This document shows, piece after piece, positions 1 through 64,000 of a stretch of 64,000 nt of DNA; position 1 is the first letter of the stretch; every line of letters begins with the position of its first letter. The DNA is from Salicibibacter cibi. Its GTDB lineage: Bacteria; Bacillota; Bacilli; Bacillales; Marinococcaceae. The stretch lies in the NCBI RefSeq assembly GCF_016495865.1, contig NZ_CP054706.1, forward strand, positions 3,720,001 to 3,784,000. The letters are read 5' to 3'. The notes under the pieces were generated by a model. That model was not told the DNA's origin and made no database searches. It saw only the letters and a list, made by a program, of their open reading frames with translations. The position numbers and the translations under genes are program-made.

Positions 1-252
1 TGTGTTTATCAAAATGGAAGAAGTTGAACTCCCGAATATTGCTCCATAATAGACACCAGCCATCATAACCAAAGCAAACGTTGGATCCATGCCATATGTA
101 ATAGGGATCATTACAGCAATTGCAGTAATTGGTCCAAGCCCTGGCATAATACCAATTGCAGTTCCAACAATTACACCGATTGCCACAAAGAGCATTCCTT
201 CTAGACTAAAAGCAACTTGAAAACCCTCTAAAATTCCACCAAAACCATTCAT
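1..252 (-). CDS. tctA: Tripartite tricarboxylate transporter permease, TctA family (C-terminus beyond window)
   Basis: This is the first 84 codons of the large membrane subunit of a TTT-family solute importer; the rest lies off the left edge. The visible part is hydrophobic and has the glycine-rich GIMPGLGPITA segment typical of TctA at about residues 36-46, followed by GAIFGSSTSSILINT. The start at 252 has GAGGTG 7 nt upstream. It follows tctB and tctC on the same strand, the standard TTT operon order (binding protein, small subunit, large subunit). The substrate is a carboxylate by family knowledge; which one is not visible here. Confidence 0.9.
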   Translation of the reverse strand, partial: MNGFGGILEGFQVAFSLEGMLFVAIGVIVGTAIGIMPGLGPITAIAVMIPITYGMDPTFALVMMAGVYYGAIFGSSTSSILINT

Positions 253-290
253 ATTTGCACCTCAATTCCTTATGAAGATAATCACGATGT

Positions 291-731
291 CTAAAATGGT
301 AAAATACCCTCTGGTAATGCAATCATTAAGTATCTCGTAAATAATAAATATAAGCTGATAGGAACGATAATTGAGACAATGGCATTCGCTATATGATTTC
401 GATAGCCGAGAAATAGAGAGCAAATAAAGATAAACAATGTTGTAATAAACACAAATCCAAGATGCTCTAATAGTAAAATATAAATGAGAAGCATGCCTAG
501 AACAGTGGCAATAACTTTAAAATCTTTTTTTGCTACAAAGAGACTTGCACCTTCGTCACTCTTCGTGAAGAACAATATAACTGATAAAATAATCAGTAAT
601 GATCCTAGAAGAATGGGGAACGCATTAGCATCAATAATGATGTACTCATAGGTTGGCAAGAGAATACTTGCTATTATATAGCTCACAGCAAGTACTAATA
701 GAGGGATACTAATTTTTTGATTCATTGTCAT
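291..731 (-). CDS. tctB: Tripartite tricarboxylate transporter small membrane subunit, TctB family
   Basis: This is a 146-residue membrane protein with about four hydrophobic segments, matching the small subunit of TTT importers. The ATG at 731 is preferred because GGGAGGAG lies 10 nt upstream; an in-frame ATG at 761 overlaps the end of tctC but has no ribosome binding site. The short gap to tctC and the position before tctA indicate one transcript and one transporter. It is assigned by size, hydropathy and context; the sequence of this subunit family is poorly conserved. Confidence 0.85.
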   Translation of the reverse strand: MTMNQKISIPLLVLAVSYIIASILLPTYEYIIIDANAFPILLGSLLIILSVILFFTKSDEGASLFVAKKDFKVIATVLGMLLIYILLLEHLGFVFITTLFIFICSLFLGYRNHIANAIVSIIVPISLYLLFTRYLMIALPEGILPF

Positions 732-753
732 GCGACATCCACTCCTCCCAGGG

Positions 754-1752
754 TTATTCATCTAAAAGACCAAGTTCATCCATTATCACTCGGTTTTCTT
801 CTACTTCTTCTCGGATAAACTCTGTATATTCTTCGCTTCCCATAAACATTTCTTCCCATCCAAATTGATCGCGAATATCGGCAAATTGGTCTGATTCACT
901 AACTTGTCTCATAATGTCCTCGTAATACTCTACTTGGGCATCCGTCAAACTGCTCGGGCCATATACTCCGCGCCAATTTATAAACACGGTATCATATCCT
1001 TGTTCTACTGCTGTCGGAAAATCGGATACATCTTCGGCTTCCAGACGATCTTCAGATAACACGGCCAAAATTCTAATGTCTCCCGCACGATGTTGTTCTA
1101 TCACACCACTACCGAGTTTGGAAGTAAGTACATCTACATTCCCACTTAGTAAATTCGGGATTCCTCCACTTGATTGATCAGCCACATAACTGATATCTTC
1201 CATTGGGATACCTGCCTCTTGTGCTAAGTCAATGAATTGAACATGATCAAAACCACCAGGCGTATTTCCTCCAGTGACTGTAATGTCTTCGGGATTTTCT
1301 TTATAATCTTCCATTAATTCGGTCAATGTATCCCATGGTGCATCTTCTCTTACCGCGATAATCCCATAATCGGCTGCTAAGTTTGCGATAGGAGTCATAT
1401 CATCCCAGTTGTAATCCGAATTGCCAGCCAACATAGAAAAAACCATCGTGGTTGATGTAGTAAAGATATTTTGAGGGTCTTGAACATTTTCAATATATGC
1501 CCAGCCTACTGCACCTGTCCCCCCGGGTTTATTGACCACACCAATATCTTGATCCATTAAATTTTGTTCCATAATGACATCAGCAATCATTCGTGCCGAT
1601 GTGTCCCATCCCCCACCAGCTCTTGCAGGGGCGACCAACTCAACATTTGCTTCAGGTTCCCAACGCTCTTCCTCCTGACTGGTAGTAGAGTCCGTTTCAT
1701 TACAAGCTGACAGAAATAATCCTAATATTAAAAATGGAAGTAACTTCTTCAT
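754..1752 (-). CDS. tctC: Tripartite tricarboxylate transporter substrate-binding lipoprotein, TctC family
   Basis: This is a 332-residue extracytoplasmic solute receptor. The N-terminus is a lipoprotein signal peptide with lipobox LSAC, so the mature protein is lipid-anchored at Cys17. The body has TctC/Bug features: a VELVAPARAGGGWDTSAR segment near residue 38 and VVNKPGGTGAVGWAYI near residue 73, which form the carboxylate-binding pocket in this family. GGGAG precedes the ATG at 1752. It is the first gene of the transporter operon. A 400-base gap separates it from the upstream lyase gene, so it may have its own promoter. Confidence 0.93.
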   Translation of the reverse strand: MKKLLPFLILGLFLSACNETDSTTSQEEERWEPEANVELVAPARAGGGWDTSARMIADVIMEQNLMDQDIGVVNKPGGTGAVGWAYIENVQDPQNIFTTSTTMVFSMLAGNSDYNWDDMTPIANLAADYGIIAVREDAPWDTLTELMEDYKENPEDITVTGGNTPGGFDHVQFIDLAQEAGIPMEDISYVADQSSGGIPNLLSGNVDVLTSKLGSGVIEQHRAGDIRILAVLSEDRLEAEDVSDFPTAVEQGYDTVFINWRGVYGPSSLTDAQVEYYEDIMRQVSESDQFADIRDQFGWEEMFMGSEEYTEFIREEVEENRVIMDELGLLDE

Positions 1753-2153
1753 TTGAATTCAACTCCCTTCTATATTCTTTTATTCGGATGTTAGCAACTT
1801 ATTGAATTCGGTTTCATCAATGAGTGAGCGACTTTACGAAAAAATTATTATTAAGAGAAACTTTTCGAGTTATGGAATCCCAATGCTTAATTATTTCTAA
1901 AGCAGGGGTTTAGAAAATTTACCCGTTTGAGCAATACAAATTTAGCATTTGAATATCGTCTTAATCCCATAGATTTAATAAAATAGTCTGCGATTTCCAT
2001 TTTATAACGGCATATGAATGGATAGAACTAAAATTACCAAATAGATTGTAAAAATTTACAATATCTATTAATATTTAAGATAATAGACAGAAAATTATAA
2101 AGTGCAGAGTACAGTAACGTCACCTGCCATTTATAGGTCTTTTATCTTTGTCT
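1753..2153. other. Intergenic region upstream of tctC
   Basis: This 401-base AT-rich gap has no convincing gene. It holds an inverted repeat at 2041-2068, listed separately. No intrinsic terminator for the upstream lyase gene could be identified, so read-through into tctC is possible. Confidence 0.5.
2041..2068. promoter_or_regulatory. Inverted repeat, candidate operator upstream of tctC
   Basis: ATTGTAAA and TTTACAAT form perfect 8-bp arms around a 2-base spacer at 2045-2062. An outer ATAGAT/ATCTAT pair extends the symmetry. It lies between the lyase gene and tctC. It could be a regulator site (the neighbouring IclR protein is one candidate), but no regulator has been tied to it. Confidence 0.35.
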
Positions 2154-3101
2154 TTATCCCATCTTTTTTTGCCTTTTAGGCTTCACATGCAGATCTTTGT
2201 TTTGTCCTGCTTTTAATACGAAGCTTCCTCCGTCATGACCGAAGGTTTTTGCAACACCGCTTGCTGCATCTACAAGCTTATCTACATCAATTCCTGTTTG
2301 AATGTTCATCTCATGAAAACCGTGAACGAGATCCTCCGTTGCAATATTTCCCGCTGCATTTGGTGCGTAAGGACAACCACCAAGCCCAGCTGTAGAACTA
2401 TCAAATGATGTCACCCCTTGTGACAAACCTGCCAAGGCATTGGCAAACGCCATTCCTCTTGTATTATGAAGATGCAGCGTGAACATGGAATCAGGAAATG
2501 TTTTTCTTAGCTTCCCAAGTACTTCGTATACTTGTATCGGGTTACCCATGCCAGTAGTGTCAGCAAGTGACACCTCCTTGATGCCCATTTCATTGTAGCG
2601 CTCGATTAACGGTATAATCTTATCGACCGGAACCTCACCTTCATAAGGGCATCCAAATGCAACCGTGAGAGAACCGCTTACCTCAACATTTTTTGTGGTT
2701 GCAAAATCAACAATAGGAAGTAATTTTTCCTGCGCTTCCTTGACTGTGCTATTGGAATTATTCAATGAGTGAGAATCAGTTGATGACAAAAGAAGCTTTA
2801 GTTTCCTCACGCCTGCATCAATCGCTCGTTCCGCGCCTTTTAAATTGGGAACTAATGCTCTAAAAGTAATATTATTAAGATCCTGAACACCTTTAATGAC
2901 AGACTCAGCATCCTTTAACTGTGGAATCGCACGCGGATGTACAAACGACGTTGCCTCAATGTGTTTAATTCCTGTTTGAGCCAAATGGCGAATGATACGA
3001 ATTTTTTCTTCTGTTGGTATCCAATCACTTTCCATTTGAAATCCGTCACGCGGTAAAACTTCCCAGATAGTGACTTCGTTAGGTAGTGTCCAATCAGCCA
3101 T
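2154..3101 (-). CDS. Hydroxymethylglutaryl-CoA lyase family enzyme
   Basis: This is a 315-residue TIM-barrel acyl-CoA lyase. The N-terminal active-site loop reads EVLPRDGFQ (families usually have EVGPRDGLQ), keeping the catalytic Arg and metal-ligand Asp. HLHNTRG supplies the two metal His residues. GLGGCPYAPNAAGNIATED carries the catalytic Cys and the family signature. The start codon is one base after the stop of the CoA-transferase gene, so the two are translationally coupled. HMG-CoA lyases cleave HMG-CoA to acetyl-CoA and acetoacetate; relatives cleave citramalyl-CoA to acetyl-CoA and pyruvate. The partner CoA-transferase and carboxylate transporter suggest a branched hydroxy-diacid as substrate; that is inference. 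Confidence 0.9.
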   Translation of the reverse strand: MADWTLPNEVTIWEVLPRDGFQMESDWIPTEEKIRIIRHLAQTGIKHIEATSFVHPRAIPQLKDAESVIKGVQDLNNITFRALVPNLKGAERAIDAGVRKLKLLLSSTDSHSLNNSNSTVKEAQEKLLPIVDFATTKNVEVSGSLTVAFGCPYEGEVPVDKIIPLIERYNEMGIKEVSLADTTGMGNPIQVYEVLGKLRKTFPDSMFTLHLHNTRGMAFANALAGLSQGVTSFDSSTAGLGGCPYAPNAAGNIATEDLVHGFHEMNIQTGIDVDKLVDAASGVAKTFGHDGGSFVLKAGQNKDLHVKPKRQKKMG

Positions 3102-3102
3102 T

Positions 3103-4311
3103 TTAAATGATCCCCTTTTCCTTAAGTTCAGTGATTTTTTTGTCTGTCATTTCAAGTTGTTGTCCATAAATCTTCTCATTATCTTCTCCCAAATCTGGTG
3201 CTCTATGTCGAATTTGACCGGGGGTTTTAGAAAACTTCGGTACAATTCCAGGTACTTTGATTGAACCAAGACGTGGGTGCTCCACTTCTACAATGTTTTC
3301 TCGAGCTTGATAATGAGGATGCTTGAAAATTTCTTCAATACTTAAGATCGGTGAAACCGGTACTCCATAATGGTCAAGGATTTCTGTTAATTCTTCTTTG
3401 TCCCGATTTGCAATAAACTCTGTAACCAGATCTTGCAAATCTTGATCATTTTCCATACGTTCTACGTTCGTTAAATAGCGAGGATCATCAATTAAATCCT
3501 CTCGATCTAATGCCTGCGCTAAACGTTCCCAAGTCCGTTGTGTACTACATACCATGACAACCCAATGATTATCTTTGGTTTGGTAAGTACCAGCTGGACT
3601 TGAATGACCGTGTAACATTGGTGCACGTTCTCTCACTTCCCCGAGCTGGTCATGCTCAGCCACAAGAAAATCCATCATCCGAAACATCGCTTCATACAAC
3701 CCCATTTCAACAACTTGCCCCTCGGAGTCATTGTTCGTATCGCGATTGTATAGTGCACTTACCGTACCAAATGCCATGAAGATACCAGAAATATAATCAA
3801 GCAGTGAAAAGGAAGGGCTCACTGGATGACGATCTTTAAAACCTTGCAAGTAAGTATAACCGGAAAAAGCAGTTCCCGGTGTACCAAAACCGGCTTTTTC
3901 AGCGTATGGCCCTGTTTGTCCATATCCTGACTGACGGGACATTACCAGACGACTGTTAATTTTTTTCAAGTCCTCATAACCAATTCCCCATTTTTCAAGT
4001 GTTCCTGGTCTGAAATTTTCAATTAAAACATCCGCTGTCTTGATTAAATCTTTAAAAATATCTTGCCCCTCTGGTTTGCGAATATCGAGCGTGATAGATT
4101 CCTTGTTACGTGACATTCCAGGCCATCTTAACGGTTCTTCATCTTTATATGGTCCCAAACCTCTTAAAGGATCACCTTTTTCGGGGAGTTCTATTTTGAT
4201 CACTTCAGCCCCCATATCCCCGAGTAAACTGGCAGTAAACGGAGCTGCTAAAACCGTTGAGGCATCAATCACACGTATACCAGATAATGGTCCTGTTTGT
4301 GTCTCTGACAT
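3103..4311 (-). CDS. CaiB/BaiF family (class III) CoA-transferase
   Basis: This is a 402-residue formyl-CoA-transferase-like protein that would move CoA onto a carboxylic acid. Recognisable parts are the N-terminal GIRVIDASTVLAAPFTASLLGDMGAEVIKIE, the RNKESITLDIRKPEGQDIF segment and the DVLIENFRPGTLEKWGIGYEDL segment, all typical of the family, each described here by its residues. The start at 4311 has GGAGG 8 nt upstream; an in-frame ATG at 4326 overlaps that site and is unlikely. The region where relatives have GQxVDxxLxEA reads GQVVEMGLYEA, so the usual catalytic Asp seems to be Glu. It probably activates the acid that the downstream lyase cleaves. Confidence 0.9.
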   Translation of the reverse strand: MSETQTGPLSGIRVIDASTVLAAPFTASLLGDMGAEVIKIELPEKGDPLRGLGPYKDEEPLRWPGMSRNKESITLDIRKPEGQDIFKDLIKTADVLIENFRPGTLEKWGIGYEDLKKINSRLVMSRQSGYGQTGPYAEKAGFGTPGTAFSGYTYLQGFKDRHPVSPSFSLLDYISGIFMAFGTVSALYNRDTNNDSEGQVVEMGLYEAMFRMMDFLVAEHDQLGEVRERAPMLHGHSSPAGTYQTKDNHWVVMVCSTQRTWERLAQALDREDLIDDPRYLTNVERMENDQDLQDLVTEFIANRDKEELTEILDHYGVPVSPILSIEEIFKHPHYQARENIVEVEHPRLGSIKVPGIVPKFSKTPGQIRHRAPDLGEDNEKIYGQQLEMTDKKITELKEKGII

Positions 4312-4417
4312 GTATACTACCTCCATGTATTGTTTTCTTAGATGAATTTTTGTTCCACATAATAATAATTAAATATCAATTATCGGAACTTTTTATTAGT
4401 CTACCACATTATTTTCA

Positions 4418-4454
4418 TAAAAAAAAGAAGCAAGCCAAAATCTGACTCGCATCT
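4418..4454 (-). terminator. Imperfect intrinsic terminator
   Basis: On the minus strand an imperfect stem (arms around GATGCGAGTC and GGCTTGCTTC, with G-U pairs) is followed by eight T. It would end transcription coming from the IclR and transposase-remnant side before the CoA-transferase gene. Confidence 0.5.
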
Positions 4455-4568
4455 TTAATCAATTTTTTTACTCGAGTTTCGCAACCCAAATAACAAGGGA
4501 TTAAGCGTATATATATCTTCCTAAATCCTTGTATGAAAGTGTTTCTGCCTAAATTCCATTTTCGTCCT

Positions 4569-5331
4569 TTAAGCGACATTATTGCCGTCAAATAGCTGAT
4601 GACTCAAAAATGAGTCTTCAAAAAGCGTTTTGATATATTGGTATTCCTCGGACTTCTTAAAAGCATGAATGTCGACCGTTCCTGATTTTGAGATGGCCAT
4701 GATAACCACGTCCAGGAGCTCATCAAACATGCCCCATAATTGTTGCGCCATATTTTTCTCTACCATGTCGCCTTTCATCTCTTCAAATAGCCCTCCCAGG
4801 ATTTCGTAATCGTTGACTCGTCGGTAATAAGACAAAAAGGCATACAGGATGTAAGTGGTCGTTACATGGGCAATTTTAGCGTCAAAATCTTGGGATTCGC
4901 ATTTTCCCAGCTGAAGGTGCTGTTTCGTTTCTCTGAAAAAGATCTCGATGGTCCAACGAACCGAATAAATTTCCATGGTTTCAATGAATGATAAGCTGAG
5001 ATCTGTTGAGAGATACAATCGCCAATCTTTTTGGTATGGAAAGCGACAAGAAACAATGGGACGGTTTCATCAATCCCGAGATAATAACGGTGACTTCATA
5101 ATACCGGATAATTGCGTTTGCGGCAACGTTTTTTAACCCTCGTTTTTCAAGGTTTTCATCAGTTCCTTTGCATTCATGTACTTCCCTTGGTATCGGCACT
5201 TTCTCTCCAGTCCTTACTGACAGCACAAATGTCTTTCTTGAATCCGACCTTCTGACAAAGAGAACGGAAGTTGTTGTTTCATCCAATTTCATGGTGTTTT
5301 TTAATTGGCTTACCAGGGTGCGAATACTCAC
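4569..5331 (-). pseudogene. Degenerate IS4-type transposase, C-terminal half, two frameshifts
   Basis: Three successive reading frames are collinear with the C-terminal part of a DDE transposase. The first (from 5331) reads TTSVLFVRRSDSRKTF. A shift near 5075 gives GIDETVPLFLVAFHTKK. A second near 5030 gives KDWRLYLSTDLSLSF and YSVRWTIEIFFRETKQHL, the region with the last catalytic Glu in IS4-like enzymes. The N-terminal half is missing because the remnant abuts the end of the IclR gene. No intact terminal inverted repeats were identified. It is not functional, but it separates the regulator from the genes it probably controls. Confidence 0.8.
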
Positions 5332-6092
5332 GTTTTTACTTCAGGTTCATAACCCGAAGAGCTTGATATGGAGGCGGCATCTTTTTGCACCCGCGATCCC
5401 CACCTGTCCATTTTCTCTTTTGTAAATCTTACACTTGGTCCGGAAACACATAGTGCAAATTTGACTTGACCTGTCATATTATAAATCGCAGAGGACACAG
5501 CATTCACCCCTGTTCCACGCTCATCATAGCTTTTTGTAATATTCGTTTTTTTGATTTCTTTCAGTTCAGACCATAGCCGTTCCATTCTGCCATAGAATTC
5601 CTGTCTTTTTAGTATTTTCTCAACAAAGAGATCATCCTGAAACGCGAGCAAGGCTTTTCCTGCAGAGCCTATATCAAGGTCCAAACGCGTACCGACCGTG
5701 ACATTATGACTGATTGGTTGATTGCTTACAAAACGTTCGAGACAAATTCTTTTATCTCTTTCAATCTTATACAAAGTAACTGATTCTCCAGTATCTTCCC
5801 TAAGTTGTTTCATAAAGGGAGCAGCCAATCTTACAATATCATTTGATTTTTCAGCTACTCGACCTAATGTGTATACGTTATGGCCAAGTTTATATTTGAA
5901 ATTATGGTCATTTCTTTGGAGCATTTCTGTTTCAATTAATGTTTCAATAAGGCGCGCTGTTGTCGACTTTGGGAGTTCAAGCTTAGTACATATTTCTGTT
6001 AAAGATAATTCAGTTTCATCCACTGTGAAACAATTAAGCAATCGAATTGAGCGATGTACCGTGCGTAAGCCTTTTACACGTTCCTTTTCCAT
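5328..6092 (-). CDS. IclR family transcriptional regulator
   Basis: This is a 254-residue regulator. The N-terminal winged helix-turn-helix spans about residues 10-75 (RSIRLLNCF, LSLTEICTKLELPKSTTARLIETL). The C-terminal effector-binding domain follows (GESVTLYKIERDKRICLERF, GSAGKALLAF, and GVNAVSSAIYNMTGQVKFALCVSGPS). AGGTG lies about 10 nt before the ATG at 6092. The last residues (EPEVKT) run into the transposase remnant, so the original tail may have been altered. IclR proteins usually control neighbouring catabolic genes, here most likely the CoA-transferase, lyase and TTT transporter. Confidence 0.93.
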   Translation of the reverse strand: MEKERVKGLRTVHRSIRLLNCFTVDETELSLTEICTKLELPKSTTARLIETLIETEMLQRNDHNFKYKLGHNVYTLGRVAEKSNDIVRLAAPFMKQLREDTGESVTLYKIERDKRICLERFVSNQPISHNVTVGTRLDLDIGSAGKALLAFQDDLFVEKILKRQEFYGRMERLWSELKEIKKTNITKSYDERGTGVNAVSSAIYNMTGQVKFALCVSGPSVRFTKEKMDRWGSRVQKDAASISSSSGYEPEVKT

Positions 6093-6594
6093 TGTATACA
6101 GTCACCTACCTCTTCTACATATGTTCATTTCTCCCTGGAAAATATAACATAATTCATCAGACAATCCTTCCCGCATCATATTTTCGCAATGGTCCCAAAA
6201 CAATATATTCATAGCGGTTCGTGTTTCGGTGATAACTTATAGATTATTCTATTTATCGTTATCAACTAATTAGCATTTCTGCTGCTGAGGGTGTAGTATG
6301 GTGACCACCTACGGTAAAGACGGCTGTTGTAGCACTTTTCTCGGAAACAGTTTTATTACATTTATAACTTTATATTCTATAAATGCTTGAGCGTTTTTAC
6401 GAAACAAAAAGGCATTTCTAAATTATTATACTAAAAGACATACCATATTTGAAGTGATGTCATATAAAATATCTCGTGTATGTTGCATCCAATTATGTTA
6501 ATTAAGATCCTCTCTCCTTTCTACGTTTATTTTCCCCTCAAAAAACCGACACTGCTAACAGACTCATATATCAATCATAGATGGGGGGCTGGCA
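6093..6594. other. Intergenic region between divergent IclR and PBP genes
   Basis: This 502-base AT-rich gap should contain the promoters of both divergent genes. I found no gene, no RNA element and no promoter clear enough to report. Confidence 0.5.
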
Positions 6595-8688
6595 GTGCAA
6601 ACAGCAACGAGGCGTCAATATAAAAGGAAAAAGAGCAAATTTCATGTACTTTTTCGGCTAACGATTGGGATGGGGGTCCTTGGTGCGTTTGGTTTGCTCG
6701 TCATTTTTGGCATTGCTTATGCACTTGGACCGCCGCCGATGGAACTTTCACAATCAACGACGATTTATAGCAGTGATGATGAAGTCATCAATGAGCAGCA
6801 TCAAGGACAAGAGCGGGAATGGACGGATCTGGAGGACGTTTCTCCCCATTTGGTCGATGCTTTTATCGCTGTGGAAGACCGTAAGTTTTTCGACCACCAT
6901 GGGTTTGATTACACGCGCATCGGGGCAGCTGTTTTGAATAACATTCAAGCGACGTCCATGTCGCAAGGGGCCAGTACGATCACACAGCAATATGCGCGTA
7001 ATTTATTCCTAAATCATGATAAAACATGGGATCGAAAAATCCGTGAAGCGCTTTACGCCCTCCGTCTGGAATGGCATGTTCCGAAAGAAGATATTCTGGA
7101 AGGATATGTTAACACGATTAATTTCGGCCATGGTGCTTACGGCATTGAACAAGCTGCACAGATGTATTTTAATACATCTGCTTCTGATTTGAATGCCGCC
7201 CAGTCTGCTTTGCTTGCCGGCTTGCCACGAGGACCTTCCTATTATTCTCCTTACGTCTATCCGGATCGGGCAGAGAACCGCCAACAAATGATTTTGGAGA
7301 TGATGCATGAACAGGGAACGCTTGAGACCGCCGAATACGAGGAAGCACTTGACGAGACCATGACGTACGAAGCAGCAGAGGAAGAGGCGCTTGAAACGAC
7401 GGCACCCTACTTTCAAGATACTGTTGAACAAGAACTCGTGGACCGCTATGACCTCGATCCTGACGTTCTTGAAGCAGGTGGGTTGAATATTTATACAACC
7501 ATTGATCCGGATATGCAGGAAAGCACGGAGCGTTACGTGGAAGCAGAGTTGCCAACCAATGATCCGTTACAAGGAGCTGCCGTGTCCATAGACCCAAGAA
7601 CCGGCGATGTAAAAGCAATGGTTGGAGGTAAAAATTACAGCGAGAGCCCTTTCAATCGCGCAGTTGATGCGCACCGCCCTCCAGGCTCTGCATTTAAGCC
7701 GTTTCTTTACTACGCGGCACTGGAAAATGGGTTTACCGCGGCAACACCGCTTAAAAGTGAACCGACCTCTTTTCCTAACCCGCATGGGGATAGCCGTTAT
7801 GAACCCGGCAATTTCAATGAAGTATATGCCGATGACTTTATCACACTAGCACAAGCAATGGCCTATTCCGATAATATCTATGCCGTGAAAACCAATGTCT
7901 TCCAAGAACCGGAATCCCTCGTTGAAACTGCGAAAGCGGCGGGGATTGAAAGTCCACTATCGGCAAACTTGTCCCTTGCGCTCGGCACCTCGGAAGTCAA
8001 CGTGTTGGAGTTGACAAAAGGTTATAGTCCGTTTGCAAACGGAGGCGAGCAGGTGGAACATCGCTTGATTGAACGTGTGGAAGATCACGAGGGCAACGTA
8101 TTGCTGGAAACCGAGCCGGAAAAACAACAAGTGTTTGAACCGGAACTCGCCTATATTGCGACCGATTTAATGAAGCAAACGTTTGATCCATCCATGAATG
8201 ATTACGCGGCTGTCACCGGCCATTCCATTGCCCATTTGTTGCAAAGACCGGCTGCGGGAAAAAGCGGATCTACCCCCTCGGATAGTTGGATGGTTGGATT
8301 TACGCCAGAGCTCGTGACCGGTGTATGGGTTGGTTATGATGACAACACCGAACTTGATCACGGTGAACACGGGCAGATTGCAAAACGCATCTGGGTTAAT
8401 GCCCTTGAAAGCGGATTGGACGGCCACCTCAAACAGGACTTTTCCACTCCTGATGGGGTCGAAGAGGTGGACATAGATTTGGAAACCGGATTGCTAGCTG
8501 ACGATGCTTGTGGTCCATCCTATACCGTATCTTTTTTGGAAGACACGGCACCAAAAGAATCATGCGTCACGTATCTTGATGACGAAGAAGCGGAAGAAGA
8601 AGCACGGGAAGAGCGAAATAATAAAGAGAGTGAAAAACTTATGGATAAATTAAAACGCTGGTTTGGCAGTGATGAGGCAGAGATGTAG
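6595..8688 (+). CDS. Class A penicillin-binding protein (PBP1A family transglycosylase/transpeptidase)
   Basis: This is a 697-residue bifunctional peptidoglycan synthase. There is a basic cytoplasmic tail and one membrane anchor at about 22-45. The glycosyltransferase domain follows (catalytic Glu94 in EDRKFFDHHG; GASTITQQYARN; REALYALRLE), then the transpeptidase domain with Ser365 in SAFK, SDN near 425 and KSG at 556. The last motif is KSGST where KTGT is more common. The C-terminus is strongly acidic. The start is GTG at 6595 after a G-rich site. It is the first gene of a plus-strand pair with a penicillin-acylase-like hydrolase. It polymerises and cross-links peptidoglycan outside the membrane. 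Confidence 0.93.
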   Translation: MQTATRRQYKRKKSKFHVLFRLTIGMGVLGAFGLLVIFGIAYALGPPPMELSQSTTIYSSDDEVINEQHQGQEREWTDLEDVSPHLVDAFIAVEDRKFFDHHGFDYTRIGAAVLNNIQATSMSQGASTITQQYARNLFLNHDKTWDRKIREALYALRLEWHVPKEDILEGYVNTINFGHGAYGIEQAAQMYFNTSASDLNAAQSALLAGLPRGPSYYSPYVYPDRAENRQQMILEMMHEQGTLETAEYEEALDETMTYEAAEEEALETTAPYFQDTVEQELVDRYDLDPDVLEAGGLNIYTTIDPDMQESTERYVEAELPTNDPLQGAAVSIDPRTGDVKAMVGGKNYSESPFNRAVDAHRPPGSAFKPFLYYAALENGFTAATPLKSEPTSFPNPHGDSRYEPGNFNEVYADDFITLAQAMAYSDNIYAVKTNVFQEPESLVETAKAAGIESPLSANLSLALGTSEVNVLELTKGYSPFANGGEQVEHRLIERVEDHEGNVLLETEPEKQQVFEPELAYIATDLMKQTFDPSMNDYAAVTGHSIAHLLQRPAAGKSGSTPSDSWMVGFTPELVTGVWVGYDDNTELDHGEHGQIAKRIWVNALESGLDGHLKQDFSTPDGVEEVDIDLETGLLADDACGPSYTVSFLEDTAPKESCVTYLDDEEAEEEAREERNNKESEKLMDKLKRWFGSDEAEM

Positions 8689-8719
8689 CCTGGCACGTGC
8701 TCATGGGAAAACAATATGT

Positions 8720-8757
8720 AAAGTGTCCAATCTTTATAAGATTGGACACTTTTTTAT
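8720..8757 (+). terminator. Intrinsic terminator after the PBP gene
   Basis: The arms AAGTGTCCAATCT and AGATTGGACACTT form a near-perfect stem with a 4-5 base loop, followed by six T. Confidence 0.9.
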
Positions 8758-8849
8758 TTTCTAATAAAAAAGCCGTCTTATTATATGGTCAATTTGCAGG
8801 ATTTCAGCTACAATTAGGCGAAATAATGACAAAAGGCGGTGAATAACAT

Positions 8850-11270
8850 ATGAACAATGTAATACATAACAGAGAAAAGCCGCGAAGACGCCTATTGCGC
8901 TTTCGGAAAATCATATTGAGCATTGTACTTATCTTTACTTTATTGGCAAGCGGAACCGCTGTTTGGGCTTACCTCCAACTGACGAGTGGACTTCCGCAAG
9001 TGGAAGGAGAATATGAAGCTTCAGGCCTAGCGTCCGAAGTAGATGTGTATCGGGACGAAAACGGCGTGCCCCACATCGAAGCTGACAATGACGAAGATTT
9101 GTACTATGCTCAAGGATTTGTAACCGCACAGGACCGCATGTTTCAGATGGACTTGAGCCGCAGGCAAGCATCCGGCATGCTCAGCGAAGTCGTTGGTGAA
9201 GATGCGCTTGATTCGGATCGTTATTTTCGTACTTTTGGCCTGAGGCGAGCTGCAGAAGATTCATTGGATGCCTATGATGAAGAGACCCTGGCTGTGCTCG
9301 AAGCTTATGCAGATGGGGTGAACGACTATATCTCCCATATGCATACGGAAAATGAACGCCCGGTGGAATTTCAGTTGCTCGGCTATGAACCGGAACCATG
9401 GACCGTGCTCGATTCGTTAACGATCGGCAAATTTATGGCTTACGATCTGGGCGGCAATTGGCAAGGACAGGCTTTTCGACATTGGCTCGCCAACAATGCA
9501 AGTGAAGAAGAAGCACTCGATTTAATGCCTACATATCCAAATGATGGCCCTGTAATTATGGACACAGCCAAAAATATGGATATAGACATTGAGGAATCTT
9601 TTGCCGATGCCGGCAGTTATCAACCGAAGCCTTTTAACGGCAGCAATAATTGGGTTGTTTCCGGCGAACATACGGAATCCGGTGCGCCATTACTGGGGGA
9701 TGATCCTCACCTTGGGCTTGATACCCCTTCCATCTGGTATGAAACCCATTTGAACTCCCCATCGGTGAACGTTACAGGGGTGATCTTTGCCGGTGTTCCC
9801 GGAATCATTCTTGGCCACAACGAAGACATCGCGTGGGGAGTGACAAATGTAGGTCCAGATGTCCAACAATTGTATATGGAGCAGCAAAATCCTGACGACC
9901 CGAATCAGTTTTTATATGAAGATGAATGGTACGATGCGAAGGTGGTGGAAGAATTTATTGAAGTAGACGGATACGACAAGCCATTCCTACACGAAACAAT
10001 TATTACGCGACATGGACCACTAATCTCTGAATATTCCCATGAGAAAGGTGTAATCGGTGATGAAGCACTCGCTTTAAAGTGGACGGCACATGAATCGTCC
10101 ACGGAAATGCAAGCTTTAATCGGCATGAATCGGGCAGATGATTGGGAAAGTTTCTCAACCGCTTTGGAACATTTTCATGCGCCTGCGCAAAACTTTGTAT
10201 TTGCAGATACAGATGGCGATATCGGATACCGGGCGAACGGAAAAATTCCGATTCGTACGGACGATGACGATGCCCTCTTCCCTGTCCCGGGATGGACTGG
10301 AGACCATGATTGGGAAGGTTATATTCCTTGGGATGAATTGCCGACGATCGAAAACCCGGAATCGGGCATGATCTCTACCGCCAACAACCAGATCGACGAT
10401 GAAGGCTACGACTATCATCTATCACACACGTGGGCGCAACCTTACCGCCATGAACGCATTCTCGACATGCTTGATGACGACGGTTCTTTCGCCGCTGATG
10501 ACATGAAAGCCATGCAAATGGATGTACAAAATATGCATGCGGAAGAGTTTGTTCCAATCTTAACAGCAGCGGTCGCGGATGAGGATTTGCGAGAGATCGA
10601 CGAAGATGCACTGGGGGTTCTAACGTCTTGGGATAAAGTGGATGACAAAAATGAAAGTGGACCGCTCCTCTTCCATTTATGGATGAATGCGATCCCGCAT
10701 GTGCTATTTGCGGAGGACATTCCCGAGAGCATTCTGGATATTTTTGAAGGAGAGGCGAATGTTGTCGATCAATTGATCCGTGAAGCAGCTGAAGGAAGCC
10801 CGGGACCGTGGATGAAAAAAAACGGAGGACTGTCTGTAGTAGCGACGGAAGCCTTGCAGCTCGCCGTTGATTATGCCTCCGATGCACAAGGAGACGAACC
10901 GGAAGCATGGCTTTGGGGGAATTATCACCGAACGGCTTTTGACCATCCCCTTGGGGATGTAGCACCCCTTCACCTTCTCTTTAATCCCTCTCCCAAACCA
11001 GTGGACGGGAGCAGTATTACCGTGATGGCCGCCAGCTATAACGACGAAACCGGGGATACAAATCATGGGGCAGGTTGGCGAGGCGTCATAGATCTGGCTG
11101 ATTTAAGTGAAAGTGAGCACATCGTGGCGCCGGGACAGTCCGGTCACGTCATGAGTGACCATTATCACGATCAACTCCTAGATTGGGTAGATGGAAATTA
11201 CCATACCACTTCCATGGTACCGGAAAACTATCAATCGGAGAGCACGCATTTGCGATTGGTTCCGAACTAG
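8850..11270 (+). CDS. Penicillin acylase family protein (Ntn hydrolase)
   Basis: This is an 806-residue precursor of an N-terminal-nucleophile amidase. An N-terminal signal-anchor (about residues 19-43) is followed by the alpha chain with ENGVPHIEADNDEDLYYAQGF. Next comes a spacer and the autocleavage point G-S in PFNGSNNWVVSG; Ser265 becomes the N-terminal nucleophile of the beta chain. LGHNEDIAWGVTN and the C-terminal HGAGWR segment are also typical. The family deacylates penicillins, acyl-homoserine lactones or other N-acyl compounds; the substrate cannot be read from sequence. The protein is very acidic. A terminator separates it from the upstream PBP gene, so the two need not be co-transcribed. 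Confidence 0.92.
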   Translation: MNNVIHNREKPRRRLLRFRKIILSIVLIFTLLASGTAVWAYLQLTSGLPQVEGEYEASGLASEVDVYRDENGVPHIEADNDEDLYYAQGFVTAQDRMFQMDLSRRQASGMLSEVVGEDALDSDRYFRTFGLRRAAEDSLDAYDEETLAVLEAYADGVNDYISHMHTENERPVEFQLLGYEPEPWTVLDSLTIGKFMAYDLGGNWQGQAFRHWLANNASEEEALDLMPTYPNDGPVIMDTAKNMDIDIEESFADAGSYQPKPFNGSNNWVVSGEHTESGAPLLGDDPHLGLDTPSIWYETHLNSPSVNVTGVIFAGVPGIILGHNEDIAWGVTNVGPDVQQLYMEQQNPDDPNQFLYEDEWYDAKVVEEFIEVDGYDKPFLHETIITRHGPLISEYSHEKGVIGDEALALKWTAHESSTEMQALIGMNRADDWESFSTALEHFHAPAQNFVFADTDGDIGYRANGKIPIRTDDDDALFPVPGWTGDHDWEGYIPWDELPTIENPESGMISTANNQIDDEGYDYHLSHTWAQPYRHERILDMLDDDGSFAADDMKAMQMDVQNMHAEEFVPILTAAVADEDLREIDEDALGVLTSWDKVDDKNESGPLLFHLWMNAIPHVLFAEDIPESILDIFEGEANVVDQLIREAAEGSPGPWMKKNGGLSVVATEALQLAVDYASDAQGDEPEAWLWGNYHRTAFDHPLGDVAPLHLLFNPSPKPVDGSSITVMAASYNDETGDTNHGAGWRGVIDLADLSESEHIVAPGQSGHVMSDHYHDQLLDWVDGNYHTTSMVPENYQSESTHLRLVPN

Positions 11271-11526
11271 ATTCCCTCCTTGAGAGATTTTAACGGATTT
11301 CTCATACTTTTCAAAGCAGTACTTCTTAATTTTAAGGGATCACTTAGGACTTGGATTGCGTGCTAATGATGATGTTAGGTAGATTGCAAATTTCGAATAA
11401 AAAACGTTACAAAACCTAGGAATGGGAGGGGGGATGAAAATTTAAAAAAAGATCTTTAGATTGTTCCCATGAAATCCTTGTTAGTTTCAATCGTTTTATT
11501 TTTTCAAAAAGGAGTTTGAATGAAAA

Positions 11527-13002
11527 ATGATGAAATACCTACAGAATCTCGGTCGCTCGTTGATGTTACCGGTCGCGGTATTACCTGCTGCAGCGATTCT
11601 TGCCGGTATCGCCCACTGGATTCTCAACTTCGCGGAAGATAGTGTAATCGCTAATTATATGATGGCTGGTAGTGATGCCATTCTTGGCAGTCTCGGCATT
11701 TTGTTTGCTGTCGGTGTTGCCATTGGCATGTCGAAAGATCAGCATGGAGCCGCCGGATTAAGTGGTCTTGTCGCCTTTTTGGTCACCACACAAGTGCTTG
11801 AAACCGAATCTGTTTCAGCTTTACTAAGCATTGATCCGGAAAATGTCAATATGGCTTTTGACGAGGAGATCATTGAGAATGTGTTTATTGGAATTTTGTC
11901 CGGGATTATAGCTTCGATCATGTACAATCGTTTCAGCCATGTACGGCTGCCGGACGCGCTTGCCTTTTTCAGTGGCAAACGTTTGGTTCCCATTATGAGC
12001 GCGGGTGCCATGTTAGTCATATCGGCGGTATTATTTTTTGTATGGCCGATCGTCTATGGATGGCTGGTTACCTTCGGTACCTGGATCATGGATATGGGTG
12101 CAACCGGCGCAGGTTTATACGGCTTCTTTAATCGACTGCTCATTCCAACCGGACTTCATCATGCGTTGAATAATGTTTTCTGGTTTGATCTCGCGGGAAT
12201 TGATGATATTGCTAGCTTTTGGAACAGCGAAGGGGAACAAGGCATTACCGGCCGCTACTTGGCAGGATTCTTCCCGATTATGATGTTCGGTCTTCCCGCC
12301 GCCGCTTTAGCCATGTATCACACAGCAAAAACGAAACGGAGAAAACAAGCAGCATCCCTATTGATGGCTGCCGGATTCGCTTCCTTCTTTACAGGGGTGA
12401 CGGAGCCGCTTGAATTTTCTTTCATGTTTCTAGCCCCGCTTCTCTATGTGGTGCATGCTGCTTTGACAGGACTTTCCCTCTTCATAGCAGCTTCGTTCCA
12501 ATGGACCGCCGGGTTCAGTTTCAGTGCCGGCTTCGTGGATTATACCCTGAGTTTGGCGGTACCGATTGCGAACCAACCGTATATGTTACTCGTCCAAGGT
12601 TTGTTCTTTGCCTTTCTTTACTACTTCCTGTTCCGTTTCTTGATTCAGAAATTCGATTTAAAAACACCTGGACGAGAAGACGAGGAAGTGGTCGCCCAAA
12701 CAGAAGGCAGTGAACCTGCAGCCGGAGGCGCCGCTCCTACTTCCCAAAGGGATAAAACCACCGTTATGGCAGAAGAGATTTATGAAGGCCTGGGCGGAGA
12801 TGAAAACGTTACATCCATTGATAACTGTGTTTCCCGCTTACGGATTGAAGTGGGCGATATGGATAAAGTAGATCAAGAAAAGATTAAAGCAACCGGTGTT
12901 CCGGGCGTCAATGTCGTCGGCCAGCACAATATACAAGTCGTCGTCGGGACACAAGTCCAATTCGTAGCCGATGAAATGATTAAAATTCGAAACCGGGAAT
13001 AA
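11527..13002 (+). CDS. nagE: PTS N-acetylglucosamine-type transporter subunit EIICB
   Basis: This is a 491-residue sugar permease of the glucose/GlcNAc PTS family. The EIIC membrane domain starts at YLQNLGRSLMLPVAVLPAAA. It contains GIAIGMSKDQHGAAGLSG-like and GLHHALNNVFWFD segments characteristic of GlcNAc permeases, and FTGVTEPLEF. After an Ala/Gly/Glu linker near 400-415, the EIIB domain has its phosphorylated Cys in SIDNCVSRLRIE. There is no EIIA domain. The ribosome binding site GGAG is 12 nt from this ATG and closer to an out-of-frame ATG at 11520. It fits with the neighbouring MurNAc genes in recovering cell-wall amino sugars. Glucosamine or glucose as substrate is not excluded. Confidence 0.88.
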   Translation: MMKYLQNLGRSLMLPVAVLPAAAILAGIAHWILNFAEDSVIANYMMAGSDAILGSLGILFAVGVAIGMSKDQHGAAGLSGLVAFLVTTQVLETESVSALLSIDPENVNMAFDEEIIENVFIGILSGIIASIMYNRFSHVRLPDALAFFSGKRLVPIMSAGAMLVISAVLFFVWPIVYGWLVTFGTWIMDMGATGAGLYGFFNRLLIPTGLHHALNNVFWFDLAGIDDIASFWNSEGEQGITGRYLAGFFPIMMFGLPAAALAMYHTAKTKRRKQAASLLMAAGFASFFTGVTEPLEFSFMFLAPLLYVVHAALTGLSLFIAASFQWTAGFSFSAGFVDYTLSLAVPIANQPYMLLVQGLFFAFLYYFLFRFLIQKFDLKTPGREDEEVVAQTEGSEPAAGGAAPTSQRDKTTVMAEEIYEGLGGDENVTSIDNCVSRLRIEVGDMDKVDQEKIKATGVPGVNVVGQHNIQVVVGTQVQFVADEMIKIRNRE

Positions 13003-13009
13003 TGCATGA

Positions 13010-13046
13010 GAAAGCGAACAGCACCCTCACTGTTCGCTTTCTTTTT
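13010..13046 (+). terminator. Intrinsic terminator after the PTS gene
   Basis: GAAAGCGAACAG and CTGTTCGCTTTC form a perfect 12-bp stem with an 8-base loop, followed by TTTTT. Confidence 0.92.
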
Positions 13047-13182
13047 CCTAGTACTGCCGGAAGACGGTAACGGGTAACGCATTAATGACTAAAAAGCCAC
13101 AATGTACCTGATATACAAAAAAGCGCTACTCCGGGGTGTGATAACAGGGTTTTATTCTATCTCTAATTGGCCCTTTCAATGC

Positions 13183-13341
13183 ACCTCGGATCAGCAGTTT
13201 CTTCCAATTCGGGGGATGTTGTGCCTCTACAACGTACCTCGGATTAGCGATTTCTTCCAACTTGGGGTGTGTTGGGCCTCCACAACGTACTTTTGATTAG
13301 CGGTTTCTTCCAATTCAGCGGACGTTGTGAACCCTAAAAAG
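13183..13341 (+). repeat. Tandem repeat, three 53-bp units
   Basis: Units begin at 13183, 13236 and 13289. Each has the pattern acctcggat-tagc-tttcttccaa-tt-gg-gttgt-cctacaacgt, with the third the most divergent. They lie between the convergent PTS and mupG genes and do not fall in a convincing reading frame. The function is unknown. Confidence 0.8.
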
Positions 13342-13438
13342 ACCGTAACCACGGCTCGGAGGTGCGATGGGTGTTAAACCGCTTTATCAATCTATCGGTG
13401 AAACGTGAAGAGGGGTTTGGAACTTCTGATATAGACCA

Positions 13439-14512
13439 CTAGCCCTCCATAAAGCAAAAACGTTCCCCTTCATGCAAAACATTCAATATCGGAAGATCTT
13501 CTGCCAATACGTGCCCGACAACATTCACCTTCTCATTTGCCGAGAGATCGGTTTTTGTGATTTGAAGCTCCCCTTGGTAGCGCCCGTATTGTTCATTGTC
13601 TATTGTAATGCTCCCTGTCGGCCTTGCCCCGCCACCATTCGCTGGTATTTTCACGTTTCCGCGCCTCGCATAAAGACGAGACGTTTGTGAGCGCACCACA
13701 TAATCGGCCTTATCCATCCGCTGTTGATGCGTTTGCAAAACAAGCGCCTGAACCAACTCATCTTCAAAAGAACCTATCCTGGCCATAATGGGCACAACCG
13801 CCTCATTTTCAAAGTTTTTAAATGCTTGAATGCTTTTTTCGGAAATGCCCGGATCCCCAATCAGCACTTTATCGGTATCCGTCATTCGCCTCAGCACTAG
13901 CGCTGCGGCAAACGGATGTACATAGCGTTGATCTTCGACCGTCGGCATCCCTGCGTGTATGGGTCCTCTTTTCTCGCCATCGCCTGAAACGAAAGCCACC
14001 GTTCGGATTCCAAAGGAATGGAACAACGCATTTTTTTGTTTAACATTTTTTAACGACAATCCCGTTTCCGGGCGTGGGTAAAAGTTATGCCAGGCTTCTG
14101 TATTCTCTACACGAAGCCCCATGTTCAAATAGTTTTGCAGCGTTTCCCGATCAACGGTACTTGCGTTTAGCGCCACTTTCATTCGCTTGGAAAGAGAAGC
14201 AATTTGCTCGACCGAAAAACCAACATCCGCTCTGAGCCCACGCACACCCCATTGCAAAATTTCCTCGGCTTGTTCCCAACGTAACCCCAGATGGGAAAGA
14301 GATGCAGGTGAGGCATCTGCAAAAAGTTCCATTTCATGTTCGCCCACTTGCTTTCCTAACACACGCAAAGCAGTTTTATATGTATCGGGATTATCTTCGG
14401 GGATGTGCAGCGACGTGAAAACAGACTGAAAACCCGCCCGTTTCATCATTGAGAGTAACCGTTGCTGTTCTAATTCCGATTGCTTCCCTAAATACACGGA
14501 AAAGCCTATCAT
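13439..14512 (-). CDS. mupG: MupG family 6-phospho-N-acetylmuramidase (DUF871)
   Basis: This is a 357-residue DUF871 protein. The start at 14512 (MIGFSVYLGK) follows AGGAGTGAGAG; longer in-frame starts overlap murP and lack a site. The body has the TIM-barrel features of the family: EMELFADASPASLSHLGLRW, GLRADVGFSVEQIA and NFYPRPETGLS, then a small C-terminal beta domain near residues 240-357. In Staphylococcus aureus, MupG cleaves MurNAc6P-GlcNAc, imported by MurP, into MurNAc-6-phosphate and GlcNAc. Here it is the last gene of murQ-murP-mupG, which supports that cytoplasmic role. Confidence 0.88.
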   Translation of the reverse strand: MIGFSVYLGKQSELEQQRLLSMMKRAGFQSVFTSLHIPEDNPDTYKTALRVLGKQVGEHEMELFADASPASLSHLGLRWEQAEEILQWGVRGLRADVGFSVEQIASLSKRMKVALNASTVDRETLQNYLNMGLRVENTEAWHNFYPRPETGLSLKNVKQKNALFHSFGIRTVAFVSGDGEKRGPIHAGMPTVEDQRYVHPFAAALVLRRMTDTDKVLIGDPGISEKSIQAFKNFENEAVVPIMARIGSFEDELVQALVLQTHQQRMDKADYVVRSQTSRLYARRGNVKIPANGGGARPTGSITIDNEQYGRYQGELQITKTDLSANEKVNVVGHVLAEDLPILNVLHEGERFCFMEG

Positions 14513-14530
14513 TCTCTCACTCCTAAATGA

Positions 14531-14552
14531 GGAGGTCCCGGCCGGGACCTCC
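14531..14552. other. Perfect 22-bp palindrome between murP and mupG
   Basis: Arms GGAGGTCCCGG and CCGGGACCTCC form a perfect palindrome just after the murP stop and before the mupG ribosome binding site. There is no T-run on either side, so it is more likely an mRNA hairpin that protects or tunes the operon transcript than a terminator. Confidence 0.6.
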
Positions 14553-14559
14553 TGTTGTT

Positions 14560-15918
14560 CTACTCCAAGTTTTTGACCATTTCTTCCTTGAAACCAAACC
14601 AATACGTGAAAAGGAACCCAAACGCATAAGCAAGCACCAGACCGATAATATAGGAGAGATACTGCCCTTCCGCGATGATTGGGATCATGGATAAACCGGA
14701 AATGCCGATCCCTGTAGCCCCGGTGCCCGCGACGGCCTGGAAAGCTCCGCCGACAGCTGCTCCTAAACAGGCGGTCACAAATGGGCGCCCGAGGGGCAAG
14801 GTCACCCCGAATAATAACGGCTCCCCGACTCCGAGAAAACCGGCAGGCACTGTGCCTTTAACCCTGTCTTTTAATTTCTGGCTTCTCGTTTTCACATAGA
14901 CGGCAAGAGCCGCACCTACCTGACCGCCTCCGGCCATGCCAAGAATGGTAAGAATCGGCGTGTATCCGATCGTTTCGATAAAGTCCAGGTGAATCGGTGT
15001 CAATCCATGGTGCATGCCGATCATGACGAGCGGAAGGAAAAATCCGGCAAGGACAGCCCCCGCGATCGGACCTCCGATCTCCAACAGAAAGTTAATGCCC
15101 ATTTGTACCATATCAGAAAAGGCAGCAGCGATCGGTTGCAACACGATAAGAGTCGCAAATCCAACGACAAGAACGGTAATAAACGGCGTTAGAAGAATAT
15201 CCAAAGCCGCGGGCACGAATTTGCGCACGGTTCGTTCCACCATCGCCATTACCCAGGCCGCTAACAAGGCAGCAAATACCCCGCCCTGACCGGCGACAAG
15301 CTCCTCTCCGAAAAGTGTGATGGCTTCCAGTTCAGGATTGATAATTATAATACCGGCAACGGCACCGAGCGCCGGTGTCCCCCCAAATTCCCGAGCCGTC
15401 GTCCAACCGACAAGGATGCTCAGAAAAGCAAAGAGACCTCCCCCTATGACTTGCGCCATTTGCAACCAGGTCGTCTGTTCATCTACCCCGAGATTTTCCG
15501 CGAGACCGGCCCCTCCATTAATAAGCCCGGACGCGATCAACGCCGGAATAAGGGGAATAAAAATATTTCCGATGCGTTTCAGGAAATTTTTAACCGGCGT
15601 TTTATTTTTTTGTTTCATGTGGTTTTTCGTATCCTCGGCCACGTGCTCATCTTCGTCTTCTCCTGCAGTTAAACCCGTCGTTTCCGAAAGCGCTATGGCC
15701 ACTTTATTGGCAGTGCCGGGGCCAAGGACAATTTGCAATGTCTCATCTTCCACAACGCCTAGTACATCATCCATGTTGCGGATCTCTTCAAGTTGAACCT
15801 TTTCGTAATTATGAAAATTCAACCGTAGCCGCGTCATACAGTTGGATATGGAGATTATGTTTTCTTTTCCGCCCAAGTAGGATATCAGTTCTTGAACAAT
15901 GGCTTCCTCTTTCTTCAT
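14560..15918 (-). CDS. murP: PTS N-acetylmuramic acid transporter subunit EIIBC
   Basis: This is a 452-residue PTS permease with an N-terminal EIIB domain (phosphorylated Cys in ISNCMTRLRLNF, about residue 27) and a linker rich in charged residues near 85-108. The EIIC membrane domain follows (IGNIFIPLIPALIASGLI, GMHHGLTPIHLDFI, GFLGVGEPLLFGV). The B-C order without EIIA matches MurP, which uses the glucose EIIA. It takes up MurNAc or MurNAc-GlcNAc and delivers the 6-phosphate. The ATG is 1 base after the murQ stop, indicating coupling. The assignment over a sucrose or trehalose permease rests mainly on context between murQ and mupG. Confidence 0.87.
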   Translation of the reverse strand: MKKEEAIVQELISYLGGKENIISISNCMTRLRLNFHNYEKVQLEEIRNMDDVLGVVEDETLQIVLGPGTANKVAIALSETTGLTAGEDEDEHVAEDTKNHMKQKNKTPVKNFLKRIGNIFIPLIPALIASGLINGGAGLAENLGVDEQTTWLQMAQVIGGGLFAFLSILVGWTTAREFGGTPALGAVAGIIIINPELEAITLFGEELVAGQGGVFAALLAAWVMAMVERTVRKFVPAALDILLTPFITVLVVGFATLIVLQPIAAAFSDMVQMGINFLLEIGGPIAGAVLAGFFLPLVMIGMHHGLTPIHLDFIETIGYTPILTILGMAGGGQVGAALAVYVKTRSQKLKDRVKGTVPAGFLGVGEPLLFGVTLPLGRPFVTACLGAAVGGAFQAVAGTGATGIGISGLSMIPIIAEGQYLSYIIGLVLAYAFGFLFTYWFGFKEEMVKNLE

Positions 15919-15919
15919 T

Positions 15920-16816
15920 TTAATCCCCGCCTCTCACTGCCTTTTTAATAAAACCGTTCGCTTGTGAAAGCATCTGCCGGGCATCTTTTTCCTGTACATC
16001 AGCGATAATCATTACGATCGCCGTTTTGATGTGTTGGCCAGCCTCCTCAAATACTGTAACCGCCGTGTCCTCATCTACACCAGTCGCTTCCATAATAATG
16101 CGGTGAGAACGCTTGTATAGTTTTTCATTCGTGGGCCTTACATCTACCATTAAATTTTCATAGACCTTTCCTACCCCGACCATTGATGCGGTGGAAATCA
16201 TGTTCAATATCAATTTTTGGGCAGTGCCGGCTTTCAATCGTGTAGAGCCGGTAAGTACTTCCGCTCCCGTATTCACCTCGATCGGGTAATCCGCATGTTC
16301 ACTAATTACAGCAGAGAAGTTGCAAGCAACACTTCCGGTGACAGCCCCACATGAATGTGCATATTGCAAAGCGCCTGCAACGTAAGGTGTTCGCCCACTG
16401 GCAGCTAGACCAACCACCACATCATTTGCCTTTAAGGAAAGGTTTTTTAAATCGCGCTCCCCTGCTTCCTGTGAATCTTCCGCTCCCTCCTTTGCTTCAG
16501 TAAAAGCGGCCTCGCCGCCTGCCATTTGTCCAATGACGGTAGATGTTGGCACACCAAACGTAGGGCGGCATTCAACGGCATCAAGCAACCCGAGCCGTCC
16601 GCTCGTGCCTGCTCCAACATAAATGAGTCGACCTTTCGTTTGCAAAGATTTTGTAACCGCTTTCACTAATGGCGCAATCGCAGGCAAAGCATCCCTTACC
16701 GCTTCCGTCGCATGTTGATCCTCTTCGTTCATCGTTTGCAGAATTTCATGGACGGACATTTCATCCAAGTGCTCACTTTTAGGATTTCTTCGTTCCGTTT
16801 CTAAGCGGTTGAACAT
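15920..16816 (-). CDS. murQ: N-acetylmuramic acid 6-phosphate etherase
   Basis: This 298-residue SIS-domain enzyme cleaves the lactyl ether of MurNAc-6-phosphate to give GlcNAc-6-phosphate and D-lactate in the cytoplasm. Signatures are LETERRNPKSEHLDEMS at the N-terminus, the phosphosugar loop GRLIYVGAGTSGRLGLLDA and VECRPTFGVP. GLAASGRTPYVAGAL and LTGSTRLKAGTAQKLILNMIST follow. The ATG at 16816 has AAGGAG 5 nt upstream; a TTG seven codons earlier is less likely. It is the first gene of the murQ-murP-mupG operon. No murR-type regulator gene is next to it. Confidence 0.95.
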   Translation of the reverse strand: MFNRLETERRNPKSEHLDEMSVHEILQTMNEEDQHATEAVRDALPAIAPLVKAVTKSLQTKGRLIYVGAGTSGRLGLLDAVECRPTFGVPTSTVIGQMAGGEAAFTEAKEGAEDSQEAGERDLKNLSLKANDVVVGLAASGRTPYVAGALQYAHSCGAVTGSVACNFSAVISEHADYPIEVNTGAEVLTGSTRLKAGTAQKLILNMISTASMVGVGKVYENLMVDVRPTNEKLYKRSHRIIMEATGVDEDTAVTVFEEAGQHIKTAIVMIIADVQEKDARQMLSQANGFIKKAVRGGD

Positions 16817-16871
16817 AAATGCTCCTTCCTTTAACAAATGTACAAATTCCCTTAAATATGAATGCAGTTAC

Positions 16872-16900
16872 ACAATATCCCAAATCTAGTGCAATATCAA
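16872..16900 (-). promoter_or_regulatory. Candidate promoter of murQ-murP-mupG
   Basis: On the minus strand a -35 TTGATA (16895-16900) and a -10 TATTGT (16872-16877) are separated by 17 bases, about 55 bases upstream of the murQ start. The -10 is a 4/6 match, so this is only a candidate. Confidence 0.45.
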
Positions 16901-17103
16901 TAAAAAAATACTATTTTCCTAAAAAAAATGGCCCGGTTATACATAAACCAAATGCTGTGTTATTTTTTCGATAAAAATTCACTCATATGTTACACCATCT
17001 CATCTTTTCTTTTTGGCGAAGATTACTTCCGTTTGGGTCAAACTCCCATTTTCATGGTAGATGGGGACTACGGGCAGCGTAGCCACATTGTTTCTTATCT
17101 GCC

Positions 17104-17155
17104 AAAAAAACACTAAAGTGGGCAAAGGATGCATTATCCCCTGCGCACTTTAGTG
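17104..17155 (-). terminator. Intrinsic terminator after ywhD
   Basis: On the minus strand arms CACTAAAGTG and CACTTTAGTG close a hairpin that is followed directly by seven T, 36 bases past the ywhD stop. Confidence 0.88.
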
Positions 17156-17190
17156 TCTCGGAATCTGATGCCTAACATTTCACAAATCGC

Positions 17191-17739
17191 TCACGAATCC
17201 GCCAATGTTTCTTTGAGTTGATCATCTGAATTGTTCCAGTATTCTTCACTGAACCCTTTCAAATATTCCCGCAACATGTACAGGGATTTTTCATCCATAA
17301 GATCCACAACGATCCGGCCTTTTAAGGCTTTATCCATGTTGTTTACATGTTCAGGCATGCTTTTGTATCCTCTGCGAAAACGACTGCCTTCCGGAGGCTC
17401 AACTTCCCGATAAAAACGGCAAGCCCCGACGCCGTCATACTTCGGTTCCCCATCTTTCGTATGGCCGGTCGTCACCCAAATCATCCAATATTCTCTCGGG
17501 TCATTCAGCTCCTCTTTATTTTCGAGCAGTTTAACCTTCTTCTCAATTTCGGAACGGGCGTGGATGGCTCCCATGTCAATAAACACACGTTCATCAACAG
17601 GGTCAATAATGATCGGCGTTAAATGATCGAGACTTAAGGAACCTACCCCGAATCCGCCGTCTCCGTCTGTCGAATCTCCGCTTAATATATTAAAACCTGA
17701 ACCTGTGCGTTTCTCTTTATTCTTATTAAAAAGTTCCAC
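17191..17739 (-). CDS. ywhD: YwhD family protein
   Basis: This 182-residue protein matches the uncharacterised YwhD family of Bacillus in length and motifs: FGVGSLSLDHLTPIIID, FIDMGAIHARSEIEKK, EYWMIWVTTG and the C-terminal RRGYKSMPEHVNNMDKALK. It has no signal peptide or membrane segment. The start is GTG at 17739 after AAGGAGAGG. The gene stands alone with its own terminator. The family function is not known, so none is assigned. Confidence 0.9.
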   Translation of the reverse strand: MELFNKNKEKRTGSGFNILSGDSTDGDGGFGVGSLSLDHLTPIIIDPVDERVFIDMGAIHARSEIEKKVKLLENKEELNDPREYWMIWVTTGHTKDGEPKYDGVGACRFYREVEPPEGSRFRRGYKSMPEHVNNMDKALKGRIVVDLMDEKSLYMLREYLKGFSEEYWNNSDDQLKETLADS

Positions 17740-17837
17740 GATATCCTCTCCTTACTGAAGACATTCTACTTTATTTTAGTGTATCACAACACCCCCGTCC
17801 ATAAACAAGCAAACGTTTTCGCGATCTGATCGCAGAG

Positions 17838-17889
17838 TAAAAATTACCCCTTGGAATAACGGTTTTAACGTTATCCTCAAGGGGTAATG
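17838..17889 (-). terminator. Intrinsic terminator after the NlpC/P60 gene
   Basis: On the minus strand ATTACCCCTTG and CAAGGGGTAAT pair, with an inner GGATAACG/CGTTATTCC helix, and are followed by TTTTT. Confidence 0.85.
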
Positions 17890-17916
17890 ATAACTAATCC
17901 ATTCTAATTGTGAAGC

Positions 17917-19182
17917 TTAGAGGCTCCCAGCTCCGATGTACTTGTCGCCCCAATAATGAGGGTCATCGATGCTATCGATCGTTACGCCGTTTGATGCACT
18001 CGCATGAATAAATTCACCATTTCCGATGTAGATACCCGCGTGGGATACACCGCCGCTAGTGTCAAAGAATACGAGATCGCCTTCGCTCGGATTCGATACG
18101 GATGTGCTCATGTTATACAGAGAAGATGTGTCTGCGCGATGATCAGGACCTTGTCCGTTTTGATCAAGCACGTAGTTGATGAATCCGCTGCAATCAAATG
18201 CGCCTGGACCGTTAGCGCCATAACTATATGGAGTTCCCATCTGTGCCATAGCAGTATCGATCACGCCGCTAGCGTCACCACCATTGTTATCAGTCGAGGC
18301 ACCATCGACGACTTCTTCGGTATTGTCTTCTTCATTTGTAGCGTTGTCGCTACCGGAATTCTCGGATTCACTGTTGCTTTCGTTCTCTGAGCTGCTTTCG
18401 CTTTCGGAACTGCTTTCTTCAGTGTTATTGCTCTCGGAAGCAGTGTCTTCAGTACTGCTTTCTTCAGTGTTGTTGTTCTCGGAAGTGTTGTCTTCAGTAC
18501 TGCTTTCTTCAGTGTTGTTGTTCTCGGAAGCAGTGTCTTCAGTGCTGCTTTCTTCAGATGAGTTATCTGATGAATTATCTTCGGAGTTATCATTGTTGCC
18601 GGTATTCTCACTTGGCTGTCCTTCAAGGGAGCTTAATGTTGCTGCTCCTGCTACTCCAAAGAAATTCCCCGCTTCTGAAGAAATGCCGTGATCTTGTTGA
18701 AAAGCTTTTACGGCACTTTCCGTTTGCGGACCGAAAATAGAATCGACATTACCGTCGTAGTATCCTAGATCTTGAAGTTGTGCCTGAAGATCACTTACGG
18801 CTTCACCAGTATCTCCATTGGACATGGAACTTGAATTTCCTTCGGAACTAGTGCTTTCACTAGTACTTTCATCTGAAGAAGAAGATTCTTCAAGTGAACC
18901 GATTGTTTGGGGCCCTGCAACCCCAAAGAAGTTCCCCGCTTCTGAAGAAATGCTATGATCTTCTTGATAAGCTTTTACAGCGCTTAGCGTTCTTGGACCG
19001 AACGTGGATCCTGTGGAACCTTCAAAGTACCCGAGATCTTTTAGTTCTGTTTGCAGTTCGTTTACGGAGTCATTTACGTCTCCTTCGGACATCGAATCTG
19101 CATCTACACTAAATGCGTCTGCTGCGTTTGGTGCGAATAGCAATCCTACTGCCACGACTGTACTTAAAGCATACTTTTTCAT
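17917..19182 (-). CDS. Secreted NlpC/P60 peptidoglycan endopeptidase with two PG-binding domains
   Basis: This is a 421-residue exported wall hydrolase. A signal peptide with an Ala-rich cleavage region (PNAADA) is followed by two PG_binding_1 domains (about 30-95 and 120-185), both ending in ISSEAGNFFGVAG. A Ser/Thr/Glu/Asn-rich linker comes next, with three 15-residue repeats of the form NNTEESSTEDTASEN. The C-terminal NlpC/P60 domain has Cys331 in FDCSGF, then His in SHAGIYIG and FIHASA. The enzyme should cleave D-Glu-to-diamino-acid bonds in wall peptides. The start is the ATG at 19182; there is no good close ribosome binding site (see the leader entry). A sigma-A-like promoter is at 19356-19384. 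Confidence 0.93.
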   Translation of the reverse strand: MKKYALSTVVAVGLLFAPNAADAFSVDADSMSEGDVNDSVNELQTELKDLGYFEGSTGSTFGPRTLSAVKAYQEDHSISSEAGNFFGVAGPQTIGSLEESSSSDESTSESTSSEGNSSSMSNGDTGEAVSDLQAQLQDLGYYDGNVDSIFGPQTESAVKAFQQDHGISSEAGNFFGVAGAATLSSLEGQPSENTGNNDNSEDNSSDNSSEESSTEDTASENNNTEESSTEDNTSENNNTEESSTEDTASESNNTEESSSESESSSENESNSESENSGSDNATNEEDNTEEVVDGASTDNNGGDASGVIDTAMAQMGTPYSYGANGPGAFDCSGFINYVLDQNGQGPDHRADTSSLYNMSTSVSNPSEGDLVFFDTSGGVSHAGIYIGNGEFIHASASNGVTIDSIDDPHYWGDKYIGAGSL

Positions 19183-19303
19183 AATGATATTCACTCATAT
19201 ATTGTTCGACATTTATTCATCCGTAACTGGTTTTTCATCGGTGGTAGATATGTACCAGATCTTTCTAAGACGAACGTACTAACTGAGTGAATCGTCACCT
19301 CCT
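19183..19303 (-). promoter_or_regulatory. Structured 5' leader with distant Shine-Dalgarno
   Basis: A perfect AGGAGGTG (19296-19303) lies 113 bases from the ATG at 19182. Between them ATTCACTCA (19284-19292) can pair fully with TGAGTGAAT (19189-19197). If that helix forms, only 3 + 6 = 9 bases remain between the Shine-Dalgarno and the start codon. An inner GTTCG/CGAAC helix (19271-19275 with 19204-19208) supports folding. The leader of the 3D-domain gene at 27186 has the same design. Confidence 0.65.
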
Positions 19304-19355
19304 AAAATTGTGTAATTAGTATTATCTTTCATCTGTCTGTGATGTCATATATTGC

Positions 19356-19384
19356 ATTATAGATTCTAAACTTGGAAGTGACAA
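19356..19384 (-). promoter_or_regulatory. Sigma-A-type promoter of the NlpC/P60 gene
   Basis: On the minus strand TTGTCA (19379-19384) and TATAAT (19356-19361) are separated by exactly 17 bases. Transcription should begin near 19349, giving a leader of about 165 nt. Confidence 0.82.
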
Positions 19385-19399
19385 TATCTTTTACCGTTT

Positions 19400-19416
19400 T
19401 GTATTTTAAATGTAAT
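19400..19416 (+). promoter_or_regulatory. WalR-box-like direct repeat
   Basis: TGTATT-N5-TGTAAT resembles the WalR consensus (two TGTWAH hexamers, 5 bases apart) with one mismatch. It lies 16 bases upstream of the -35 box of a wall-hydrolase gene, on the opposite strand. Such genes are typical WalR targets in Bacillus, and walRK is in this window. A chance match in AT-rich DNA is possible. Confidence 0.4.
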
Positions 19417-19716
19417 GTGGATAGACTATTATGCTATCCTACAGTTTTTTCAAAATTTAATAGATAGGCGTCATGAAGGGAATATTTGCATAGATGTGGT
19501 TTGATGTGGAAATGGCTCGAGTTCTGTCGTAATCTTTTTGTAATCTTTTTGTTAAAGCCCAAATGCTTCTTTTCAATAGAAAAGACTTATCCTCAAGAAT
19601 CACGAACAGCGAAAATCAAAGCCCTTTTTATCCTATCATCCGAACAATTTATACTTACTGATAGTATTAAAAAAACTCAAGGACCATTTTCGCTGTCCTT
19701 GAGCTTTACTTTAGTA

Positions 19717-19842
19717 AGTGCCTGTTAAGCTCCCGCTTCACCCTCGTAAGCGAAGAGATAACGGCGACTAACACCCCAATTCGTTCAACTAACCATCAAA
19801 AGAGGATGATACCCTCCCCTCTGATGGCAGTTTCACTTTATT
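19717..19842 (+). repeat. Dispersed palindromic repeat, family A copy 1
   Basis: About 126 bp, matching 21727-21852 in inverted orientation along its whole length. Shared blocks are CTCCCGCTT, GTAAGCGAA, GGCGACTAA, GTTCAACTAACCATCA and a hairpin core with CATCA-AGAGGA and CCTCTGATGG arms. The right part overlaps ywgA and encodes its last 15 residues and stop codon. Confidence 0.85.
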
Positions 19843-20349
19843 AAGGTGTTGCCTCCAACGTTCAATATGGGCATAGGCATGTTCAATATCCGCTTTGGAG
19901 TAGTTTTGCGTCTTCTTTAACACATGTACTTTCCTGATGATTTCTTCTTGATTTGCAGGTTCCAAAAAAAGGATCGTGGCGGTCAATTCAAGAAACTTGG
20001 ATGAGCAAACATTCATTTCTTGAATGACATTTTTCTGTTGTTCAAATGTTTCACGATTATTACCTTTTGTTTTCAGAAAATGTTCGCCATTTGTAGCCAC
20101 CTGATAGCGATATTGATGATACCCTGCCATCTCTTCTTTAATTTCCGATATAAATTCAAATTGTTGCAGTTCTTCAAGGCGAAGGTTCAGTTCTTCGGAA
20201 TACGGACCATAGCGATGAAAATCGTACTTTTCATGAAACGGCATTCCTAATTTTTTGCTGATAAAAACGATTTTTTGAAACTTCTTGCGTCCGGTTATTT
20301 CTCCAACCGTCTGCAATAATGACAAGACATTGACATGTTGGTCCAACAC
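19789..20349 (-). CDS. ywgA: YwgA family protein
   Basis: This is a 186-residue protein of the Bacillus YwgA family (function unknown). Conserved parts are LLQTVGEITGRKKFQKIVFISKKLG and KYDFHRYGPYSEELNLRLEEL, here given as shorter segments of one N-terminal region. The start is GTG at 20349, with GAGGAGG 8 nt upstream, inside the end of the ywfO transcript; an upstream ATG would overlap ywfO and has no site. The last 15 residues (VKLPSEGRVSSSFDG) are encoded by a dispersed repeat, so the native C-terminus has probably been replaced or extended. The ywfO-ywgA order is as in Bacillus subtilis. Confidence 0.85.
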   Translation of the reverse strand: MLDQHVNVLSLLQTVGEITGRKKFQKIVFISKKLGMPFHEKYDFHRYGPYSEELNLRLEELQQFEFISEIKEEMAGYHQYRYQVATNGEHFLKTKGNNRETFEQQKNVIQEMNVCSSKFLELTATILFLEPANQEEIIRKVHVLKKTQNYSKADIEHAYAHIERWRQHLNKVKLPSEGRVSSSFDG

Positions 20350-20362
20350 ACGGCCTTCCTCC

Positions 20363-21637
20363 TCAACCTGACAAAATCTCCAGTATTTCACGCTTCTCGT
20401 TTTCTTGGCCGGGCGTGTGCAAGATATCACTGGGATAATACAGCTTATGATCCGTTCGTTTTTTGCCGGAAATCGCCTCGACGACATCTGATTGCCGTGA
20501 TAACTCGCGGAGTTTCCGATCATTCATAAGCAAATGGATCGGCATCCGTTCTTCCTCTTCCCCTGGCCGGTAAAAATCATAGGGGAGGTCGGATGAAAAA
20601 TCAATGACCAAATAATAATCCGGATCTACCCCAATGGCTTTAAATCGCTCTTGCAACCCTGCCCACTCATTCATAATAAAATGTTGATTGAATTCAACGT
20701 ATTGAAACAACCGCCGATGTAAAAAACGGCCGCATAAATCAGCAAGAATTTCATCCTGTTCCTCTTCCCACACTTGAAAATAATAGAAAATAATCATTTC
20801 ATCAAGCTTTAAATAGTCTGCGATCGAAATATCTCCGTCAAAAAAAGGCTGAAGGTGCATCGGGAATTGCTTGAACGTGAAGCCATTCAAGTACAGGTAT
20901 TTTGCCCTTCGTAATATTTTGTTTAAAATCACTTCCGCACTTCGTGTAACCGGATGAAAATAAACTTGCCAATACATCTGATAACGGCTCATGATATAGT
21001 CTTCCACCGCGTGCATCCCAGTGCTCTTAATGACGACCTGATCATCCAACGGCCGCATCACCCGCAAAATCCGCTCCATATCGAAATGCCCATAACTGAC
21101 GCCTGTGTAAAAGGCATCGCGTTGCAAATAGTCCATTCGATCCGCATCAATCTGACTGGAGATCATGCTGACGACGAGTTTGTTCGGGTGTGTCTTTTCG
21201 ATCACTTCCGAGACTTCGCGCGGAAACTCATCCCCCATTCGCCGCAAGACGGCATTTACTTCGGTTTTCCCCATAATTATCGCCCGAGTCCAACTTTCAT
21301 GGTCCGTATCAAACACTTTTTCAAATGAATGGGAGAAAGGCCCATGCCCTATATCATGAAGCAGCGCCGTCGCCAGGCAGAGCAAGCGGTCTTCCTCATT
21401 CCAGTGCGGCCGACCCTTAAAAACTTCAATCATTCGCCGCATAATTTCATAGACCCCGAGCGAGTGGTTAAAACGTGTATGTTCCGCTCCATGAAAAGTG
21501 AGAAACGTCGTTCCGAGCTGCCGCACCCGCCGCAACCGTTGAAACTCTTTCGTTCCGATCAAATCCCATATCAACTGATCGCGGACATGAATATACCGAT
21601 GAACCGGGTCCTTAAACACTTTTTCTTCTTTTAACAT
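20363..21637 (-). CDS. ywfO: HD domain phosphohydrolase, YwfO family
   Basis: This is a 424-residue dGTPase-like HD protein. It begins EKVFKDPVHRYIHVRDQLI and has the metal site residues RFNHSLGVYE, ALLHDIGHGPFSHSFE and the downstream SSQIDADRMDYLQRDAFYTG. These motifs define the SpoT/YwfO/SAMHD1-like group that hydrolyses (d)NTPs. The ATG at 21637 follows AGAGG with 7 nt spacing; upstream in-frame ATGs lack sites. ywgA begins 13 bases after its stop. The exact nucleotide substrate is not shown by the sequence. Confidence 0.92.
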   Translation of the reverse strand: MLKEEKVFKDPVHRYIHVRDQLIWDLIGTKEFQRLRRVRQLGTTFLTFHGAEHTRFNHSLGVYEIMRRMIEVFKGRPHWNEEDRLLCLATALLHDIGHGPFSHSFEKVFDTDHESWTRAIIMGKTEVNAVLRRMGDEFPREVSEVIEKTHPNKLVVSMISSQIDADRMDYLQRDAFYTGVSYGHFDMERILRVMRPLDDQVVIKSTGMHAVEDYIMSRYQMYWQVYFHPVTRSAEVILNKILRRAKYLYLNGFTFKQFPMHLQPFFDGDISIADYLKLDEMIIFYYFQVWEEEQDEILADLCGRFLHRRLFQYVEFNQHFIMNEWAGLQERFKAIGVDPDYYLVIDFSSDLPYDFYRPGEEEERMPIHLLMNDRKLRELSRQSDVVEAISGKKRTDHKLYYPSDILHTPGQENEKREILEILSG

Positions 21638-21726
21638 TGTATTGCCTCTGCTCATACGGCAAAGCCAACCTTTCCATCTCTTTTCTTTCATTATAACGAA
21701 AGAAAGAGTCCAAGCAAACGAGAAAA

Positions 21727-21852
21727 GGATAAAGTGGAACTTCCATCAGAGGAGGGCGCCTCATCCTCCTCTGATGGTTAGTTGAACCAATCGGGGTTTT
21801 AGTCGCCCGTTAACTTTCGCTTACGGGGTTAAAGCGGGAGTTTTACGGGCGC
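21727..21852 (-). repeat. Dispersed palindromic repeat, family A copy 2
   Basis: An inverted copy of 19717-19842, so the ywfO-ywgA pair is bracketed by the two copies. The core CATCAGAGGAGG / CCTCCTCTGATG forms a perfect stem around a 9-10 base loop. Its reading toward the plus strand also encodes a KVELPSEEGASSSSDG-stop string like the YwgA tail. Confidence 0.85.
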
Positions 21853-21985
21853 TTGCCACCGGGATAAATAGATTATAACAAACAAATGTTCTTATTTAAA
21901 GATGGGTGCGGAAAATGTCTCCCCTTGGAGCAACTGCATGTTATACTGGGAAGGTCTGAAATTTTTTGAACGGAGTTTAGGTGGA

Positions 21986-22828
21986 ATGACAAGTTTACAA
22001 ACGTTTCCGGGGAAGCAATGGCGTTGGCTGAACCATTCGGAAAAGGGCTTGGATTATAGCCCGCTTCATTCCTTCGCTTATGATGATACCCTCTGCGAAA
22101 GCGTCGGCAAAGAAAACTCCTTTCCGATCGTGCATACATGGATTCACAAGCCGACGATTGTGCTCGGCACACTGGATAGCCGTTTGCCATCCATCCATCG
22201 CGCAATTGAACAACATAACAAAGACGGTTTTCATATAATCGTACGTAATTCCGGGGGGCTCGCTGTTTTTCTTGATCCGGGAATTTTAAACATTTCGCTG
22301 ATCGTCAAAGATACAAAAACCTTCACGATCAATGCTGCTTATACGTTCATGTGGAACGTTGTCCGGGAAATGTATCGTGACGCAGCGAAAGAAATATTGG
22401 CAGGGGAAATTGTCGGTTCTTACTGCCCGGGCAATTATGATCTTAGTATCGGAGGAAAAAAATTCGCGGGCATTTCCCAACGTCGGCTTCGCGACGGAAT
22501 TTCCATCCAGGTGTATCTCGCTATTACAGGGATCGGCTCCGAACGGGCAGAAGTCATCCGCCGTTTTTATCAAGTAGCCGGAGGAGAACACAGCCCCTCA
22601 ACACCAACAGTTAAACCTGAATCGATGGCGTCCATATCGGAATTGTACAATCGGGAAATGACAATCGCCGACAGTGAAGCACGCATGCAACGGGTGTTCA
22701 ATGACCACGGGAGCTCGATCACGCCAACCCGTTTGTCCTCCAACGAAGAGACTCGTTTCCAAAAAAGATTAACCCTCGTTCATGCGCGTAACAAAAAAAT
22801 ATTGGGATACGAACAGAAAACCCGTTGA
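21986..22828 (+). CDS. lipL: Octanoyl-[GcvH]:protein N-octanoyltransferase
   Basis: This is a 280-residue member of the lipoate-protein ligase fold, matching LipL of Bacillus in length. It moves octanoyl groups from GcvH to E2 subunits in lipoate assembly. Supporting segments are RNSGGLAVFLDPGILNISLI (acyl pocket) and SYCPGNYDLSIGGKKFAGIS with the catalytic Cys and the lysine loop, then QRRLRDGISIQVYL. The ATG at 21986 has GGAG 10 nt upstream and gives the expected family length; an ATG 28 codons earlier has no site. In many bacilli lipL, pta and hemQ are adjacent; pta is missing here. Confidence 0.92.
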   Translation: MTSLQTFPGKQWRWLNHSEKGLDYSPLHSFAYDDTLCESVGKENSFPIVHTWIHKPTIVLGTLDSRLPSIHRAIEQHNKDGFHIIVRNSGGLAVFLDPGILNISLIVKDTKTFTINAAYTFMWNVVREMYRDAAKEILAGEIVGSYCPGNYDLSIGGKKFAGISQRRLRDGISIQVYLAITGIGSERAEVIRRFYQVAGGEHSPSTPTVKPESMASISELYNREMTIADSEARMQRVFNDHGSSITPTRLSSNEETRFQKRLTLVHARNKKILGYEQKTR

Positions 22829-22849
22829 CCTGTGCGCAACGGGTTTCTT
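22817..22849 (+). terminator. Intrinsic terminator after lipL
   Basis: AAACCCGTTG and CGCAACGGGTTT pair across a short loop; the T-run is weak. The left arm overlaps the last lipL codons. Confidence 0.65.
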
Positions 22850-22932
22850 ATCATGCCAATGCCAAAATCATAAGACATGACAGTTAAAAACCCAATGACA
22901 TTCATCGTCCTTTTTTCCGTTAAGGCAAAATA

Positions 22933-23246
22933 ATGGACATATATCTTCGTCTGTCAATATCCGAATTTGGTGATTTGGCTTCATTTGGCGTGGTTTTATC
23001 TGGTCAGGACACACGCAATTTTATGGAAATATACGGTGAACGAAAAAAAGACTGTATCTTCGAAAAGAACGAACCGAAACGAACTGACACAAAAAGACGC
23101 TGCCCCTCGAACGATCATTGAACACATTTTTGGTATTATTAAAATGTACCGTCTCCGATGTGTTCACAATCGGGGGAGACAGGCGGTTGAGACCCATGTG
23201 GATCGATGCATGATCACTATACCGTTTCTATCAGCATCGCCCTGAC
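22933..23246 (+). pseudogene. Transposase remnant (IS5/IS1182-like C-terminus)
   Basis: One frame contains AAPRTIIEHIFGIIK, then MYRLRCVHNRG and AVETHVDRCMITI. This resembles the C-terminal IEHxFGxxK segment of IS5/IS1182-type transposases. Other frames carry further scraps, there is no start codon and no full domain. It marks old insertion activity between lipL and hemQ. The family assignment is tentative. Confidence 0.45.
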
Positions 23247-23284
23247 ACGCGACCGCGAAGAGAATACGTATGTCTTTTCATTTT

Positions 23285-23478
23285 TGACGCCATCATAATC
23301 AATTGTAAAAACTTTTATGGTGTCATTGTTGCCAAATGGACGCCATTAAACATATAAATGCGTTTTTTTATGGCGTCATAACTATCCGATGACACCATAA
23401 TATGCGAGATTCTGTAGATACATGGCGTCAAACGATTACAATCTGACATATATTGGAGGCACACTTTTCATTGACGCC
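23285..23478. repeat. Array of seven TGACGCCAT-like sites in both orientations
   Basis: Sites are at 23285, 23317, 23338, 23370, 23389, 23422 and 23471, as TGACGCCAT, GGACGCCAT, ATGGCGTCA or one-base variants. Neighbours form hairpins, for example 23338-23346 with 23370-23379. There is no open reading frame. A further ATGGCGTCA occurs at 26939 after metE. They may be eroded ends of nested small transposons or protein-binding sites. Confidence 0.6.
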
Positions 23479-23714
23479 CCCCTTGCTCTAAAACTTAATT
23501 TTAATTTTGACAGAGTCTTATCATTCGACATTACATTTCCTGATGCACAATGAATATTTTACATATTACGGGGAATCTCGAAAATTTCCCTCGAGCGAGA
23601 GATTGACAAATGTGTCACGTTTATTGAACCCTTTCGTGCGCCGTTTTCTTTCCCCCTTTCCCGTGTGTTAAAATAGGACTTGCATCATAGGAAAGAGAGA
23701 AAGGAGCAAACTGA

Positions 23715-24461
23715 ATGCCTGAGCCTGCAGAAACCATTGATGGCTGGTATTGCCTGCATGATCTCCGTTCGATCGACTGGACATCATGGAAACGCGTACC
23801 GGTAGATGAACGACAAGAAATACTGGCTGAGTTCACGGCCATGGTCGAAACGTGGATCGACAATGAACAAAAAGAAGAAGGAAGTTATGCCTTATATTCC
23901 ATTGTAGGGCAAAAAGCGGACCTCATGTTCATGTTGCTCCGTCCAACGATGGAAGAATTGGAACAAATTGAAAAAGCCTTTAATCAATCGCGCTTAGCTG
24001 AATATACGATTCCGGCTTATTCTTATATCTCCGTTGTTGAATTGGGCAAATACATGTTCAAAGGCGATGGAGACCCCCTCGAGGACCCTAGCGTACGCGA
24101 GCGCGTATTCCCGATTTTACCTAAATGGGAACACATATGTTTTTACCCGATGGACAAAAAACGCGAAGGAGACGACAACTGGTACATGATGCCCGCAAAA
24201 GACCGAGGGCAATTGATGTATGGCCATGGAATGGTCGGCCGCAAGTACGCGGGATATGTCAAGCAGGTCATCACCGGTTCCGTCGGTTTTGACGATTGGG
24301 AATGGGGCGTTACCTTATTCGCCCACGACGTTCTCCAATTTAAAAAACTTGTTTATGAAATGCGTTTTGACGAAGCATCCGCACGTTTTGCCGAGTTTGG
24401 CCCTTTCTATGTAGGAAATGTATTGGAAAAAGATAAAATTACAGGTTATTTCCAAGTATAA
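23715..24461 (+). CDS. hemQ: Coproheme decarboxylase HemQ (chlorite dismutase family)
   Basis: This 248-residue protein is the Firmicutes HemQ that converts Fe-coproporphyrin III to heme b in the cytoplasm. It has [14 protein letters not shown] at the N-terminus, [13 protein letters not shown] (the coproheme-contacting Tyr region) and [19 protein letters not shown] near residue 140. The axial-His loop [28 protein letters not shown] follows, described here as one stretch near 172-200. AAGGAG lies upstream of the ATG. It ends 150 bases before metE, and a promoter for the metE leader begins just after its stop. Confidence 0.95.
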
Positions 24462-24476
24462 TCATCGGAATACACC

Positions 24477-24505
24477 TTGACAAATGTTGTCGCTTCTTTT
24501 ATCTT
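24477..24505 (+). promoter_or_regulatory. Candidate promoter of metE
   Basis: TTGACA (24477-24482), 17-base spacer, TATCTT (24500-24505). The terminator at 24543 lies downstream of this promoter and only 24 bases before metE, so metE would be transcribed through it. Confidence 0.55.
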
Positions 24506-24542
24506 TTAAAGTATTCCAGTAAGTAAGATAAGGTTGGGCAAT

Positions 24543-24586
24543 GGATATTTTCCCCTTCCATTGAAGGTGAAAATATCCTTTTTTTA
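24543..24586 (+). terminator. Terminator-like hairpin in the metE leader (possible attenuator)
   Basis: GGATATTTTC and GAAAATATCC, plus an inner CCTTC/GAAGG pair, form a strong stem followed by eight T. A competing CAATGG/CCATTG pair (24539-24544 with about 24557-24562) would disrupt it. It could simply be the hemQ terminator, but no promoter is seen between it and metE. Confidence 0.75.
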
Positions 24587-24610
24587 CTACATGTACAGGA
24601 GGAGATACAA

Positions 24611-26875
24611 TTGAAAACGAGTTTATTGGGATATCCTCGCATTGGAGAAAAGCGGGAATGGAAAAAAGCGTTGGAGGCGCATTGGACCGGGAATTTAAGT
24701 AGCGAAGATCTTCATGCCGAAATGAAGCACATTCGCTTAAACCACTTGAAAAAACAACAAGACGCCGGCATCGAAATAATTCCGGTTGGCGACTTTACGT
24801 ATTATGATCATATTCTTGATGCAACCGCCATGTTCGGATTGGTCCCGGAGCGCTTTGAATACGACGGCGGAAGCGTTTCTTTAGAGACGTACTTCTCGAT
24901 GGCCCGGGGAAACAAAGACGTACCTGCCTCCGAAATGACGAAATGGTACAACACGAATTACCATTACATCGTTCCCGAAATCGGAAACAAAGCACCAGCA
25001 TTATCCGAAAACTACTTGCTCGCTGCTTACAAAGAAGCAAAAGAAGAACTGGGAATAGAAGGAAAACCGGTCATCATCGGCCCTTATTCATTTCTGAAAT
25101 TGGCAAAACATTATAAGAACGACGCGTTTCCCGAATTGCTTTCTCAGCTCACCGACGTTTATGTTCAACTTTTTCAAGAACTTGCCGATGAAGGCGTTCA
25201 ATGGGTGCAAGTGGACGAGCCTTCCCTCGTCACGACAATTCCGGAAGAAGACCTTCCACTGATTCTCAAAACCTATGAAACGTTGCAAAACGAAGTGCCG
25301 CAACTTAACGTTTTATTACAAACGTATTTTGAAGCGGTCAGCCATTATGAAAAAGTCATCGAACTCCCGGTTGCCGGCATCGGATTAGATTTTGTCCACG
25401 ATCAAGGCAAGAACTTGCATGCCTTGCAAACGCACGGCTTTCCGAAAGATAAAGTGCTTGGGGCGGGGGTCATCGACGGTCGCAATATTTGGAAAGCAAA
25501 ACTTAAAGATAAACTTGTGCTAGTAAAAGAAATTCAAAAATATGTAGGCGACGATAAGGTTTGGCTTCAACCATCCGCGAGCTTGCTACATACCCCGGTG
25601 ACCGTGGAAAATGAGCCGACGCTTGATGAAACCTTGAAACAAGCCCTTTCATTTGCCGATGAGAAAATGGAAGAGCTTCGTACGTTGCAACAATTGGGGA
25701 TCGGAGAATCTGAAGCAAATGACAAACAATTGGAAGACAACGAAGAAATTTTTGCTGCGCTTAAAACAAAGGGTTGGCGCAAGGAAGAGCCTGATCCCAC
25801 GACCTCAACTGACGTTGGCCGCTCGCTAAGCTATGAAGAGCGCCGCAAAAAGCAATTGGAAAAATGGCCATTGCCTAAGCTTCCCACGACAACGATCGGA
25901 AGCTTTCCGCAAACACGAGACGTTCGTCGCTTACGTGCCCGTTTGAAAAAGGGAGAGCTTACACATTCGGAATATCAATCCGCTATTCAATCCCATATTA
26001 AGACGTGGATTGACCACCAAGAAGAGATCGGTTTAGACGTGCTCGTCCACGGTGAATTTGAGCGAAACGATATGGTCGAATACTTTGGCGAGCGTCTGGA
26101 AGGCTTTGCTTTTACAAAAAACGCATGGGTGCAATCCTACGGCTCTCGCGGGGTGAAACCTCCGATCATCTACGGGGATGTGCGTTTTAAAGAACCGATG
26201 ACCGTGGAAGAAACCGTCTATGCCCAGTCGTTGACGGACAAACCTGTCAAAGGCATGCTTACCGGTCCTGTCACGATTCTCAATTGGTCCTTTGAACGGG
26301 ACGATCTACCGAAGCAACAGGTTGCTTTTCAAATTGCAGAAGCGATCAAAGAAGAAGTTAGCGCCTTAGAGAACGCCGGCATCGAAATGATTCAAATCGA
26401 TGAACCCGCCTTGCGCGAAGGGCTGCCGCTTAAACGTGAAGACTGGTCAAGCTATTTGGAATGGGCCGTGCAAGCGTTTAGACTAAGCTCTTCCTATGTA
26501 GAAAATACAACCCAAATTCACACCCATATGTGCTACAGTGAATTTCAGGATATTATCGATGCGATCAGCGCCCTTGATGCCGATGTTATCTCCATTGAAA
26601 CGTCCAGAAGCCAAGGCGATATTCTGGAAACGTTCGAAGACAATGTGTACGACAAAGGCATCGGTCTTGGGGTTTACGACATTCACAGTCCTCGAGTCCC
26701 CTCGGAAGAGGAAATGCTTCACATCATCCGTCGCGCGCTCAGCGTCCTTCCTGCCGACCTTTTCTGGGTCAATCCGGATTGCGGCTTAAAAACCCGCAAT
26801 GAGGAAGAAACCGTTGCCGCGCTGAAAAAAATGGTGAATGCCGCTCAACAAGCACGTGCAGAAGTAACAAGCTAA
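24611..26875 (+). CDS. metE: Cobalamin-independent methionine synthase
   Basis: This 754-residue enzyme transfers the methyl of 5-methyltetrahydropteroyltri-glutamate to homocysteine. The N-terminal barrel starts TSLLGYPRIGEKREWKKALE and has WVQVDEPSLV. The catalytic C-terminal barrel has PTTTIGSFPQT near 428, LDVLVHGEFERNDMVEYF, MLTGPVTILNWSF and IQIDEPALREGLP. The zinc ligands are in THMCYSEF and in WVNPDCGLKTR. The start is TTG at 24611 after AGGAGGAG. Neither a T-box nor an S-box was recognised in the short leader; a terminator hairpin just upstream may control it. Confidence 0.97.
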   Translation: MKTSLLGYPRIGEKREWKKALEAHWTGNLSSEDLHAEMKHIRLNHLKKQQDAGIEIIPVGDFTYYDHILDATAMFGLVPERFEYDGGSVSLETYFSMARGNKDVPASEMTKWYNTNYHYIVPEIGNKAPALSENYLLAAYKEAKEELGIEGKPVIIGPYSFLKLAKHYKNDAFPELLSQLTDVYVQLFQELADEGVQWVQVDEPSLVTTIPEEDLPLILKTYETLQNEVPQLNVLLQTYFEAVSHYEKVIELPVAGIGLDFVHDQGKNLHALQTHGFPKDKVLGAGVIDGRNIWKAKLKDKLVLVKEIQKYVGDDKVWLQPSASLLHTPVTVENEPTLDETLKQALSFADEKMEELRTLQQLGIGESEANDKQLEDNEEIFAALKTKGWRKEEPDPTTSTDVGRSLSYEERRKKQLEKWPLPKLPTTTIGSFPQTRDVRRLRARLKKGELTHSEYQSAIQSHIKTWIDHQEEIGLDVLVHGEFERNDMVEYFGERLEGFAFTKNAWVQSYGSRGVKPPIIYGDVRFKEPMTVEETVYAQSLTDKPVKGMLTGPVTILNWSFERDDLPKQQVAFQIAEAIKEEVSALENAGIEMIQIDEPALREGLPLKREDWSSYLEWAVQAFRLSSSYVENTTQIHTHMCYSEFQDIIDAISALDADVISIETSRSQGDILETFEDNVYDKGIGLGVYDIHSPRVPSEEEMLHIIRRALSVLPADLFWVNPDCGLKTRNEEETVAALKKMVNAAQQARAEVTS

Positions 26876-26888
26876 TATGGGGCAGAAG

Positions 26889-26932
26889 AAAAAACAAGCC
26901 TCCGGCGTTATACGCGGGAGGCTTGTTTTTTC
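26889..26932 (+). terminator. Intrinsic terminator after metE
   Basis: AAACAAGCCTCC and GGAGGCTTGTTT form a 12-bp stem with flanking A and T runs, so it may work in both directions. Confidence 0.93.
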
Positions 26933-27043
26933 GCATGGATGGCGTCAAGGATAATATGACTATCATGAATAATCAAAAGTCTATCCTGCTAGGATTAAAT
27001 GGTTCTTTAATATTACAGTTAGACAACAAAACTATTACTAGTA

Positions 27044-27072
27044 TTGAATGATGAAACTACTGCTACTATAAT
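27044..27072 (+). promoter_or_regulatory. Sigma-A-type promoter of the 3D-domain gene
   Basis: TTGAAT (27044-27049), 17-base spacer, TATAAT (27067-27072). The predicted transcript begins near 27080, just upstream of AGGAGGTG, giving a leader of about 105 nt. Confidence 0.75.
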
Positions 27073-27096
27073 CCAGTACGTAGATCATAATAATTT

Positions 27097-27185
27097 AGGA
27101 GGTGTACATTCACTTCATCACGTACCTTTAGACGTAAGCAATTGGTCAGCAAGTTTGCGATACGTAGATGAGTGAATGAATCTTT
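27097..27185 (+). promoter_or_regulatory. Structured 5' leader with distant Shine-Dalgarno
   Basis: AGGAGGTG at 27097-27104 is 81 bases from the ATG at 27186. An interrupted 17-bp helix can form between 27107-27124 (CATTCACTTCATCACGTA) and 27161-27178 (TACGTAGATGAGTGAATG), with one bulged T on each strand. It leaves 2 + 7 = 9 bases between Shine-Dalgarno and start, the same as in the leader at 19183-19303. Confidence 0.7.
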
Positions 27186-27908
27186 ATGAAAAAATATATA
27201 TTAAGTGTAGTGAGCGCAGTAGTAGCCGTAGGTTTGATTTCAATACCCAACGAAGCAGATGCTGCATTCAGTGAATCATATCAGATAACGAGTGGAGATG
27301 TAGGTGAAGACGTCAACGAGCTTCAACAAACATTAAAAGAACAAGGTTATTTTAGTGGATCAACCGGGAATACCTTTGGGCCGAGAACGTTAAGTGCAGT
27401 TCAAGATTTTCAACTAGATAACGGGATTTCTTCTCCCGAAGGCAACTTCTATGGTGTAACAGGCCCTGAAACGCAAGAGGTGCTTAATAATATAACTCCC
27501 GACGAATCTACCGATAATGCCGATGGAAACAACGAAACAACTGAAGACGAAGGAACGGAAGAAACAGCAACCGAAGAAGACACTGGATCTGAAGAAGGTT
27601 CTACTTCAGAAACGGATGGCGATAGCTTTACAATGGAAGCAACTGCATACACGGCGGATTGTGAAGGCTGCTCCGGGGTAACAGCTACAGGAATCGATCT
27701 TAATAATGATCCTAACGCAAACGTTGTAGCGGTTGACCCTAGTGTTATTGAACTCGGCTCAACGGTACATGTTGAAGGATATGGCGAAGCAATTGCCGGA
27801 GATGTCGGCGGAGACATCAACGGAGAAAGAATTGACCTTCACGTTCCAACTACAGAAGAAGCCCTGAACTTCGGAAACCAAGATGTTGAAGTAACGGTGC
27901 TGGATTAA
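27186..27908 (+). CDS. Secreted PG-binding and 3D-domain protein (YocH-like)
   Basis: This is a 240-residue exported protein. A signal peptide ends near NEADA. One PG_binding_1 domain follows (about 32-95, ending FYGVTGPETQEVL), then an acidic Thr/Glu linker (about 100-145) and a C-terminal 3D domain. The 3D domain shows EATAYTA, AVDPSVIELGS, GEAIAGDVGGDINGERIDLH, with the three family Asp residues. 3D domains are lytic-transglycosylase-like and occur in YocH and resuscitation-type proteins, so a role in wall turnover is likely. Its first domain and leader RNA resemble those of the NlpC/P60 gene at 17917-19182, pointing to a shared origin. Confidence 0.92.
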   Translation: MKKYILSVVSAVVAVGLISIPNEADAAFSESYQITSGDVGEDVNELQQTLKEQGYFSGSTGNTFGPRTLSAVQDFQLDNGISSPEGNFYGVTGPETQEVLNNITPDESTDNADGNNETTEDEGTEETATEEDTGSEEGSTSETDGDSFTMEATAYTADCEGCSGVTATGIDLNNDPNANVVAVDPSVIELGSTVHVEGYGEAIAGDVGGDINGERIDLHVPTTEEALNFGNQDVEVTVLD

Positions 27909-27921
27909 TAATTGAGCAAGA

Positions 27922-27971
27922 GGCAGTGGCTAACTGCCGGCTTCGGGTAGAATGGCCACCAATTGGTGGCC
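27922..27971 (+). other. Two adjacent hairpins downstream of the 3D-domain gene
   Basis: GGCAGT/ACTGCC (27922-27938) with a 5-base loop, then a perfect 18-bp palindrome GGCCACCAATTGGTGGCC (27954-27971). There is no T-run. They may stabilise the transcript end. Confidence 0.55.
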
Positions 27972-28004
27972 TAAACCCCATCGAGACGAATGTTTAACTT
28001 TGGT

Positions 28005-28066
28005 AAAGTATAAGTAACATCAAGGCTTCCTCCATAAGGACTTGATAAAATCCAAGTTTTTCTAAT
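28005..28066 (+). repeat. Dispersed hairpin repeat, family B copy 1 (short)
   Basis: A shortened relative of 29581-29664 and 44391-44473. It shares AAAGTATA at the start, AAGGCTTCC-CCATAA in the middle and the end CCAAGTTTTTCTAA. Confidence 0.6.
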
Positions 28067-28370
28067 GCTCACCCATTCCTCGTGCTTTCGGTCATGAATT
28101 TCCGAGAGCGATAAAGTTCTTGAGTCTCACCTTTATTTATTTTCCTCTACTCTGGATACCGAATTTTCTTGTCTCCCCTAAACTTCCCATTATTTTTCTT
28201 AATATTAAAATAATTTTATCGCAATCATACGATCGCAAATTTCGCGATTTTAGAAAAGAAATGCGTCGCTTGATTTTGTTCAAACGAAAAATAAAACATA
28301 TATGCCTTCTTGAATCATACAGTGTATTAGTGCGTATCGGAAACAAGACACCACTTGGGGGTGGCAATGC

Positions 28371-28793
28371 ATGGCAGTCATAAAGGCTTCAGAACAGGAT
28401 GTGCAAGTACTCGCCCGTTTAATGCGAGCGGAAGCGGAAGGGGAAGGCAATTTGGGAATGCTCAATGCCGGCAATACGATGGTTAACCGTGTACGTTTTC
28501 ACTGTTCGGATTTTGAAGATATCCGTACAATCGATCAGATGGCCTTTCAATCTCCGGGGGGGTTTGAAGCCGTTCAAAAAGGGCCATTCTATCAACGTGC
28601 ACGGGATCATGAAATCCAACTTGCCCGCCGTCTTATTCAAGGTGAACGCTTCCATCCCGCTAAACGGTCTCTGTGGTTTTTTCGGCCACCCGGCGATTGT
28701 GACCCTGATTGGTTTGGCCAACCACTCATCGGCCGCTATAAAGCGCATTGTTTTTATGAGCCTTTGCCCGAAGAATGTCCGGAAATGGTGTGA
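28371..28793 (+). CDS. cwlJ: Spore cortex-lytic hydrolase CwlJ
   Basis: This is a 140-residue hydrolase of the SleB/CwlJ fold, full length for CwlJ, with no signal peptide, as expected for a protein made in the mother cell and placed in the coat. It has LARLMRAEAEGEGNLGM with the catalytic Glu, VNRVRFHCSDF, FEAVQKGPFYQRARD and WFFRPPGDCDPDWFGQP. It degrades cortex peptidoglycan during germination. GGGGGTGG precedes the ATG. gerQ follows 36 bases later; GerQ is needed for CwlJ localisation, so the pairing is functional. Confidence 0.96.
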   Translation: MAVIKASEQDVQVLARLMRAEAEGEGNLGMLNAGNTMVNRVRFHCSDFEDIRTIDQMAFQSPGGFEAVQKGPFYQRARDHEIQLARRLIQGERFHPAKRSLWFFRPPGDCDPDWFGQPLIGRYKAHCFYEPLPEECPEMV

Positions 28794-28829
28794 GGGAAAC
28801 CTTTTTAAAATAAAAAGGAGGAAAATTTC

Positions 28830-29267
28830 ATGTACGTAAACCCTTGGTATGGGTACTATCCGTATTACCCGCAACAGTATGGCATGCCTGTTTTCGATCA
28901 AGACGGGTTTCGACAAGAGCAAATGAACCAACAGCAACAACAACAAATGCAACAGCAGCAAATGGGAGAGCTTCCGCTTGAACAATCGTACATCGAGAAT
29001 ATTTTACGCTTAAACTTGGGCAAGGATGCTAAGGTGTATATGACGTTTGGAAATGGCGGCGATCAACAGTCCCAAGTGTTTGAGGGCAGATTGGAAGCGG
29101 CTGGCCGTGATCATATCATTATCGTCGATGATGACACCGGCAGACGCTACCTCTTGCTTATGGTGTACCTCGATTATGTCACGTTCGATGAACCTCTGAA
29201 TTACGAGTATCCGTTTGCTAATGAAGGAGAATCCCAACAACAGTTGGCTCAATATCCCCCCCGTTAA
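28830..29267 (+). CDS. gerQ: Spore coat protein GerQ
   Basis: This is a 145-residue coat protein. A Tyr/Pro-rich N-terminus (YGYYPYYPQQYG) and a Gln-rich segment (about residues 28-48) precede the conserved domain: LPLEQSYIENILRLNLGK, VYMTFGNG, DHIIIVDDDTGRRYLLLMVYLDYVTFDEPLNYEY, described here in parts. GerQ is cross-linked by transglutaminase in the coat and is required for CwlJ to reach it. AAAAGGAGG precedes the ATG. The operon ends with a terminator at 29273. Confidence 0.96.
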   Translation: MYVNPWYGYYPYYPQQYGMPVFDQDGFRQEQMNQQQQQQMQQQQMGELPLEQSYIENILRLNLGKDAKVYMTFGNGGDQQSQVFEGRLEAAGRDHIIIVDDDTGRRYLLLMVYLDYVTFDEPLNYEYPFANEGESQQQLAQYPPR

Positions 29268-29272
29268 AATGA

Positions 29273-29296
29273 AGGCGGCCAAAACGGCCGCTTTTT
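29273..29296 (+). terminator. Intrinsic terminator after gerQ
   Basis: GGCGGCC and GGCCGC pair across AAAAC, followed by TTTTT. Confidence 0.9.
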
Positions 29297-29524
29297 ACAT
29301 ATAAAAAGCTTTTTTTCCCGGTTTTTGAAGACAAAATGGTCGCTTATTCTTCATTTTTGTCTACATCCTCTCAATTATCGCAAACATTCTCATAGTTGTC
29401 GGTGAAAGAATTTATGAAATAATGCACTAGCCTGAAAAGTTATGTAAAAGCCCTAGTATGGTTACATTCCACTTTCTTTCTTTTGACAGTTAAACTTCTT
29501 TTCAGCTAATGTATATGAAGGAAG

Positions 29525-29570
29525 ATCGGCGAAGGTCGCCACCACTAACACTTCCTGTGCCGATTTTTTT
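29525..29570 (+). terminator. Terminator-like hairpin in the ABC-transporter leader
   Basis: ATCGGC-GAAG and CTTC-CTGT-GCCGAT pair, followed by seven T. Alternative pairs (GGAAG/CTTCC and GGCGA/TCGCC) compete with it. A TTGACA lies about 40 bases upstream, but no good -10 was seen. It is either an attenuator for the transporter gene or the end of a small transcript. Confidence 0.5.
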
Positions 29571-29580
29571 AACAGATAAG

Positions 29581-29664
29581 AAAGTATACATCAACTTTCT
29601 TACCTGCATAAGTGCAACTAAGGTTTTCGCCATAAAAGCTTGACGAAAAACCAAGTTTTCTAAT
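29581..29664 (+). repeat. Dispersed hairpin repeat, family B copy 2
   Basis: About 84 bp, matching 44391-44473 in inverted orientation at roughly 80 % by eye. Shared blocks are AAAGTATA-ATCAACTTT, TTACCT-CATAAG, TTTCGCCATAAA and CCAAGTTTTCTAA. The centre can fold as GGTTTTCG/CGAAAAACC. It ends 15 bases before the ABC transporter start. Confidence 0.8.
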
Positions 29665-29679
29665 CGAAGGAGAAGTGCA

Positions 29680-31455
29680 ATGCGCGAAAACACTTTGGAT
29701 GCAAAACCACGGAAACAAAGCGTGCGCCAAATGTTTAAGGACTTGTTTTCACGAGTTCGGCCGCATTGGCGTTTGATTTTGATTGCTATCATTGCTGTAC
29801 TGTTCGTCGCCTTAATTGAGTTTGCGATTCCCCAATTTATCCAATATACGATTGATGTCATCATTCCCGAAGCACAATTGGACATGCTCGTCTGGATTAT
29901 TGCCGGCATTGTTGGCGGGGCTTCCCTCCTTATTGGTTTTCAATTTGCGGGAAGTTATATTATGGCCATCGTCGGACAACGGGCCCTTTACGATCTTCGA
30001 AATGAATTATACAGCCACATGCAACATGCCGATGTTTCCTTTTTTGACAATAACCGCACTGGAGATTTAATGTCGCGGATGACCAATGACGTTAATATGC
30101 TTCAACAATTGCTTGCTTCCGGTCTCTTGAATTTATTGACCGATATCTTCATTTTCATCGCGATCTCCACTTATATGTTTTATGTAAATTGGCAGCTAGC
30201 CATCCTGATCTTGTTAACGTTTCCTCTTCTTTTTTATCTCACGCGTTATTTCGCCAAACGTATTCGCATCGCTTACTGGTGGGTCCAGGGAAGCCTTGCC
30301 GAAATGAACAATCATTTGCAAGATACATTTTCAGGCATTCGTCTCGTCAAGTCTTTTGCCATGGAACGCTATGAAGAAGAACGATTTTCAAACCGGAATG
30401 AAGCAAATCGAAAGGCAAACATCAACGCAGCGAAAAACTTTTCTTTATTCGGTCCCCTCGTTAATTTCACCAATTATCTTGGAATGGCCATCGTTGTTGT
30501 GTTTGGCGCTTGGCAAACCATTGGCGGGGAGATGACGGTCGGAATGATCGCTACCTTTATCGTGTATGTGCGTCTTTTGCAAAATCCAATCCGCCGGGTC
30601 AGTCGACTAATGAACACCATTCAACAAGCAGCCGCTGCCTATGACCGCATTATGGCCATCTTGGAGACACAACCGTCCATTCAAAATCCGGAAAATGCGG
30701 GAATACTTTCCATTCGTGATGGAGATATCAAGTTCAACCAAGTTTCTTTTGCCTATGAAGATGAAGCCGTAATCAAAAATATCGATGTCCATTTTCAACC
30801 CGGAAAAACGACCGCGATTGTGGGGCCGTCGGGTTCCGGGAAAACGACCTTAACACAATTGATCAGTCGTTTTTACGATCCAACTACAGGCACAATCACC
30901 ATCGACGATATACGCATCGATACCGTCACGCTTTCATCCCTTCGTTCTCAAATTAGCGTTGTTAGCCAAGACGTTGTGTTATTTAACGGCACCATTCGTG
31001 ATAATATTGTGTACGGTTTGCCGGATGCCTCCCTTGCTGATGTTCAAGAAGCAGCGCGTATCGCTGACGCGGAAACGTTTATTAACAAGCTTTCGCACGG
31101 ATATGACACTACTGTCGGCGAAAGAGGCGTTAAGCTTTCCGGAGGACAAAAACAACGAATTTCCATCGCCCGTGCCCTTTTAAAAGACCCGGCAATCATT
31201 TTGCTTGATGAAGCCACCTCTTCTCTGGATACAGAAGCGGAGAAAACGATTCAAACAGGCTTGGCCCAGTTATTGGAAAATCGAACTGCGCTCGTGATTG
31301 CCCACCGGCTTTCTACGATTCAAAATGCCTCCCATATCGTCGTTCTTGATGACGGACAAGTGGCAGAGCAAGGAACGCATCAGGAATTACTGGAAAAAAA
31401 CGGACGTTACCGACGGCTGTACTATTCGCAGTTTCATCAGCAGGCGTTTAGCTAA
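29680..31455 (+). CDS. ABC transporter, fused permease and ATP-binding protein (exporter type)
   Basis: This is a 591-residue type IV half-exporter that would work as a homodimer or heterodimer. The transmembrane domain covers about residues 30-330 with six segments. The nucleotide-binding domain has Walker A GPSGSGKTT, Q-loop ISVVSQDV, signature LSGGQKQR, Walker B IILLDEATSSLD and switch His in IAHRLSTI. AAGGAG precedes the ATG. It is alone on the plus strand after gerQ. The substrate (lipid, peptide or drug) cannot be inferred; the terminator-like hairpin in the leader may point to regulated expression. Confidence 0.92.
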   Translation: MRENTLDAKPRKQSVRQMFKDLFSRVRPHWRLILIAIIAVLFVALIEFAIPQFIQYTIDVIIPEAQLDMLVWIIAGIVGGASLLIGFQFAGSYIMAIVGQRALYDLRNELYSHMQHADVSFFDNNRTGDLMSRMTNDVNMLQQLLASGLLNLLTDIFIFIAISTYMFYVNWQLAILILLTFPLLFYLTRYFAKRIRIAYWWVQGSLAEMNNHLQDTFSGIRLVKSFAMERYEEERFSNRNEANRKANINAAKNFSLFGPLVNFTNYLGMAIVVVFGAWQTIGGEMTVGMIATFIVYVRLLQNPIRRVSRLMNTIQQAAAAYDRIMAILETQPSIQNPENAGILSIRDGDIKFNQVSFAYEDEAVIKNIDVHFQPGKTTAIVGPSGSGKTTLTQLISRFYDPTTGTITIDDIRIDTVTLSSLRSQISVVSQDVVLFNGTIRDNIVYGLPDASLADVQEAARIADAETFINKLSHGYDTTVGERGVKLSGGQKQRISIARALLKDPAIILLDEATSSLDTEAEKTIQTGLAQLLENRTALVIAHRLSTIQNASHIVVLDDGQVAEQGTHQELLEKNGRYRRLYYSQFHQQAFS

Positions 31456-31611
31456 TTTTTGACACCCATGTCCCCTTTTCCATAAAAAGATATGTTACAA
31501 TACTGGGCAACACTTTTTTATTGATGGCTATCAATATAGGCATTTTTGCTATAAAGTGTTTTATTCCATTTCATTTATCCGTTATAATCACAATAGGGAG
31601 GTGAGATACAG

Positions 31612-31848
31612 ATGCCATTCGTCATAACGTCACCATGTGTAGATGAAAAAAACGGATCTTGTGTAGAAGTTTGTCCGGTTGATTGCATCGAAGAAGGTAA
31701 GGACATGTTCTACATTGATCCGGATATCTGTATAGATTGCGGGGCATGCGAACCCGTATGTCCGGTGGAAGCCATTTATCCGGACGACGAAGTGCCAGAA
31801 GAAGAAGCCCAATATATCGAATTAAACCGCGCATTTTATGAAGAATAA
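31612..31848 (+). CDS. Ferredoxin (Bacillus 7Fe type)
   Basis: This is a 78-residue electron-transfer protein. The first cluster motif is spread over [18 protein letters not shown] and the second is [16 protein letters not shown], fitting a 3Fe-4S/4Fe-4S ferredoxin of the Bacillus type. An acidic tail ([11 protein letters not shown]) follows, usual in the family. GGGAGGTGAG precedes the ATG. It is monocistronic, with a terminator at 31863-31908. Confidence 0.95.
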
Positions 31849-31862
31849 TGGCCGGTACCAAG

Positions 31863-31908
31863 GCGCAGGTGTTGGCCCCTTGAGGGTTAGTCAGCACCTG
31901 CTTTTTTT
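31863..31908 (+). terminator. Intrinsic terminator after the ferredoxin gene
   Basis: GCAGGTG and CACCTGC arms with an inner paired region, followed by seven T. Confidence 0.92.
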
Positions 31909-32037
31909 CCGCTATTCGAAACGATAAGAGGAAACGCTCATCAGAGGGGCATCCCCTTTTCTACAATGTCGGCATTTTTCTATGGAATTTTTAATACTCC
32001 CATGATATAACGATAAGAGTTAGGGGGAGCTATACAT

Positions 32038-32865
32038 ATGGGAAAGATTGATGTCCACAATCTTTGGCGCGGGTTGATTATGGGAGGCGTTGAAACGATT
32101 CCCGGCGTAAGCAGTGGAACGATCGCCGTGGTACTCGGGATCTATGAGCGTTTAATTGCCGCTATTAATGGGTTATCAACAAGAGAGTGGAAACAAAGCC
32201 TGGCTTTTCTTGTGCCGCTCGTTGCCGGTATTTTTATAGCCGTGTTTTCCAGTGCCCAGGTTCTAAGCTGGCTACTTGATTATTATCCGAATCAACTTTC
32301 TTTCTTTTTCCTCGGATTAATCATCGGCATTGTCCCTTTTTTGCTGAAAAAAATTGAATTTAAACGAACGTTTTCCGGTATTCATTATTTCTTTTTACTC
32401 CTATCCCTTTTGTTGATTGCACTGTTTGGAATTATGCAGGACCCTGTGCAAACGAGTATACTCGGTTCGATGAGCGCGAGTGACTATATAGCCATCTTTT
32501 TTCTCGGCTGGATTGCGAGTTCAGCCATGATCTTGCCCGGATTAAGTGGATCTTTTATCCTGTTGGTGTTTGGTTACTATGAGACAATTATCGATGCGCT
32601 CAAACTTGTTCATTTTCCGGTTTTGCTCACACTCATTGCCGGCATAGGGATCGGTGTGCTCATTACAAGTAAGATTGTCCATTTCTTTTTACACCGGTTT
32701 CCGGTTGGAACGTATGCCGTCGTCACGGGTATGGTTTTAGGGTCCGTGTTTGTAATCTATCAGGGAATGCCCGCAGATATTGGCGGACTCATCGCTTCGC
32801 TCTTCGTGCTTGTCATCGGCTTTTGCGTCGCCTTTTTACTTGGAAAAGTAGAGCACAAACAATAA
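32038..32865 (+). CDS. popT: DUF368 family polyprenyl-phosphate transporter (PopT-like)
   Basis: This is a 275-residue integral membrane protein with about eight hydrophobic segments. The DUF368 signature is duplicated: RGLIMGGVETIPGVSSGTIA near residue 11 and ASSAMILPGLSGSFILLVFGYYE near 160, given here as segments of an inverted-repeat fold. DUF368 proteins have been shown to recycle undecaprenyl phosphate across the membrane for wall synthesis and to matter most at alkaline pH. GGGGGAG precedes the ATG. The next membrane-protein gene starts 11 bases after its stop, so they form an operon. Confidence 0.9.
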   Translation: MGKIDVHNLWRGLIMGGVETIPGVSSGTIAVVLGIYERLIAAINGLSTREWKQSLAFLVPLVAGIFIAVFSSAQVLSWLLDYYPNQLSFFFLGLIIGIVPFLLKKIEFKRTFSGIHYFFLLLSLLLIALFGIMQDPVQTSILGSMSASDYIAIFFLGWIASSAMILPGLSGSFILLVFGYYETIIDALKLVHFPVLLTLIAGIGIGVLITSKIVHFFLHRFPVGTYAVVTGMVLGSVFVIYQGMPADIGGLIASLFVLVIGFCVAFLLGKVEHKQ

Positions 32866-32875
32866 GGGGGCCATA

Positions 32876-33421
32876 ATGGATTATTTGATTTATTTCATTC
32901 TCGTATTTTTGGGGGCGGCTGTTCCCTTCATTGAATATATGACCGTTATTCCATTAGGGATAATTATAGGGCTCCCCCTCGTGCCTACCATCATTTTTGG
33001 GTTTATTGGCAACCTTGTTACCGTGTTTCTCGTCATCGTTCTCGTGGATAAAATACGGGAAGTTTTAAGGAGAAGGAAAAAGAAATATGTAAGCCTCCCG
33101 GATAAAAATGAAGAAAGCGTCCCCAACCCCGAGAATGAGATCAGTGAAATCGAGGAAGCAGACACAACCGAAATGAATTGGGAGGAATCTTTTACAAGCA
33201 AACGCAGTCAACGGGCGCAAAAACTTTGGGATAAATACGGATTGCCCGGACTCACAGTGCTCGGCACCGGTCTGTTCAGCAGCCACTTAACAGCATTAAT
33301 GGCTTGCACATTTGGGGGAAACCGCACGTACGTCTTTCTTTGGATGACGATCAGTCTCGCACTATGGTCGATCATTCTCGGTGTCGCTGTTCAATTGGGA
33401 ATGGACACGATTTTTAGATAA
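32876..33421 (+). CDS. Small multidrug export family membrane protein (PF06695-like)
   Basis: This is a 181-residue membrane protein with about two N-terminal helices (FLGAAVPFIEYMTVIPLGII and the next segment) and a charged cytoplasmic loop rich in Glu/Lys (about 62-120). A second pair of helices follows GLPGLTVLGTGLFSSHLTALMA, described in parts. This layout fits the family called small multi-drug export proteins, whose true activity is not established. It is co-transcribed with popT, so a role in lipid-carrier or envelope transport is a possibility rather than a finding. Confidence 0.8.
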   Translation: MDYLIYFILVFLGAAVPFIEYMTVIPLGIIIGLPLVPTIIFGFIGNLVTVFLVIVLVDKIREVLRRRKKKYVSLPDKNEESVPNPENEISEIEEADTTEMNWEESFTSKRSQRAQKLWDKYGLPGLTVLGTGLFSSHLTALMACTFGGNRTYVFLWMTISLALWSIILGVAVQLGMDTIFR

Positions 33422-33448
33422 AAAAACCCGTGGATAAGTCCACAGGTC
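33419..33448 (-). terminator. Intrinsic terminator after ywdK
   Basis: On the minus strand ACCTGTGGA and TCCACGGGT pair across CTTA and are followed by seven T. Confidence 0.85.
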
Positions 33449-33465
33449 TTCGTCTCGATTCGAAA

Positions 33466-33837
33466 TTACAGCTTAAATGCAGCGATCATCAATAATATCC
33501 AGCCCGCGATAAACGCGACCCCTCCGATCGGCGTGATTGCACCAAGCCAGGTCATTCCGGTCAGCGCCATCGTGTATAGGCTTCCGGAAAAAACGATAAT
33601 TCCCAAGAGCATTAAGCTTCCTGCCCAACCGAGAAGCGCACTGCCCCCGATGACCGCCGCTGTCAAGCCAACAGCGATGATTCCCAGCGCGTGAAACATG
33701 TGGTATTGCACACCGGTTTGATAATTTTCCAACATGCGCTCACTTACGCTTCCTTCCAAACCATGGGCGCCGAAGGCGCCGATAGCGACTGCGAGTGCTG
33801 CCATGATCGCGCCGATGACCAATAATGTTTTCACCAT
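33466..33837 (-). CDS. ywdK: DUF423 family membrane protein YwdK
   Basis: This is a 123-residue protein with four hydrophobic helices. The DUF423 signature is GAIMAALAVAIGAFGAHGLE followed by YQTGVQYHMFHALGII and GSLYTMALTG. The function is unknown. It lies with ywdI and ung in the order known from Bacillus subtilis, after the gerQ-containing segment. Only a weak GTGGTGA site precedes the ATG. Confidence 0.9.
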   Translation of the reverse strand: MVKTLLVIGAIMAALAVAIGAFGAHGLEGSVSERMLENYQTGVQYHMFHALGIIAVGLTAAVIGGSALLGWAGSLMLLGIIVFSGSLYTMALTGMTWLGAITPIGGVAFIAGWILLMIAAFKL

Positions 33838-33865
33838 TTCTATTCACCACACTTTCAAATGTCGT

Positions 33866-34153
33866 TTAAAATTCCAATAAATTGCCTCGCCCGGAAACCT
33901 CGTGCTCCTCTCGATTCCGATGAACGGCTGCCGAAGGTTTCGCTTGTGTTTCTTCTCCTTTTGCGGCGGCAACCGGGCGGTCCACTTTGCCGGAAGCAAC
34001 TCCGCTTCCTTCTTCAATCAGTTCGCTAAATGCACGAATCAGACGAGCATGTTCACGGATTTCCCCTTCCGACTTCCCTTTTCCCAGTGCACGTTCAAGA
34101 CTTGCCGTTTCCTGCTTTATTTTCGCTACAATCGTCTCTGCAGATACATGCAT
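33866..34153 (-). CDS. ywdI: YwdI family protein (DUF5327)
   Basis: This is a 95-residue soluble protein. The helical N-terminal part (SAETIVAKIKQETASLERAL and IREHARLIRAFSELI) matches the small YwdI/DUF5327 family, and a low-complexity Ala/Glu-rich tail follows. The ATG at 34153 has AGGAGG with 7 nt spacing; an ATG 26 codons upstream is not supported. The function is unknown; assignment rests on synteny with ywdK and ung and on length. Confidence 0.75.
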   Translation of the reverse strand: MHVSAETIVAKIKQETASLERALGKGKSEGEIREHARLIRAFSELIEEGSGVASGKVDRPVAAAKGEETQAKPSAAVHRNREEHEVSGRGNLLEF

Positions 34154-34371
34154 CGAATTCCTCCTATCTGCTTTACCATAACATAAGGCAGGACTTATCC
34201 AAATCACGCTTTCGTGCATTATTCTGTCCATTTCATGAATGTGCCACGATCATATAAACACCAAGGCTTCCCACGCGGGAAACAGATCGACGAAGCTGTC
34301 ATCATTTTCTCTTATATCATTCACCTGCCCCGGCGTTGCTTCATCTCCGCCATCAAAATCAGTGTTTAAAT

Positions 34372-34654
34372 AGGGACTGCTGAATAACGGAAAATTACTG
34401 GTACATAAGCATTTTCCGTTGCTGTTGTCAAAGCTGGATGCAAGGAAATCTATCCTATAAGCAAAAAAACCCTTGCCCTTCTGGCAACGTACGGAGGGAT
34501 GACGCTGCAGTGGCGTAGACATCAAAACGGACGCGTCAAGCCCCCGCAGCGTCCGTTTTGCGCGAGGAGGCTTGACCGTTCGTCCGCGGAAAGCGAAGCC
34601 ATGGAAGCGGCATCCCGGCTTTAGCTGATAGCTGCACGTTGTTCAGCAATCCCT
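34372..34654 (+). repeat. MITE-like element, copy 1 (283 bp)
   Basis: Ends are AGGGACTGCTGAA and TTCAGCAATCCCT, an imperfect 13-bp inverted repeat. It is flanked by AAAT on both sides. It contains inner hairpins, among them AACGGAC/GTCCGTT and GTCAAGCC/GGCTTGAC. It has no transposase gene. Three other copies lie in the window in the same orientation. Confidence 0.85.
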
Positions 34655-34661
34655 AAATAAT

Positions 34662-34683
34662 AAAAAGGCCTTATAAAGGCCCT
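34662..34683 (-). terminator. Intrinsic terminator after the small gene at 34695
   Basis: On the minus strand GGGCCTTTATAAGGCC is a short hairpin followed by TTTTT. Confidence 0.75.
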
Positions 34684-34694
34684 GTGTCGCTAAT

Positions 34695-34895
34695 CTATGA
34701 TTCATCGGTTGATGGGTTTGGATCGACGCGGTCATATCCAAAGCCCTCTATTTTAGGATAATTTTCATTATCCACAATCCATACGATTCCTTCATTGTCT
34801 TTCACGATGATCTCATCTCTTTTTAAAGCATCGCGGGCTTCTTCAACATCGTTATAACGTTCAGCCGGTATTTGCATATCATCGATTTTGATCAT
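34695..34895 (-). CDS. Small hypothetical protein
   Basis: A 66-residue acidic soluble protein that I do not recognise. It starts MIKIDDMQIPAERYNDVEEA, followed by DALKRDEIIVKDNEGIVWIVDNENY, and ends in a Pro/Asp-rich tail. A strong GGAGGTGAGACG lies directly before the ATG at 34895, which is good evidence that it is translated; upstream in-frame ATGs are not supported. It follows ung by 64 bases on the same strand and has its own terminator. No function is proposed. Confidence 0.75.
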   Translation of the reverse strand: MIKIDDMQIPAERYNDVEEARDALKRDEIIVKDNEGIVWIVDNENYPKIEGFGYDRVDPNPSTDES

Positions 34896-34959
34896 CGTCT
34901 CACCTCCGGAAATGATGTATATAGCTTTTCCCGGAAAACGGCCACCGTAAACAAGCGAT

Positions 34960-35655
34960 TTAATTTGCACGCTCCTCGTTATCGATCCCGGTTTCACACC
35001 ATTGGATCGTCTCCCTGCCCATATGTTTCAAAAACGCATTCGTTTTTGAAAACGGGCGGCTGCCAAAAAAGCCTTTATGTGCAGAAAAAGGACTGGGATG
35101 GGGCGATCGGATAATAGCATGTTGGCTTTCGATAAAAGAGACTTTCGCTTGAGCGTGACGACCCCATAAAATAAAAACAACCGGATCTTGTTTTGCGCTC
35201 ACACTTCTGATCACTTCATCCGTAAATACTTCCCATCCCATGCCTTGATGGGAAGCCGCTTCCCGGGCGCGAACGGTCAACACTGTGTTAAGAAGCAACA
35301 CTCCTTGTTTGGCCCATCCGCGCAAATCCCCGTTTTCCGGCATTTCACAACCGACATCGTTCACAAGTTCCCGAAAAATATTTTGAAGCGAAGGAGGCCG
35401 TTTAACTCCCGGTTGAACGGAAAAACTTAATCCATGTGCTTGCATCGGACCATGGTAAGGATCTTGTCCTAGGATCACCACTTTCGTATTTTCATAGGAC
35501 GTATAATGAAGCGCATTAAAAATGTCATGCATATCCGGATAAATGGCGCGATGGCTATATTCTTGCTTCAAAAACGATCGAAGTTGTTGATAATAATCCT
35601 TTTGAAACTCCTCTTTAAGATGGTGTGTCCAATCATTGTGCAAAGGGATATTCAT
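34960..35655 (-). CDS. ung: Uracil-DNA glycosylase, family 1
   Basis: This 231-residue enzyme removes uracil from DNA. It has [20 protein letters not shown] (water-activating Asp and the GQDPYH motif), [24 protein letters not shown] and the Leu-intercalation loop [20 protein letters not shown]. The ATG at 35655 has GGGAGGGACCGGAG directly upstream. A longer in-frame start would run through the parS site and is rejected. It lies between rlmH and a small gene, as in relatives. Confidence 0.97.
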
Positions 35656-35671
35656 CTCCGGTCCCTCCCAT

Positions 35672-35687
35672 TGTTTCACGTGAAACA
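35672..35687. promoter_or_regulatory. parS centromere site
   Basis: TGTTTCACGTGAAACA is a perfect match to the Bacillus parS palindrome bound by ParB (Spo0J). It lies in the 39-base gap between rlmH and ung. parS sites cluster around oriC, which agrees with the gene content here. Confidence 0.95.
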
Positions 35688-35694
35688 TTTTCCC

Positions 35695-36174
35695 TCACTT
35701 ATGATAAGGGGTCCCTTTTTGAATTTGTGTAAAACGATACACTTGTTCCATCAGCATTAAGCGTATCAATTGATGAGGAAACGTCAGTGACGAAAATGAC
35801 CAGCGCAAGTCGGCTCTCTGTAAGACATTATCGCCTAGGCCGAGAGAGCCTCCGATCATGAACGTGAAGCTACTCTGTCCGTGTACAGCAAGCTGATCAA
35901 TCTTCGCAGCCATTTCTGCAGAACTAAACATTTTGCCTTTCCGATCCAATGCGATGATATATGTTTGTGGCTTCACATGCTGCAACAAGCGATCCCCTTC
36001 TTTATTCATCACTTGCATAGCTTGTTTTTCACTGAGATGTTCAGGTGCACGCTCATCCGCCACTTCTTTCACTGAAAATTTTATGTCCTTTTTTAACCGT
36101 TTTTCGTATTCATCCATGCCTGCCAACAAGTATTTTTCCTTCATTTTTCCAACCGCAAGCAACTGAATGTTCAT
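35695..36174 (-). CDS. rlmH: 23S rRNA (pseudouridine1915-N3)-methyltransferase
   Basis: This is a 159-residue SPOUT methyltransferase, full length for RlmH. It starts NIQLLAVGKMKEKYL and has YIIALDRKGK, the SAM-binding knot FMIGGSLGLGDNVLQRAD and the C-terminal HQLIRLMLMEQVYRFTQI, ending in the family's YHK. It methylates pseudouridine 1915 in helix 69. The ATG at 36174 follows GGGGGT; the ATG seven codons upstream lacks a site. It sits beyond htrC as in other bacilli, but separated from it by a repeat-rich gap. Confidence 0.96.
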   Translation of the reverse strand: MNIQLLAVGKMKEKYLLAGMDEYEKRLKKDIKFSVKEVADERAPEHLSEKQAMQVMNKEGDRLLQHVKPQTYIIALDRKGKMFSSAEMAAKIDQLAVHGQSSFTFMIGGSLGLGDNVLQRADLRWSFSSLTFPHQLIRLMLMEQVYRFTQIQKGTPYHK

Positions 36175-36278
36175 AGAAACCCCCATTATCCACAAAAGTT
36201 ATCCACATGTTCACAATAACTTGTTGGTTTCTTGCAAAAACCTATCCACGACTGGGGAGCATTTCACTTCCCGTTGTG

Positions 36279-36405
36279 AATAAAGTGATACTTCCAGCTG
36301 AAGAGGATCTTCATCCCCTTCTGAATAAGGAAATCGGCTAAAACCATCATTTCCTATGGTAATACCGGCACTAGCCCGTTCTGGGCGTCGGAACGAATCG
36401 TGGTG
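36279..36405 (-). repeat. Degenerate family A repeat, copy 3
   Basis: Shares TAAAGTG-ACTTCCA, GAAGAGGA-C-TCATCCCCTTCTGA and AATCGG-TAAAACC with 21727-21852 but is heavily diverged. A piece GCGCTTACCACCGG like the far end of copy 2 is found at 36779, on the other side of MITE copy 2. Confidence 0.5.
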
Positions 36406-36423
36406 TTAGGCGCCAGCTATTTT

Positions 36424-36710
36424 AGGGACTGCTGAATAACGGAAAAAGATTGGCACATAAGCATTTTCCGTTGCTGTTGTCAAAGCTGGATGCAAGGAAA
36501 TCTATCCTAAAAGCAGAAAACCCTTGCACGTCTGGCAACGTACGGAGGGACGGTGCTGCAATGGCGAGACTCCAGCGGAAAAACGGACGCGTCAAGCCCC
36601 CGCAGCGCCGGTTTTGCGCGAGGAGGCTTGACCGTTCGTCCGCGGAAAGCGAAGCCATGGAAGCGACATCCCGGCTTCAGCTGATAGCTGCAAGTTGTTC
36701 AGCAATCCCT
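36424..36710 (+). repeat. MITE-like element, copy 2 (287 bp)
   Basis: Same ends as copy 1, flanked on both sides by ATTTT, an exact 5-bp target duplication. It lies between rlmH and htrC within a region that also holds degenerate family A sequence. Confidence 0.9.
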
Positions 36711-36802
36711 ATTTTAGAGGTCTTTTTCAGGGTCTTGCGATTTCCGGTTTCCGATGTCTGACTTCCGGAATAGCAGGCGCTTACCACCGGCATAAAGTTG
36801 AA

Positions 36803-36830
36803 GGAATCCTCAGCCCTATCCGAGGATTCC
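36803..36830 (-). terminator. Hairpin downstream of htrC
   Basis: GGAATCCTC and GAGGATTCC form a perfect 9-bp stem 16 bases past the htrC stop. The T-run after it is weak. Confidence 0.55.
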
Positions 36831-36845
36831 CATGCTTGCCTTTCC

Positions 36846-38096
36846 TTACAAGCTATCTTGTTGTTCTTGCAGTTCAATCGTCGTTTCTTGCAATTCACCG
36901 TCACGATAAAAAGATACGGTTACTTCATCGCCGACATCGAGCTCCGTATAGAGATACATGCGGAGATCATGGGCAAAATCAATCTCTTGGTCATCCATAG
37001 CAACGATCACATCATATTCTTGCAAACCATCTTCCGCTGATGAACCAGGTAATACGTTCGTGACAAAGACACCCGAAGTTACATCTTCTGGCAAGTTAAG
37101 CGTTTCTTGCCAATGGTAGCTTGGAATATCACTAACGGAGCCCATTTCAACTCCCAGTTCAGGCCGTTCGACTTCACCAGAATTCTCGATGTCTTCAATG
37201 ACAGGCAAAACAATAGACGTTGGGATCGCAAAGCCCATGCCTTCACTTTGTGCAATTTCCATGGAATTAATGCCGACCACTTGGCCTTGGGCGTTCAACA
37301 ACGGGCCGCCGCTATTGCCTTGATTAATCGCAGCATCTGTCTGGATCACTTCTGCATTCCAATCAATTTGGCCATCACCGGTTAAATCAACCGGAATGGA
37401 ACGGTCCGTTGCACTGATAATCCCTTGGGTAACAGTGCGGGCAAACGCTGGTCCCAAAGGATTTCCGATCGCAATCGCCGGTTCTCCGGGACTTAGATTA
37501 TCAGAATCGCCAAAATCAGCCACCGTTTCAATCTCGTCCTCAATATCTTCGGTAGATACACTTAATACGGCTAGGTCGGTCCAAATGTCTTCCCCGACAA
37601 CTTCGGCTCCAACTCGTTGTCCTTCGCTCAAGCTTATTTCTACTTGATCAGACCCCCGAATGACGTGTTCATTCGTTACGATGAAGGTTTGGTTATCTTC
37701 CTCTTTATAAATGACCCCTGAACCGGTGCCTGCTTCAATGCCTTCTCCTTCACCTCCGGGTTGTTCTCCTTGCGGGCCACCGCCATCACCCCAAAAACTT
37801 TCTTCTTGCATATTAAAGACCCCGACAACAGCATCCGAAACTCCCTCAACCGCTTCGGTCACATCGGTATGGATGTCAAAACTCACTTGTTCCGAATCAC
37901 CGGCAAAGAAATCACTATCACCCGTTGATTCTTGCTCCTCCGGAGCTGTCAGATCATTCGTTTGAAAGAGAAGAAGGGCGGCAGCTACTACGAGCGCACC
38001 AATAATTGCACCTACAAAACCTGACAATCCCATGCCGCGCCGCCGTTGTTTCTTGTCTCTGTTTTCATTCCTGTAATGCTCATCATAATAGCCCAT
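36846..38096 (-). CDS. htrC: HtrA-like serine protease
   Basis: This is a 416-residue membrane-anchored quality-control protease (HtrC/YycK of Bacillus). A charged N-terminus and one TM segment at about 23-45 come first, followed by an acidic linker. The trypsin-like domain has His in VTNEHVIRG, Asp in WTDLAVLSV and Ser in AAINQGNSGGPLLNA. A C-terminal PDZ domain (about 310-405) follows. The ATG at 38096 follows AGGTGG with 9 nt spacing. It closes the wal gene cluster, but a MITE now separates it from walJ, so read-through from the wal promoter is uncertain. Confidence 0.94.
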   Translation of the reverse strand: MGYYDEHYRNENRDKKQRRRGMGLSGFVGAIIGALVVAAALLLFQTNDLTAPEEQESTGDSDFFAGDSEQVSFDIHTDVTEAVEGVSDAVVGVFNMQEESFWGDGGGPQGEQPGGEGEGIEAGTGSGVIYKEEDNQTFIVTNEHVIRGSDQVEISLSEGQRVGAEVVGEDIWTDLAVLSVSTEDIEDEIETVADFGDSDNLSPGEPAIAIGNPLGPAFARTVTQGIISATDRSIPVDLTGDGQIDWNAEVIQTDAAINQGNSGGPLLNAQGQVVGINSMEIAQSEGMGFAIPTSIVLPVIEDIENSGEVERPELGVEMGSVSDIPSYHWQETLNLPEDVTSGVFVTNVLPGSSAEDGLQEYDVIVAMDDQEIDFAHDLRMYLYTELDVGDEVTVSFYRDGELQETTIELQEQQDSL

Positions 38097-38238
38097 CTGT
38101 TCCGTCCACCTTTCCGTGCTGTTATCGTCGCGAGAACATTGTTTTGATAAGTATACTGCCATTGAATCAAACGTCGCGATTGTGGTCCATCACCCACAAG
38201 CCTCAATTTTAATCTACCCGAAATTGATAATTTTCATT

Positions 38239-38533
38239 AGGGACTGCTGAATAGCGGAAAAAGACTGGCACATAAGCATTTTCCGTTGGTGTTGTCGAAG
38301 CTGGATGCAAGGAAATCCATCCTATAACAAAAAAACCCTTGCACTTCTGGCAACGTACGGAGGGACGGTGCTGCAATGGCGAGCCTCCAGCGGAAAAACG
38401 GACGCGTCAAGACCCCGCAGCGCCGCAGCGCCGGTTTTGCGCGAGGAGGCTTGACCGTTCGTCCGCGGAAAGCGAAGCCATGGAAGCGGCATCCCGGCTT
38501 CAGCTGATAGCTGCACGTTGTTCAGCAATCCCT
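38239..38533 (+). repeat. MITE-like element, copy 3 (295 bp)
   Basis: Same ends as the other copies, flanked on both sides by TCATT, an exact 5-bp target duplication. It is the longest copy because of a short CGCAGCGC duplication. It lies 19 bases past the walJ stop, between walJ and htrC. Confidence 0.9.
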
Positions 38534-38552
38534 TCATTAGCAGGAGCAAAAA

Positions 38553-39353
38553 TTACACCAATTTTTGGATTGCTGTCGGCATAAATGGGTCCGTATCAAG
38601 GATTTGAATGCCATTTGGCGTGCATTCTATCCCTTGTTCCTCCATGGTTTGCTCCGTCGTCATCCTGGCGAGTTCTTTCATATTATTATCTTGGCTTAAA
38701 TGTGCCAAATATACATAGCGCGTTTTCTCGCCGACGATTGTCGTTAGCGCCTTCGCCGCGTCGTCATTGGAAATATGACCGGTATCTCCAAGTATTCTTC
38801 GTTTAACATTCCACGGGTACCGCCCTATTCTGAGCATATTCATATCATGGTTCGATTCAAAGATCAGTGCATCGGCATCGGCGAGTGTTCCTTTAATATG
38901 ATCACTGACGTAGCCCATATCTGTAGCCAATGCCAATTTTTTCTTTTCATGATGAAAAACAAAAAACATCGGGTCGGCAGCGTCATGGGAGACACCGAAT
39001 GATTCCACATCCATGTCGGAAAACGTTCGTACATCCCCCGTTTCCAAGTGAAAGCATTGCGCTTTATCAATCGGTCCAATCGCATCAACCATCTGTTTCC
39101 ACGTACGCTCATTGGCATAAACAGGCAATTGATACTTACGGGCCAACACGCCGACACCTTTCACGTGATCGCTATGTTCATGTGTGACGAGCAATGCGTC
39201 AATATCCGATAAGGAACGACCAATTTGTTGGAACATCTTCTCAATTTTTTTTCCGCTTAGCCCCGCATCAATTAATAGCCGCGTTTGGTTTGTTTCCACA
39301 TATAGAGCATTTCCCGTACTCCCACTCGCTAAAACGCTAAAAGCAATCCCCAT
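38553..39353 (-). CDS. walJ: MBL-fold hydrolase WalJ (YycJ)
   Basis: This is a 266-residue metallo-beta-lactamase-fold protein. It has SVLASGSTGNALYVE at the N-terminus, metal ligands in VTHEHSDHVKG, ATDMGYVSDHI and the C-terminal VYLAHLSQDNN. The family is linked to coordinating cell division with DNA replication and may act as a nuclease; this is not proven. AGGAGG lies 9 nt before the ATG at 39353. It follows walI by 13 bases in the wal operon. Confidence 0.94.
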   Translation of the reverse strand: MGIAFSVLASGSTGNALYVETNQTRLLIDAGLSGKKIEKMFQQIGRSLSDIDALLVTHEHSDHVKGVGVLARKYQLPVYANERTWKQMVDAIGPIDKAQCFHLETGDVRTFSDMDVESFGVSHDAADPMFFVFHHEKKKLALATDMGYVSDHIKGTLADADALIFESNHDMNMLRIGRYPWNVKRRILGDTGHISNDDAAKALTTIVGEKTRYVYLAHLSQDNNMKELARMTTEQTMEEQGIECTPNGIQILDTDPFMPTAIQKLV

Positions 39354-39366
39354 CAACAAAATCCTC

Positions 39367-40182
39367 CTATGGCTCCCGGATTGTCTCCTCTCCTTCTACG
39401 GCAGAAACCAGGTAAACATCCGGCCGTTGGTTTTCATTCTCAAATTCTTCCTGAACCACAAATCGATAATAAGGGGCGTACATCACTTCATTGCTCACAT
39501 ATTCCTCGGAGAGCGCACTATAATACACATATTCAACATTCGTCACGGTGGAATTAGTCGTTAGTGCATTCGCCTCAATGAGTGTATCAATGGCATCCAC
39601 GGCAGAACTGATCGACTGCTCCGCCAAGTTATCCGTATAAACAAACTGTTGGGTAAACGAATCAATCGCCCCGTCTTCATTTTCATTAACGGTGAGGTGC
39701 GTATTTCTCGGAGCAATCAGCGTCCTGTTTTCATGGTTGGCGTAATAATTAATTTCCGTTTCATCCCTGTTCGCAAACCGATACGAATCTCCATCGTATA
39801 CATACGTGTCTATAAATTCACGCCGCTCTTGCCAAGCGTCATCTTCATCAATCTCATAAGGTTCTTCGAGCCACACGGAGAGCTCACCGGTCTCCGAATC
39901 AAATTCAATATCGCTGAAAACATCGGCGTCGTCATAATTATTTTCCGCTTCCTCAGGGAGACTCTCCATAGTGCGGCTACGGACAACGGAAAGGGCAACC
40001 TCCTCATTCGGGAGCTCCGTCTCGATATCAATGTTTTGATAGTCCAACTGAGCTTCCAGGTTGTCCTCTACTTCAACGTCCCCTTCGCGATTTTCCATGT
40101 GATTGAACAATTGAGCGATCAAAAAGCCATTTAAAAGTAAAAATGTGAAAATGAAAATCGTTTTCGTTTTATTCCAATCCAC
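39367..40182 (-). CDS. walI: Two-component system regulatory protein WalI (YycI)
   Basis: A 271-residue bitopic membrane protein with a single N-terminal anchor (TIFIFTFLLLNGFLIAQLF) and an acidic extracellular domain ending in PYYRFVVQEEFENENQRPDVYLVSA, described by its parts. WalI and WalH form a complex that restrains the WalK kinase. The start is GTG at 40182 after AGGTGACT-like sequence, and it overlaps the end of walH by 14 bases. Confidence 0.93.
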   Translation of the reverse strand: MDWNKTKTIFIFTFLLLNGFLIAQLFNHMENREGDVEVEDNLEAQLDYQNIDIETELPNEEVALSVVRSRTMESLPEEAENNYDDADVFSDIEFDSETGELSVWLEEPYEIDEDDAWQERREFIDTYVYDGDSYRFANRDETEINYYANHENRTLIAPRNTHLTVNENEDGAIDSFTQQFVYTDNLAEQSISSAVDAIDTLIEANALTTNSTVTNVEYVYYSALSEEYVSNEVMYAPYYRFVVQEEFENENQRPDVYLVSAVEGEETIREP

Positions 40183-41536
40183 TCAAGTCACCTTCCTGAT
40201 CCTCGCTGTCCAACCGGATCCAGCTGTCATCGCTTTTTGCATACCAATGGGGAACAACATATACGTACGTCTCTACTCTTTCCATTTCGTAACCGATGCG
40301 AATATCTTCGATGTTGTCGAGTTCGAGAGAGTCGCTTTCTTCAATTTCTGCCAACACTTCCTCACCGCCAAGGAGTTCCCGCATTTGACCCTCCGGATTT
40401 TCATCCAAAGGCTCATGCTCATCAAACATAAAAGCGGGACGATCATAACTGGAAATGACATCATTTTGCTGTGTCACATTAATGGAGGCATAATCAAACC
40501 ATGAAGTATTTGTGTCCAGCACAGGCATGCCATCCACATGCATTCGGAATTGAACAGAATCGCCTCCACCGGACACACTCCAATCATAGAGCTGATAACT
40601 ATTCGTAAAACCGCCATGCGCGTTAATGAACGTATAGGCATCGGAAATGATTTGCTCATTCTGGCCATCGGATATTTCATTTTGAGGATAATCATACTCA
40701 ATGTAATTGCCGAATCGGCTTAGCCGCATTTGCCGATCACTGGAATGATAAAGCTGATCCCCTTGCGCATCACTCCCCGAATCCGGGGTAACTACGGATT
40801 CCCGGTCCGGAAACAAATAAGGAAGAAGCGCTTCTTCATCAATGCTTGTGGAATTAAATTGCAGTTGAGGGTAAGAAACAGGTTCCGACGGCAAATAAAC
40901 AGGTTTTTGCAAAGAACCATCGTCCTCGCCTACATGTGCTTCGGTTGCGTAGGAAACACTGCTCCCGTCCATCTGTTCCATATACGTATGAAACGTTTCA
41001 ACATCCATATCAATATACCCTTCCAGGACCTGCTCGTCGTCAAAAGAAACAAGTTGGACACGCAAGGCGCCACCTTCATCGATTATAAGCAATCGTTCAA
41101 AATTAAACGTGTTTTCCTCTTGTTCAACAATGGATTGGTCATCTTCAAACCAACTTTCAACGAGTGTTAACGGAAGAGATGTCGGGAAAATCAACTCAAT
41201 TTTATCTTCTTCACTTTCATAGACACGTTCTTGTCCGACACCCTCCAGCATTTCGAAATTACTCCATTCAGAAGAGAACAGGTCTGTAGCCATATCATCA
41301 ACGAAATCCAAAGAACCGTGGGTAGTGGTCCACTGTTCATCATCACGATGAAAGGTGACATTTGCCGGACCGACTACATCAGCCATTTCCACTTGGTCAG
41401 AGAGTTGTTCACTTTCCTCCACGCTTTCTTCATCCAAAAGCCCCAGCTCAGGTTGATACGTCCATAATTGCCAAGTAAAAATAAGGCTAGTGATCACCAG
41501 AAGGCTTAGAAACACCGTTTTCACACGCTCAACCAT
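40169..41536 (-). CDS. walH: Two-component system regulatory protein WalH (YycH)
   Basis: A 455-residue protein with one N-terminal membrane anchor (TVFLSLLVITSLIFTWQLW) and a large acidic extracytoplasmic region. With WalI it modulates WalK at the membrane. The sequence is divergent, but length, topology and position between walK and walI identify it. The ATG at 41536 has GGGAGGTG 6 nt upstream. It overlaps the walK end by 8 bases. Confidence 0.92.
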   Translation of the reverse strand: MVERVKTVFLSLLVITSLIFTWQLWTYQPELGLLDEESVEESEQLSDQVEMADVVGPANVTFHRDDEQWTTTHGSLDFVDDMATDLFSSEWSNFEMLEGVGQERVYESEEDKIELIFPTSLPLTLVESWFEDDQSIVEQEENTFNFERLLIIDEGGALRVQLVSFDDEQVLEGYIDMDVETFHTYMEQMDGSSVSYATEAHVGEDDGSLQKPVYLPSEPVSYPQLQFNSTSIDEEALLPYLFPDRESVVTPDSGSDAQGDQLYHSSDRQMRLSRFGNYIEYDYPQNEISDGQNEQIISDAYTFINAHGGFTNSYQLYDWSVSGGGDSVQFRMHVDGMPVLDTNTSWFDYASINVTQQNDVISSYDRPAFMFDEHEPLDENPEGQMRELLGGEEVLAEIEESDSLELDNIEDIRIGYEMERVETYVYVVPHWYAKSDDSWIRLDSEDQEGDLSGLE

Positions 41537-43376
41537 TGCTTTCACCTCCCGCACCGGAAGACGCCAAAGGCAAGGATATCGTTATTCTCGTCCCTTGGCC
41601 CGGTTCACTGGATACCCACACCGAGCCTTGGTGGGCATCAATCATTTCTTTCACGATGGCAAGTCCCAATCCCGTGCCGCCCAAGTTTCTGGCCCGGGCC
41701 TTATCCACGCGGTAGAAACGATCAAATATTTTATGTTGATCTTTTATCGGAATTCCCTGTCCTTCATCCAGGATATCAATCAATACCTCGTTTTCTCTTA
41801 GCTTCGCCCCGACCGTAATCGTACCGCCCTCAGGGGAAAATTTGAGCGCGTTGGAAATGATGTTATTGAACACTTGGGTCATTTTATCACTGTCCATATA
41901 TACTTGAATCGGCCAGTGGGAAAAATGCCGGACAAACGAAACGTCCCGATCTTTAACAAGCATCTCAAACCGATCCACCAAGTGTTGTAACCAATAAATT
42001 AAATCGTGGCGTTCTGTATAAATTCCATGTTCTTGCACATCCATTTTCGACAATTGCAATAGGTCATTCACGAGACGAATCATACGGTCCGTTTCCACTT
42101 GAATGACATTCAAAAACCGCGGGGCAAGATCTTCATCAGCCATGGCACCATCTTCCAATGCCTCCATGTAACTCTTTAATGTCGTTAACGGCGTGCGTAA
42201 TTCATGAGAAACATTTGCTACGAATTCACGACGCTCTCTCTCCAATTTTTCCTTTTCCGTGACATCATGAAGCACTGTAATCAAACCGGTCACATAGCCG
42301 CTTTCGCTTCGGAGAACGGAAAAGCTCGCTTCTAACAGAGAATCCCCTCGTTCATCACTGAAATCCAAAATCAACGGTTCCGTATAATCATAGAGATCAC
42401 TGGGGGCGACCTGTCCCGAAAGATCCAATATGTCGGGGAGAGGCCGGCCTTTTGCCTCTTCACTGTCTAAAGATAACAATATTTCCGCTTGTTTATTGAG
42501 CAAAATAATACGGCCAAGTTCATCCGTGGCGATCACGCCATCTGTCATATGGGAAAGGACAGAGCTAAGCTTCCGCCTTTCCCCTTCTGTTGTGGCATTC
42601 GCTTCTTTTAAATTCATTGCCAGCGTATTAAAGGAAGAGGCGAGCTCCCCGATTTCATCATTCCCGTAAACACGAACACGACGACTGAAGTCTCCTTCAC
42701 TCATCACCGCGGACTGTTTCTGCATATCTCTAATCGGACGAGTAACGGTTCTCGATAAAAGAACGCCGATCATTGCCGTAATCACCAGTGCAATGCCCCC
42801 ACTCGTCATAAAAATGTTATTAATTTGCGTCACTTCATCGTACATATCTTCCATTGATGATTCCAAATGAATGGCTCCAATGACTTCATCATCGTCTCCA
42901 TGCAAGGGTTGCGTGATCACCCGCATACGAAAGCCGGTATCCGGGTCCAACAACATATCATTCGACTCTTGATCAAGCAATGCCTGGGAGACACGTATTT
43001 CCGTATTCAGCAATCCGCCGCTTTGCGTTCCGTGTTGATTGTGAGCCAGTACATTCTGCTGGCTGTCCACCACTTGAATGGTGGACCCGGTACTGCTTAG
43101 CTCATTCACTTCATAACGAGAAATTAAATCATTAATTTCTTCGTTCATTTCATTTTGATCCGTATCATCCGTTTCTTGTATAAGCGTTTGTTCAATATTG
43201 TAAGAGAGCAAACTCATTTGGTCTTCCAATGCACCCCGATGATTTTCGACAAATCGTTCTTCAAGACGATCCATGAAAAAGATTCCAATAACCTGAAACG
43301 CAATCAGCAAAAGCATGACGTAAATAAATATTAATTTAAATTGAAAAGATTTAAAGAAACCCGCAATTCGCTTCAT
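41529..43376 (-). CDS. walK: Cell-wall metabolism sensor histidine kinase WalK (YycG)
   Basis: A 615-residue kinase. A TM helix at 11-33, an extracellular PAS-like domain to about 180, a second TM at about 184-206 and a HAMP domain (SRTVTRPIRDM) are followed by a PAS domain (GVIATDELGRIILLN). HisKA has the phospho-His in VSHELRTPLTTLKSYMEAL; the ATPase domain has NIISNALKFSPEGG, DEGQGIP and GGTGLGLAIVKEM. It controls wall hydrolases through WalR and is essential in relatives. The ribosome binding site CAGGAG overlaps the walR stop region, so translation is coupled. Confidence 0.97.
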   Translation of the reverse strand: MKRIAGFFKSFQFKLIFIYVMLLLIAFQVIGIFFMDRLEERFVENHRGALEDQMSLLSYNIEQTLIQETDDTDQNEMNEEINDLISRYEVNELSSTGSTIQVVDSQQNVLAHNQHGTQSGGLLNTEIRVSQALLDQESNDMLLDPDTGFRMRVITQPLHGDDDEVIGAIHLESSMEDMYDEVTQINNIFMTSGGIALVITAMIGVLLSRTVTRPIRDMQKQSAVMSEGDFSRRVRVYGNDEIGELASSFNTLAMNLKEANATTEGERRKLSSVLSHMTDGVIATDELGRIILLNKQAEILLSLDSEEAKGRPLPDILDLSGQVAPSDLYDYTEPLILDFSDERGDSLLEASFSVLRSESGYVTGLITVLHDVTEKEKLERERREFVANVSHELRTPLTTLKSYMEALEDGAMADEDLAPRFLNVIQVETDRMIRLVNDLLQLSKMDVQEHGIYTERHDLIYWLQHLVDRFEMLVKDRDVSFVRHFSHWPIQVYMDSDKMTQVFNNIISNALKFSPEGGTITVGAKLRENEVLIDILDEGQGIPIKDQHKIFDRFYRVDKARARNLGGTGLGLAIVKEMIDAHQGSVWVSSEPGQGTRITISLPLASSGAGGESNG

Positions 43377-43382
43377 CCAACT

Positions 43383-44087
43383 CTACTCCTGTTCGGGATG
43401 CCGAAGATAATAACCTACCCCTCTTCTTGTAATAATCCAATTTGGATAACTGGGGTTATCTTCTACTTTCTCCCGCAGTCGGCGCACCGTGACATCAACG
43501 GTACGTACATCTCCAAAATAGTCATAGCCCCAAACGGACTGCAAAAGGTCTTCCCGTGACATCACTTGTCCAATATGACTCCCTAAATAATGGATTAATT
43601 CAAACTCCCGATGAGTAAGCTCAATTGGAGTCCCCCGCTTACGAACGAGGTAAGCTTCCGGGTCAATTGTCAAATCCCCGATTTGCTTAGTCCCGGTATT
43701 TTTTCGTTCTGCTTCGGGGACAACTTGAAGCCTGCGAATATTCGCTTTCACACGCGCAAGCAATTCACGGGTACTAAAGGGCTTGGTTACATAATCATCG
43801 GCACCCAATTCAAGGCCGAGCACTTTATCGATCTCCGAGTCTTTTGCCGTAAGCATAATAATCGGCATATCATAATTTTTGCGAACTTCACGGCACACTT
43901 CCATCCCATCTTTATTTGGAAGCATAATATCGAGTAAAATGAGATCAGGCTTAAAAGCGTCTACTTTTTCAAGCGCTTCTGTGCCATCATAGGCAACCTC
44001 GATTTCAAAGCCTTCTTTTTGCAGTGAAAATTCGAGAATATCGGCAATCGGTTGCTCATCATCGACAACCAGAATTTTTTCATTCAT
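43383..44087 (-). CDS. walR: Response regulator WalR (YycF)
   Basis: A 234-residue OmpR-type regulator. The receiver domain has the acidic pair VVDDE, phospho-Asp in [13 protein letters not shown] (about residue 53), MLTAK and the KPF switch. The DNA-binding winged helix has [18 protein letters not shown] and [18 protein letters not shown]. It regulates autolysin and wall-turnover genes by binding paired TGTWAH boxes. It is the first gene of the walRKHIJ operon; a -10 TATAAT lies near 44126-44131, but no matching -35 was clear. GAGG precedes the ATG. Confidence 0.97.
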
Positions 44088-44176
44088 GATTTTTTCGCCT
44101 CATTTCGTATTTCTGTAGCCATATTATACAAGTATTGTAACATAGCTACGCGTTTAATGACGCTTATCGATGCATA

Positions 44177-44204
44177 CAAAAAAACCCCGGGGCATTCCGG
44201 GGGA
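44177..44204 (-). terminator. Intrinsic terminator after the tRNA cluster
   Basis: On the minus strand CCCCGG and CCGGGG pair around AATGCC and are followed by eight T, just past tRNA-Phe. Confidence 0.85.
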
Positions 44205-44219
44205 TATCAATTATAAGCA

Positions 44220-44295
44220 TGGTGGCTCGAGACGGAATCGAACCGCCGACACGTAGATTTTCAGTCTACTGCTCTACCGACTGAGCTATCGAGCC
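44220..44295 (-). tRNA. tRNA-Phe (GAA)
   Basis: 76-nt cloverleaf with acceptor GGCTCGA/TCGAGCC, D-loop AGCTCAGTCGG and anticodon loop CTGAAAA. The T-arm has GGTTCGATTCC, and 3' CCA is encoded. It is last of three minus-strand tRNAs. Confidence 0.97.
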
Positions 44296-44307
44296 AACAT
44301 ATGTAAA

Positions 44308-44383
44308 TGGCGGGCCTGACGGGATTCGAACCCGCGATCTCCTGCGTGACAGGCAGGCATGTTAACCGCTACACCACAGGCCC
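44308..44383 (-). tRNA. tRNA-Asp (GTC)
   Basis: 76-nt cloverleaf with acceptor GGGCCTG/CAGGCCC, anticodon loop CTGTCAC, T-arm GGTTCGAATCC, discriminator G and encoded CCA. Confidence 0.97.
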
Positions 44384-44390
44384 TTATTTT

Positions 44391-44473
44391 TTAGAAAACT
44401 TGGCTTTTCACCAAACATTTATGGCGAAAGCCTTCGCCCATCTTATGTAGGTAATAAAGTTGATTTATACTTT
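44391..44473 (-). repeat. Dispersed hairpin repeat, family B copy 3
   Basis: Inverted relative of 29581-29664. It fills exactly the spacer between tRNA-Asp and tRNA-Lys. Its hairpin GGCTTTCGCC/GGTGAAAAGCC differs from copy 2 by paired changes, suggesting that the stem is kept. Confidence 0.8.
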
Positions 44474-44476
44474 ATT

Positions 44477-44552
44477 GGTGAGCCATGGAGGATTCGAACC
44501 TCCGACCCTCTGATTAAAAGTCAGATGCTCTGCCAGCTGAGCTAATGGCTCA
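44477..44552 (-). tRNA. tRNA-Lys (TTT)
   Basis: 76-nt cloverleaf with acceptor GAGCCAT/ATGGCTC, anticodon loop CTTTTAA, T-arm GGTTCGAATCC, discriminator A and encoded CCA. It is first of the three in transcription order. Confidence 0.97.
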
Positions 44553-44663
44553 TTAAGCCCAAAGACAGAATTTATCTTAGCACGTTCGGCGTTTAAATGC
44601 AATGGGGAATGGCAAATTGCTCGTTGGAAAACCCTAAGCGCATATTTACAAAAGGAGGATCCT

Positions 44664-45371
44664 ATGCTCAAACGGACCACACATCGGCCTCATTCGCTTC
44701 CTAAAGGACCTTGGCTAATGACCCAGACATGGAAAAATGTATTATTCGCCCATTGGCCACTTTCGCCGACAACATTGCAAACGAAAATTCCGGCTCCTCT
44801 GGAGATTGATACCTATGATGGCCAAGCGTGGATCGGGATCATTCCTTTTGATATCGTGCGATTACGCGCCCGTTTCCTTCCGCCTGTGCCATTTGCGCAT
44901 GCCTTCCCCGAAGTAAATGTGCGAACGTATGTCACATTTAACGGTCAACCCGGTGTTTATTTTTTTAGCCTGGATGCCGATCACCGGCTGGCCGTGCGCA
45001 TGGCGCGCTCACTGTTTCACCTTCCTTATTTTTATGCCGATATGGAGGTTAAAAGGGAAAACGGCTTCATTCGCTATCACAGTTATCGGCCAAATGCGAT
45101 GTTTGAAGCCGCTTATCAACCGACGTCGCACGTTTTCACAGCAGAAAAAGGCACCTTGGATGACTGGCTCACCGAACGGTACCGGTTATATACGACGCAT
45201 CGGCGAAATTTATATGCCCTTGATATCCACCATAACCCATGGCCGTTACAGCATGCCGAGGCAGATTTTCACAAAAACACGATGTTTCTCGAATTATCAA
45301 ATACGAAACCTTTGCTTCATTATGCGAAAAGACAAAAGGTTTTCTTTTGGCCGCTTCATCGTTGCACCTGA
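44664..45371 (+). CDS. DUF2071 family protein (YqjF-like)
   Basis: A 235-residue soluble protein of the YqjF/DUF2071 family. Typical parts are WKNVLFAHWPLSPTTLQTKI, DGQAWIGIIPFDI, FPEVNVRTYVTFNGQPGVYFFSLDA (in parts) and the C-terminal ERYRLYT near residue 172. The function of the family is unknown. AAAGGAGG precedes the ATG. It begins the plus-strand accessory stretch after the tRNAs and is followed 38 bases later by a GNAT gene. Confidence 0.88.
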   Translation: MLKRTTHRPHSLPKGPWLMTQTWKNVLFAHWPLSPTTLQTKIPAPLEIDTYDGQAWIGIIPFDIVRLRARFLPPVPFAHAFPEVNVRTYVTFNGQPGVYFFSLDADHRLAVRMARSLFHLPYFYADMEVKRENGFIRYHSYRPNAMFEAAYQPTSHVFTAEKGTLDDWLTERYRLYTTHRRNLYALDIHHNPWPLQHAEADFHKNTMFLELSNTKPLLHYAKRQKVFFWPLHRCT

Positions 45372-45409
45372 TATACTAATGGTAAGCAACAATCAAATAG
45401 GAGCATTAC

Positions 45410-45916
45410 ATGATACGATACGCGCAAAAGACAGACATGGCGGAAATTATGAACATCGTGAAGAAAACGGTCCGGGTGATGAATGCAGACGGCAGTGACC
45501 AATGGAACGGAAGCTATCCAACATCCCGGCATTTTTTAACAGACATCAACAAGCAATCTCTTTTCGTGCTAGTAGCCGGCGGGAAAATTAGCGGTTTTAT
45601 AACGGTTGACCAAAATATTGATTCACGATTTCAACAAATGACGTGGACGTATCCCGATCAGGACGCCGGGACCTTTCATCGGCTGGCAGTGGATCCTGAC
45701 GGGCGTAATCATGGAGTGGCGAGTCAGCTTATCCACTTTGCCGAAGCCAAATGTGCAGCAGAGGAATTGAAAACGATGAAAATTGATACGTACGCACTTA
45801 ATCAGAGCGCCCGCGCTTTGTTTGAACGTCTCGGCTATAAACTCGTCGGCTTTTCAAGGGAAGGAACCGGAAAGCCTTATCCGTTTTATTATTATGAAAA
45901 AATCTTAAGCGTTTAA
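45410..45916 (+). CDS. GNAT family N-acetyltransferase
   Basis: A 168-residue acetyltransferase. The acetyl-CoA site is in FHRLAVDPDGRNHGVASQLI (beta-4 and the pyrophosphate loop), followed by IDTYALNQSARALFERLGYKLVG, the usual C-terminal part of the GNAT fold. It starts MIRYAQKTDMAEI with AGGAG upstream. It lies between the DUF2071 gene and a broken aldo/keto reductase gene, 12 bases from the latter. The substrate is unknown. Confidence 0.9.
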   Translation: MIRYAQKTDMAEIMNIVKKTVRVMNADGSDQWNGSYPTSRHFLTDINKQSLFVLVAGGKISGFITVDQNIDSRFQQMTWTYPDQDAGTFHRLAVDPDGRNHGVASQLIHFAEAKCAAEELKTMKIDTYALNQSARALFERLGYKLVGFSREGTGKPYPFYYYEKILSV

Positions 45917-45928
45917 GGAGGAGAAGAA

Positions 45929-46815
45929 ATGGAACGTTTAGACCGCATCAAAGAGTCCTTGCAAAACCGCACGGTTACATTGCCCGATGGTACCGCTCTT
46001 CCGAGCATCGGACAAGGCACATGGAAAATGGGAGAACATCCCGATAGCAAAGATGATGAAATACAAGCCTTGCAACTCGGCCTTGATCTGGGAATGAATG
46101 TCATAGACACCGCGGAAATGTATGGGGATGGGCGAGCGGAACAAATCGCCGGAGAAGCCATTAAAAATCGCAGGGACGATGCTTTCCTCGTGTCAAAGGT
46201 CTATCCCCACAATGCTAGTCTGTCAAAAATCCAGACCGCTTGCGAAAACAGTTTGCGGCGATTGAAGACCGATTACTTGGATATGTACCTTTTGCACTGG
46301 CGAGGGTCTTCTGCAGGGCTTCAGGAAACAGTTGAAGGCTTGGAAGCACTTCGTAAGGAAGGGAAAATATTACGGTGGGGGGTATCCAACTTTGATACCT
46401 CGGATATGAAAGAGCTCTTGGATATCAGAAATGGAGGTTATTGTTCCACAAATCAAGTGCTGTATCATTTGGGTTCACGGGGGATTGATTATGATCTACT
46501 CCCGTGGCAACGCCAACATCAAATGCCGATTATGGCATACAGCCCCTTGGCCAAGGCGGTTCACTCATCAGCCAATTGATGAACAACCTGACCATTAAAG
46601 AAATTGCCGAAAAACATAAAGCGAGACCTCTGCAAATCGCGCTAGCCTGGACGATACGAACAAAAGGCATTCTCGCCATACCGAAGGGCACGAGTGAAAA
46701 TCATGTCATCGAAAATGCGGAAGCTGCCACGATCGCGTTGTCAGAAGATGATCTACGAAAGATTGATAAGGTATTCCCAAAACCGGAGCGAAAGATGCCT
46801 TTGGATATTATTTGA
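45929..46815 (+). pseudogene. Aldo/keto reductase, interrupted by one frameshift
   Basis: Two overlapping frames together make one NADPH-dependent aldo/keto reductase of about 295 residues. The first frame has LPSIGQGTWKMGEH, NVIDTAEMYGDGRAEQ (catalytic Asp and Tyr), the Lys in LVSKVYPHNAS and LDMYLLHWRG. It breaks after MPIMAYSPL near 46545-46549, where one missing base shifts it. The second frame resumes GQGGSLISQLMNN and continues through IAIPKGTSENHVIENA-like coenzyme-binding sequence. Either the gene is dead or the assembly lacks one base. AAGGAGG precedes the ATG. Confidence 0.85.
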
Positions 46816-46876
46816 ATCCCCCGTCACTAACGGGACGAGATTCTTGATTCCAGCGTCCAAACAATTTCACTTATTT

Positions 46877-47157
46877 AGGGACTGCTGAATAACGGAAAAG
46901 ACTGGCACATAAGTATTTTCCGTTGGTGTTGTCAAAACTGGATGCAAGGAAATCCATCCTATAAGCAAAAAACCCTTGCACTTCTGGCAACGTATGGAGA
47001 GATGACGCTGCAATGGCGTAGACATCAAAACGGACGCGTCAAGCCCCCGCAGCGCCGGTTTTGCGCGAGGAGGCTTGACCGTTCGTCCGCGGAAAGCGAA
47101 GCCATGGAAGCGGCATCCCGGCTTCAGCTGATAACTGCAAGTTGTTCAGCAATCCCT
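46877..47157 (+). repeat. MITE-like element, copy 4 (281 bp)
   Basis: Same termini and inner hairpins as copies 1-3 and the same orientation. No clear target duplication is seen (TTATTT on the left, ATGTA on the right), so it may be older or rearranged. Confidence 0.88.
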
Positions 47158-47588
47158 ATGTATATTTAACTTCTTGATACGTAACAATATAATAACCACA
47201 TCATCCCCTAAAGTTGAGCCATCGCCTTCTTACATTAGTTCCCCCTATAAACTGATAATCGTAAGAAACGGGAATGATGATCACGGTGTTCACTTAATCC
47301 ACTCTTGATGAGCAACAGGAAGTGAATCTGGCGAAAGGCTAAATCGGTGATCTTCCACCGCTTGGCTCTTTTCGCCTTTGTTTTCATGCAGTTTATCAAC
47401 TCTGCTTGGTCTATTCCGATACCTGCCGATGACATTCACCTTCTCCCCCTTCATGAAACAGGGGTAACGATGCTAACAACGGCTCTCGGGATCACCCCTC
47501 AGCAATCCGAATACAACCGCCGAGACAAGAAACCGCGAAGAACATCGCGGCCATAAACGTAAGTCCCGAGTATTCTGCTGATCCTTTC
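47158..47588. other. Intergenic region between MITE copy 4 and gabD
   Basis: About 430 bases without a convincing gene. A 69-codon plus-strand frame at 47347-47556 has a hydrophobic start but no ribosome binding site or recognisable domain. Confidence 0.45.
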
Positions 47589-47623
47589 ATAAAAATGACC
47601 CCGGTATTTAGCCAGGGTCATTT
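47589..47623 (-). terminator. Intrinsic terminator after gabD
   Basis: On the minus strand AATGACCCTGG and CCGGGGTCATT pair (one mismatch), followed by TTTT, directly past the gabD stop. Confidence 0.85.
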
Positions 47624-47625
47624 CA

Positions 47626-49035
47626 TTATAGCTTAAGCGAGATAAATTTCGTTTCCAGAAACTCGTCCATGCCTTGATGGCCGCCTTCCCGACCGATGCC
47701 GCTTTGCTTCCAGCCTCCGAATGGTGCCTGTGCAGTGGACGGACCGCCGTCATTTAAGCCGACAATGCCATACTCCAGCTGTTCACTCAAGCGGATCGCT
47801 TTTGATACATCGCTTGTAAATAAATAAGCAGCCAATCCGTATATAGTGTTATTTGCACGCTCAATCGCTTCTTCCTCGGTTTTAAAGGTAGCGATAGGCG
47901 CGAGCGGGCCAAACGTCTCTTCATTCATGCAAGCCATGTCTTCTTTTACCCCGCTAATTACTGTTGGCGTTAAAAAGAGCCCATCTTTCTTTTTGCCGCC
48001 GGTAACAACTTTTGCCCCTTGTTTCTCGGCATCTTCGATATGGGAAAGGACTTTGTCAACGGCATCTTCGTCGATTAATGGACCAATGTCGGTATTATCA
48101 TCGAGACCATCGCCGACGTTTAAGCCTTCAACGGCTTGCTTAAATTTATTCGTGAACGTCTCTTCAATCGATTCAGCTACGTATATGCGGTTCGCACAGA
48201 CGCACGTCTGTCCTCCATTGCGGAATTTCGATGTCACTGCCTGTTCAACAGCGTTGTCAATATCCGCATCTTCAAGAACGATTAAAGGTGCGTGACCGCC
48301 AAGCTCCAGCGATATTTTCTTCATCGTTTCCGATGCGCCGCTCATTAACGTTTTGCCAACTTCCGTTGAACCGGTGAAAGTAAGCTTGCGCACGCGCTTG
48401 TCCTGTTGCCATGCCTCGGAAATTTCTCTGGACGAACCGGTGACGACGTTGACAACCCCTTTGGGAATGCCTGCTTCCACCGCCAATTCGGCCAGTTTCA
48501 GAGCTGTTAACGGGGTTTGCGTTGCAGGTTTAATGACAGCTGTGCAACCGACCGCGAGTGCCGGCGCGATTTTGCGCGTAATCATCGCCGCCGGAAAATT
48601 CCACGGTGTAATCGATGCCACGACCCCCACGGGTTGATGAGTGACAAACAATCGCTTGTCCGGCGCAGAAGCAGGGATTGATTCTCCGTAGTTACGCTTG
48701 CCTTCCTCCGCGTACCATTTGATAAACGAATTTGCATAAGAAATTTCACCGCGCGCTTCCTTAATCGCTTTCCCCTGCTCTTTCGTCATCGTTTGCGCGA
48801 GCTCTTCGTGATTCTCACCGATCAGTTCAAACCATTTCTCCAGTTTCGCACTCCGATCAGCGGCGGCAAGCTTGGACCACTCCGGAAATGCTTCATACGC
48901 GGCCGTCGCCGCTGCTTCTGCTTCTTTCTCGCCACCTTTGGGGATCGTTTCGAGCACGTCTCCCGTTGCAGGGTTGACTACATCGATTTGTTCCAGTTGA
49001 TCGCCAGTCCATTCGCCGTTGATAAGTATATTCAT
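47626..49035 (-). CDS. gabD: NAD(P)-dependent succinate-semialdehyde dehydrogenase
   Basis: A 469-residue class I aldehyde dehydrogenase. It has the cofactor segment VASITPWNFPAAMITRKIAP, KPATQTPLTAL and LTFTGSTEVGK. The catalytic Glu is in KISLELGGHAPLIV and the nucleophilic Cys in RNGGQTCVCANRI. The ETFGPLAPI and GREGGHQGMDEFLETKFI ends match the GabD group, which oxidises succinate semialdehyde to succinate. The ATG follows AAGGAG with a rather long spacer (about 12 nt). No gabT or regulator is beside it, so GABA catabolism is only a family-level inference. Confidence 0.9.
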   Translation of the reverse strand: MNILINGEWTGDQLEQIDVVNPATGDVLETIPKGGEKEAEAAATAAYEAFPEWSKLAAADRSAKLEKWFELIGENHEELAQTMTKEQGKAIKEARGEISYANSFIKWYAEEGKRNYGESIPASAPDKRLFVTHQPVGVVASITPWNFPAAMITRKIAPALAVGCTAVIKPATQTPLTALKLAELAVEAGIPKGVVNVVTGSSREISEAWQQDKRVRKLTFTGSTEVGKTLMSGASETMKKISLELGGHAPLIVLEDADIDNAVEQAVTSKFRNGGQTCVCANRIYVAESIEETFTNKFKQAVEGLNVGDGLDDNTDIGPLIDEDAVDKVLSHIEDAEKQGAKVVTGGKKKDGLFLTPTVISGVKEDMACMNEETFGPLAPIATFKTEEEAIERANNTIYGLAAYLFTSDVSKAIRLSEQLEYGIVGLNDGGPSTAQAPFGGWKQSGIGREGGHQGMDEFLETKFISLKL

Positions 49036-49417
49036 CGTAGTAGCCGACTCCTTCCCTTTTAAAAGTTGAAACTAACTTGATTATTGACTCATCTTTGCTA
49101 TATAACTTCCCCATTTTATGCTCGTTAAAACATTTGTTCAGCGTGCGTTTAAGATTACTGGCTAATGAAAAATCAGGCAAATATTCCTTTGTCATTATGT
49201 TATTGTGTTATTGTGTTACCTTGCCCCCTATTATGAACATATACGTGAAATGATTTCTGTCCGCCTGTAAAAATATGATACACTTTTCCTAACAACAGGA
49301 AACATCCTTGTACATAGGCTGAATACAACGCGAGAAATTCAATGATCATAAACACAGATATGGGGGGAGAAAGTCAGAGAAGCGCAAAATCAAGCAATAG
49401 TAAGGAGATTGATCATC
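49036..49417. other. Intergenic region between divergent gabD and SLC13 genes
   Basis: About 380 bases holding the two upstream regions. A few short frames occur, but none has coding support. No promoter or operator was clear enough to report. Confidence 0.4.
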
Positions 49418-50856
49418 ATGCAAAGGCGGCAATTTATCGGCCTTGTGCTTGGTCCTTTTTTATTTTCTATCCTTTTCTTTTTACCGGATTTAACAGGGCT
49501 GGAGGATTCCCCCGAGCGGTATTGGCCGTGACGGCTTGGGTTGCCAGCTGGTGGGTGACGGAAGCATTACCCATCCCCGCGACCTCTCTTTTACCGATCC
49601 TCTTACTTCCGTTAACAGGGGGAACGGATGAAGAAACAGCGACAATGGCGTATGGAGATCCTATTGTATTCATGTACATGGGCGGCTTTACCATTGCGCT
49701 CGCGATTGAAAAATGGAATCTTCATAAGCGGATTGCCATGACTATTATTGCCATGATTGGGACGAGCGGTCAGAGGATTGTCTTGGGCGTCTCGATTTCA
49801 ACGGCGCTATTATCCATGTGGATTTCCAATGCAGCTACCGCCCTTATGATGTTACCGATTGCATTGGCCTTAATTAATGAAGTGAAAGAGAAAAACTTCT
49901 TTGATCAGCAATCGTTGAATAAATTTGCCAAAGGTCTTTTACTGACCGTTGCCTACTCCGCATCGATCGGGGGACTGGCGACACTTATCGGCTCAGTACC
50001 CAACGCAGCCTTTGCTGCTATTGCAGATAACATGTTGGACACAACGGTTACATTCGCGGATTGGTTTATATTCGGTTTTCCGGTCACAGTTATTTTGCTT
50101 GCCATTTTATTTTTCTATATTACCCGCGTTCAGTTTAAAGTCACTCAAAGCGGAGATATCTCCGAGGATTTCGCCAGAAACCAGTTGAAAGAACTCGGAC
50201 CTATGTCTTATGAAGAAAAAGCTGTACTTACGATATTCAGTATTACCGGTTTCCTTTGGTTATCGACCGGGTTTATTCCGGAAGAATGGCAGGAAGCTAT
50301 GAATATTACGGATACTACGATTTCTATTTTCGGTGCCATCTCAATGTTTTTAGTGCGCAGCCGTCAAGAACAAGGCGCTTTAATGAGATGGCAGAATATG
50401 AAAGAACTTCCCTGGGGCTTATTAGTGCTTTTTGGAGGCGGACTCTCTCTGGCCGCCGGTTTTGAAGACTCAAATTTAACCGAATGGTTCGGGGATTTGC
50501 TAGAAAATGTAGAAGTTCTCCCCTATATCCTGATTTTAATTGTTCTTGCAGCAGCCATTTTATTTATGACAGAGATTTTGTCTAATACTGCCCTTGCTAA
50601 TATGCTAATGCCAATTAGTGTAGGACTCGCGCTCGGAATTGGTGTTGACCCGTTTAGCATCATGGCGATCGTTGCACTTACCGCCTCTTGTGCTTTCATG
50701 CTCCCGATCGCGACACCACCAAACGCAGCGGTATTCAGCTCAGATTATTTAAATATGGACGATATGGTCAAAGCCGGATTTTGGATGAACGTTATGGCCA
50801 TCATCGTTATTGTCATTTTTGTGTACTTCTGGCAACCGATTGTGATGAGTTTTTAG
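49418..50856 (+). CDS. SLC13/DASS family sodium:dicarboxylate symporter, frameshift near the N-terminus
   Basis: An integral membrane anion transporter of about 480 residues with 11-12 helices. Family signatures are VTAWVASWWVTEALPIPATS, ISTALLSMWISNAATALMMLP, and near the C-terminus TEILSNTALANMLMPI and FMLPIATPPNAAVFSS. The expected start is the ATG at 49418 (AAGGAG 10 nt upstream), which encodes MQRRQFIGLVLGPFLFSILF, a typical first helix. That frame stops at about 49534, and the rest of the protein is one frame away. One extra C in the CCCCC run at 49509-49513 would join them. A start at 49342 in the long frame would give a spurious N-terminus. Confidence 0.85.
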
Positions 50857-50890
50857 TTGCTGGTTCAACCGGCTAAGCATTTTTCTTTTA
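50853..50890 (+). terminator. Probable terminator after the SLC13 gene
   Basis: TTAG-CTGGTT and AACCGG-CTAA pair with a bulge, followed by ATTTTTCTTTT. Confidence 0.5.
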
Positions 50891-51113
50891 ATCGAGAAGA
50901 TCGATGGCCTCTATACCGTGTACGGACAATTTACGAACAGCATGGATGACAAGGTTTTTTAGATGATTCCAGTCACCCTTGAAAAACTTGGCCAAGTAAA
51001 GAAATGGAGTCAAAAAGACCTTTTCCTGCAGAGAGTGTCTTAACCCGTTTACTGGTTTCGATAAATCAGTAAACGGGAATGACTTCGTTACATTTTCACC
51101 TTCAACCTAAATC

Positions 51114-51680
51114 CTAAAACCCATACGCTTCTTCTTGTGTTTTGCGCATACTTCTATACGTCTCCATTAATCCGACGGTGTCTTCTACCAACTGATCGAT
51201 GCGGAGCAAGACATTGTCATTGGTGATCTCTTTTCGATGGAAATCCTTTTCCTCGATAAATACATAATCTTGGACGATTTGTGCTTTCATATACGACAAA
51301 ATCGGTTTGAGCTGTTGCTCCACGATGAGAAAGTGCGTCAGCGAACCTGCGGTTACCAGGATACTTACCACTTTATCGCGCAACCCGTCTTGAGGGAGCA
51401 AATCGAATATATTTTTTAATGTCGCGGGGATGGATGCCTGAAAAATCGGGGTTCCGATGATGATGGCATCGGCATCCATGACGGTTTGAGCGACATATTG
51501 TGTATCCCCTTCATAGTCCAAAAAATTGCGCCCATCACTAAACTGCACCTCATAATCTGCTAAATCAATCAAGGTTACGTCCGCATTCGGATATTTTTCA
51601 GAAATGGTGTTCATCGTGTAATCCATTGCTGTTCTCGTTTTAGAGCCGACATTAGAGCCGGATAATGTTACAATGTGCAC
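51114..51680 (-). CDS. NADPH-dependent FMN reductase
   Basis: A 188-residue flavodoxin-fold reductase. It has HIVTLSGSNVGSKTRTAMDY (FMN phosphate loop), ADAIIIGTPIFQASIPATLKNIFDLLP and KVVSILVTAGSLTHFL. The start is GTG at 51680 with GGGAGG 8 nt upstream, giving the usual family length; a longer start would overlap the monooxygenase gene. It begins 13 bases after the flavin monooxygenase gene. Such pairs are two-component systems in which the reductase supplies reduced FMN to the monooxygenase. Confidence 0.9.
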   Translation of the reverse strand: MHIVTLSGSNVGSKTRTAMDYTMNTISEKYPNADVTLIDLADYEVQFSDGRNFLDYEGDTQYVAQTVMDADAIIIGTPIFQASIPATLKNIFDLLPQDGLRDKVVSILVTAGSLTHFLIVEQQLKPILSYMKAQIVQDYVFIEEKDFHRKEITNDNVLLRIDQLVEDTVGLMETYRSMRKTQEEAYGF

Positions 51681-51693
51681 TTTGTCTGCCTCC

Positions 51694-52752
51694 CTACTGC
51701 TTGGCCGTATATTTCTTGATAGCCGGTAAAATTTCTGTTCCGATGAGCTCAATGTTTTTTCGTAGTTTATCAAACGGTACGCCGCCGAAATCCATTTGTG
51801 CAATAAAACGCTGATGACCGAATTGTTCATGCTGATAGAGAATTTTTTCGATTACCTGCTGCGGACTGCCCACATTTATTACGGTACGCAGATCGTCACT
51901 CTGTGCAAATGCCTGCTTCGGAAATCCCTGCCCATTTGTCAACTTCATCCCTTCATTGATATGAGGATAATATTCTTTCTGTGCCTGCTGAGTCGTTTCT
52001 GCTGTGTAAAAAAAGCCGGCGGTTGAAATCGGGAGTTCTGTTGGATCAAAACCACTTTGGGTTGCAGCCTCGCGATAAGCATCAATCGCCCGTTTAAAAC
52101 TGGCGACAGGTCCGCCTAAATGAGCCAAATACATCGGAACACCGGCATATCCAGCTTTGATGGCACTTGCCGGATTACCGCCGACTGCGCGCCAAATCGG
52201 CAAGGACCCATTTTGCGGACGAGGAAGCACCCGGGCATCTTTTAACGGCGCGCGGAATTCTCCTTCCCAATTGACGACTTCCTCTTGGTTGATTTTCAAT
52301 AATAGCTCGAACTTTTCTTCATAGAGCTCCTCATAATTGCGAAGATCGTAACCGAGCAAATCAAACAACCCCACACGCGAAGCACGACCTGCGACAATTT
52401 CCGCGCGTCCCTTCGAAATCAAATCAATCGTCGAGAAATTCTCATACACCCGCACCGGGTCTGACGTACTGATAATCGTAGAAGAACTTGATATTTTTAT
52501 TTTTTCGGTTGCCTGGGCAATTGCCGATAAAACAACCGCGTGCGCCTGTGTGGCAAAATATTCTTGATGGCTTTCACCGACGCTGAAAAAATCAATCCCC
52601 GCCTGCTCGGCTAATTGCGCTAATTCAATGAACTCATGAATCCGTTGTTCTGCAGAGATTCGTTCTCCCGCGATTGGATTCGGCAAGTGATCACCCAATG
52701 TATAAAGGCCAAATTCCATGCCTTTAGCCGGATCGATACGATAATTTTCCAT
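51694..52752 (-). CDS. LLM class flavin-dependent oxidoreductase (luciferase-like)
   Basis: A 352-residue luciferase-like monooxygenase of the TIM-barrel type. It starts MEFGLYTLGDHLPNP and has GIDFFSVGESHQEYFATQAH, ATEKIKISSSSTIISTSDPVRVYENF and LISKGRAEIVAGRASRVG, then the FMN-site segment LPIWRAVGGNPASAIKAGYAG, each typical of the family. It is followed by an FMN reductase on the same transcript and is divergent from an HxlR regulator. The substrate (an organosulfur compound, hydrocarbon or electrophile) is unknown. Confidence 0.9.
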   Translation of the reverse strand: MENYRIDPAKGMEFGLYTLGDHLPNPIAGERISAEQRIHEFIELAQLAEQAGIDFFSVGESHQEYFATQAHAVVLSAIAQATEKIKISSSSTIISTSDPVRVYENFSTIDLISKGRAEIVAGRASRVGLFDLLGYDLRNYEELYEEKFELLLKINQEEVVNWEGEFRAPLKDARVLPRPQNGSLPIWRAVGGNPASAIKAGYAGVPMYLAHLGGPVASFKRAIDAYREAATQSGFDPTELPISTAGFFYTAETTQQAQKEYYPHINEGMKLTNGQGFPKQAFAQSDDLRTVINVGSPQQVIEKILYQHEQFGHQRFIAQMDFGGVPFDKLRKNIELIGTEILPAIKKYTAKQ

Positions 52753-52838
52753 TTGGTTTATCCCTCTCTTTTCTCTAAACCTATATGACTATTATAAACG
52801 ATAACACTGCAAAGTATAAGTACGAACCTTTACGTGGT

Positions 52839-52860
52839 ATAGTATACAAAAAGATACTAT
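52839..52860. promoter_or_regulatory. Inverted repeat, candidate HxlR operator
   Basis: ATAGTAT and ATACTAT arms are separated by 8 bases just upstream of the HxlR start, in the divergent promoter region. Similar paired sites bind HxlR-type regulators in Bacillus. Confidence 0.5.
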
Positions 52861-52874
52861 GGAGGGGGATAGAC

Positions 52875-53213
52875 ATGAATATTGATCCTAAACAATGTCA
52901 CGTCGAGGAAGCTTTGGAGATTGTGGTAGGAAAATGGAAACCGATTATTTTATTAAATTTGCTAAAATATGGAACGTTACGCTTCAATGAGCTAAAGCGC
53001 AGCGTACCTAATATTACACAAAAAATGTTGACAAAACATTTACGCGAATTGGAAGAAGAGGATATTATCACGCGAATGGTTTACCCGCAAGTGCCGCCAA
53101 AGGTCGAGTATTCGATCACGGAATATGGAAGGAGCCTGGAACCGATTTTGGAAGCGATGCACGAATGGGGGACGAAACACCAGAATCGCAAACGTACAAA
53201 AAGCGTGCGATAA
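52875..53213 (+). CDS. HxlR family transcriptional regulator
   Basis: A 112-residue winged-helix repressor or activator. It has [21 protein letters not shown] with a conserved N-terminal Cys8, [40 protein letters not shown] and [21 protein letters not shown]. In YodB, CatR and HypR an equivalent Cys senses quinones, diamide or hypochlorite. The ATG at 52875 follows GGAGGGGG; a start 30 codons earlier is unsupported. It is divergent from the flavin monooxygenase/reductase pair and most likely controls it. Confidence 0.92.
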
Positions 53214-53245
53214 CCTGTCAGTTTAGCGCAGCACAGTCAAAATAA

Positions 53246-53476
53246 GCGTTCACACAAAAAATTTATCAGCTGCTTGGGTGGGTAGGGACAAAGCGCTTAC
53301 TTATTCACCATTTTTATCTAAATCCCCCCGATGATGATCGCAAACATTCTCGTAATGCGCCGCTCTATGCGACCTTACTGATGCAATATTTGGGACAATT
53401 ATCCAGAAATTCTGCTCTTAGGAGAACGCTGAATCTTCCGAGCTATTTCCACACGTTACTAATGGGGGCACGATGA
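53246..53476 (+). pseudogene. Gene fragment lacking a start codon
   Basis: After a TAA at 53243, 76 codons run open to TGA at 53474 without ATG, GTG or TTG near the beginning. The peptide (for example YQLLGWVGTKRLLIHHFYLN and NAPLYATLLMQYLGQLSRN) looks like real protein rather than noise. I do not recognise the family. It is probably the 3' remnant of a deleted gene. Confidence 0.4.
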
Positions 53477-53582
53477 TAATATTTGCTGTCGTCCCAGTAC
53501 TCTGCCTGTGAACCATGCGCTTCTATGTTGAATAAGATGACGTAAACCTATCCTAACCTACCTGAAAGGAGCGTCATTTCTG

Positions 53583-53985
53583 ATGAATCAGCACGATCCT
53601 CACTGGCAAAGAAATGGCTCCCCAAACCAACAAAGACAGTTTGGCCCTATTTTCAACGGATTAATCGGTGGTTTCTTCGGACCTCCCGGACAGCCACCTA
53701 CAGAGATGCCAACCCAACCAACACAAACGGGAGCTCCAACTGAGCACCTCCGGGTTTCACCCCGCCAAAACCTAACGGGATCGCCACATTTGCCATTGAT
53801 CCGGGAGCTATACGGGGATGCTTATTTCGTTTCACCTATGTTTGGCTGACCAATCAACAACAATTTTGGTTCTATCCGATATTTGTAGGTCAAAAACGTC
53901 TGTGGCAGGGTTTAGATGGACTGGATTTTCTTGGTCCTATTTTGGCATTGACACACGTTTAATCGATACATGCCAGTGCTTTTGA
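53583..53985 (+). pseudogene. Small Pro/Gln-rich protein gene with two frameshifts
   Basis: The first frame starts at 53583 after GAAAGGAG and has a Gln/Pro-rich segment. Near 53740 the coding signal moves one frame (APPGFTPPKPNGIATFAID, then FTYVWLTNQQQFWFYPIFVG). Near 53905-53912 it moves again (GFRWTGFSWSYFGIDTRLID, ending CQCF). Bacilli have small conserved proteins of unknown function with the WLTN-FWFYP-FVG and FRW-G-YFGID pattern, which this resembles. It is either a decayed gene or a site of consensus error. Confidence 0.6.
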
Positions 53986-54002
53986 ACCTTCTGATAGCAA
54001 AA

Positions 54003-54031
54003 TAAAAAGACTGCCCATCGGCAGTCTTTCA
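54003..54031 (-). terminator. Intrinsic terminator after purA
   Basis: On the minus strand AAAGACTGCC and GGCAGTCTTT pair across a short loop, followed by TTATTTT. Confidence 0.92.
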
Positions 54032-54034
54032 TCC

Positions 54035-55324
54035 TTACAATCCCCACACGCCACGCACTTCATTCGTTTGTGTTCGATCTGGTCCAACCGAGAACACCGA
54101 CAACGGAATGTTTGTCAGTTGAGCGATACGTTCCGCATAATGCCGTGCCCGTACCGGCAAATCACCTAGACTACGAGCTTCGGTAATATTCTCGTTCCAT
54201 CCAGGCATTTCTTCGTAGATCGGTTTACATTCGGCGAGTACATTCAAACTTGCGGGAAACTCTTCCATTCGCTCCCCTCGGTATTCATAGGCCACACAAA
54301 TTTTCACCGTATCAAGCCCGGAAAGCACATCAAGACAATTTAATGACAAGTCGGTAATGCCGCTCACCCGGCGAGCGTGGCGGACGACGACAGAGTCAAA
54401 CCAGCCGACGCGGCGAGGGCGTCCTGTCGTCGTTCCGTATTCATTACCGATATCGCGAATCCGATCTCCCACTGCATCGGTGAGTTCGGTCGGAAACGGT
54501 CCGTCCCCAACCCTCGTCGTATAAGCCTTCGACACCCCGACAACGTGATGAATTTTTGAAGGACCGACACCGGAACCGATCGTTACCCCGCCGGCAATCG
54601 GATTCGACGACGTGACAAACGGATACGTTCCCTGGTCGATATCAAGCATTACGCCCTGCGCCCCTTCAAATAAGACGCGCCGCCCTTGGTCAATGGCATC
54701 GTTCAAAACAACCGACGTGTCACAAACATAAGCTGCTAAACGTTGCCCATACTCATAATACTCCTCAAGAATATCCTCGACGCGGAACCCTTCCGTTTCA
54801 TAGATTTTTTCGAGTAGGCGATTTTTTTCTTTTAGATTACGATCCAGTTTATCGGCAAACGCCTCTTTCTCAAGCAGATCGGCGACACGAATGCCAACAC
54901 GGGCGGCCTTATCCATATACGCCGGCCCAATGCCTTTCTTCGTCGTCCCGATCTTGCTTGCCCCTTTGCTTTCCTCTTCCGCAATATCCTGTTGAATATG
55001 ATAAGGAAGAATGACATGGGCGCGGTTGCTGATCCGCAAATTGCTTGTCTCGATTCCGCGCGCTTCAAGCCCTTCCAATTCTTCGACCAATGCTTTCGGG
55101 TCAATCACCATCCCGTTACCGATGACACAGATCTTTTCATCAGAAAAAATACCGGAGGGTACGAGGTGTAACTTGTAGGTTTCACCGTCAAACTTAATCG
55201 TATGTCCGGCATTGTTGCCCCCTTGATAACGGGCAATCACTTCCGCATTTTCCGATAGGTAATCCGTAATCTTTCCTTTGCCTTCGTCCCCCCACTGTGT
55301 TCCCACGATAACGATGGATGACAA
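54035..55324 (-). CDS. purA: Adenylosuccinate synthetase
   Basis: This 429-residue enzyme makes adenylosuccinate from IMP, aspartate and GTP. It has [17 protein letters not shown] (GTP loop with catalytic Asp), [12 protein letters not shown] with the catalytic His, [31 protein letters not shown] and [12 protein letters not shown]. The start is TTG at 55324 with AGAGGTG upstream, which gives the N-terminus SSIVIVG expected for PurA; an ATG six codons earlier overlaps the binding site. It is alone between dnaB and accessory genes. Confidence 0.97.
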
Positions 55325-55449
55325 AAGACTCACCTCTTCCAATTAAATGTTCCGTTTTTTTCTTATTTCCGGCCTTTATTTTACCAAAATAAACACTTCC
55401 GGTCAAAAATCCCGAACATTAAACGCATATAAAGTTTATTCATTCGTTT

Positions 55450-56811
55450 TTAGGCGCCGGGCGGCGCCACACTCTCCTCGTGCTTCCGATCGAGGTTCAC
55501 AAATTTATTGTACTCTTTAATAAATGCCAGTTCCACGTTTCCGACCGGTCCGTTCCGTTGTTTGGATATGATAATTTCGATAACATTTTGATTCTCGGCT
55601 TCTTGATCGTAGTAATCTTCCCTGTATAAAAAAGCAACAATATCCGCATCCTGCTCGATACTCCCCGACTCCCGCAAGTCCGACATCATCGGTCGTTTAT
55701 CCTGTCTTGACTCCACACCCCGGGAAAGTTGGGAGAGGGCAATCACGGGGACGTTTAACTCGCGTGCGATCGCCTTAAGATTCCGCGAGATCTCCGATAC
55801 TTCTTGCTGCCGACTCTCGGTACCCCGACCCTGAATGAGCTGCAAATAATCAATCATAACCATGCCAAGGCCTTTTTCCTGTTGCAAACGCCGGCATTTG
55901 GCACGGATATCAGCAACTTTAATGCCGGGAGAATCATCAATATAAACACCCGCACGCGAAAGAGTTCCCATTGCCATGGCTAATTTTTCCCAATCTTCTT
56001 CCAACAGTTGGCCGGTACGAAGACGGGAGCCATCAATATTTCCCTCTGCGCATAACATCCGCTGCACGAGTTGGGTCGCACCCATTTCGAGGCTAAAGAT
56101 CGCCACATTTTCATCTGTTTTTGTCGCGATGTTTTGCGTAATGTTCAAGGCGAACGCCGTTTTTCCCATGGAAGGACGCGCAGCAACAATAATTAAATCA
56201 CTGTTTTGAAACCCTGCGGTCATGCGATCCAGTTCCTGAAAACCGCTCGCGACTCCGGTGAGGGCGTCGCCACGGCTTTGCAACATTTCAATGTTGTCGT
56301 ACGTCTCCATAAGCACTTCTTTGATGGATAAAAAAGACCCGGATGTCCGTCGATTCGAGACCTCCATGATCATCCGTTCCGCATCGCCAAGCACTTCATC
56401 CACTTCTTGCTCTTCTGTATACCCTTCGGAAACAATAGAGGTTGCTGCTCGGATCAAACGTCGCAAAAGCGCTTTTTCCTCAATAATCCGCGAGTAGTAA
56501 CCTACATTTGCTGCTGTCGGAACAGCATTGGCGAGATCGGTGAGATAGGAAATTCCACCGGCTTCTTCCAGCCATTCGTGATCTTGCAACTGTGACGTCA
56601 CTGTAACAAGGTCAACAGGCTCTGCCTTTTCCGAAAGGTCTGTCATCACCCGAAAAATCCGTTGATGGGACGCTCGGTAAAAATCTTCGGGCCTTAACCG
56701 TTCCGTAGCGGTGATAAGGGACTCTTCTTCAAGAAAAATCGCCCCTAAAACCGCTTGTTCAGCTGCTATATTTTGTGGCGGCGTACGTTCGCCGCTTAAA
56801 ATATCAGTCAA
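55450..56811 (-). CDS. dnaB: Replicative DNA helicase
   Basis: A 453-residue hexameric replication-fork helicase (named DnaC in Bacillus subtilis). The N-terminal domain has PPQNIAAEQAVLGAIFL. The RecA-like domain has GFQELDRMTAGFQNSDLIIVAARPSMGKTAFAL (Walker A, in parts), MVMIDYLQLIQG (Walker B), and SQLSRGVESRQDKRPMMSDLRESG. The start is TTG at 56811 with AAAGGAGG 7 nt upstream, giving TDILSG, which aligns with relatives; the ATG at 56835 has no site. It follows rplI as in other bacilli. Confidence 0.97.
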   Translation of the reverse strand: MTDILSGERTPPQNIAAEQAVLGAIFLEEESLITATERLRPEDFYRASHQRIFRVMTDLSEKAEPVDLVTVTSQLQDHEWLEEAGGISYLTDLANAVPTAANVGYYSRIIEEKALLRRLIRAATSIVSEGYTEEQEVDEVLGDAERMIMEVSNRRTSGSFLSIKEVLMETYDNIEMLQSRGDALTGVASGFQELDRMTAGFQNSDLIIVAARPSMGKTAFALNITQNIATKTDENVAIFSLEMGATQLVQRMLCAEGNIDGSRLRTGQLLEEDWEKLAMAMGTLSRAGVYIDDSPGIKVADIRAKCRRLQQEKGLGMVMIDYLQLIQGRGTESRQQEVSEISRNLKAIARELNVPVIALSQLSRGVESRQDKRPMMSDLRESGSIEQDADIVAFLYREDYYDQEAENQNVIEIIISKQRNGPVGNVELAFIKEYNKFVNLDRKHEESVAPPGA

Positions 56812-56841
56812 CGCACGGCCTCCTTTCCCGTTCATGTGTTT

Positions 56842-57288
56842 TTACTTTTGCTCTTTAACATGAATGTCAACCGTGGCAATCACTTGCGGATGAATTTTAA
56901 TCCCGACTTTTGTTACTCCCAGCGCTCGGATTGGATCTTTCAAATCGATTTTACGCTTGTCTATGTCAAATCCTTGTTGCTTGAGGGATTCCGTAATTTG
57001 TTTTGTAGAAACGGCACCGAATAGGCGGCCACCTTGTCCGGCTTTTGCCAAAATCTCAACGGTCGTCTCTTCAAGTTCTTGTTTCTTTTCCTTGGCTTCT
57101 TCCAACGCTTGCTGTTCTTTTCGTTCATCGCTCTCTTTTTTCTTTTCCAATTCTTTTATATTGGATTTTGTGGCTTCGACAGCAAGCTGATTCGGAAATA
57201 GATAGTTTCGAAAATAGCCTTCCGATACGTTTTTGACTTCTCCTTTTTTGCCTTTACCTTTCACATCTTTTTGGAAAATAACTTTCAT
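56842..57288 (-). CDS. rplI: Ribosomal protein bL9
   Basis: A 148-residue large-subunit protein. The N-terminal domain [30 protein letters not shown] carries the L9 signature (given in parts). A long charged connecting helix (about 42-75) and a C-terminal rRNA-binding domain with [13 protein letters not shown] follow. The start overlaps the gdpP stop by 4 bases, so the two are coupled. Confidence 0.98.
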
Positions 57289-59255
57289 CCTTCGTTTCCT
57301 CCTTCCAAATACTCATTGATCGCCGTTTTCAGACGGCTTTCAGCCTCTGTGGGCGAAAGGCCTTCCAATTGCACAGCTGCATTGGTTAAATGTCCGCCTC
57401 CGCCCAATTGTTCCATAATGACCTGAACATTCACGTCCCCTAAAGAACGGGCACTAATGCTAATCCGTTCGTCTTTAAGTTTTGCAACGACGAATGCACC
57501 CTTGACACCGTTCATCGTTAGCAATGTATCCGCTGCTTGCGCAATAAGCACCTGATGATAGGTTTCCCCTTCTTTGCTGCAAGCGATCGCCATTCCGGCC
57601 TGATAAATATAAGCCTTCTGAATGAGCCGGGAACGTTGAATATATTGATCAAGATCCTCTTTTAGCAAAAGCTGTACAGCAGTCGTATCAGCACCGTTGG
57701 CTTTCAAATAGGAAGCGGCATCGAAAGTACGCGATCCGGTACGAATGCTGAAATTTTTCGTATCCACCATCATCCCCGCAAGCATGGCGGTCGCTTCCAA
57801 GGCATCCATTGATACACGGTTCGGTTGATACTCCAAAATTTCGGTGACAAGTTCGGAAGCCGAAGAAGCATATGGCTCCATATAGACAAGTGCAGGATCG
57901 TCGATAAATTCTTCCCCGCGCCGATGATGATCGAGAACAACGACACGATGGACACGCTCAAGTAGCTTTGGTTCGATCACAAGCGAAGGTTTATGGGTAT
58001 CTACGATGACGAGCAGCGTCTGCCTCGTTAGCTGTTCCAAAGACTCACTCGGTGTTAAAAAGCGTGACCATAGATATTCATGCTGTTCAACTTCATTCAT
58101 CAGTTTGTGAACATCCGGACTTACTTCATTCGGATCCACAACGATGTAAGCATCCTTTTCATTCACTTCAGCGACTTTTAAAACACCGATCCCTGATCCA
58201 ATTGCGTCCATATCAGGGTTTTTATGGCCCATGACAATCACTTGATCGCTTTCAAGCACAAAATCCCGCAATGCATGGGAAATGACACGAGCTCGTACCC
58301 GCGTTCGTTTTTCGACTGCATTGGTTTTTCCGCCATAAAAGCGCACTTGTCCGTTCTTTTCCTTGATCACCACTTGGTCTCCGCCCCGACCGAGCGCCAA
58401 ATCCAAACTCGATTGGGCAAGCGCCCCCAATTCCCGCGGCGTCCTTTCTCCGCTACCGATGCCTATACTGAGCGTAAGCGCCACTTTTTCCTTCATGGTT
58501 ACTTCCCGAATATCATCAATGATTTGAAAACGATTATTTTCAATTTCTTGCAGCGTTCTATAATTTAAGAAAGCGATAAAACGGTCGTCTGCAACACTGC
58601 GCAGGAAAATACCATAGTCGTTCGCCCATTGGTTGATTTTGGTAAGTGCGCCCCCCCTTAAACGGCTCGTCACCTGATCTTCCAATCCCTGTGTTACATC
58701 ATCATAATTATCCAGTAAAATGTGGGCGATCACCGGTTGCTCTTCATTGTATAAATCTCGTGTCTCAACAGTCTCCGTCATGTCAAAAAAATACAAAAGA
58801 CGTTCTTCAGAGCGTTCATACACATAATGTTCCCGACCGTTTAATTGCAATCGATGTTCCAAATTTTTATTTCGGATTAGATCAGGAAAATCATCGGAAA
58901 GAACAGCGAGCGATTTTCCGATGTACTCATTCGGCAAATAGGACAAAAGGTATGGGTTTGCCCACTGTATCGTTTCATTTTGGTCATACAGCAAGATGCC
59001 GACGGGGAAATTTTTTATTGCTTCTTCTCCGGCACGATTAACCCGATGGCTTAACTTCGAAATATATTTTTTTACATCCGATTCCATTCGTTTGTGTATA
59101 TGGTATGCAAGATAGGTTAATGCGATTAAAACGACGAAACCAATCACGCCAAGTTGCCAATGAAAAAAGAAAAGCGTGATATTCATCAATAACGCAACGA
59201 TAAAAACGAGCAATATGGGGTAATCATACCAGTGCTTTCTTAGAAAATTAGGCAT
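57285..59255 (-). CDS. gdpP: Cyclic-di-AMP phosphodiesterase GdpP
   Basis: A 656-residue membrane phosphodiesterase that breaks down c-di-AMP. Two TM helices (about 11-52) precede a PAS domain (about 85-150) and a degenerate GGDEF domain (about 170-300). The DHH domain has [26 protein letters not shown] and [14 protein letters not shown], and the DHHA1 end has [15 protein letters not shown]. c-di-AMP controls potassium and osmolyte balance and wall stress in bacilli. GGGGGTGAG precedes the ATG. It lies between yybS and rplI. Confidence 0.97.
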
Positions 59256-59266
59256 CTGCTCACCCC

Positions 59267-60208
59267 CTATTTATCAGACTTAATCCGGTTTTTTATATCC
59301 ATTCCGATATCCAAAATCCCAAGGATTCGAACGAACACTTGGACAAGCGGAAGCATCAACCCCGGAAAAAGGATTAGGATCGGAAGTGCTCTCGTTATAT
59401 TTCGCATGTATACAAATTGGAACATAACCGATGCTCCCTGTATAATCATAGCAAATTCAAGCAACGGAAAGATATTAGAGATAAGCATATGCATCGTCGT
59501 TCCCTGATCTTCGATCACTGCCAACCGCATGATAATACCTGCCAAATAGTACCAAAGAAAAACTCGCGGCAAGGACCACTCTCTGAGGGGCGGAAATCGA
59601 TATGTCCCTCCGATAAGCCTTCGCAAAAATGGATGGGCAATGGTTTGCGTCAAAAACGCATAGCCAACACCGGTCACGATCATGATTAAAGGTGCAATTT
59701 GCGGGATTTGCGCAATAGATTCGCGATAAAAATCCAATTGTTCTTCATCGACTTCCTGATCAAAGGAAGTTAGCATTTGTTCTGTAGAGTCAACTGAATC
59801 TTCCATTCCGCTTTGAAGCGCTTCAAAGGGATGAATATCAAGAAGGACAACAGATCCGACAAAGAGAAGGACCAGTGTAAAAATATAGCTTAAACTCCCT
59901 GCGAAAAGCGTTCGAAATGCAGACCTTTTTACATGGTAACTGACACCGACCACATAGCCGCCCACCCCAAATAAAAGCACGAGCGGGATCGAAAAAGCCG
60001 AGGCTATTAAAAAGGTGGCAACAAAACTGACGGCAAGAACCAACGCCCCGGGTTTCGGCCCGAAACGGACCGTGTATAGCAGGAGAGGAATGGGCAGCAC
60101 CCATACGAATAATATGCCTAAAACCGGTATGTAAACGGTAGCTGCCATTAAAATTGCAAAGAGGGCAACCATAACAGCTCCCTCGGTTATTTTTCTCGAT
60201 TGATCCAT
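59267..60208 (-). CDS. yybS: DUF2232 family membrane protein YybS
   Basis: A 313-residue membrane protein with about eight hydrophobic segments. Typical DUF2232 parts are TEGAVMVALFAILMAATVYIP, VLPIPLLLYTVRFGPKPGAL and FLWYYLAGIIMRL. The function is unknown, although the family resembles substrate-specific components of ECF-type importers. The ATG at 60208 has AAGGGGGAT upstream; the ATG twelve codons earlier lacks a site. It ends 11 bases before gdpP. Confidence 0.93.
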   Translation of the reverse strand: MDQSRKITEGAVMVALFAILMAATVYIPVLGILFVWVLPIPLLLYTVRFGPKPGALVLAVSFVATFLIASAFSIPLVLLFGVGGYVVGVSYHVKRSAFRTLFAGSLSYIFTLVLLFVGSVVLLDIHPFEALQSGMEDSVDSTEQMLTSFDQEVDEEQLDFYRESIAQIPQIAPLIMIVTGVGYAFLTQTIAHPFLRRLIGGTYRFPPLREWSLPRVFLWYYLAGIIMRLAVIEDQGTTMHMLISNIFPLLEFAMIIQGASVMFQFVYMRNITRALPILILFPGLMLPLVQVFVRILGILDIGMDIKNRIKSDK

Positions 60209-60355
60209 GCCATCCCCCTTCTGGAAATGAGAGGTGAGAAACACTTTTTAGTACCCCGTTTAGTATATTTCACTGATCCATTGTAGCCCATACATCTTCA
60301 AAAAGAAAGAACGAACATTTATCGGCGGCCATTGGCGACGATTCGTATGAAGAAA

Positions 60356-60384
60356 GAACACTGCCGGTGTCATCGGCAGTGTTC
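60356..60384 (-). terminator. Intrinsic terminator after rpsR
   Basis: On the minus strand GAACACTGCCG and CGGCAGTGTTC form a perfect 11-bp stem. The T-run is short. Confidence 0.8.
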
Positions 60385-60394
60385 GTAAGGAGCA

Positions 60395-60622
60395 TTAATC
60401 TTCTTGTGCATATGGGAGTAACGCAGCTTGACGTGAACGTTTAATCGCGGTCGTCAATTTACGCTGATATTTCGCAGATGTTCCAGTTACCCGTCTCGGT
60501 AAAATCTTTCCCCGATCCGAGATAAACTTCTGGAGAAGATTAACATCTTTATAATCAATGGTCTTGATTTTATTAACGGTGAAATAACATACCTTTCTGC
60601 GCTTGCCTCTGCGGCGTGCCAT
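60395..60622 (-). CDS. rpsR: Ribosomal protein bS18
   Basis: A 75-residue small-subunit protein with [38 protein letters not shown] and [30 protein letters not shown] (in parts). AAGGAGGGAG precedes the ATG. It is the last gene of rpsF-ssb-rpsR, where S18 pairs with S6 in the 30S platform. Confidence 0.98.
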
Positions 60623-60665
60623 AGGACTCCCTCCTTCTTAAATTATTTTTCTCGATGGGAAGTGT

Positions 60666-61166
60666 TTAGAATGGTAAATCGTCGTCGGAAATATCGATCG
60701 GCTTTCCGTCATTGGAGATAGGATCTTCATTCAAATCAGCGGATTGACGTTGCCCTTCTTGGCCATATCCAACGTTTCCTTGGTAATTGGACGGCCCGGA
60801 AGCAGCTCCAACGCCTTGGTCATCCCCGCCCCGATTCGCGGTCACATTACGGGGCTCCAAAAATTGGACGCTTTCCGCTTGTATTTCAACGACATTCACG
60901 CGCCGTCCTTCCCGATTTTCATAACTGCGGCTTTGAACGCGCCCATCAACGCCTGCCAAACTTCCCTTTTTCAAGTAATTGGCGACGTTTTCTGCCTGTT
61001 TTCTCCAAACCACGCAGTTCAAAAAATCCGCTTCCCGTTCCCCATACTGGTTTGTAAATGGACGATTAACGGCGATGCCGAAATTGGCTACTGCCACCCC
61101 GTTCGGGGTGTACCGCAATTCCGGATCACGAGTGAGACGTCCAACGAGTACGACGCGATTAATCAT
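60666..61166 (-). CDS. ssb: Single-stranded DNA-binding protein
   Basis: A 166-residue SSB. The OB fold (about 1-108) has [56 protein letters not shown] and [21 protein letters not shown] Gly/Gln-rich linker is followed by the acidic partner-binding tip ISDDDLPF. The ATG at 61166 has GGGAGGG upstream, and an ATG five codons earlier overlaps it. It lies between rpsF and rpsR as in other Firmicutes. Confidence 0.98.
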
Positions 61167-61197
61167 TCCAAACCCTCCCATTTATTTGAAGAATGCT

Positions 61198-61485
61198 TTA
61201 ATCATCATCCCGAACAACGAGCGTTCGAATAACTTCATCGGTAAGTTTTATACGACGGTCAAACTCATTGATAGCGTCAGGGGTTGCCTGCACTTTGAGG
61301 ATGACATAATACCCTTCACGGAAATCCTGAATTTCATAAGCGAGACGCCGTCTCCCTTTTTCATCAACTTCCGTTACCTCTGCACCATTATCGGAAAGGA
61401 TTTGGTTCAAACGTTCAATCGTCGTTTTGACTGCATCCTCTTCCAATGTCGGTCTTAAAATGTACAGAATCTCGTAGTTACGCAT
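61198..61485 (-). CDS. rpsF: Ribosomal protein bS6
   Basis: A 95-residue small-subunit protein, MRNYEILYILRPTLEED, with RRLAYEIQDFREGYYVIL and FDRRIKLTDEVIRTLVVRDDD. The ATG at 61485 has AGGAGGTG 6 nt upstream; a GTG three codons earlier is part of that site. It is the first gene of rpsF-ssb-rpsR. The leader contains a hairpin resembling the S6:S18-binding RNA element used for autoregulation in many bacteria. Confidence 0.98.
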   Translation of the reverse strand: MRNYEILYILRPTLEEDAVKTTIERLNQILSDNGAEVTEVDEKGRRRLAYEIQDFREGYYVILKVQATPDAINEFDRRIKLTDEVIRTLVVRDDD

Positions 61486-61504
61486 GCGCGTCACCTCCTT
61501 TTGG

Positions 61505-61540
61505 TCTTAGCGGCCCCCGTATTTTTTACGGGAGCAAGGA
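61505..61540 (-). promoter_or_regulatory. Candidate S6:S18 ribosomal protein leader hairpin
   Basis: On the minus strand CTTGC and GC(T)AAG close a hairpin whose upper stem is TCCCGTA/TACGGGG. The 3' side between the two helices contains CCG, the hallmark of S6:S18-binding leaders. It lies between the promoter and the rpsF ribosome binding site. Confidence 0.6.
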
Positions 61541-61571
61541 GCAAAACGGGACAAACCCTCTATTTACTCAC

Positions 61572-61580
61572 ATTATAGCA
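61572..61580 (-). promoter_or_regulatory. Extended -10 promoter of rpsF-ssb-rpsR
   Basis: On the minus strand TGCTATAAT is a perfect extended -10. No good -35 was found at the normal distance. It is about 85 bases upstream of the rpsF start. Confidence 0.6.
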
Positions 61581-61771
61581 TTGTAACAAGAAGAACGGCC
61601 ATACACAATAGTTCGGGGAAATTTTGTTGTGTATTCACATAAACTCCAATTAAAATAGGATCATATGTTTGTATTTGCTTATTAGTATAACATGATCCTC
61701 GAAAAATGCAAGTAAAAATTTTGTTCTTTCACTAAGATCCGGTCCGACACAACGCCTATTCTTTGTAAATC

Positions 61772-61785
61772 AATGACCGGTCATT
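61772..61785. promoter_or_regulatory. Perfect 14-bp palindrome, candidate operator
   Basis: AATGACCGGTCATT is a perfect palindrome 41 bases upstream of the hybrid kinase start. TetR-type repressors often bind sites of this form. No regulator gene is in the window for it. Confidence 0.5.
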
Positions 61786-61826
61786 CATAATTAAACTAAC
61801 ATTCATTGATAGGACTGAAACAGACC

Positions 61827-64000
61827 ATGAAGACCAGCAAACCGATGAGCAAAAAAAATATCTTCCTTATTATTGTTTTATTTTTTCTCGTATTAACTGG
61901 TTTTAGATTCGGTTGGTTGTTCTATCATGAGCCGCCGGATCATCCTCAGGCAGAACAAGGTGTTGTTGATTTAACAGATTGGGACTTTACCGATGATCAA
62001 GCAATTACGCTTGACGGCATGTGGGAGTTCTATCCAAATGAATTTATTGCGCCGAACTCTGATACCTCCGATGAGGAGATGGAATATATTTCTGTTCCCG
62101 GTGATTGGAGCAATCATCAAGAAAATCAATCTGCATATGGTTATGGAACCTATCGAGTGAACATTCTTCTTCCTGACGGGAAACAGTCACTATACGGTAT
62201 TCGCATGAAGAGTGCGACATCAGCCGGTGCTGTATATATTGATGGAGAATTAATGATGGAGTCCGGCACTCCTGCAAAAAATGTCGATCAAGCAGAAGGG
62301 ACGCGCTTTCCCCTTTCCACAATATTCCCTACGGAATCCAAGGAAATAGAATTAATGATACATGCCTCAAACTATGAAATCCCTTTTTGGGGCGGGCTTG
62401 ATCAATCGCTTAAAATAGGAACGGAAAATGCTATTTTAAGCGAGGATAACAGACCTCTTATACTACAAATCGTCGTTGGGGCTATTTTTCTATTACATAG
62501 TTTGTATGCCTTTTCTATTTATCTTCTTGGAAAAGGAAAGTATTTAAAAGAAATCTTGTTTTTCGGGGTCATGTTATTAGTGCACGGTTTGTCTATTTTA
62601 ATCTATTACGACACCCCACTACAGCTACCCTTAGATATAATTTGGTACTATAAACTCGTGTATTTTTTATACGTGAGTACACTGTTCAGTCTACTCATAT
62701 TTTTTAAACATATGTTTCACATAAAATCAGGCGTTTATTCACTGCTCCTGAGCTTATATATTTTTATAGTAATAGGCGAAATGGTTGTACCATTTGATTA
62801 TTTTATCTATTTAGGCATGGTTGTTGCCATATTTTATATTTTGTCTATTATATTTTTATTTACTAAAACAATTAAAATCATTCGTAATAACGTTTCCTTA
62901 GAGGCTATATTTATATTGTTTTTTATTACTGCCTTTACGTCACATGTTAATTGGCATATATTTAGAAACTTAGGAATGGTTAATGCGCCCTACTATCCGT
63001 TTGACATGTTTATTTCCATTGTGATTATTGCGTTGCTGCTATTTAACCGACATATACGAGTGGCTCAAATCAATGAACAACAAACAGAGGAACTCCAACA
63101 AGCGGATGAAAAGAAAGACGAATTCTTGGCAAATACGTCCCATGAATTGCGTAATCCATTACACGGCATCATGAATATCGCACAATCCGTTTTAGATGAT
63201 AAAGATGAACATTTATCGGATAAAAACAAAGAAAATTTGAATTTACTCGTGAATGTTGGGCAACGAATGTCATTTACACTGAACGATCTTCTTGATGTTA
63301 CACGTTTGAAGGAACATCGTATAACGTTAGATAGGACAAATGTAGACCTCCGTATCGTTGCCCGGGTCGTTTTAGATATGATTCGTTTTATGGTTTCAGG
63401 AAAGGACATCCGATTTAAGCTGGACATACCGGTTGATTTTCCAAAGGTTCATGCCGATGAAAATCGTCTCATTCAAATTTTATTTAACTTGCTTCATAAT
63501 GCCGTTAAATATACGAATAACGGAACGATAACACTATCTGCCGACCATAAAAATAAAATGGCCGCGATTTATGTGAAAGATACCGGTGTGGGGATGAATA
63601 AGGAAACGTTAAATCGAGTTTTCCAGCCTTATAGACAAGAAGATTCCGGCATAACATCGATAGGAGGTGGCACCGGATTAGGGCTCAACATTTGTAAACA
63701 GTTCGTTGAATTACATGGCGGAGAAATTTCGGCAGAATCAACCTTGGGCCAGGGCTCCGTTCTCTCTTTCACACTGCCATTAGCTCCTCGTCCTGCCGAT
63801 AAGTCAGAAGCTGTTGCCTCTACGGACATTGAAAATAAATTCAGTGATATTGGTGCCGAGCCACCGATGCCTCATAAAATGGACGCTATTGCAAAAGAAG
63901 ACCAAACTAAACTGTTAATCGTGGATGATGACACGGTCAATCTAAAGGTTTTAAAAACCATGCTGGATTCCGAATATGATGTCTTTACGGCTACGAGCGG
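61827..64000 (+). CDS. Hybrid sensor histidine kinase, 7TMR-DISM type (C-terminus beyond window)
   Basis: The first 724 residues of a membrane signalling protein. A signal-anchor at about 13-34 is followed by an extracellular beta-sandwich domain (about 45-200: WDFTDDQAITLDGMWEFYP, YGYGTYRVNILLP). Seven TM helices span about 210-410. A short coiled coil leads to HisKA with phospho-His in NTSHELRNPLHGIMNIAQ. The ATPase domain has LLHNAVKYTNNG, DTGVGMN and GGTGLGLNICKQF. A receiver domain begins at LLIVDDDTVNLKVL near residue 697 and is cut by the window end. The ATG at 61827 has only a weak AGGA upstream. Its partner regulator may lie just outside. Confidence 0.88.
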   Translation, partial: MKTSKPMSKKNIFLIIVLFFLVLTGFRFGWLFYHEPPDHPQAEQGVVDLTDWDFTDDQAITLDGMWEFYPNEFIAPNSDTSDEEMEYISVPGDWSNHQENQSAYGYGTYRVNILLPDGKQSLYGIRMKSATSAGAVYIDGELMMESGTPAKNVDQAEGTRFPLSTIFPTESKEIELMIHASNYEIPFWGGLDQSLKIGTENAILSEDNRPLILQIVVGAIFLLHSLYAFSIYLLGKGKYLKEILFFGVMLLVHGLSILIYYDTPLQLPLDIIWYYKLVYFLYVSTLFSLLIFFKHMFHIKSGVYSLLLSLYIFIVIGEMVVPFDYFIYLGMVVAIFYILSIIFLFTKTIKIIRNNVSLEAIFILFFITAFTSHVNWHIFRNLGMVNAPYYPFDMFISIVIIALLLFNRHIRVAQINEQQTEELQQADEKKDEFLANTSHELRNPLHGIMNIAQSVLDDKDEHLSDKNKENLNLLVNVGQRMSFTLNDLLDVTRLKEHRITLDRTNVDLRIVARVVLDMIRFMVSGKDIRFKLDIPVDFPKVHADENRLIQILFNLLHNAVKYTNNGTITLSADHKNKMAAIYVKDTGVGMNKETLNRVFQPYRQEDSGITSIGGGTGLGLNICKQFVELHGGEISAESTLGQGSVLSFTLPLAPRPADKSEAVASTDIENKFSDIGAEPPMPHKMDAIAKEDQTKLLIVDDDTVNLKVLKTMLDSEYDVFTATS

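Follow-up and report, generated by a model that had tools for sequence, protein, structure and literature searches.

How a wall hydrolase gene can be translated when its strong Shine-Dalgarno (SD) sequence lies more than 100 nt upstream of the start codon is the question raised by a locus of Salicibibacter cibi. The gene lies on the minus strand of the window, which is the whole stretch of 64,000 nt that was analyzed (contig NZ_CP054706.1, positions 3,720,001 to 3,784,000). The gene and its leader contain the following features:

17917..19182, minus strand: exported NlpC/P60 wall hydrolase with two PG_binding_1 domains, 421 aa (open reading frame and domain search)
19183..19188, minus strand: helix-to-start spacer ATCATT, followed by the ATG at 19182-19180 (sequence)
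19189..19197, minus strand: 3' arm of the predicted bridging helix, TGAGTGAAT (sequence)
19204..19208, minus strand: 3' strand of a predicted inner helix, CGAAC (RNAalifold, six group A leaders)
19271..19275, minus strand: 5' strand of the inner helix, GTTCG (RNAalifold, six group A leaders)
19284..19292, minus strand: 5' arm of the predicted bridging helix, ATTCACTCA, a perfect complement of TGAGTGAAT (sequence)
19296..19303, minus strand: remote SD, AGGAGGTG (predicted anti-SD duplex -15.9 kcal/mol)
19356..19384, minus strand: predicted sigma-A-like promoter TTGTCA-N17-TATAAT (11/12 matches; consensus match only)

The export of the 421-aa protein was called from its signal-peptide-like N-terminus. 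The predicted promoter ends at 19356, approximately 53 nt ahead of the remote SD, and a sigma-A-like promoter in this position makes transcription of the leader plausible. On the minus strand, AGGAGGTG is separated from the ATG by 113 nt, the trinucleotide ACG (19295-19293) sits between AGGAGGTG and the 5' arm, and the two arms enclose a loop of 86 nt (19283-19198). The original prediction had described this layout, and its positions, the 113-nt gap and a residual spacing of 3 + 6 nt across the helix base all proved correct when the sequence was re-read. Moreover, a TGA immediately precedes the in-frame GTG at 19194, and therefore no longer N-terminus of the gene extends back to the SD.

Two other elements were noticed around the gene. 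A terminator-like inverted repeat, TTACCCCTTG...CAAGGGGTAA, lies 3' of it (approximately 17840-17893) and is present in L002 too. In addition, CGTAAT-N5-TGTAAT occurs at 19528-19544 on the plus strand, and a similar sequence lies upstream of the G002 orthologue in L003; the window copy resembles a WalR box.

At least 7 Watson-Crick pairs in the allowed geometry were found for 12 of 2038 SD-ATG pairs in first-order Markov sequence and for 5 of 456 real SD-ATG pairs in the window, 2 of the 5 beginning genes longer than 200 aa, namely the 19182 gene and a gene at 27186. Taken singly, the window hairpin is only modestly improbable, and it is the relatives that carry the weight. The second gene of the window is arranged as follows:

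27044..27072, plus strand: predicted sigma-A-like promoter TTGAAT-N17-TATAAT (10/12 matches; consensus match only)
27097..27104, plus strand: remote SD, AGGAGGTG (sequence)
27107..27124, plus strand: 5' arm CATTCACTTCATCACGTA, 18 nt (duplex prediction, scan)
27161..27178, plus strand: 3' arm TACGTAGATGAGTGAATG, 18 nt (duplex prediction, scan)
27186..27908, plus strand: exported PG_binding_1 + 3D-domain wall protein, 240 aa, with a putative bridged SD

A third such gene of the same genome, L081 (G000:C1:2638650-2639200), also encodes a PG_binding_1 + 3D-domain protein and has the arms CATTTAC/GTAAATG.

Relatives were collected by protein searches of 61 genomes and of 29 genomes of the same family, the paralogues sharing the signal peptide and the first PG_binding domain. 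From the N-terminal matches listed, 80 upstream stretches were taken, which together with the window gene gave 81 leaders of an exported wall-protein family; the matches left out of this set include G024:C6:300860, G013:C7:74610, G028:C6:99672, G019:C1:2605594, G010:C1:486671 and G027:C13:56003. Start codons were chosen by a scripted rule, which found none for L209 and L210. The relatives include Geomicrobium halophilum, Natribacillus halophilus (Bacillaceae in the NCBI taxonomy), Marinococcus and Sinobaca, halophiles, as their names suggest.

A word rule divided the 81 leaders into 39 with a single GGRGG at 42-175 nt upstream but nothing SD-like close to the start, 21 with an SD-like word nearby, 18 in which another in-frame start is served by an SD, and 3 that fell into no class. 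Three leaders were added by eye to the 39, which gave a bridged set of 42. One of them, L189, has only a local AGGA (-4.0 kcal/mol) and carries perfect TAATCC/GGATTA arms; the other two, L105 and L107 (group G), have a remote SD with arms, yet also a local AGAGG and a residual of 19, and this group, which was kept as doubtful, may be unbridged. Among the matches listed, clear bridged cases occurred in 13 of the 29 family genomes and in 6 of 12 genera, and the doubtful pair adds one genus. An order-level search outside the family gave 24 loci, 23 of them from other genera and one (L250) a Sinobaca gene already counted as L196; of the 23, 21 have an ordinary SD, two of them ahead of a TTG, and no clear start is evident in L236 and L252.

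Short hairpins at a distance of 21-30 nt in other genera (L108, L202, L203, L212, L215, L216, L222 and others) were rejected as candidates, because an in-frame TTG or GTG at normal SD spacing explains them. In L108, L202, L203, L212 and L215, GGGAGG (GGGGGG in L203) is followed at normal spacing by an in-frame TTG, 21 nt ahead of the ATG; this TTG is probably the true start and would give a short N-terminal extension, of the MFETT type in L108, L202 and L212. In the third G011 paralogue, L190, a 5-bp CACCT/AGGTG hairpin separates the ATG from a GGGAGG just 28 nt away. GGRGG is also carried by non-bridged leaders with an ordinary or alternative start, at 42-182 nt in L098, L100, L102, L212 and L220 and at 30 nt in L219, L221, L223 and L224.

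The lack of a local SD is near-general in the bridged set. A local anti-SD energy of -6.5 or lower was reached by 3 of the 42 leaders (L080, with the word GGGTGA at -8.3 kcal/mol, and the doubtful L105 and L107), compared with 86% in a sample of 439 own-genome genes. Furthermore, an in-frame stop codon lies between the remote SD and the ATG in 38 of the 42, the exceptions being L080, L198, L199 and L205. Ten paralogues in the genus Marinococcus, which have weak to strong local SDs, showed no GGRGG at 30-200 nt upstream. An 18-nt leader motif of bridged group C recurs in eight of these ten. The sequence AAGGYAAGTAAWCATATA, at a near-constant 84-91 nt before the ATG, is common to the group C and local-SD leaders of this genus (L075, L076, L078, L079 and L083; L084, L086, L088, L090-L092, L094 and L096) and is possibly a second conserved RNA or DNA element.

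The presence of paired arms was observed throughout the set: in all 42 leaders, duplex prediction paired the bases that follow the remote SD with those that precede the start codon. A duplex of -11 kcal/mol or lower was predicted for 41 of the 42, compared with 21 (17%) of the 122 chance GGRGG sites that precede ordinary starts in a 464-kb sample of the own genome. The arms were sorted into approximately 14 groups, which were lettered by hand and, being groups of paralogues, are not fully independent. Four arm groups are of the TTYAC type, and unrelated letters occur in others, as illustrated by the arms TTTTCGTCT/AGACGAAAA (L074) and TTGCGTTA/TAACGCAA (L201) in Sinobaca, TTCGCC/GGCGAA in Marinococcus (L199), and, in G011, TAATCC/GGATTA followed by TTTTATAAC/GTTATAAAA (L189) and TTCCTGGTTTGTAAC/GTTATAAATCAGGGA (L188).

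Moreover, the arms are specific to their own partners. For 14 representatives, one per arm group and with doubtful group G among them, own partners gave a mean of -15.25 kcal/mol versus -7.7 (sd 0.92) for permuted partners, and none of 2000 permutations reached the observed value. Four sets of misplaced-window controls (two on the 42 leaders and two on 24 long ones) had means of -2.8 to -7.4 kcal/mol. The value of -11 kcal/mol was reached by 10.9% of 1206 cross pairs between unlike arm types, compared with 97.5% of 40 own pairs with a gap above 60 nt. Within single ortholog groups there is too little variation to demonstrate covariation; one base pair of group B is C-G, U-G or U-A in different leaders, and shuffles reached the observed pair-count score in 410 of 500 cases for group B and in 66 of 500 for group Q. 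Outside the own genus, a leader DNA search gave just short weak matches (best E 0.0019), and two weak matches, G006:C44 and G007:C3, fall in orthologous leaders. Exact TTCACT-arm patterns were found at 1 and 7 places in the 29 genomes, with 0 for reversed-pattern controls; such patterns miss most members because the arms differ.

The raw distance from GGRGG to the ATG was 112 ± 33 nt (range 42-175) in the 42 leaders, and the residual with the helix left out, also counted from GGRGG, was 12.0 ± 2.6 nt (range 5-19), a value that varies with helix trimming (5 or 10 nt for L074). This residual is divided into 4.8 ± 1.4 nt on the SD side and 7.1 ± 1.6 nt on the ATG side. Ordinary ATG genes of the own genome that have a GGAGG showed a spacing of 8.35 ± 1.87 nt (n = 97; sought within 19 nt only), so the bridged residual is somewhat longer than ordinary spacing, even before the width of the helix is added, and is near the 11 nt of T4 gene 25.

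The geometry by itself is neither specific nor rare by chance. A looser scan of geometry without homology matched 35 of 560 SD-ATG pairs over the 464 kb from the own genome, and 33 of 452 over 400 kb of Sinobaca, a sample chosen to include known members, each scan covering approximately 12% of its genome. Most of the matches concern internal starts of genes whose strong SD is situated elsewhere. Among matches without any strong local SD, the wall-protein family accounted for 2 of 4 in the own genome and for 3 of 5 in Sinobaca (where one gene contributes two of the five through two starts), and the non-family matches were short-armed or had doubtful starts. The case for bridging is made by the missing local SDs and the matched arms, not by the geometry, and over the 12% or so of each genome that was scanned, the combination of this layout with a missing local SD seems to belong to the wall-protein gene family and not to the genome at large.

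The comparison of the 42 leaders, through their arms, own-partner fit and residual, gives strong support to the view that the distant SD is brought to working distance by a helix. The original prediction had named an absence of covariation and of a constant residual among homologues as what would speak against it; the comparison did not refute it, although the residual, at 12 ± 2.6 nt, is not strictly constant. Judged from sequence, the 19182 leader is, with a probability of approximately 0.8, a bridged (accommodated) ribosome-binding site of the T4 gene 25/38 kind, chromosomal, longer and family-wide. In this arrangement, the anti-SD of the 30S subunit would pair with AGGAGGTG, and the helix just downstream of the SD would remain folded and project from the mRNA path. 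The AUG would thereby lie approximately 10-14 nt beyond GGAGG across the helix base, which would allow initiation despite the linear 113 nt. Selection would retain the helix, neither its letters nor its loop; both paralogues and orthologues have seen their arms repeatedly replaced, and there is little variation in the few bases that flank the foot of the helix. We infer that the helix exists in vivo, that the 30S subunit uses it unmelted and that translation depends on it.

Folding predictions are relevant to this reading and to its rivals. The expected number of bridging pairs in the ensemble was at least 5.9 in 40 of the 42 leaders, and the ensemble preferred another fold in L071 (1.7 bridging pairs) and L073 (0.1). 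In minimum free energy (MFE) folds of 20 bare leaders, the bridge was missing from L073 and L097. In the same 20 folds weak extra pairs often touched the SD, with GGUG-tail pairs in several groups and GGAGGU paired with AUCUUU in 4 of the 5 group B leaders; in the ensembles, the mean accessibility of AGGAGG was just 0.49 (49% unpaired). These features could suggest sequestration, that is, an extended helix that masks the SD by pairing its GGUG with a UCAUU-like tail, so that folding is the off state, to be relieved by some signal; the SD may also pair with the 5' arm in the TTCAC groups. However, the SD-tail pairing is scarcely stronger than that of ordinary spacers (-1.3 versus -0.8 kcal/mol), and the pairing of the SD with the 5' arm was noticed by eye, in the TTCAC groups only. 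Once opened, moreover, the SD would still be 42-175 nt away from its AUG, and 39 of the 42 leaders offer no local alternative; we consider sequestration unlikely.

In Bacillus, STAB-SD sequences are strong SDs situated far from the start codon and near the 5' end, and in this respect the bridged leaders are like them; STAB-SDs are not known to have paired arms or a spacing rule. The original prediction had offered as its alternative that AGGAGGTG is an RNA-stabilizing element of this type, with the weak local GAGTG as the true initiation site. Such an element would, near the 5' end, bind the 30S subunit or block 5' exonuclease and in this way stabilize the mRNA. The predicted promoters, which put approximately 50 nt between the -10 box and the SD for the 19182 gene and approximately 25 nt for the 27186 gene, agree with such a role, and GAGTG precedes the ATG in 13 of the 42 leaders, the window gene included. 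The other 29 lack it, and the alternative does not generalize; by a count made by eye, GAGTG is present in 6 of 6 group A, 3 of 5 group B and 4 of 5 group C leaders and in no other group. Stabilization predicts neither matched arms nor a narrow spacing at the helix base, and the separate local initiation site that it requires is wanting, with no SD-like local word by the rule in 39 of the 42. In addition, the ten Marinococcus-genus paralogues with local SDs do without a remote SD. This explanation is very improbable.

Less probable still is that the remote SD serves a leader peptide or upstream open reading frame acting through coupling or attenuation: in the window, an AUU 5 nt after AGGAGG would open a 33-codon frame (ORF 19191-19298) that ends 8 nt before the ATG, but this frame, read by hand, stops early in G002, the AUU is replaced by UUU in group C and by CUU in group D, and an ATG, GTG or TTG 4-13 nt after the remote SD occurs in only 2 of the 42 leaders, with frames of 1-2 aa, so that no leader peptide fits and the candidate was rejected. 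A known riboswitch was ruled out by the Rfam scan, which gave no match over the 19182 leader up to E = 5, its two matches (both E = 4) lying elsewhere.

The proposal that the loop acts as a switch responding to a ligand, temperature or a protein found no support. The loops, of approximately 5 to more than 100 nt, differ from group to group, and Natribacillus L080 retains the SD and helix around a loop of approximately 5 nt; this lack of conservation and the missing Rfam match over the leader do not fit a riboswitch. The comparison of leaders and loops gave no sign of a ligand site. A further idea, less likely than not, is that the bridging helix is a splint that serves as a regulatory gate. 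Certain states of salt, temperature or the ribosome might let the weak outer pairs or competing folds prevail, upon which the SD and AUG would part and hydrolase production would stop; the whole family in halophilic Bacillaceae would then need the splint in order to be translated.

The bridged leaders can be compared with known systems. In Escherichia coli thrS, the hairpin lies upstream of the SD, whereas here it lies between the SD and the AUG. As described in PMC3936740, the 30S subunit accommodates a long hairpin at thrS and standby sites without unfolding it. For T4 gene 25, the review PMC3014915 states that a hairpin between the SD and AUG cuts the spacing from 27 to 11 nt, for gene 38 from 22 to 5 nt, and that destabilizing the hairpin reduces initiation. 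The gene 25 leader, which served as a yardstick, consists of GAGG, CTCAAAG-AGTT-CTTTGAG, 8 nt and ATG, and the bridged leaders have the same succession of a remote SD, a hairpin filling the gap, a functional residual spacing and the ATG. The structure is likewise conserved among relatives, as is evident from the 14 arm groups and the permutation result. In T4, however, a small hairpin precedes single phage genes, whereas the present cases form a chromosomal multigene family with gaps of 42-175 nt and replaced arms. In the E. coli polyamine modulon (OppA, RMF and CpxR), mRNA structure has been proposed, according to the review PMC4191411, to shift a distant SD nearer to the AUG; there, a bulged stem in the initiation region answers spermidine, whereas here a long-range helix encloses the whole gap. 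A paper on phage codons does no more than cite the T4 work (PMC4631060). A search of the open-access literature found no bacterial chromosomal gene family with bridged ribosome-binding sites.

If the present reading is true, bridged initiation would be a lasting mode of starting chromosomal genes and not a phage curiosity, with inserts far longer than those of T4. Gene finders and ribosome-binding-site models that view approximately 20 nt upstream of a start would misread bridged genes. The natural arms, which are matched, replaced and in one case short-looped, would provide a ready test set for the tolerance of the 30S subunit to a folded insert between the SD and the P site, and they would also bear on the question of why the wall hydrolases of halophiles retain so costly a leader.
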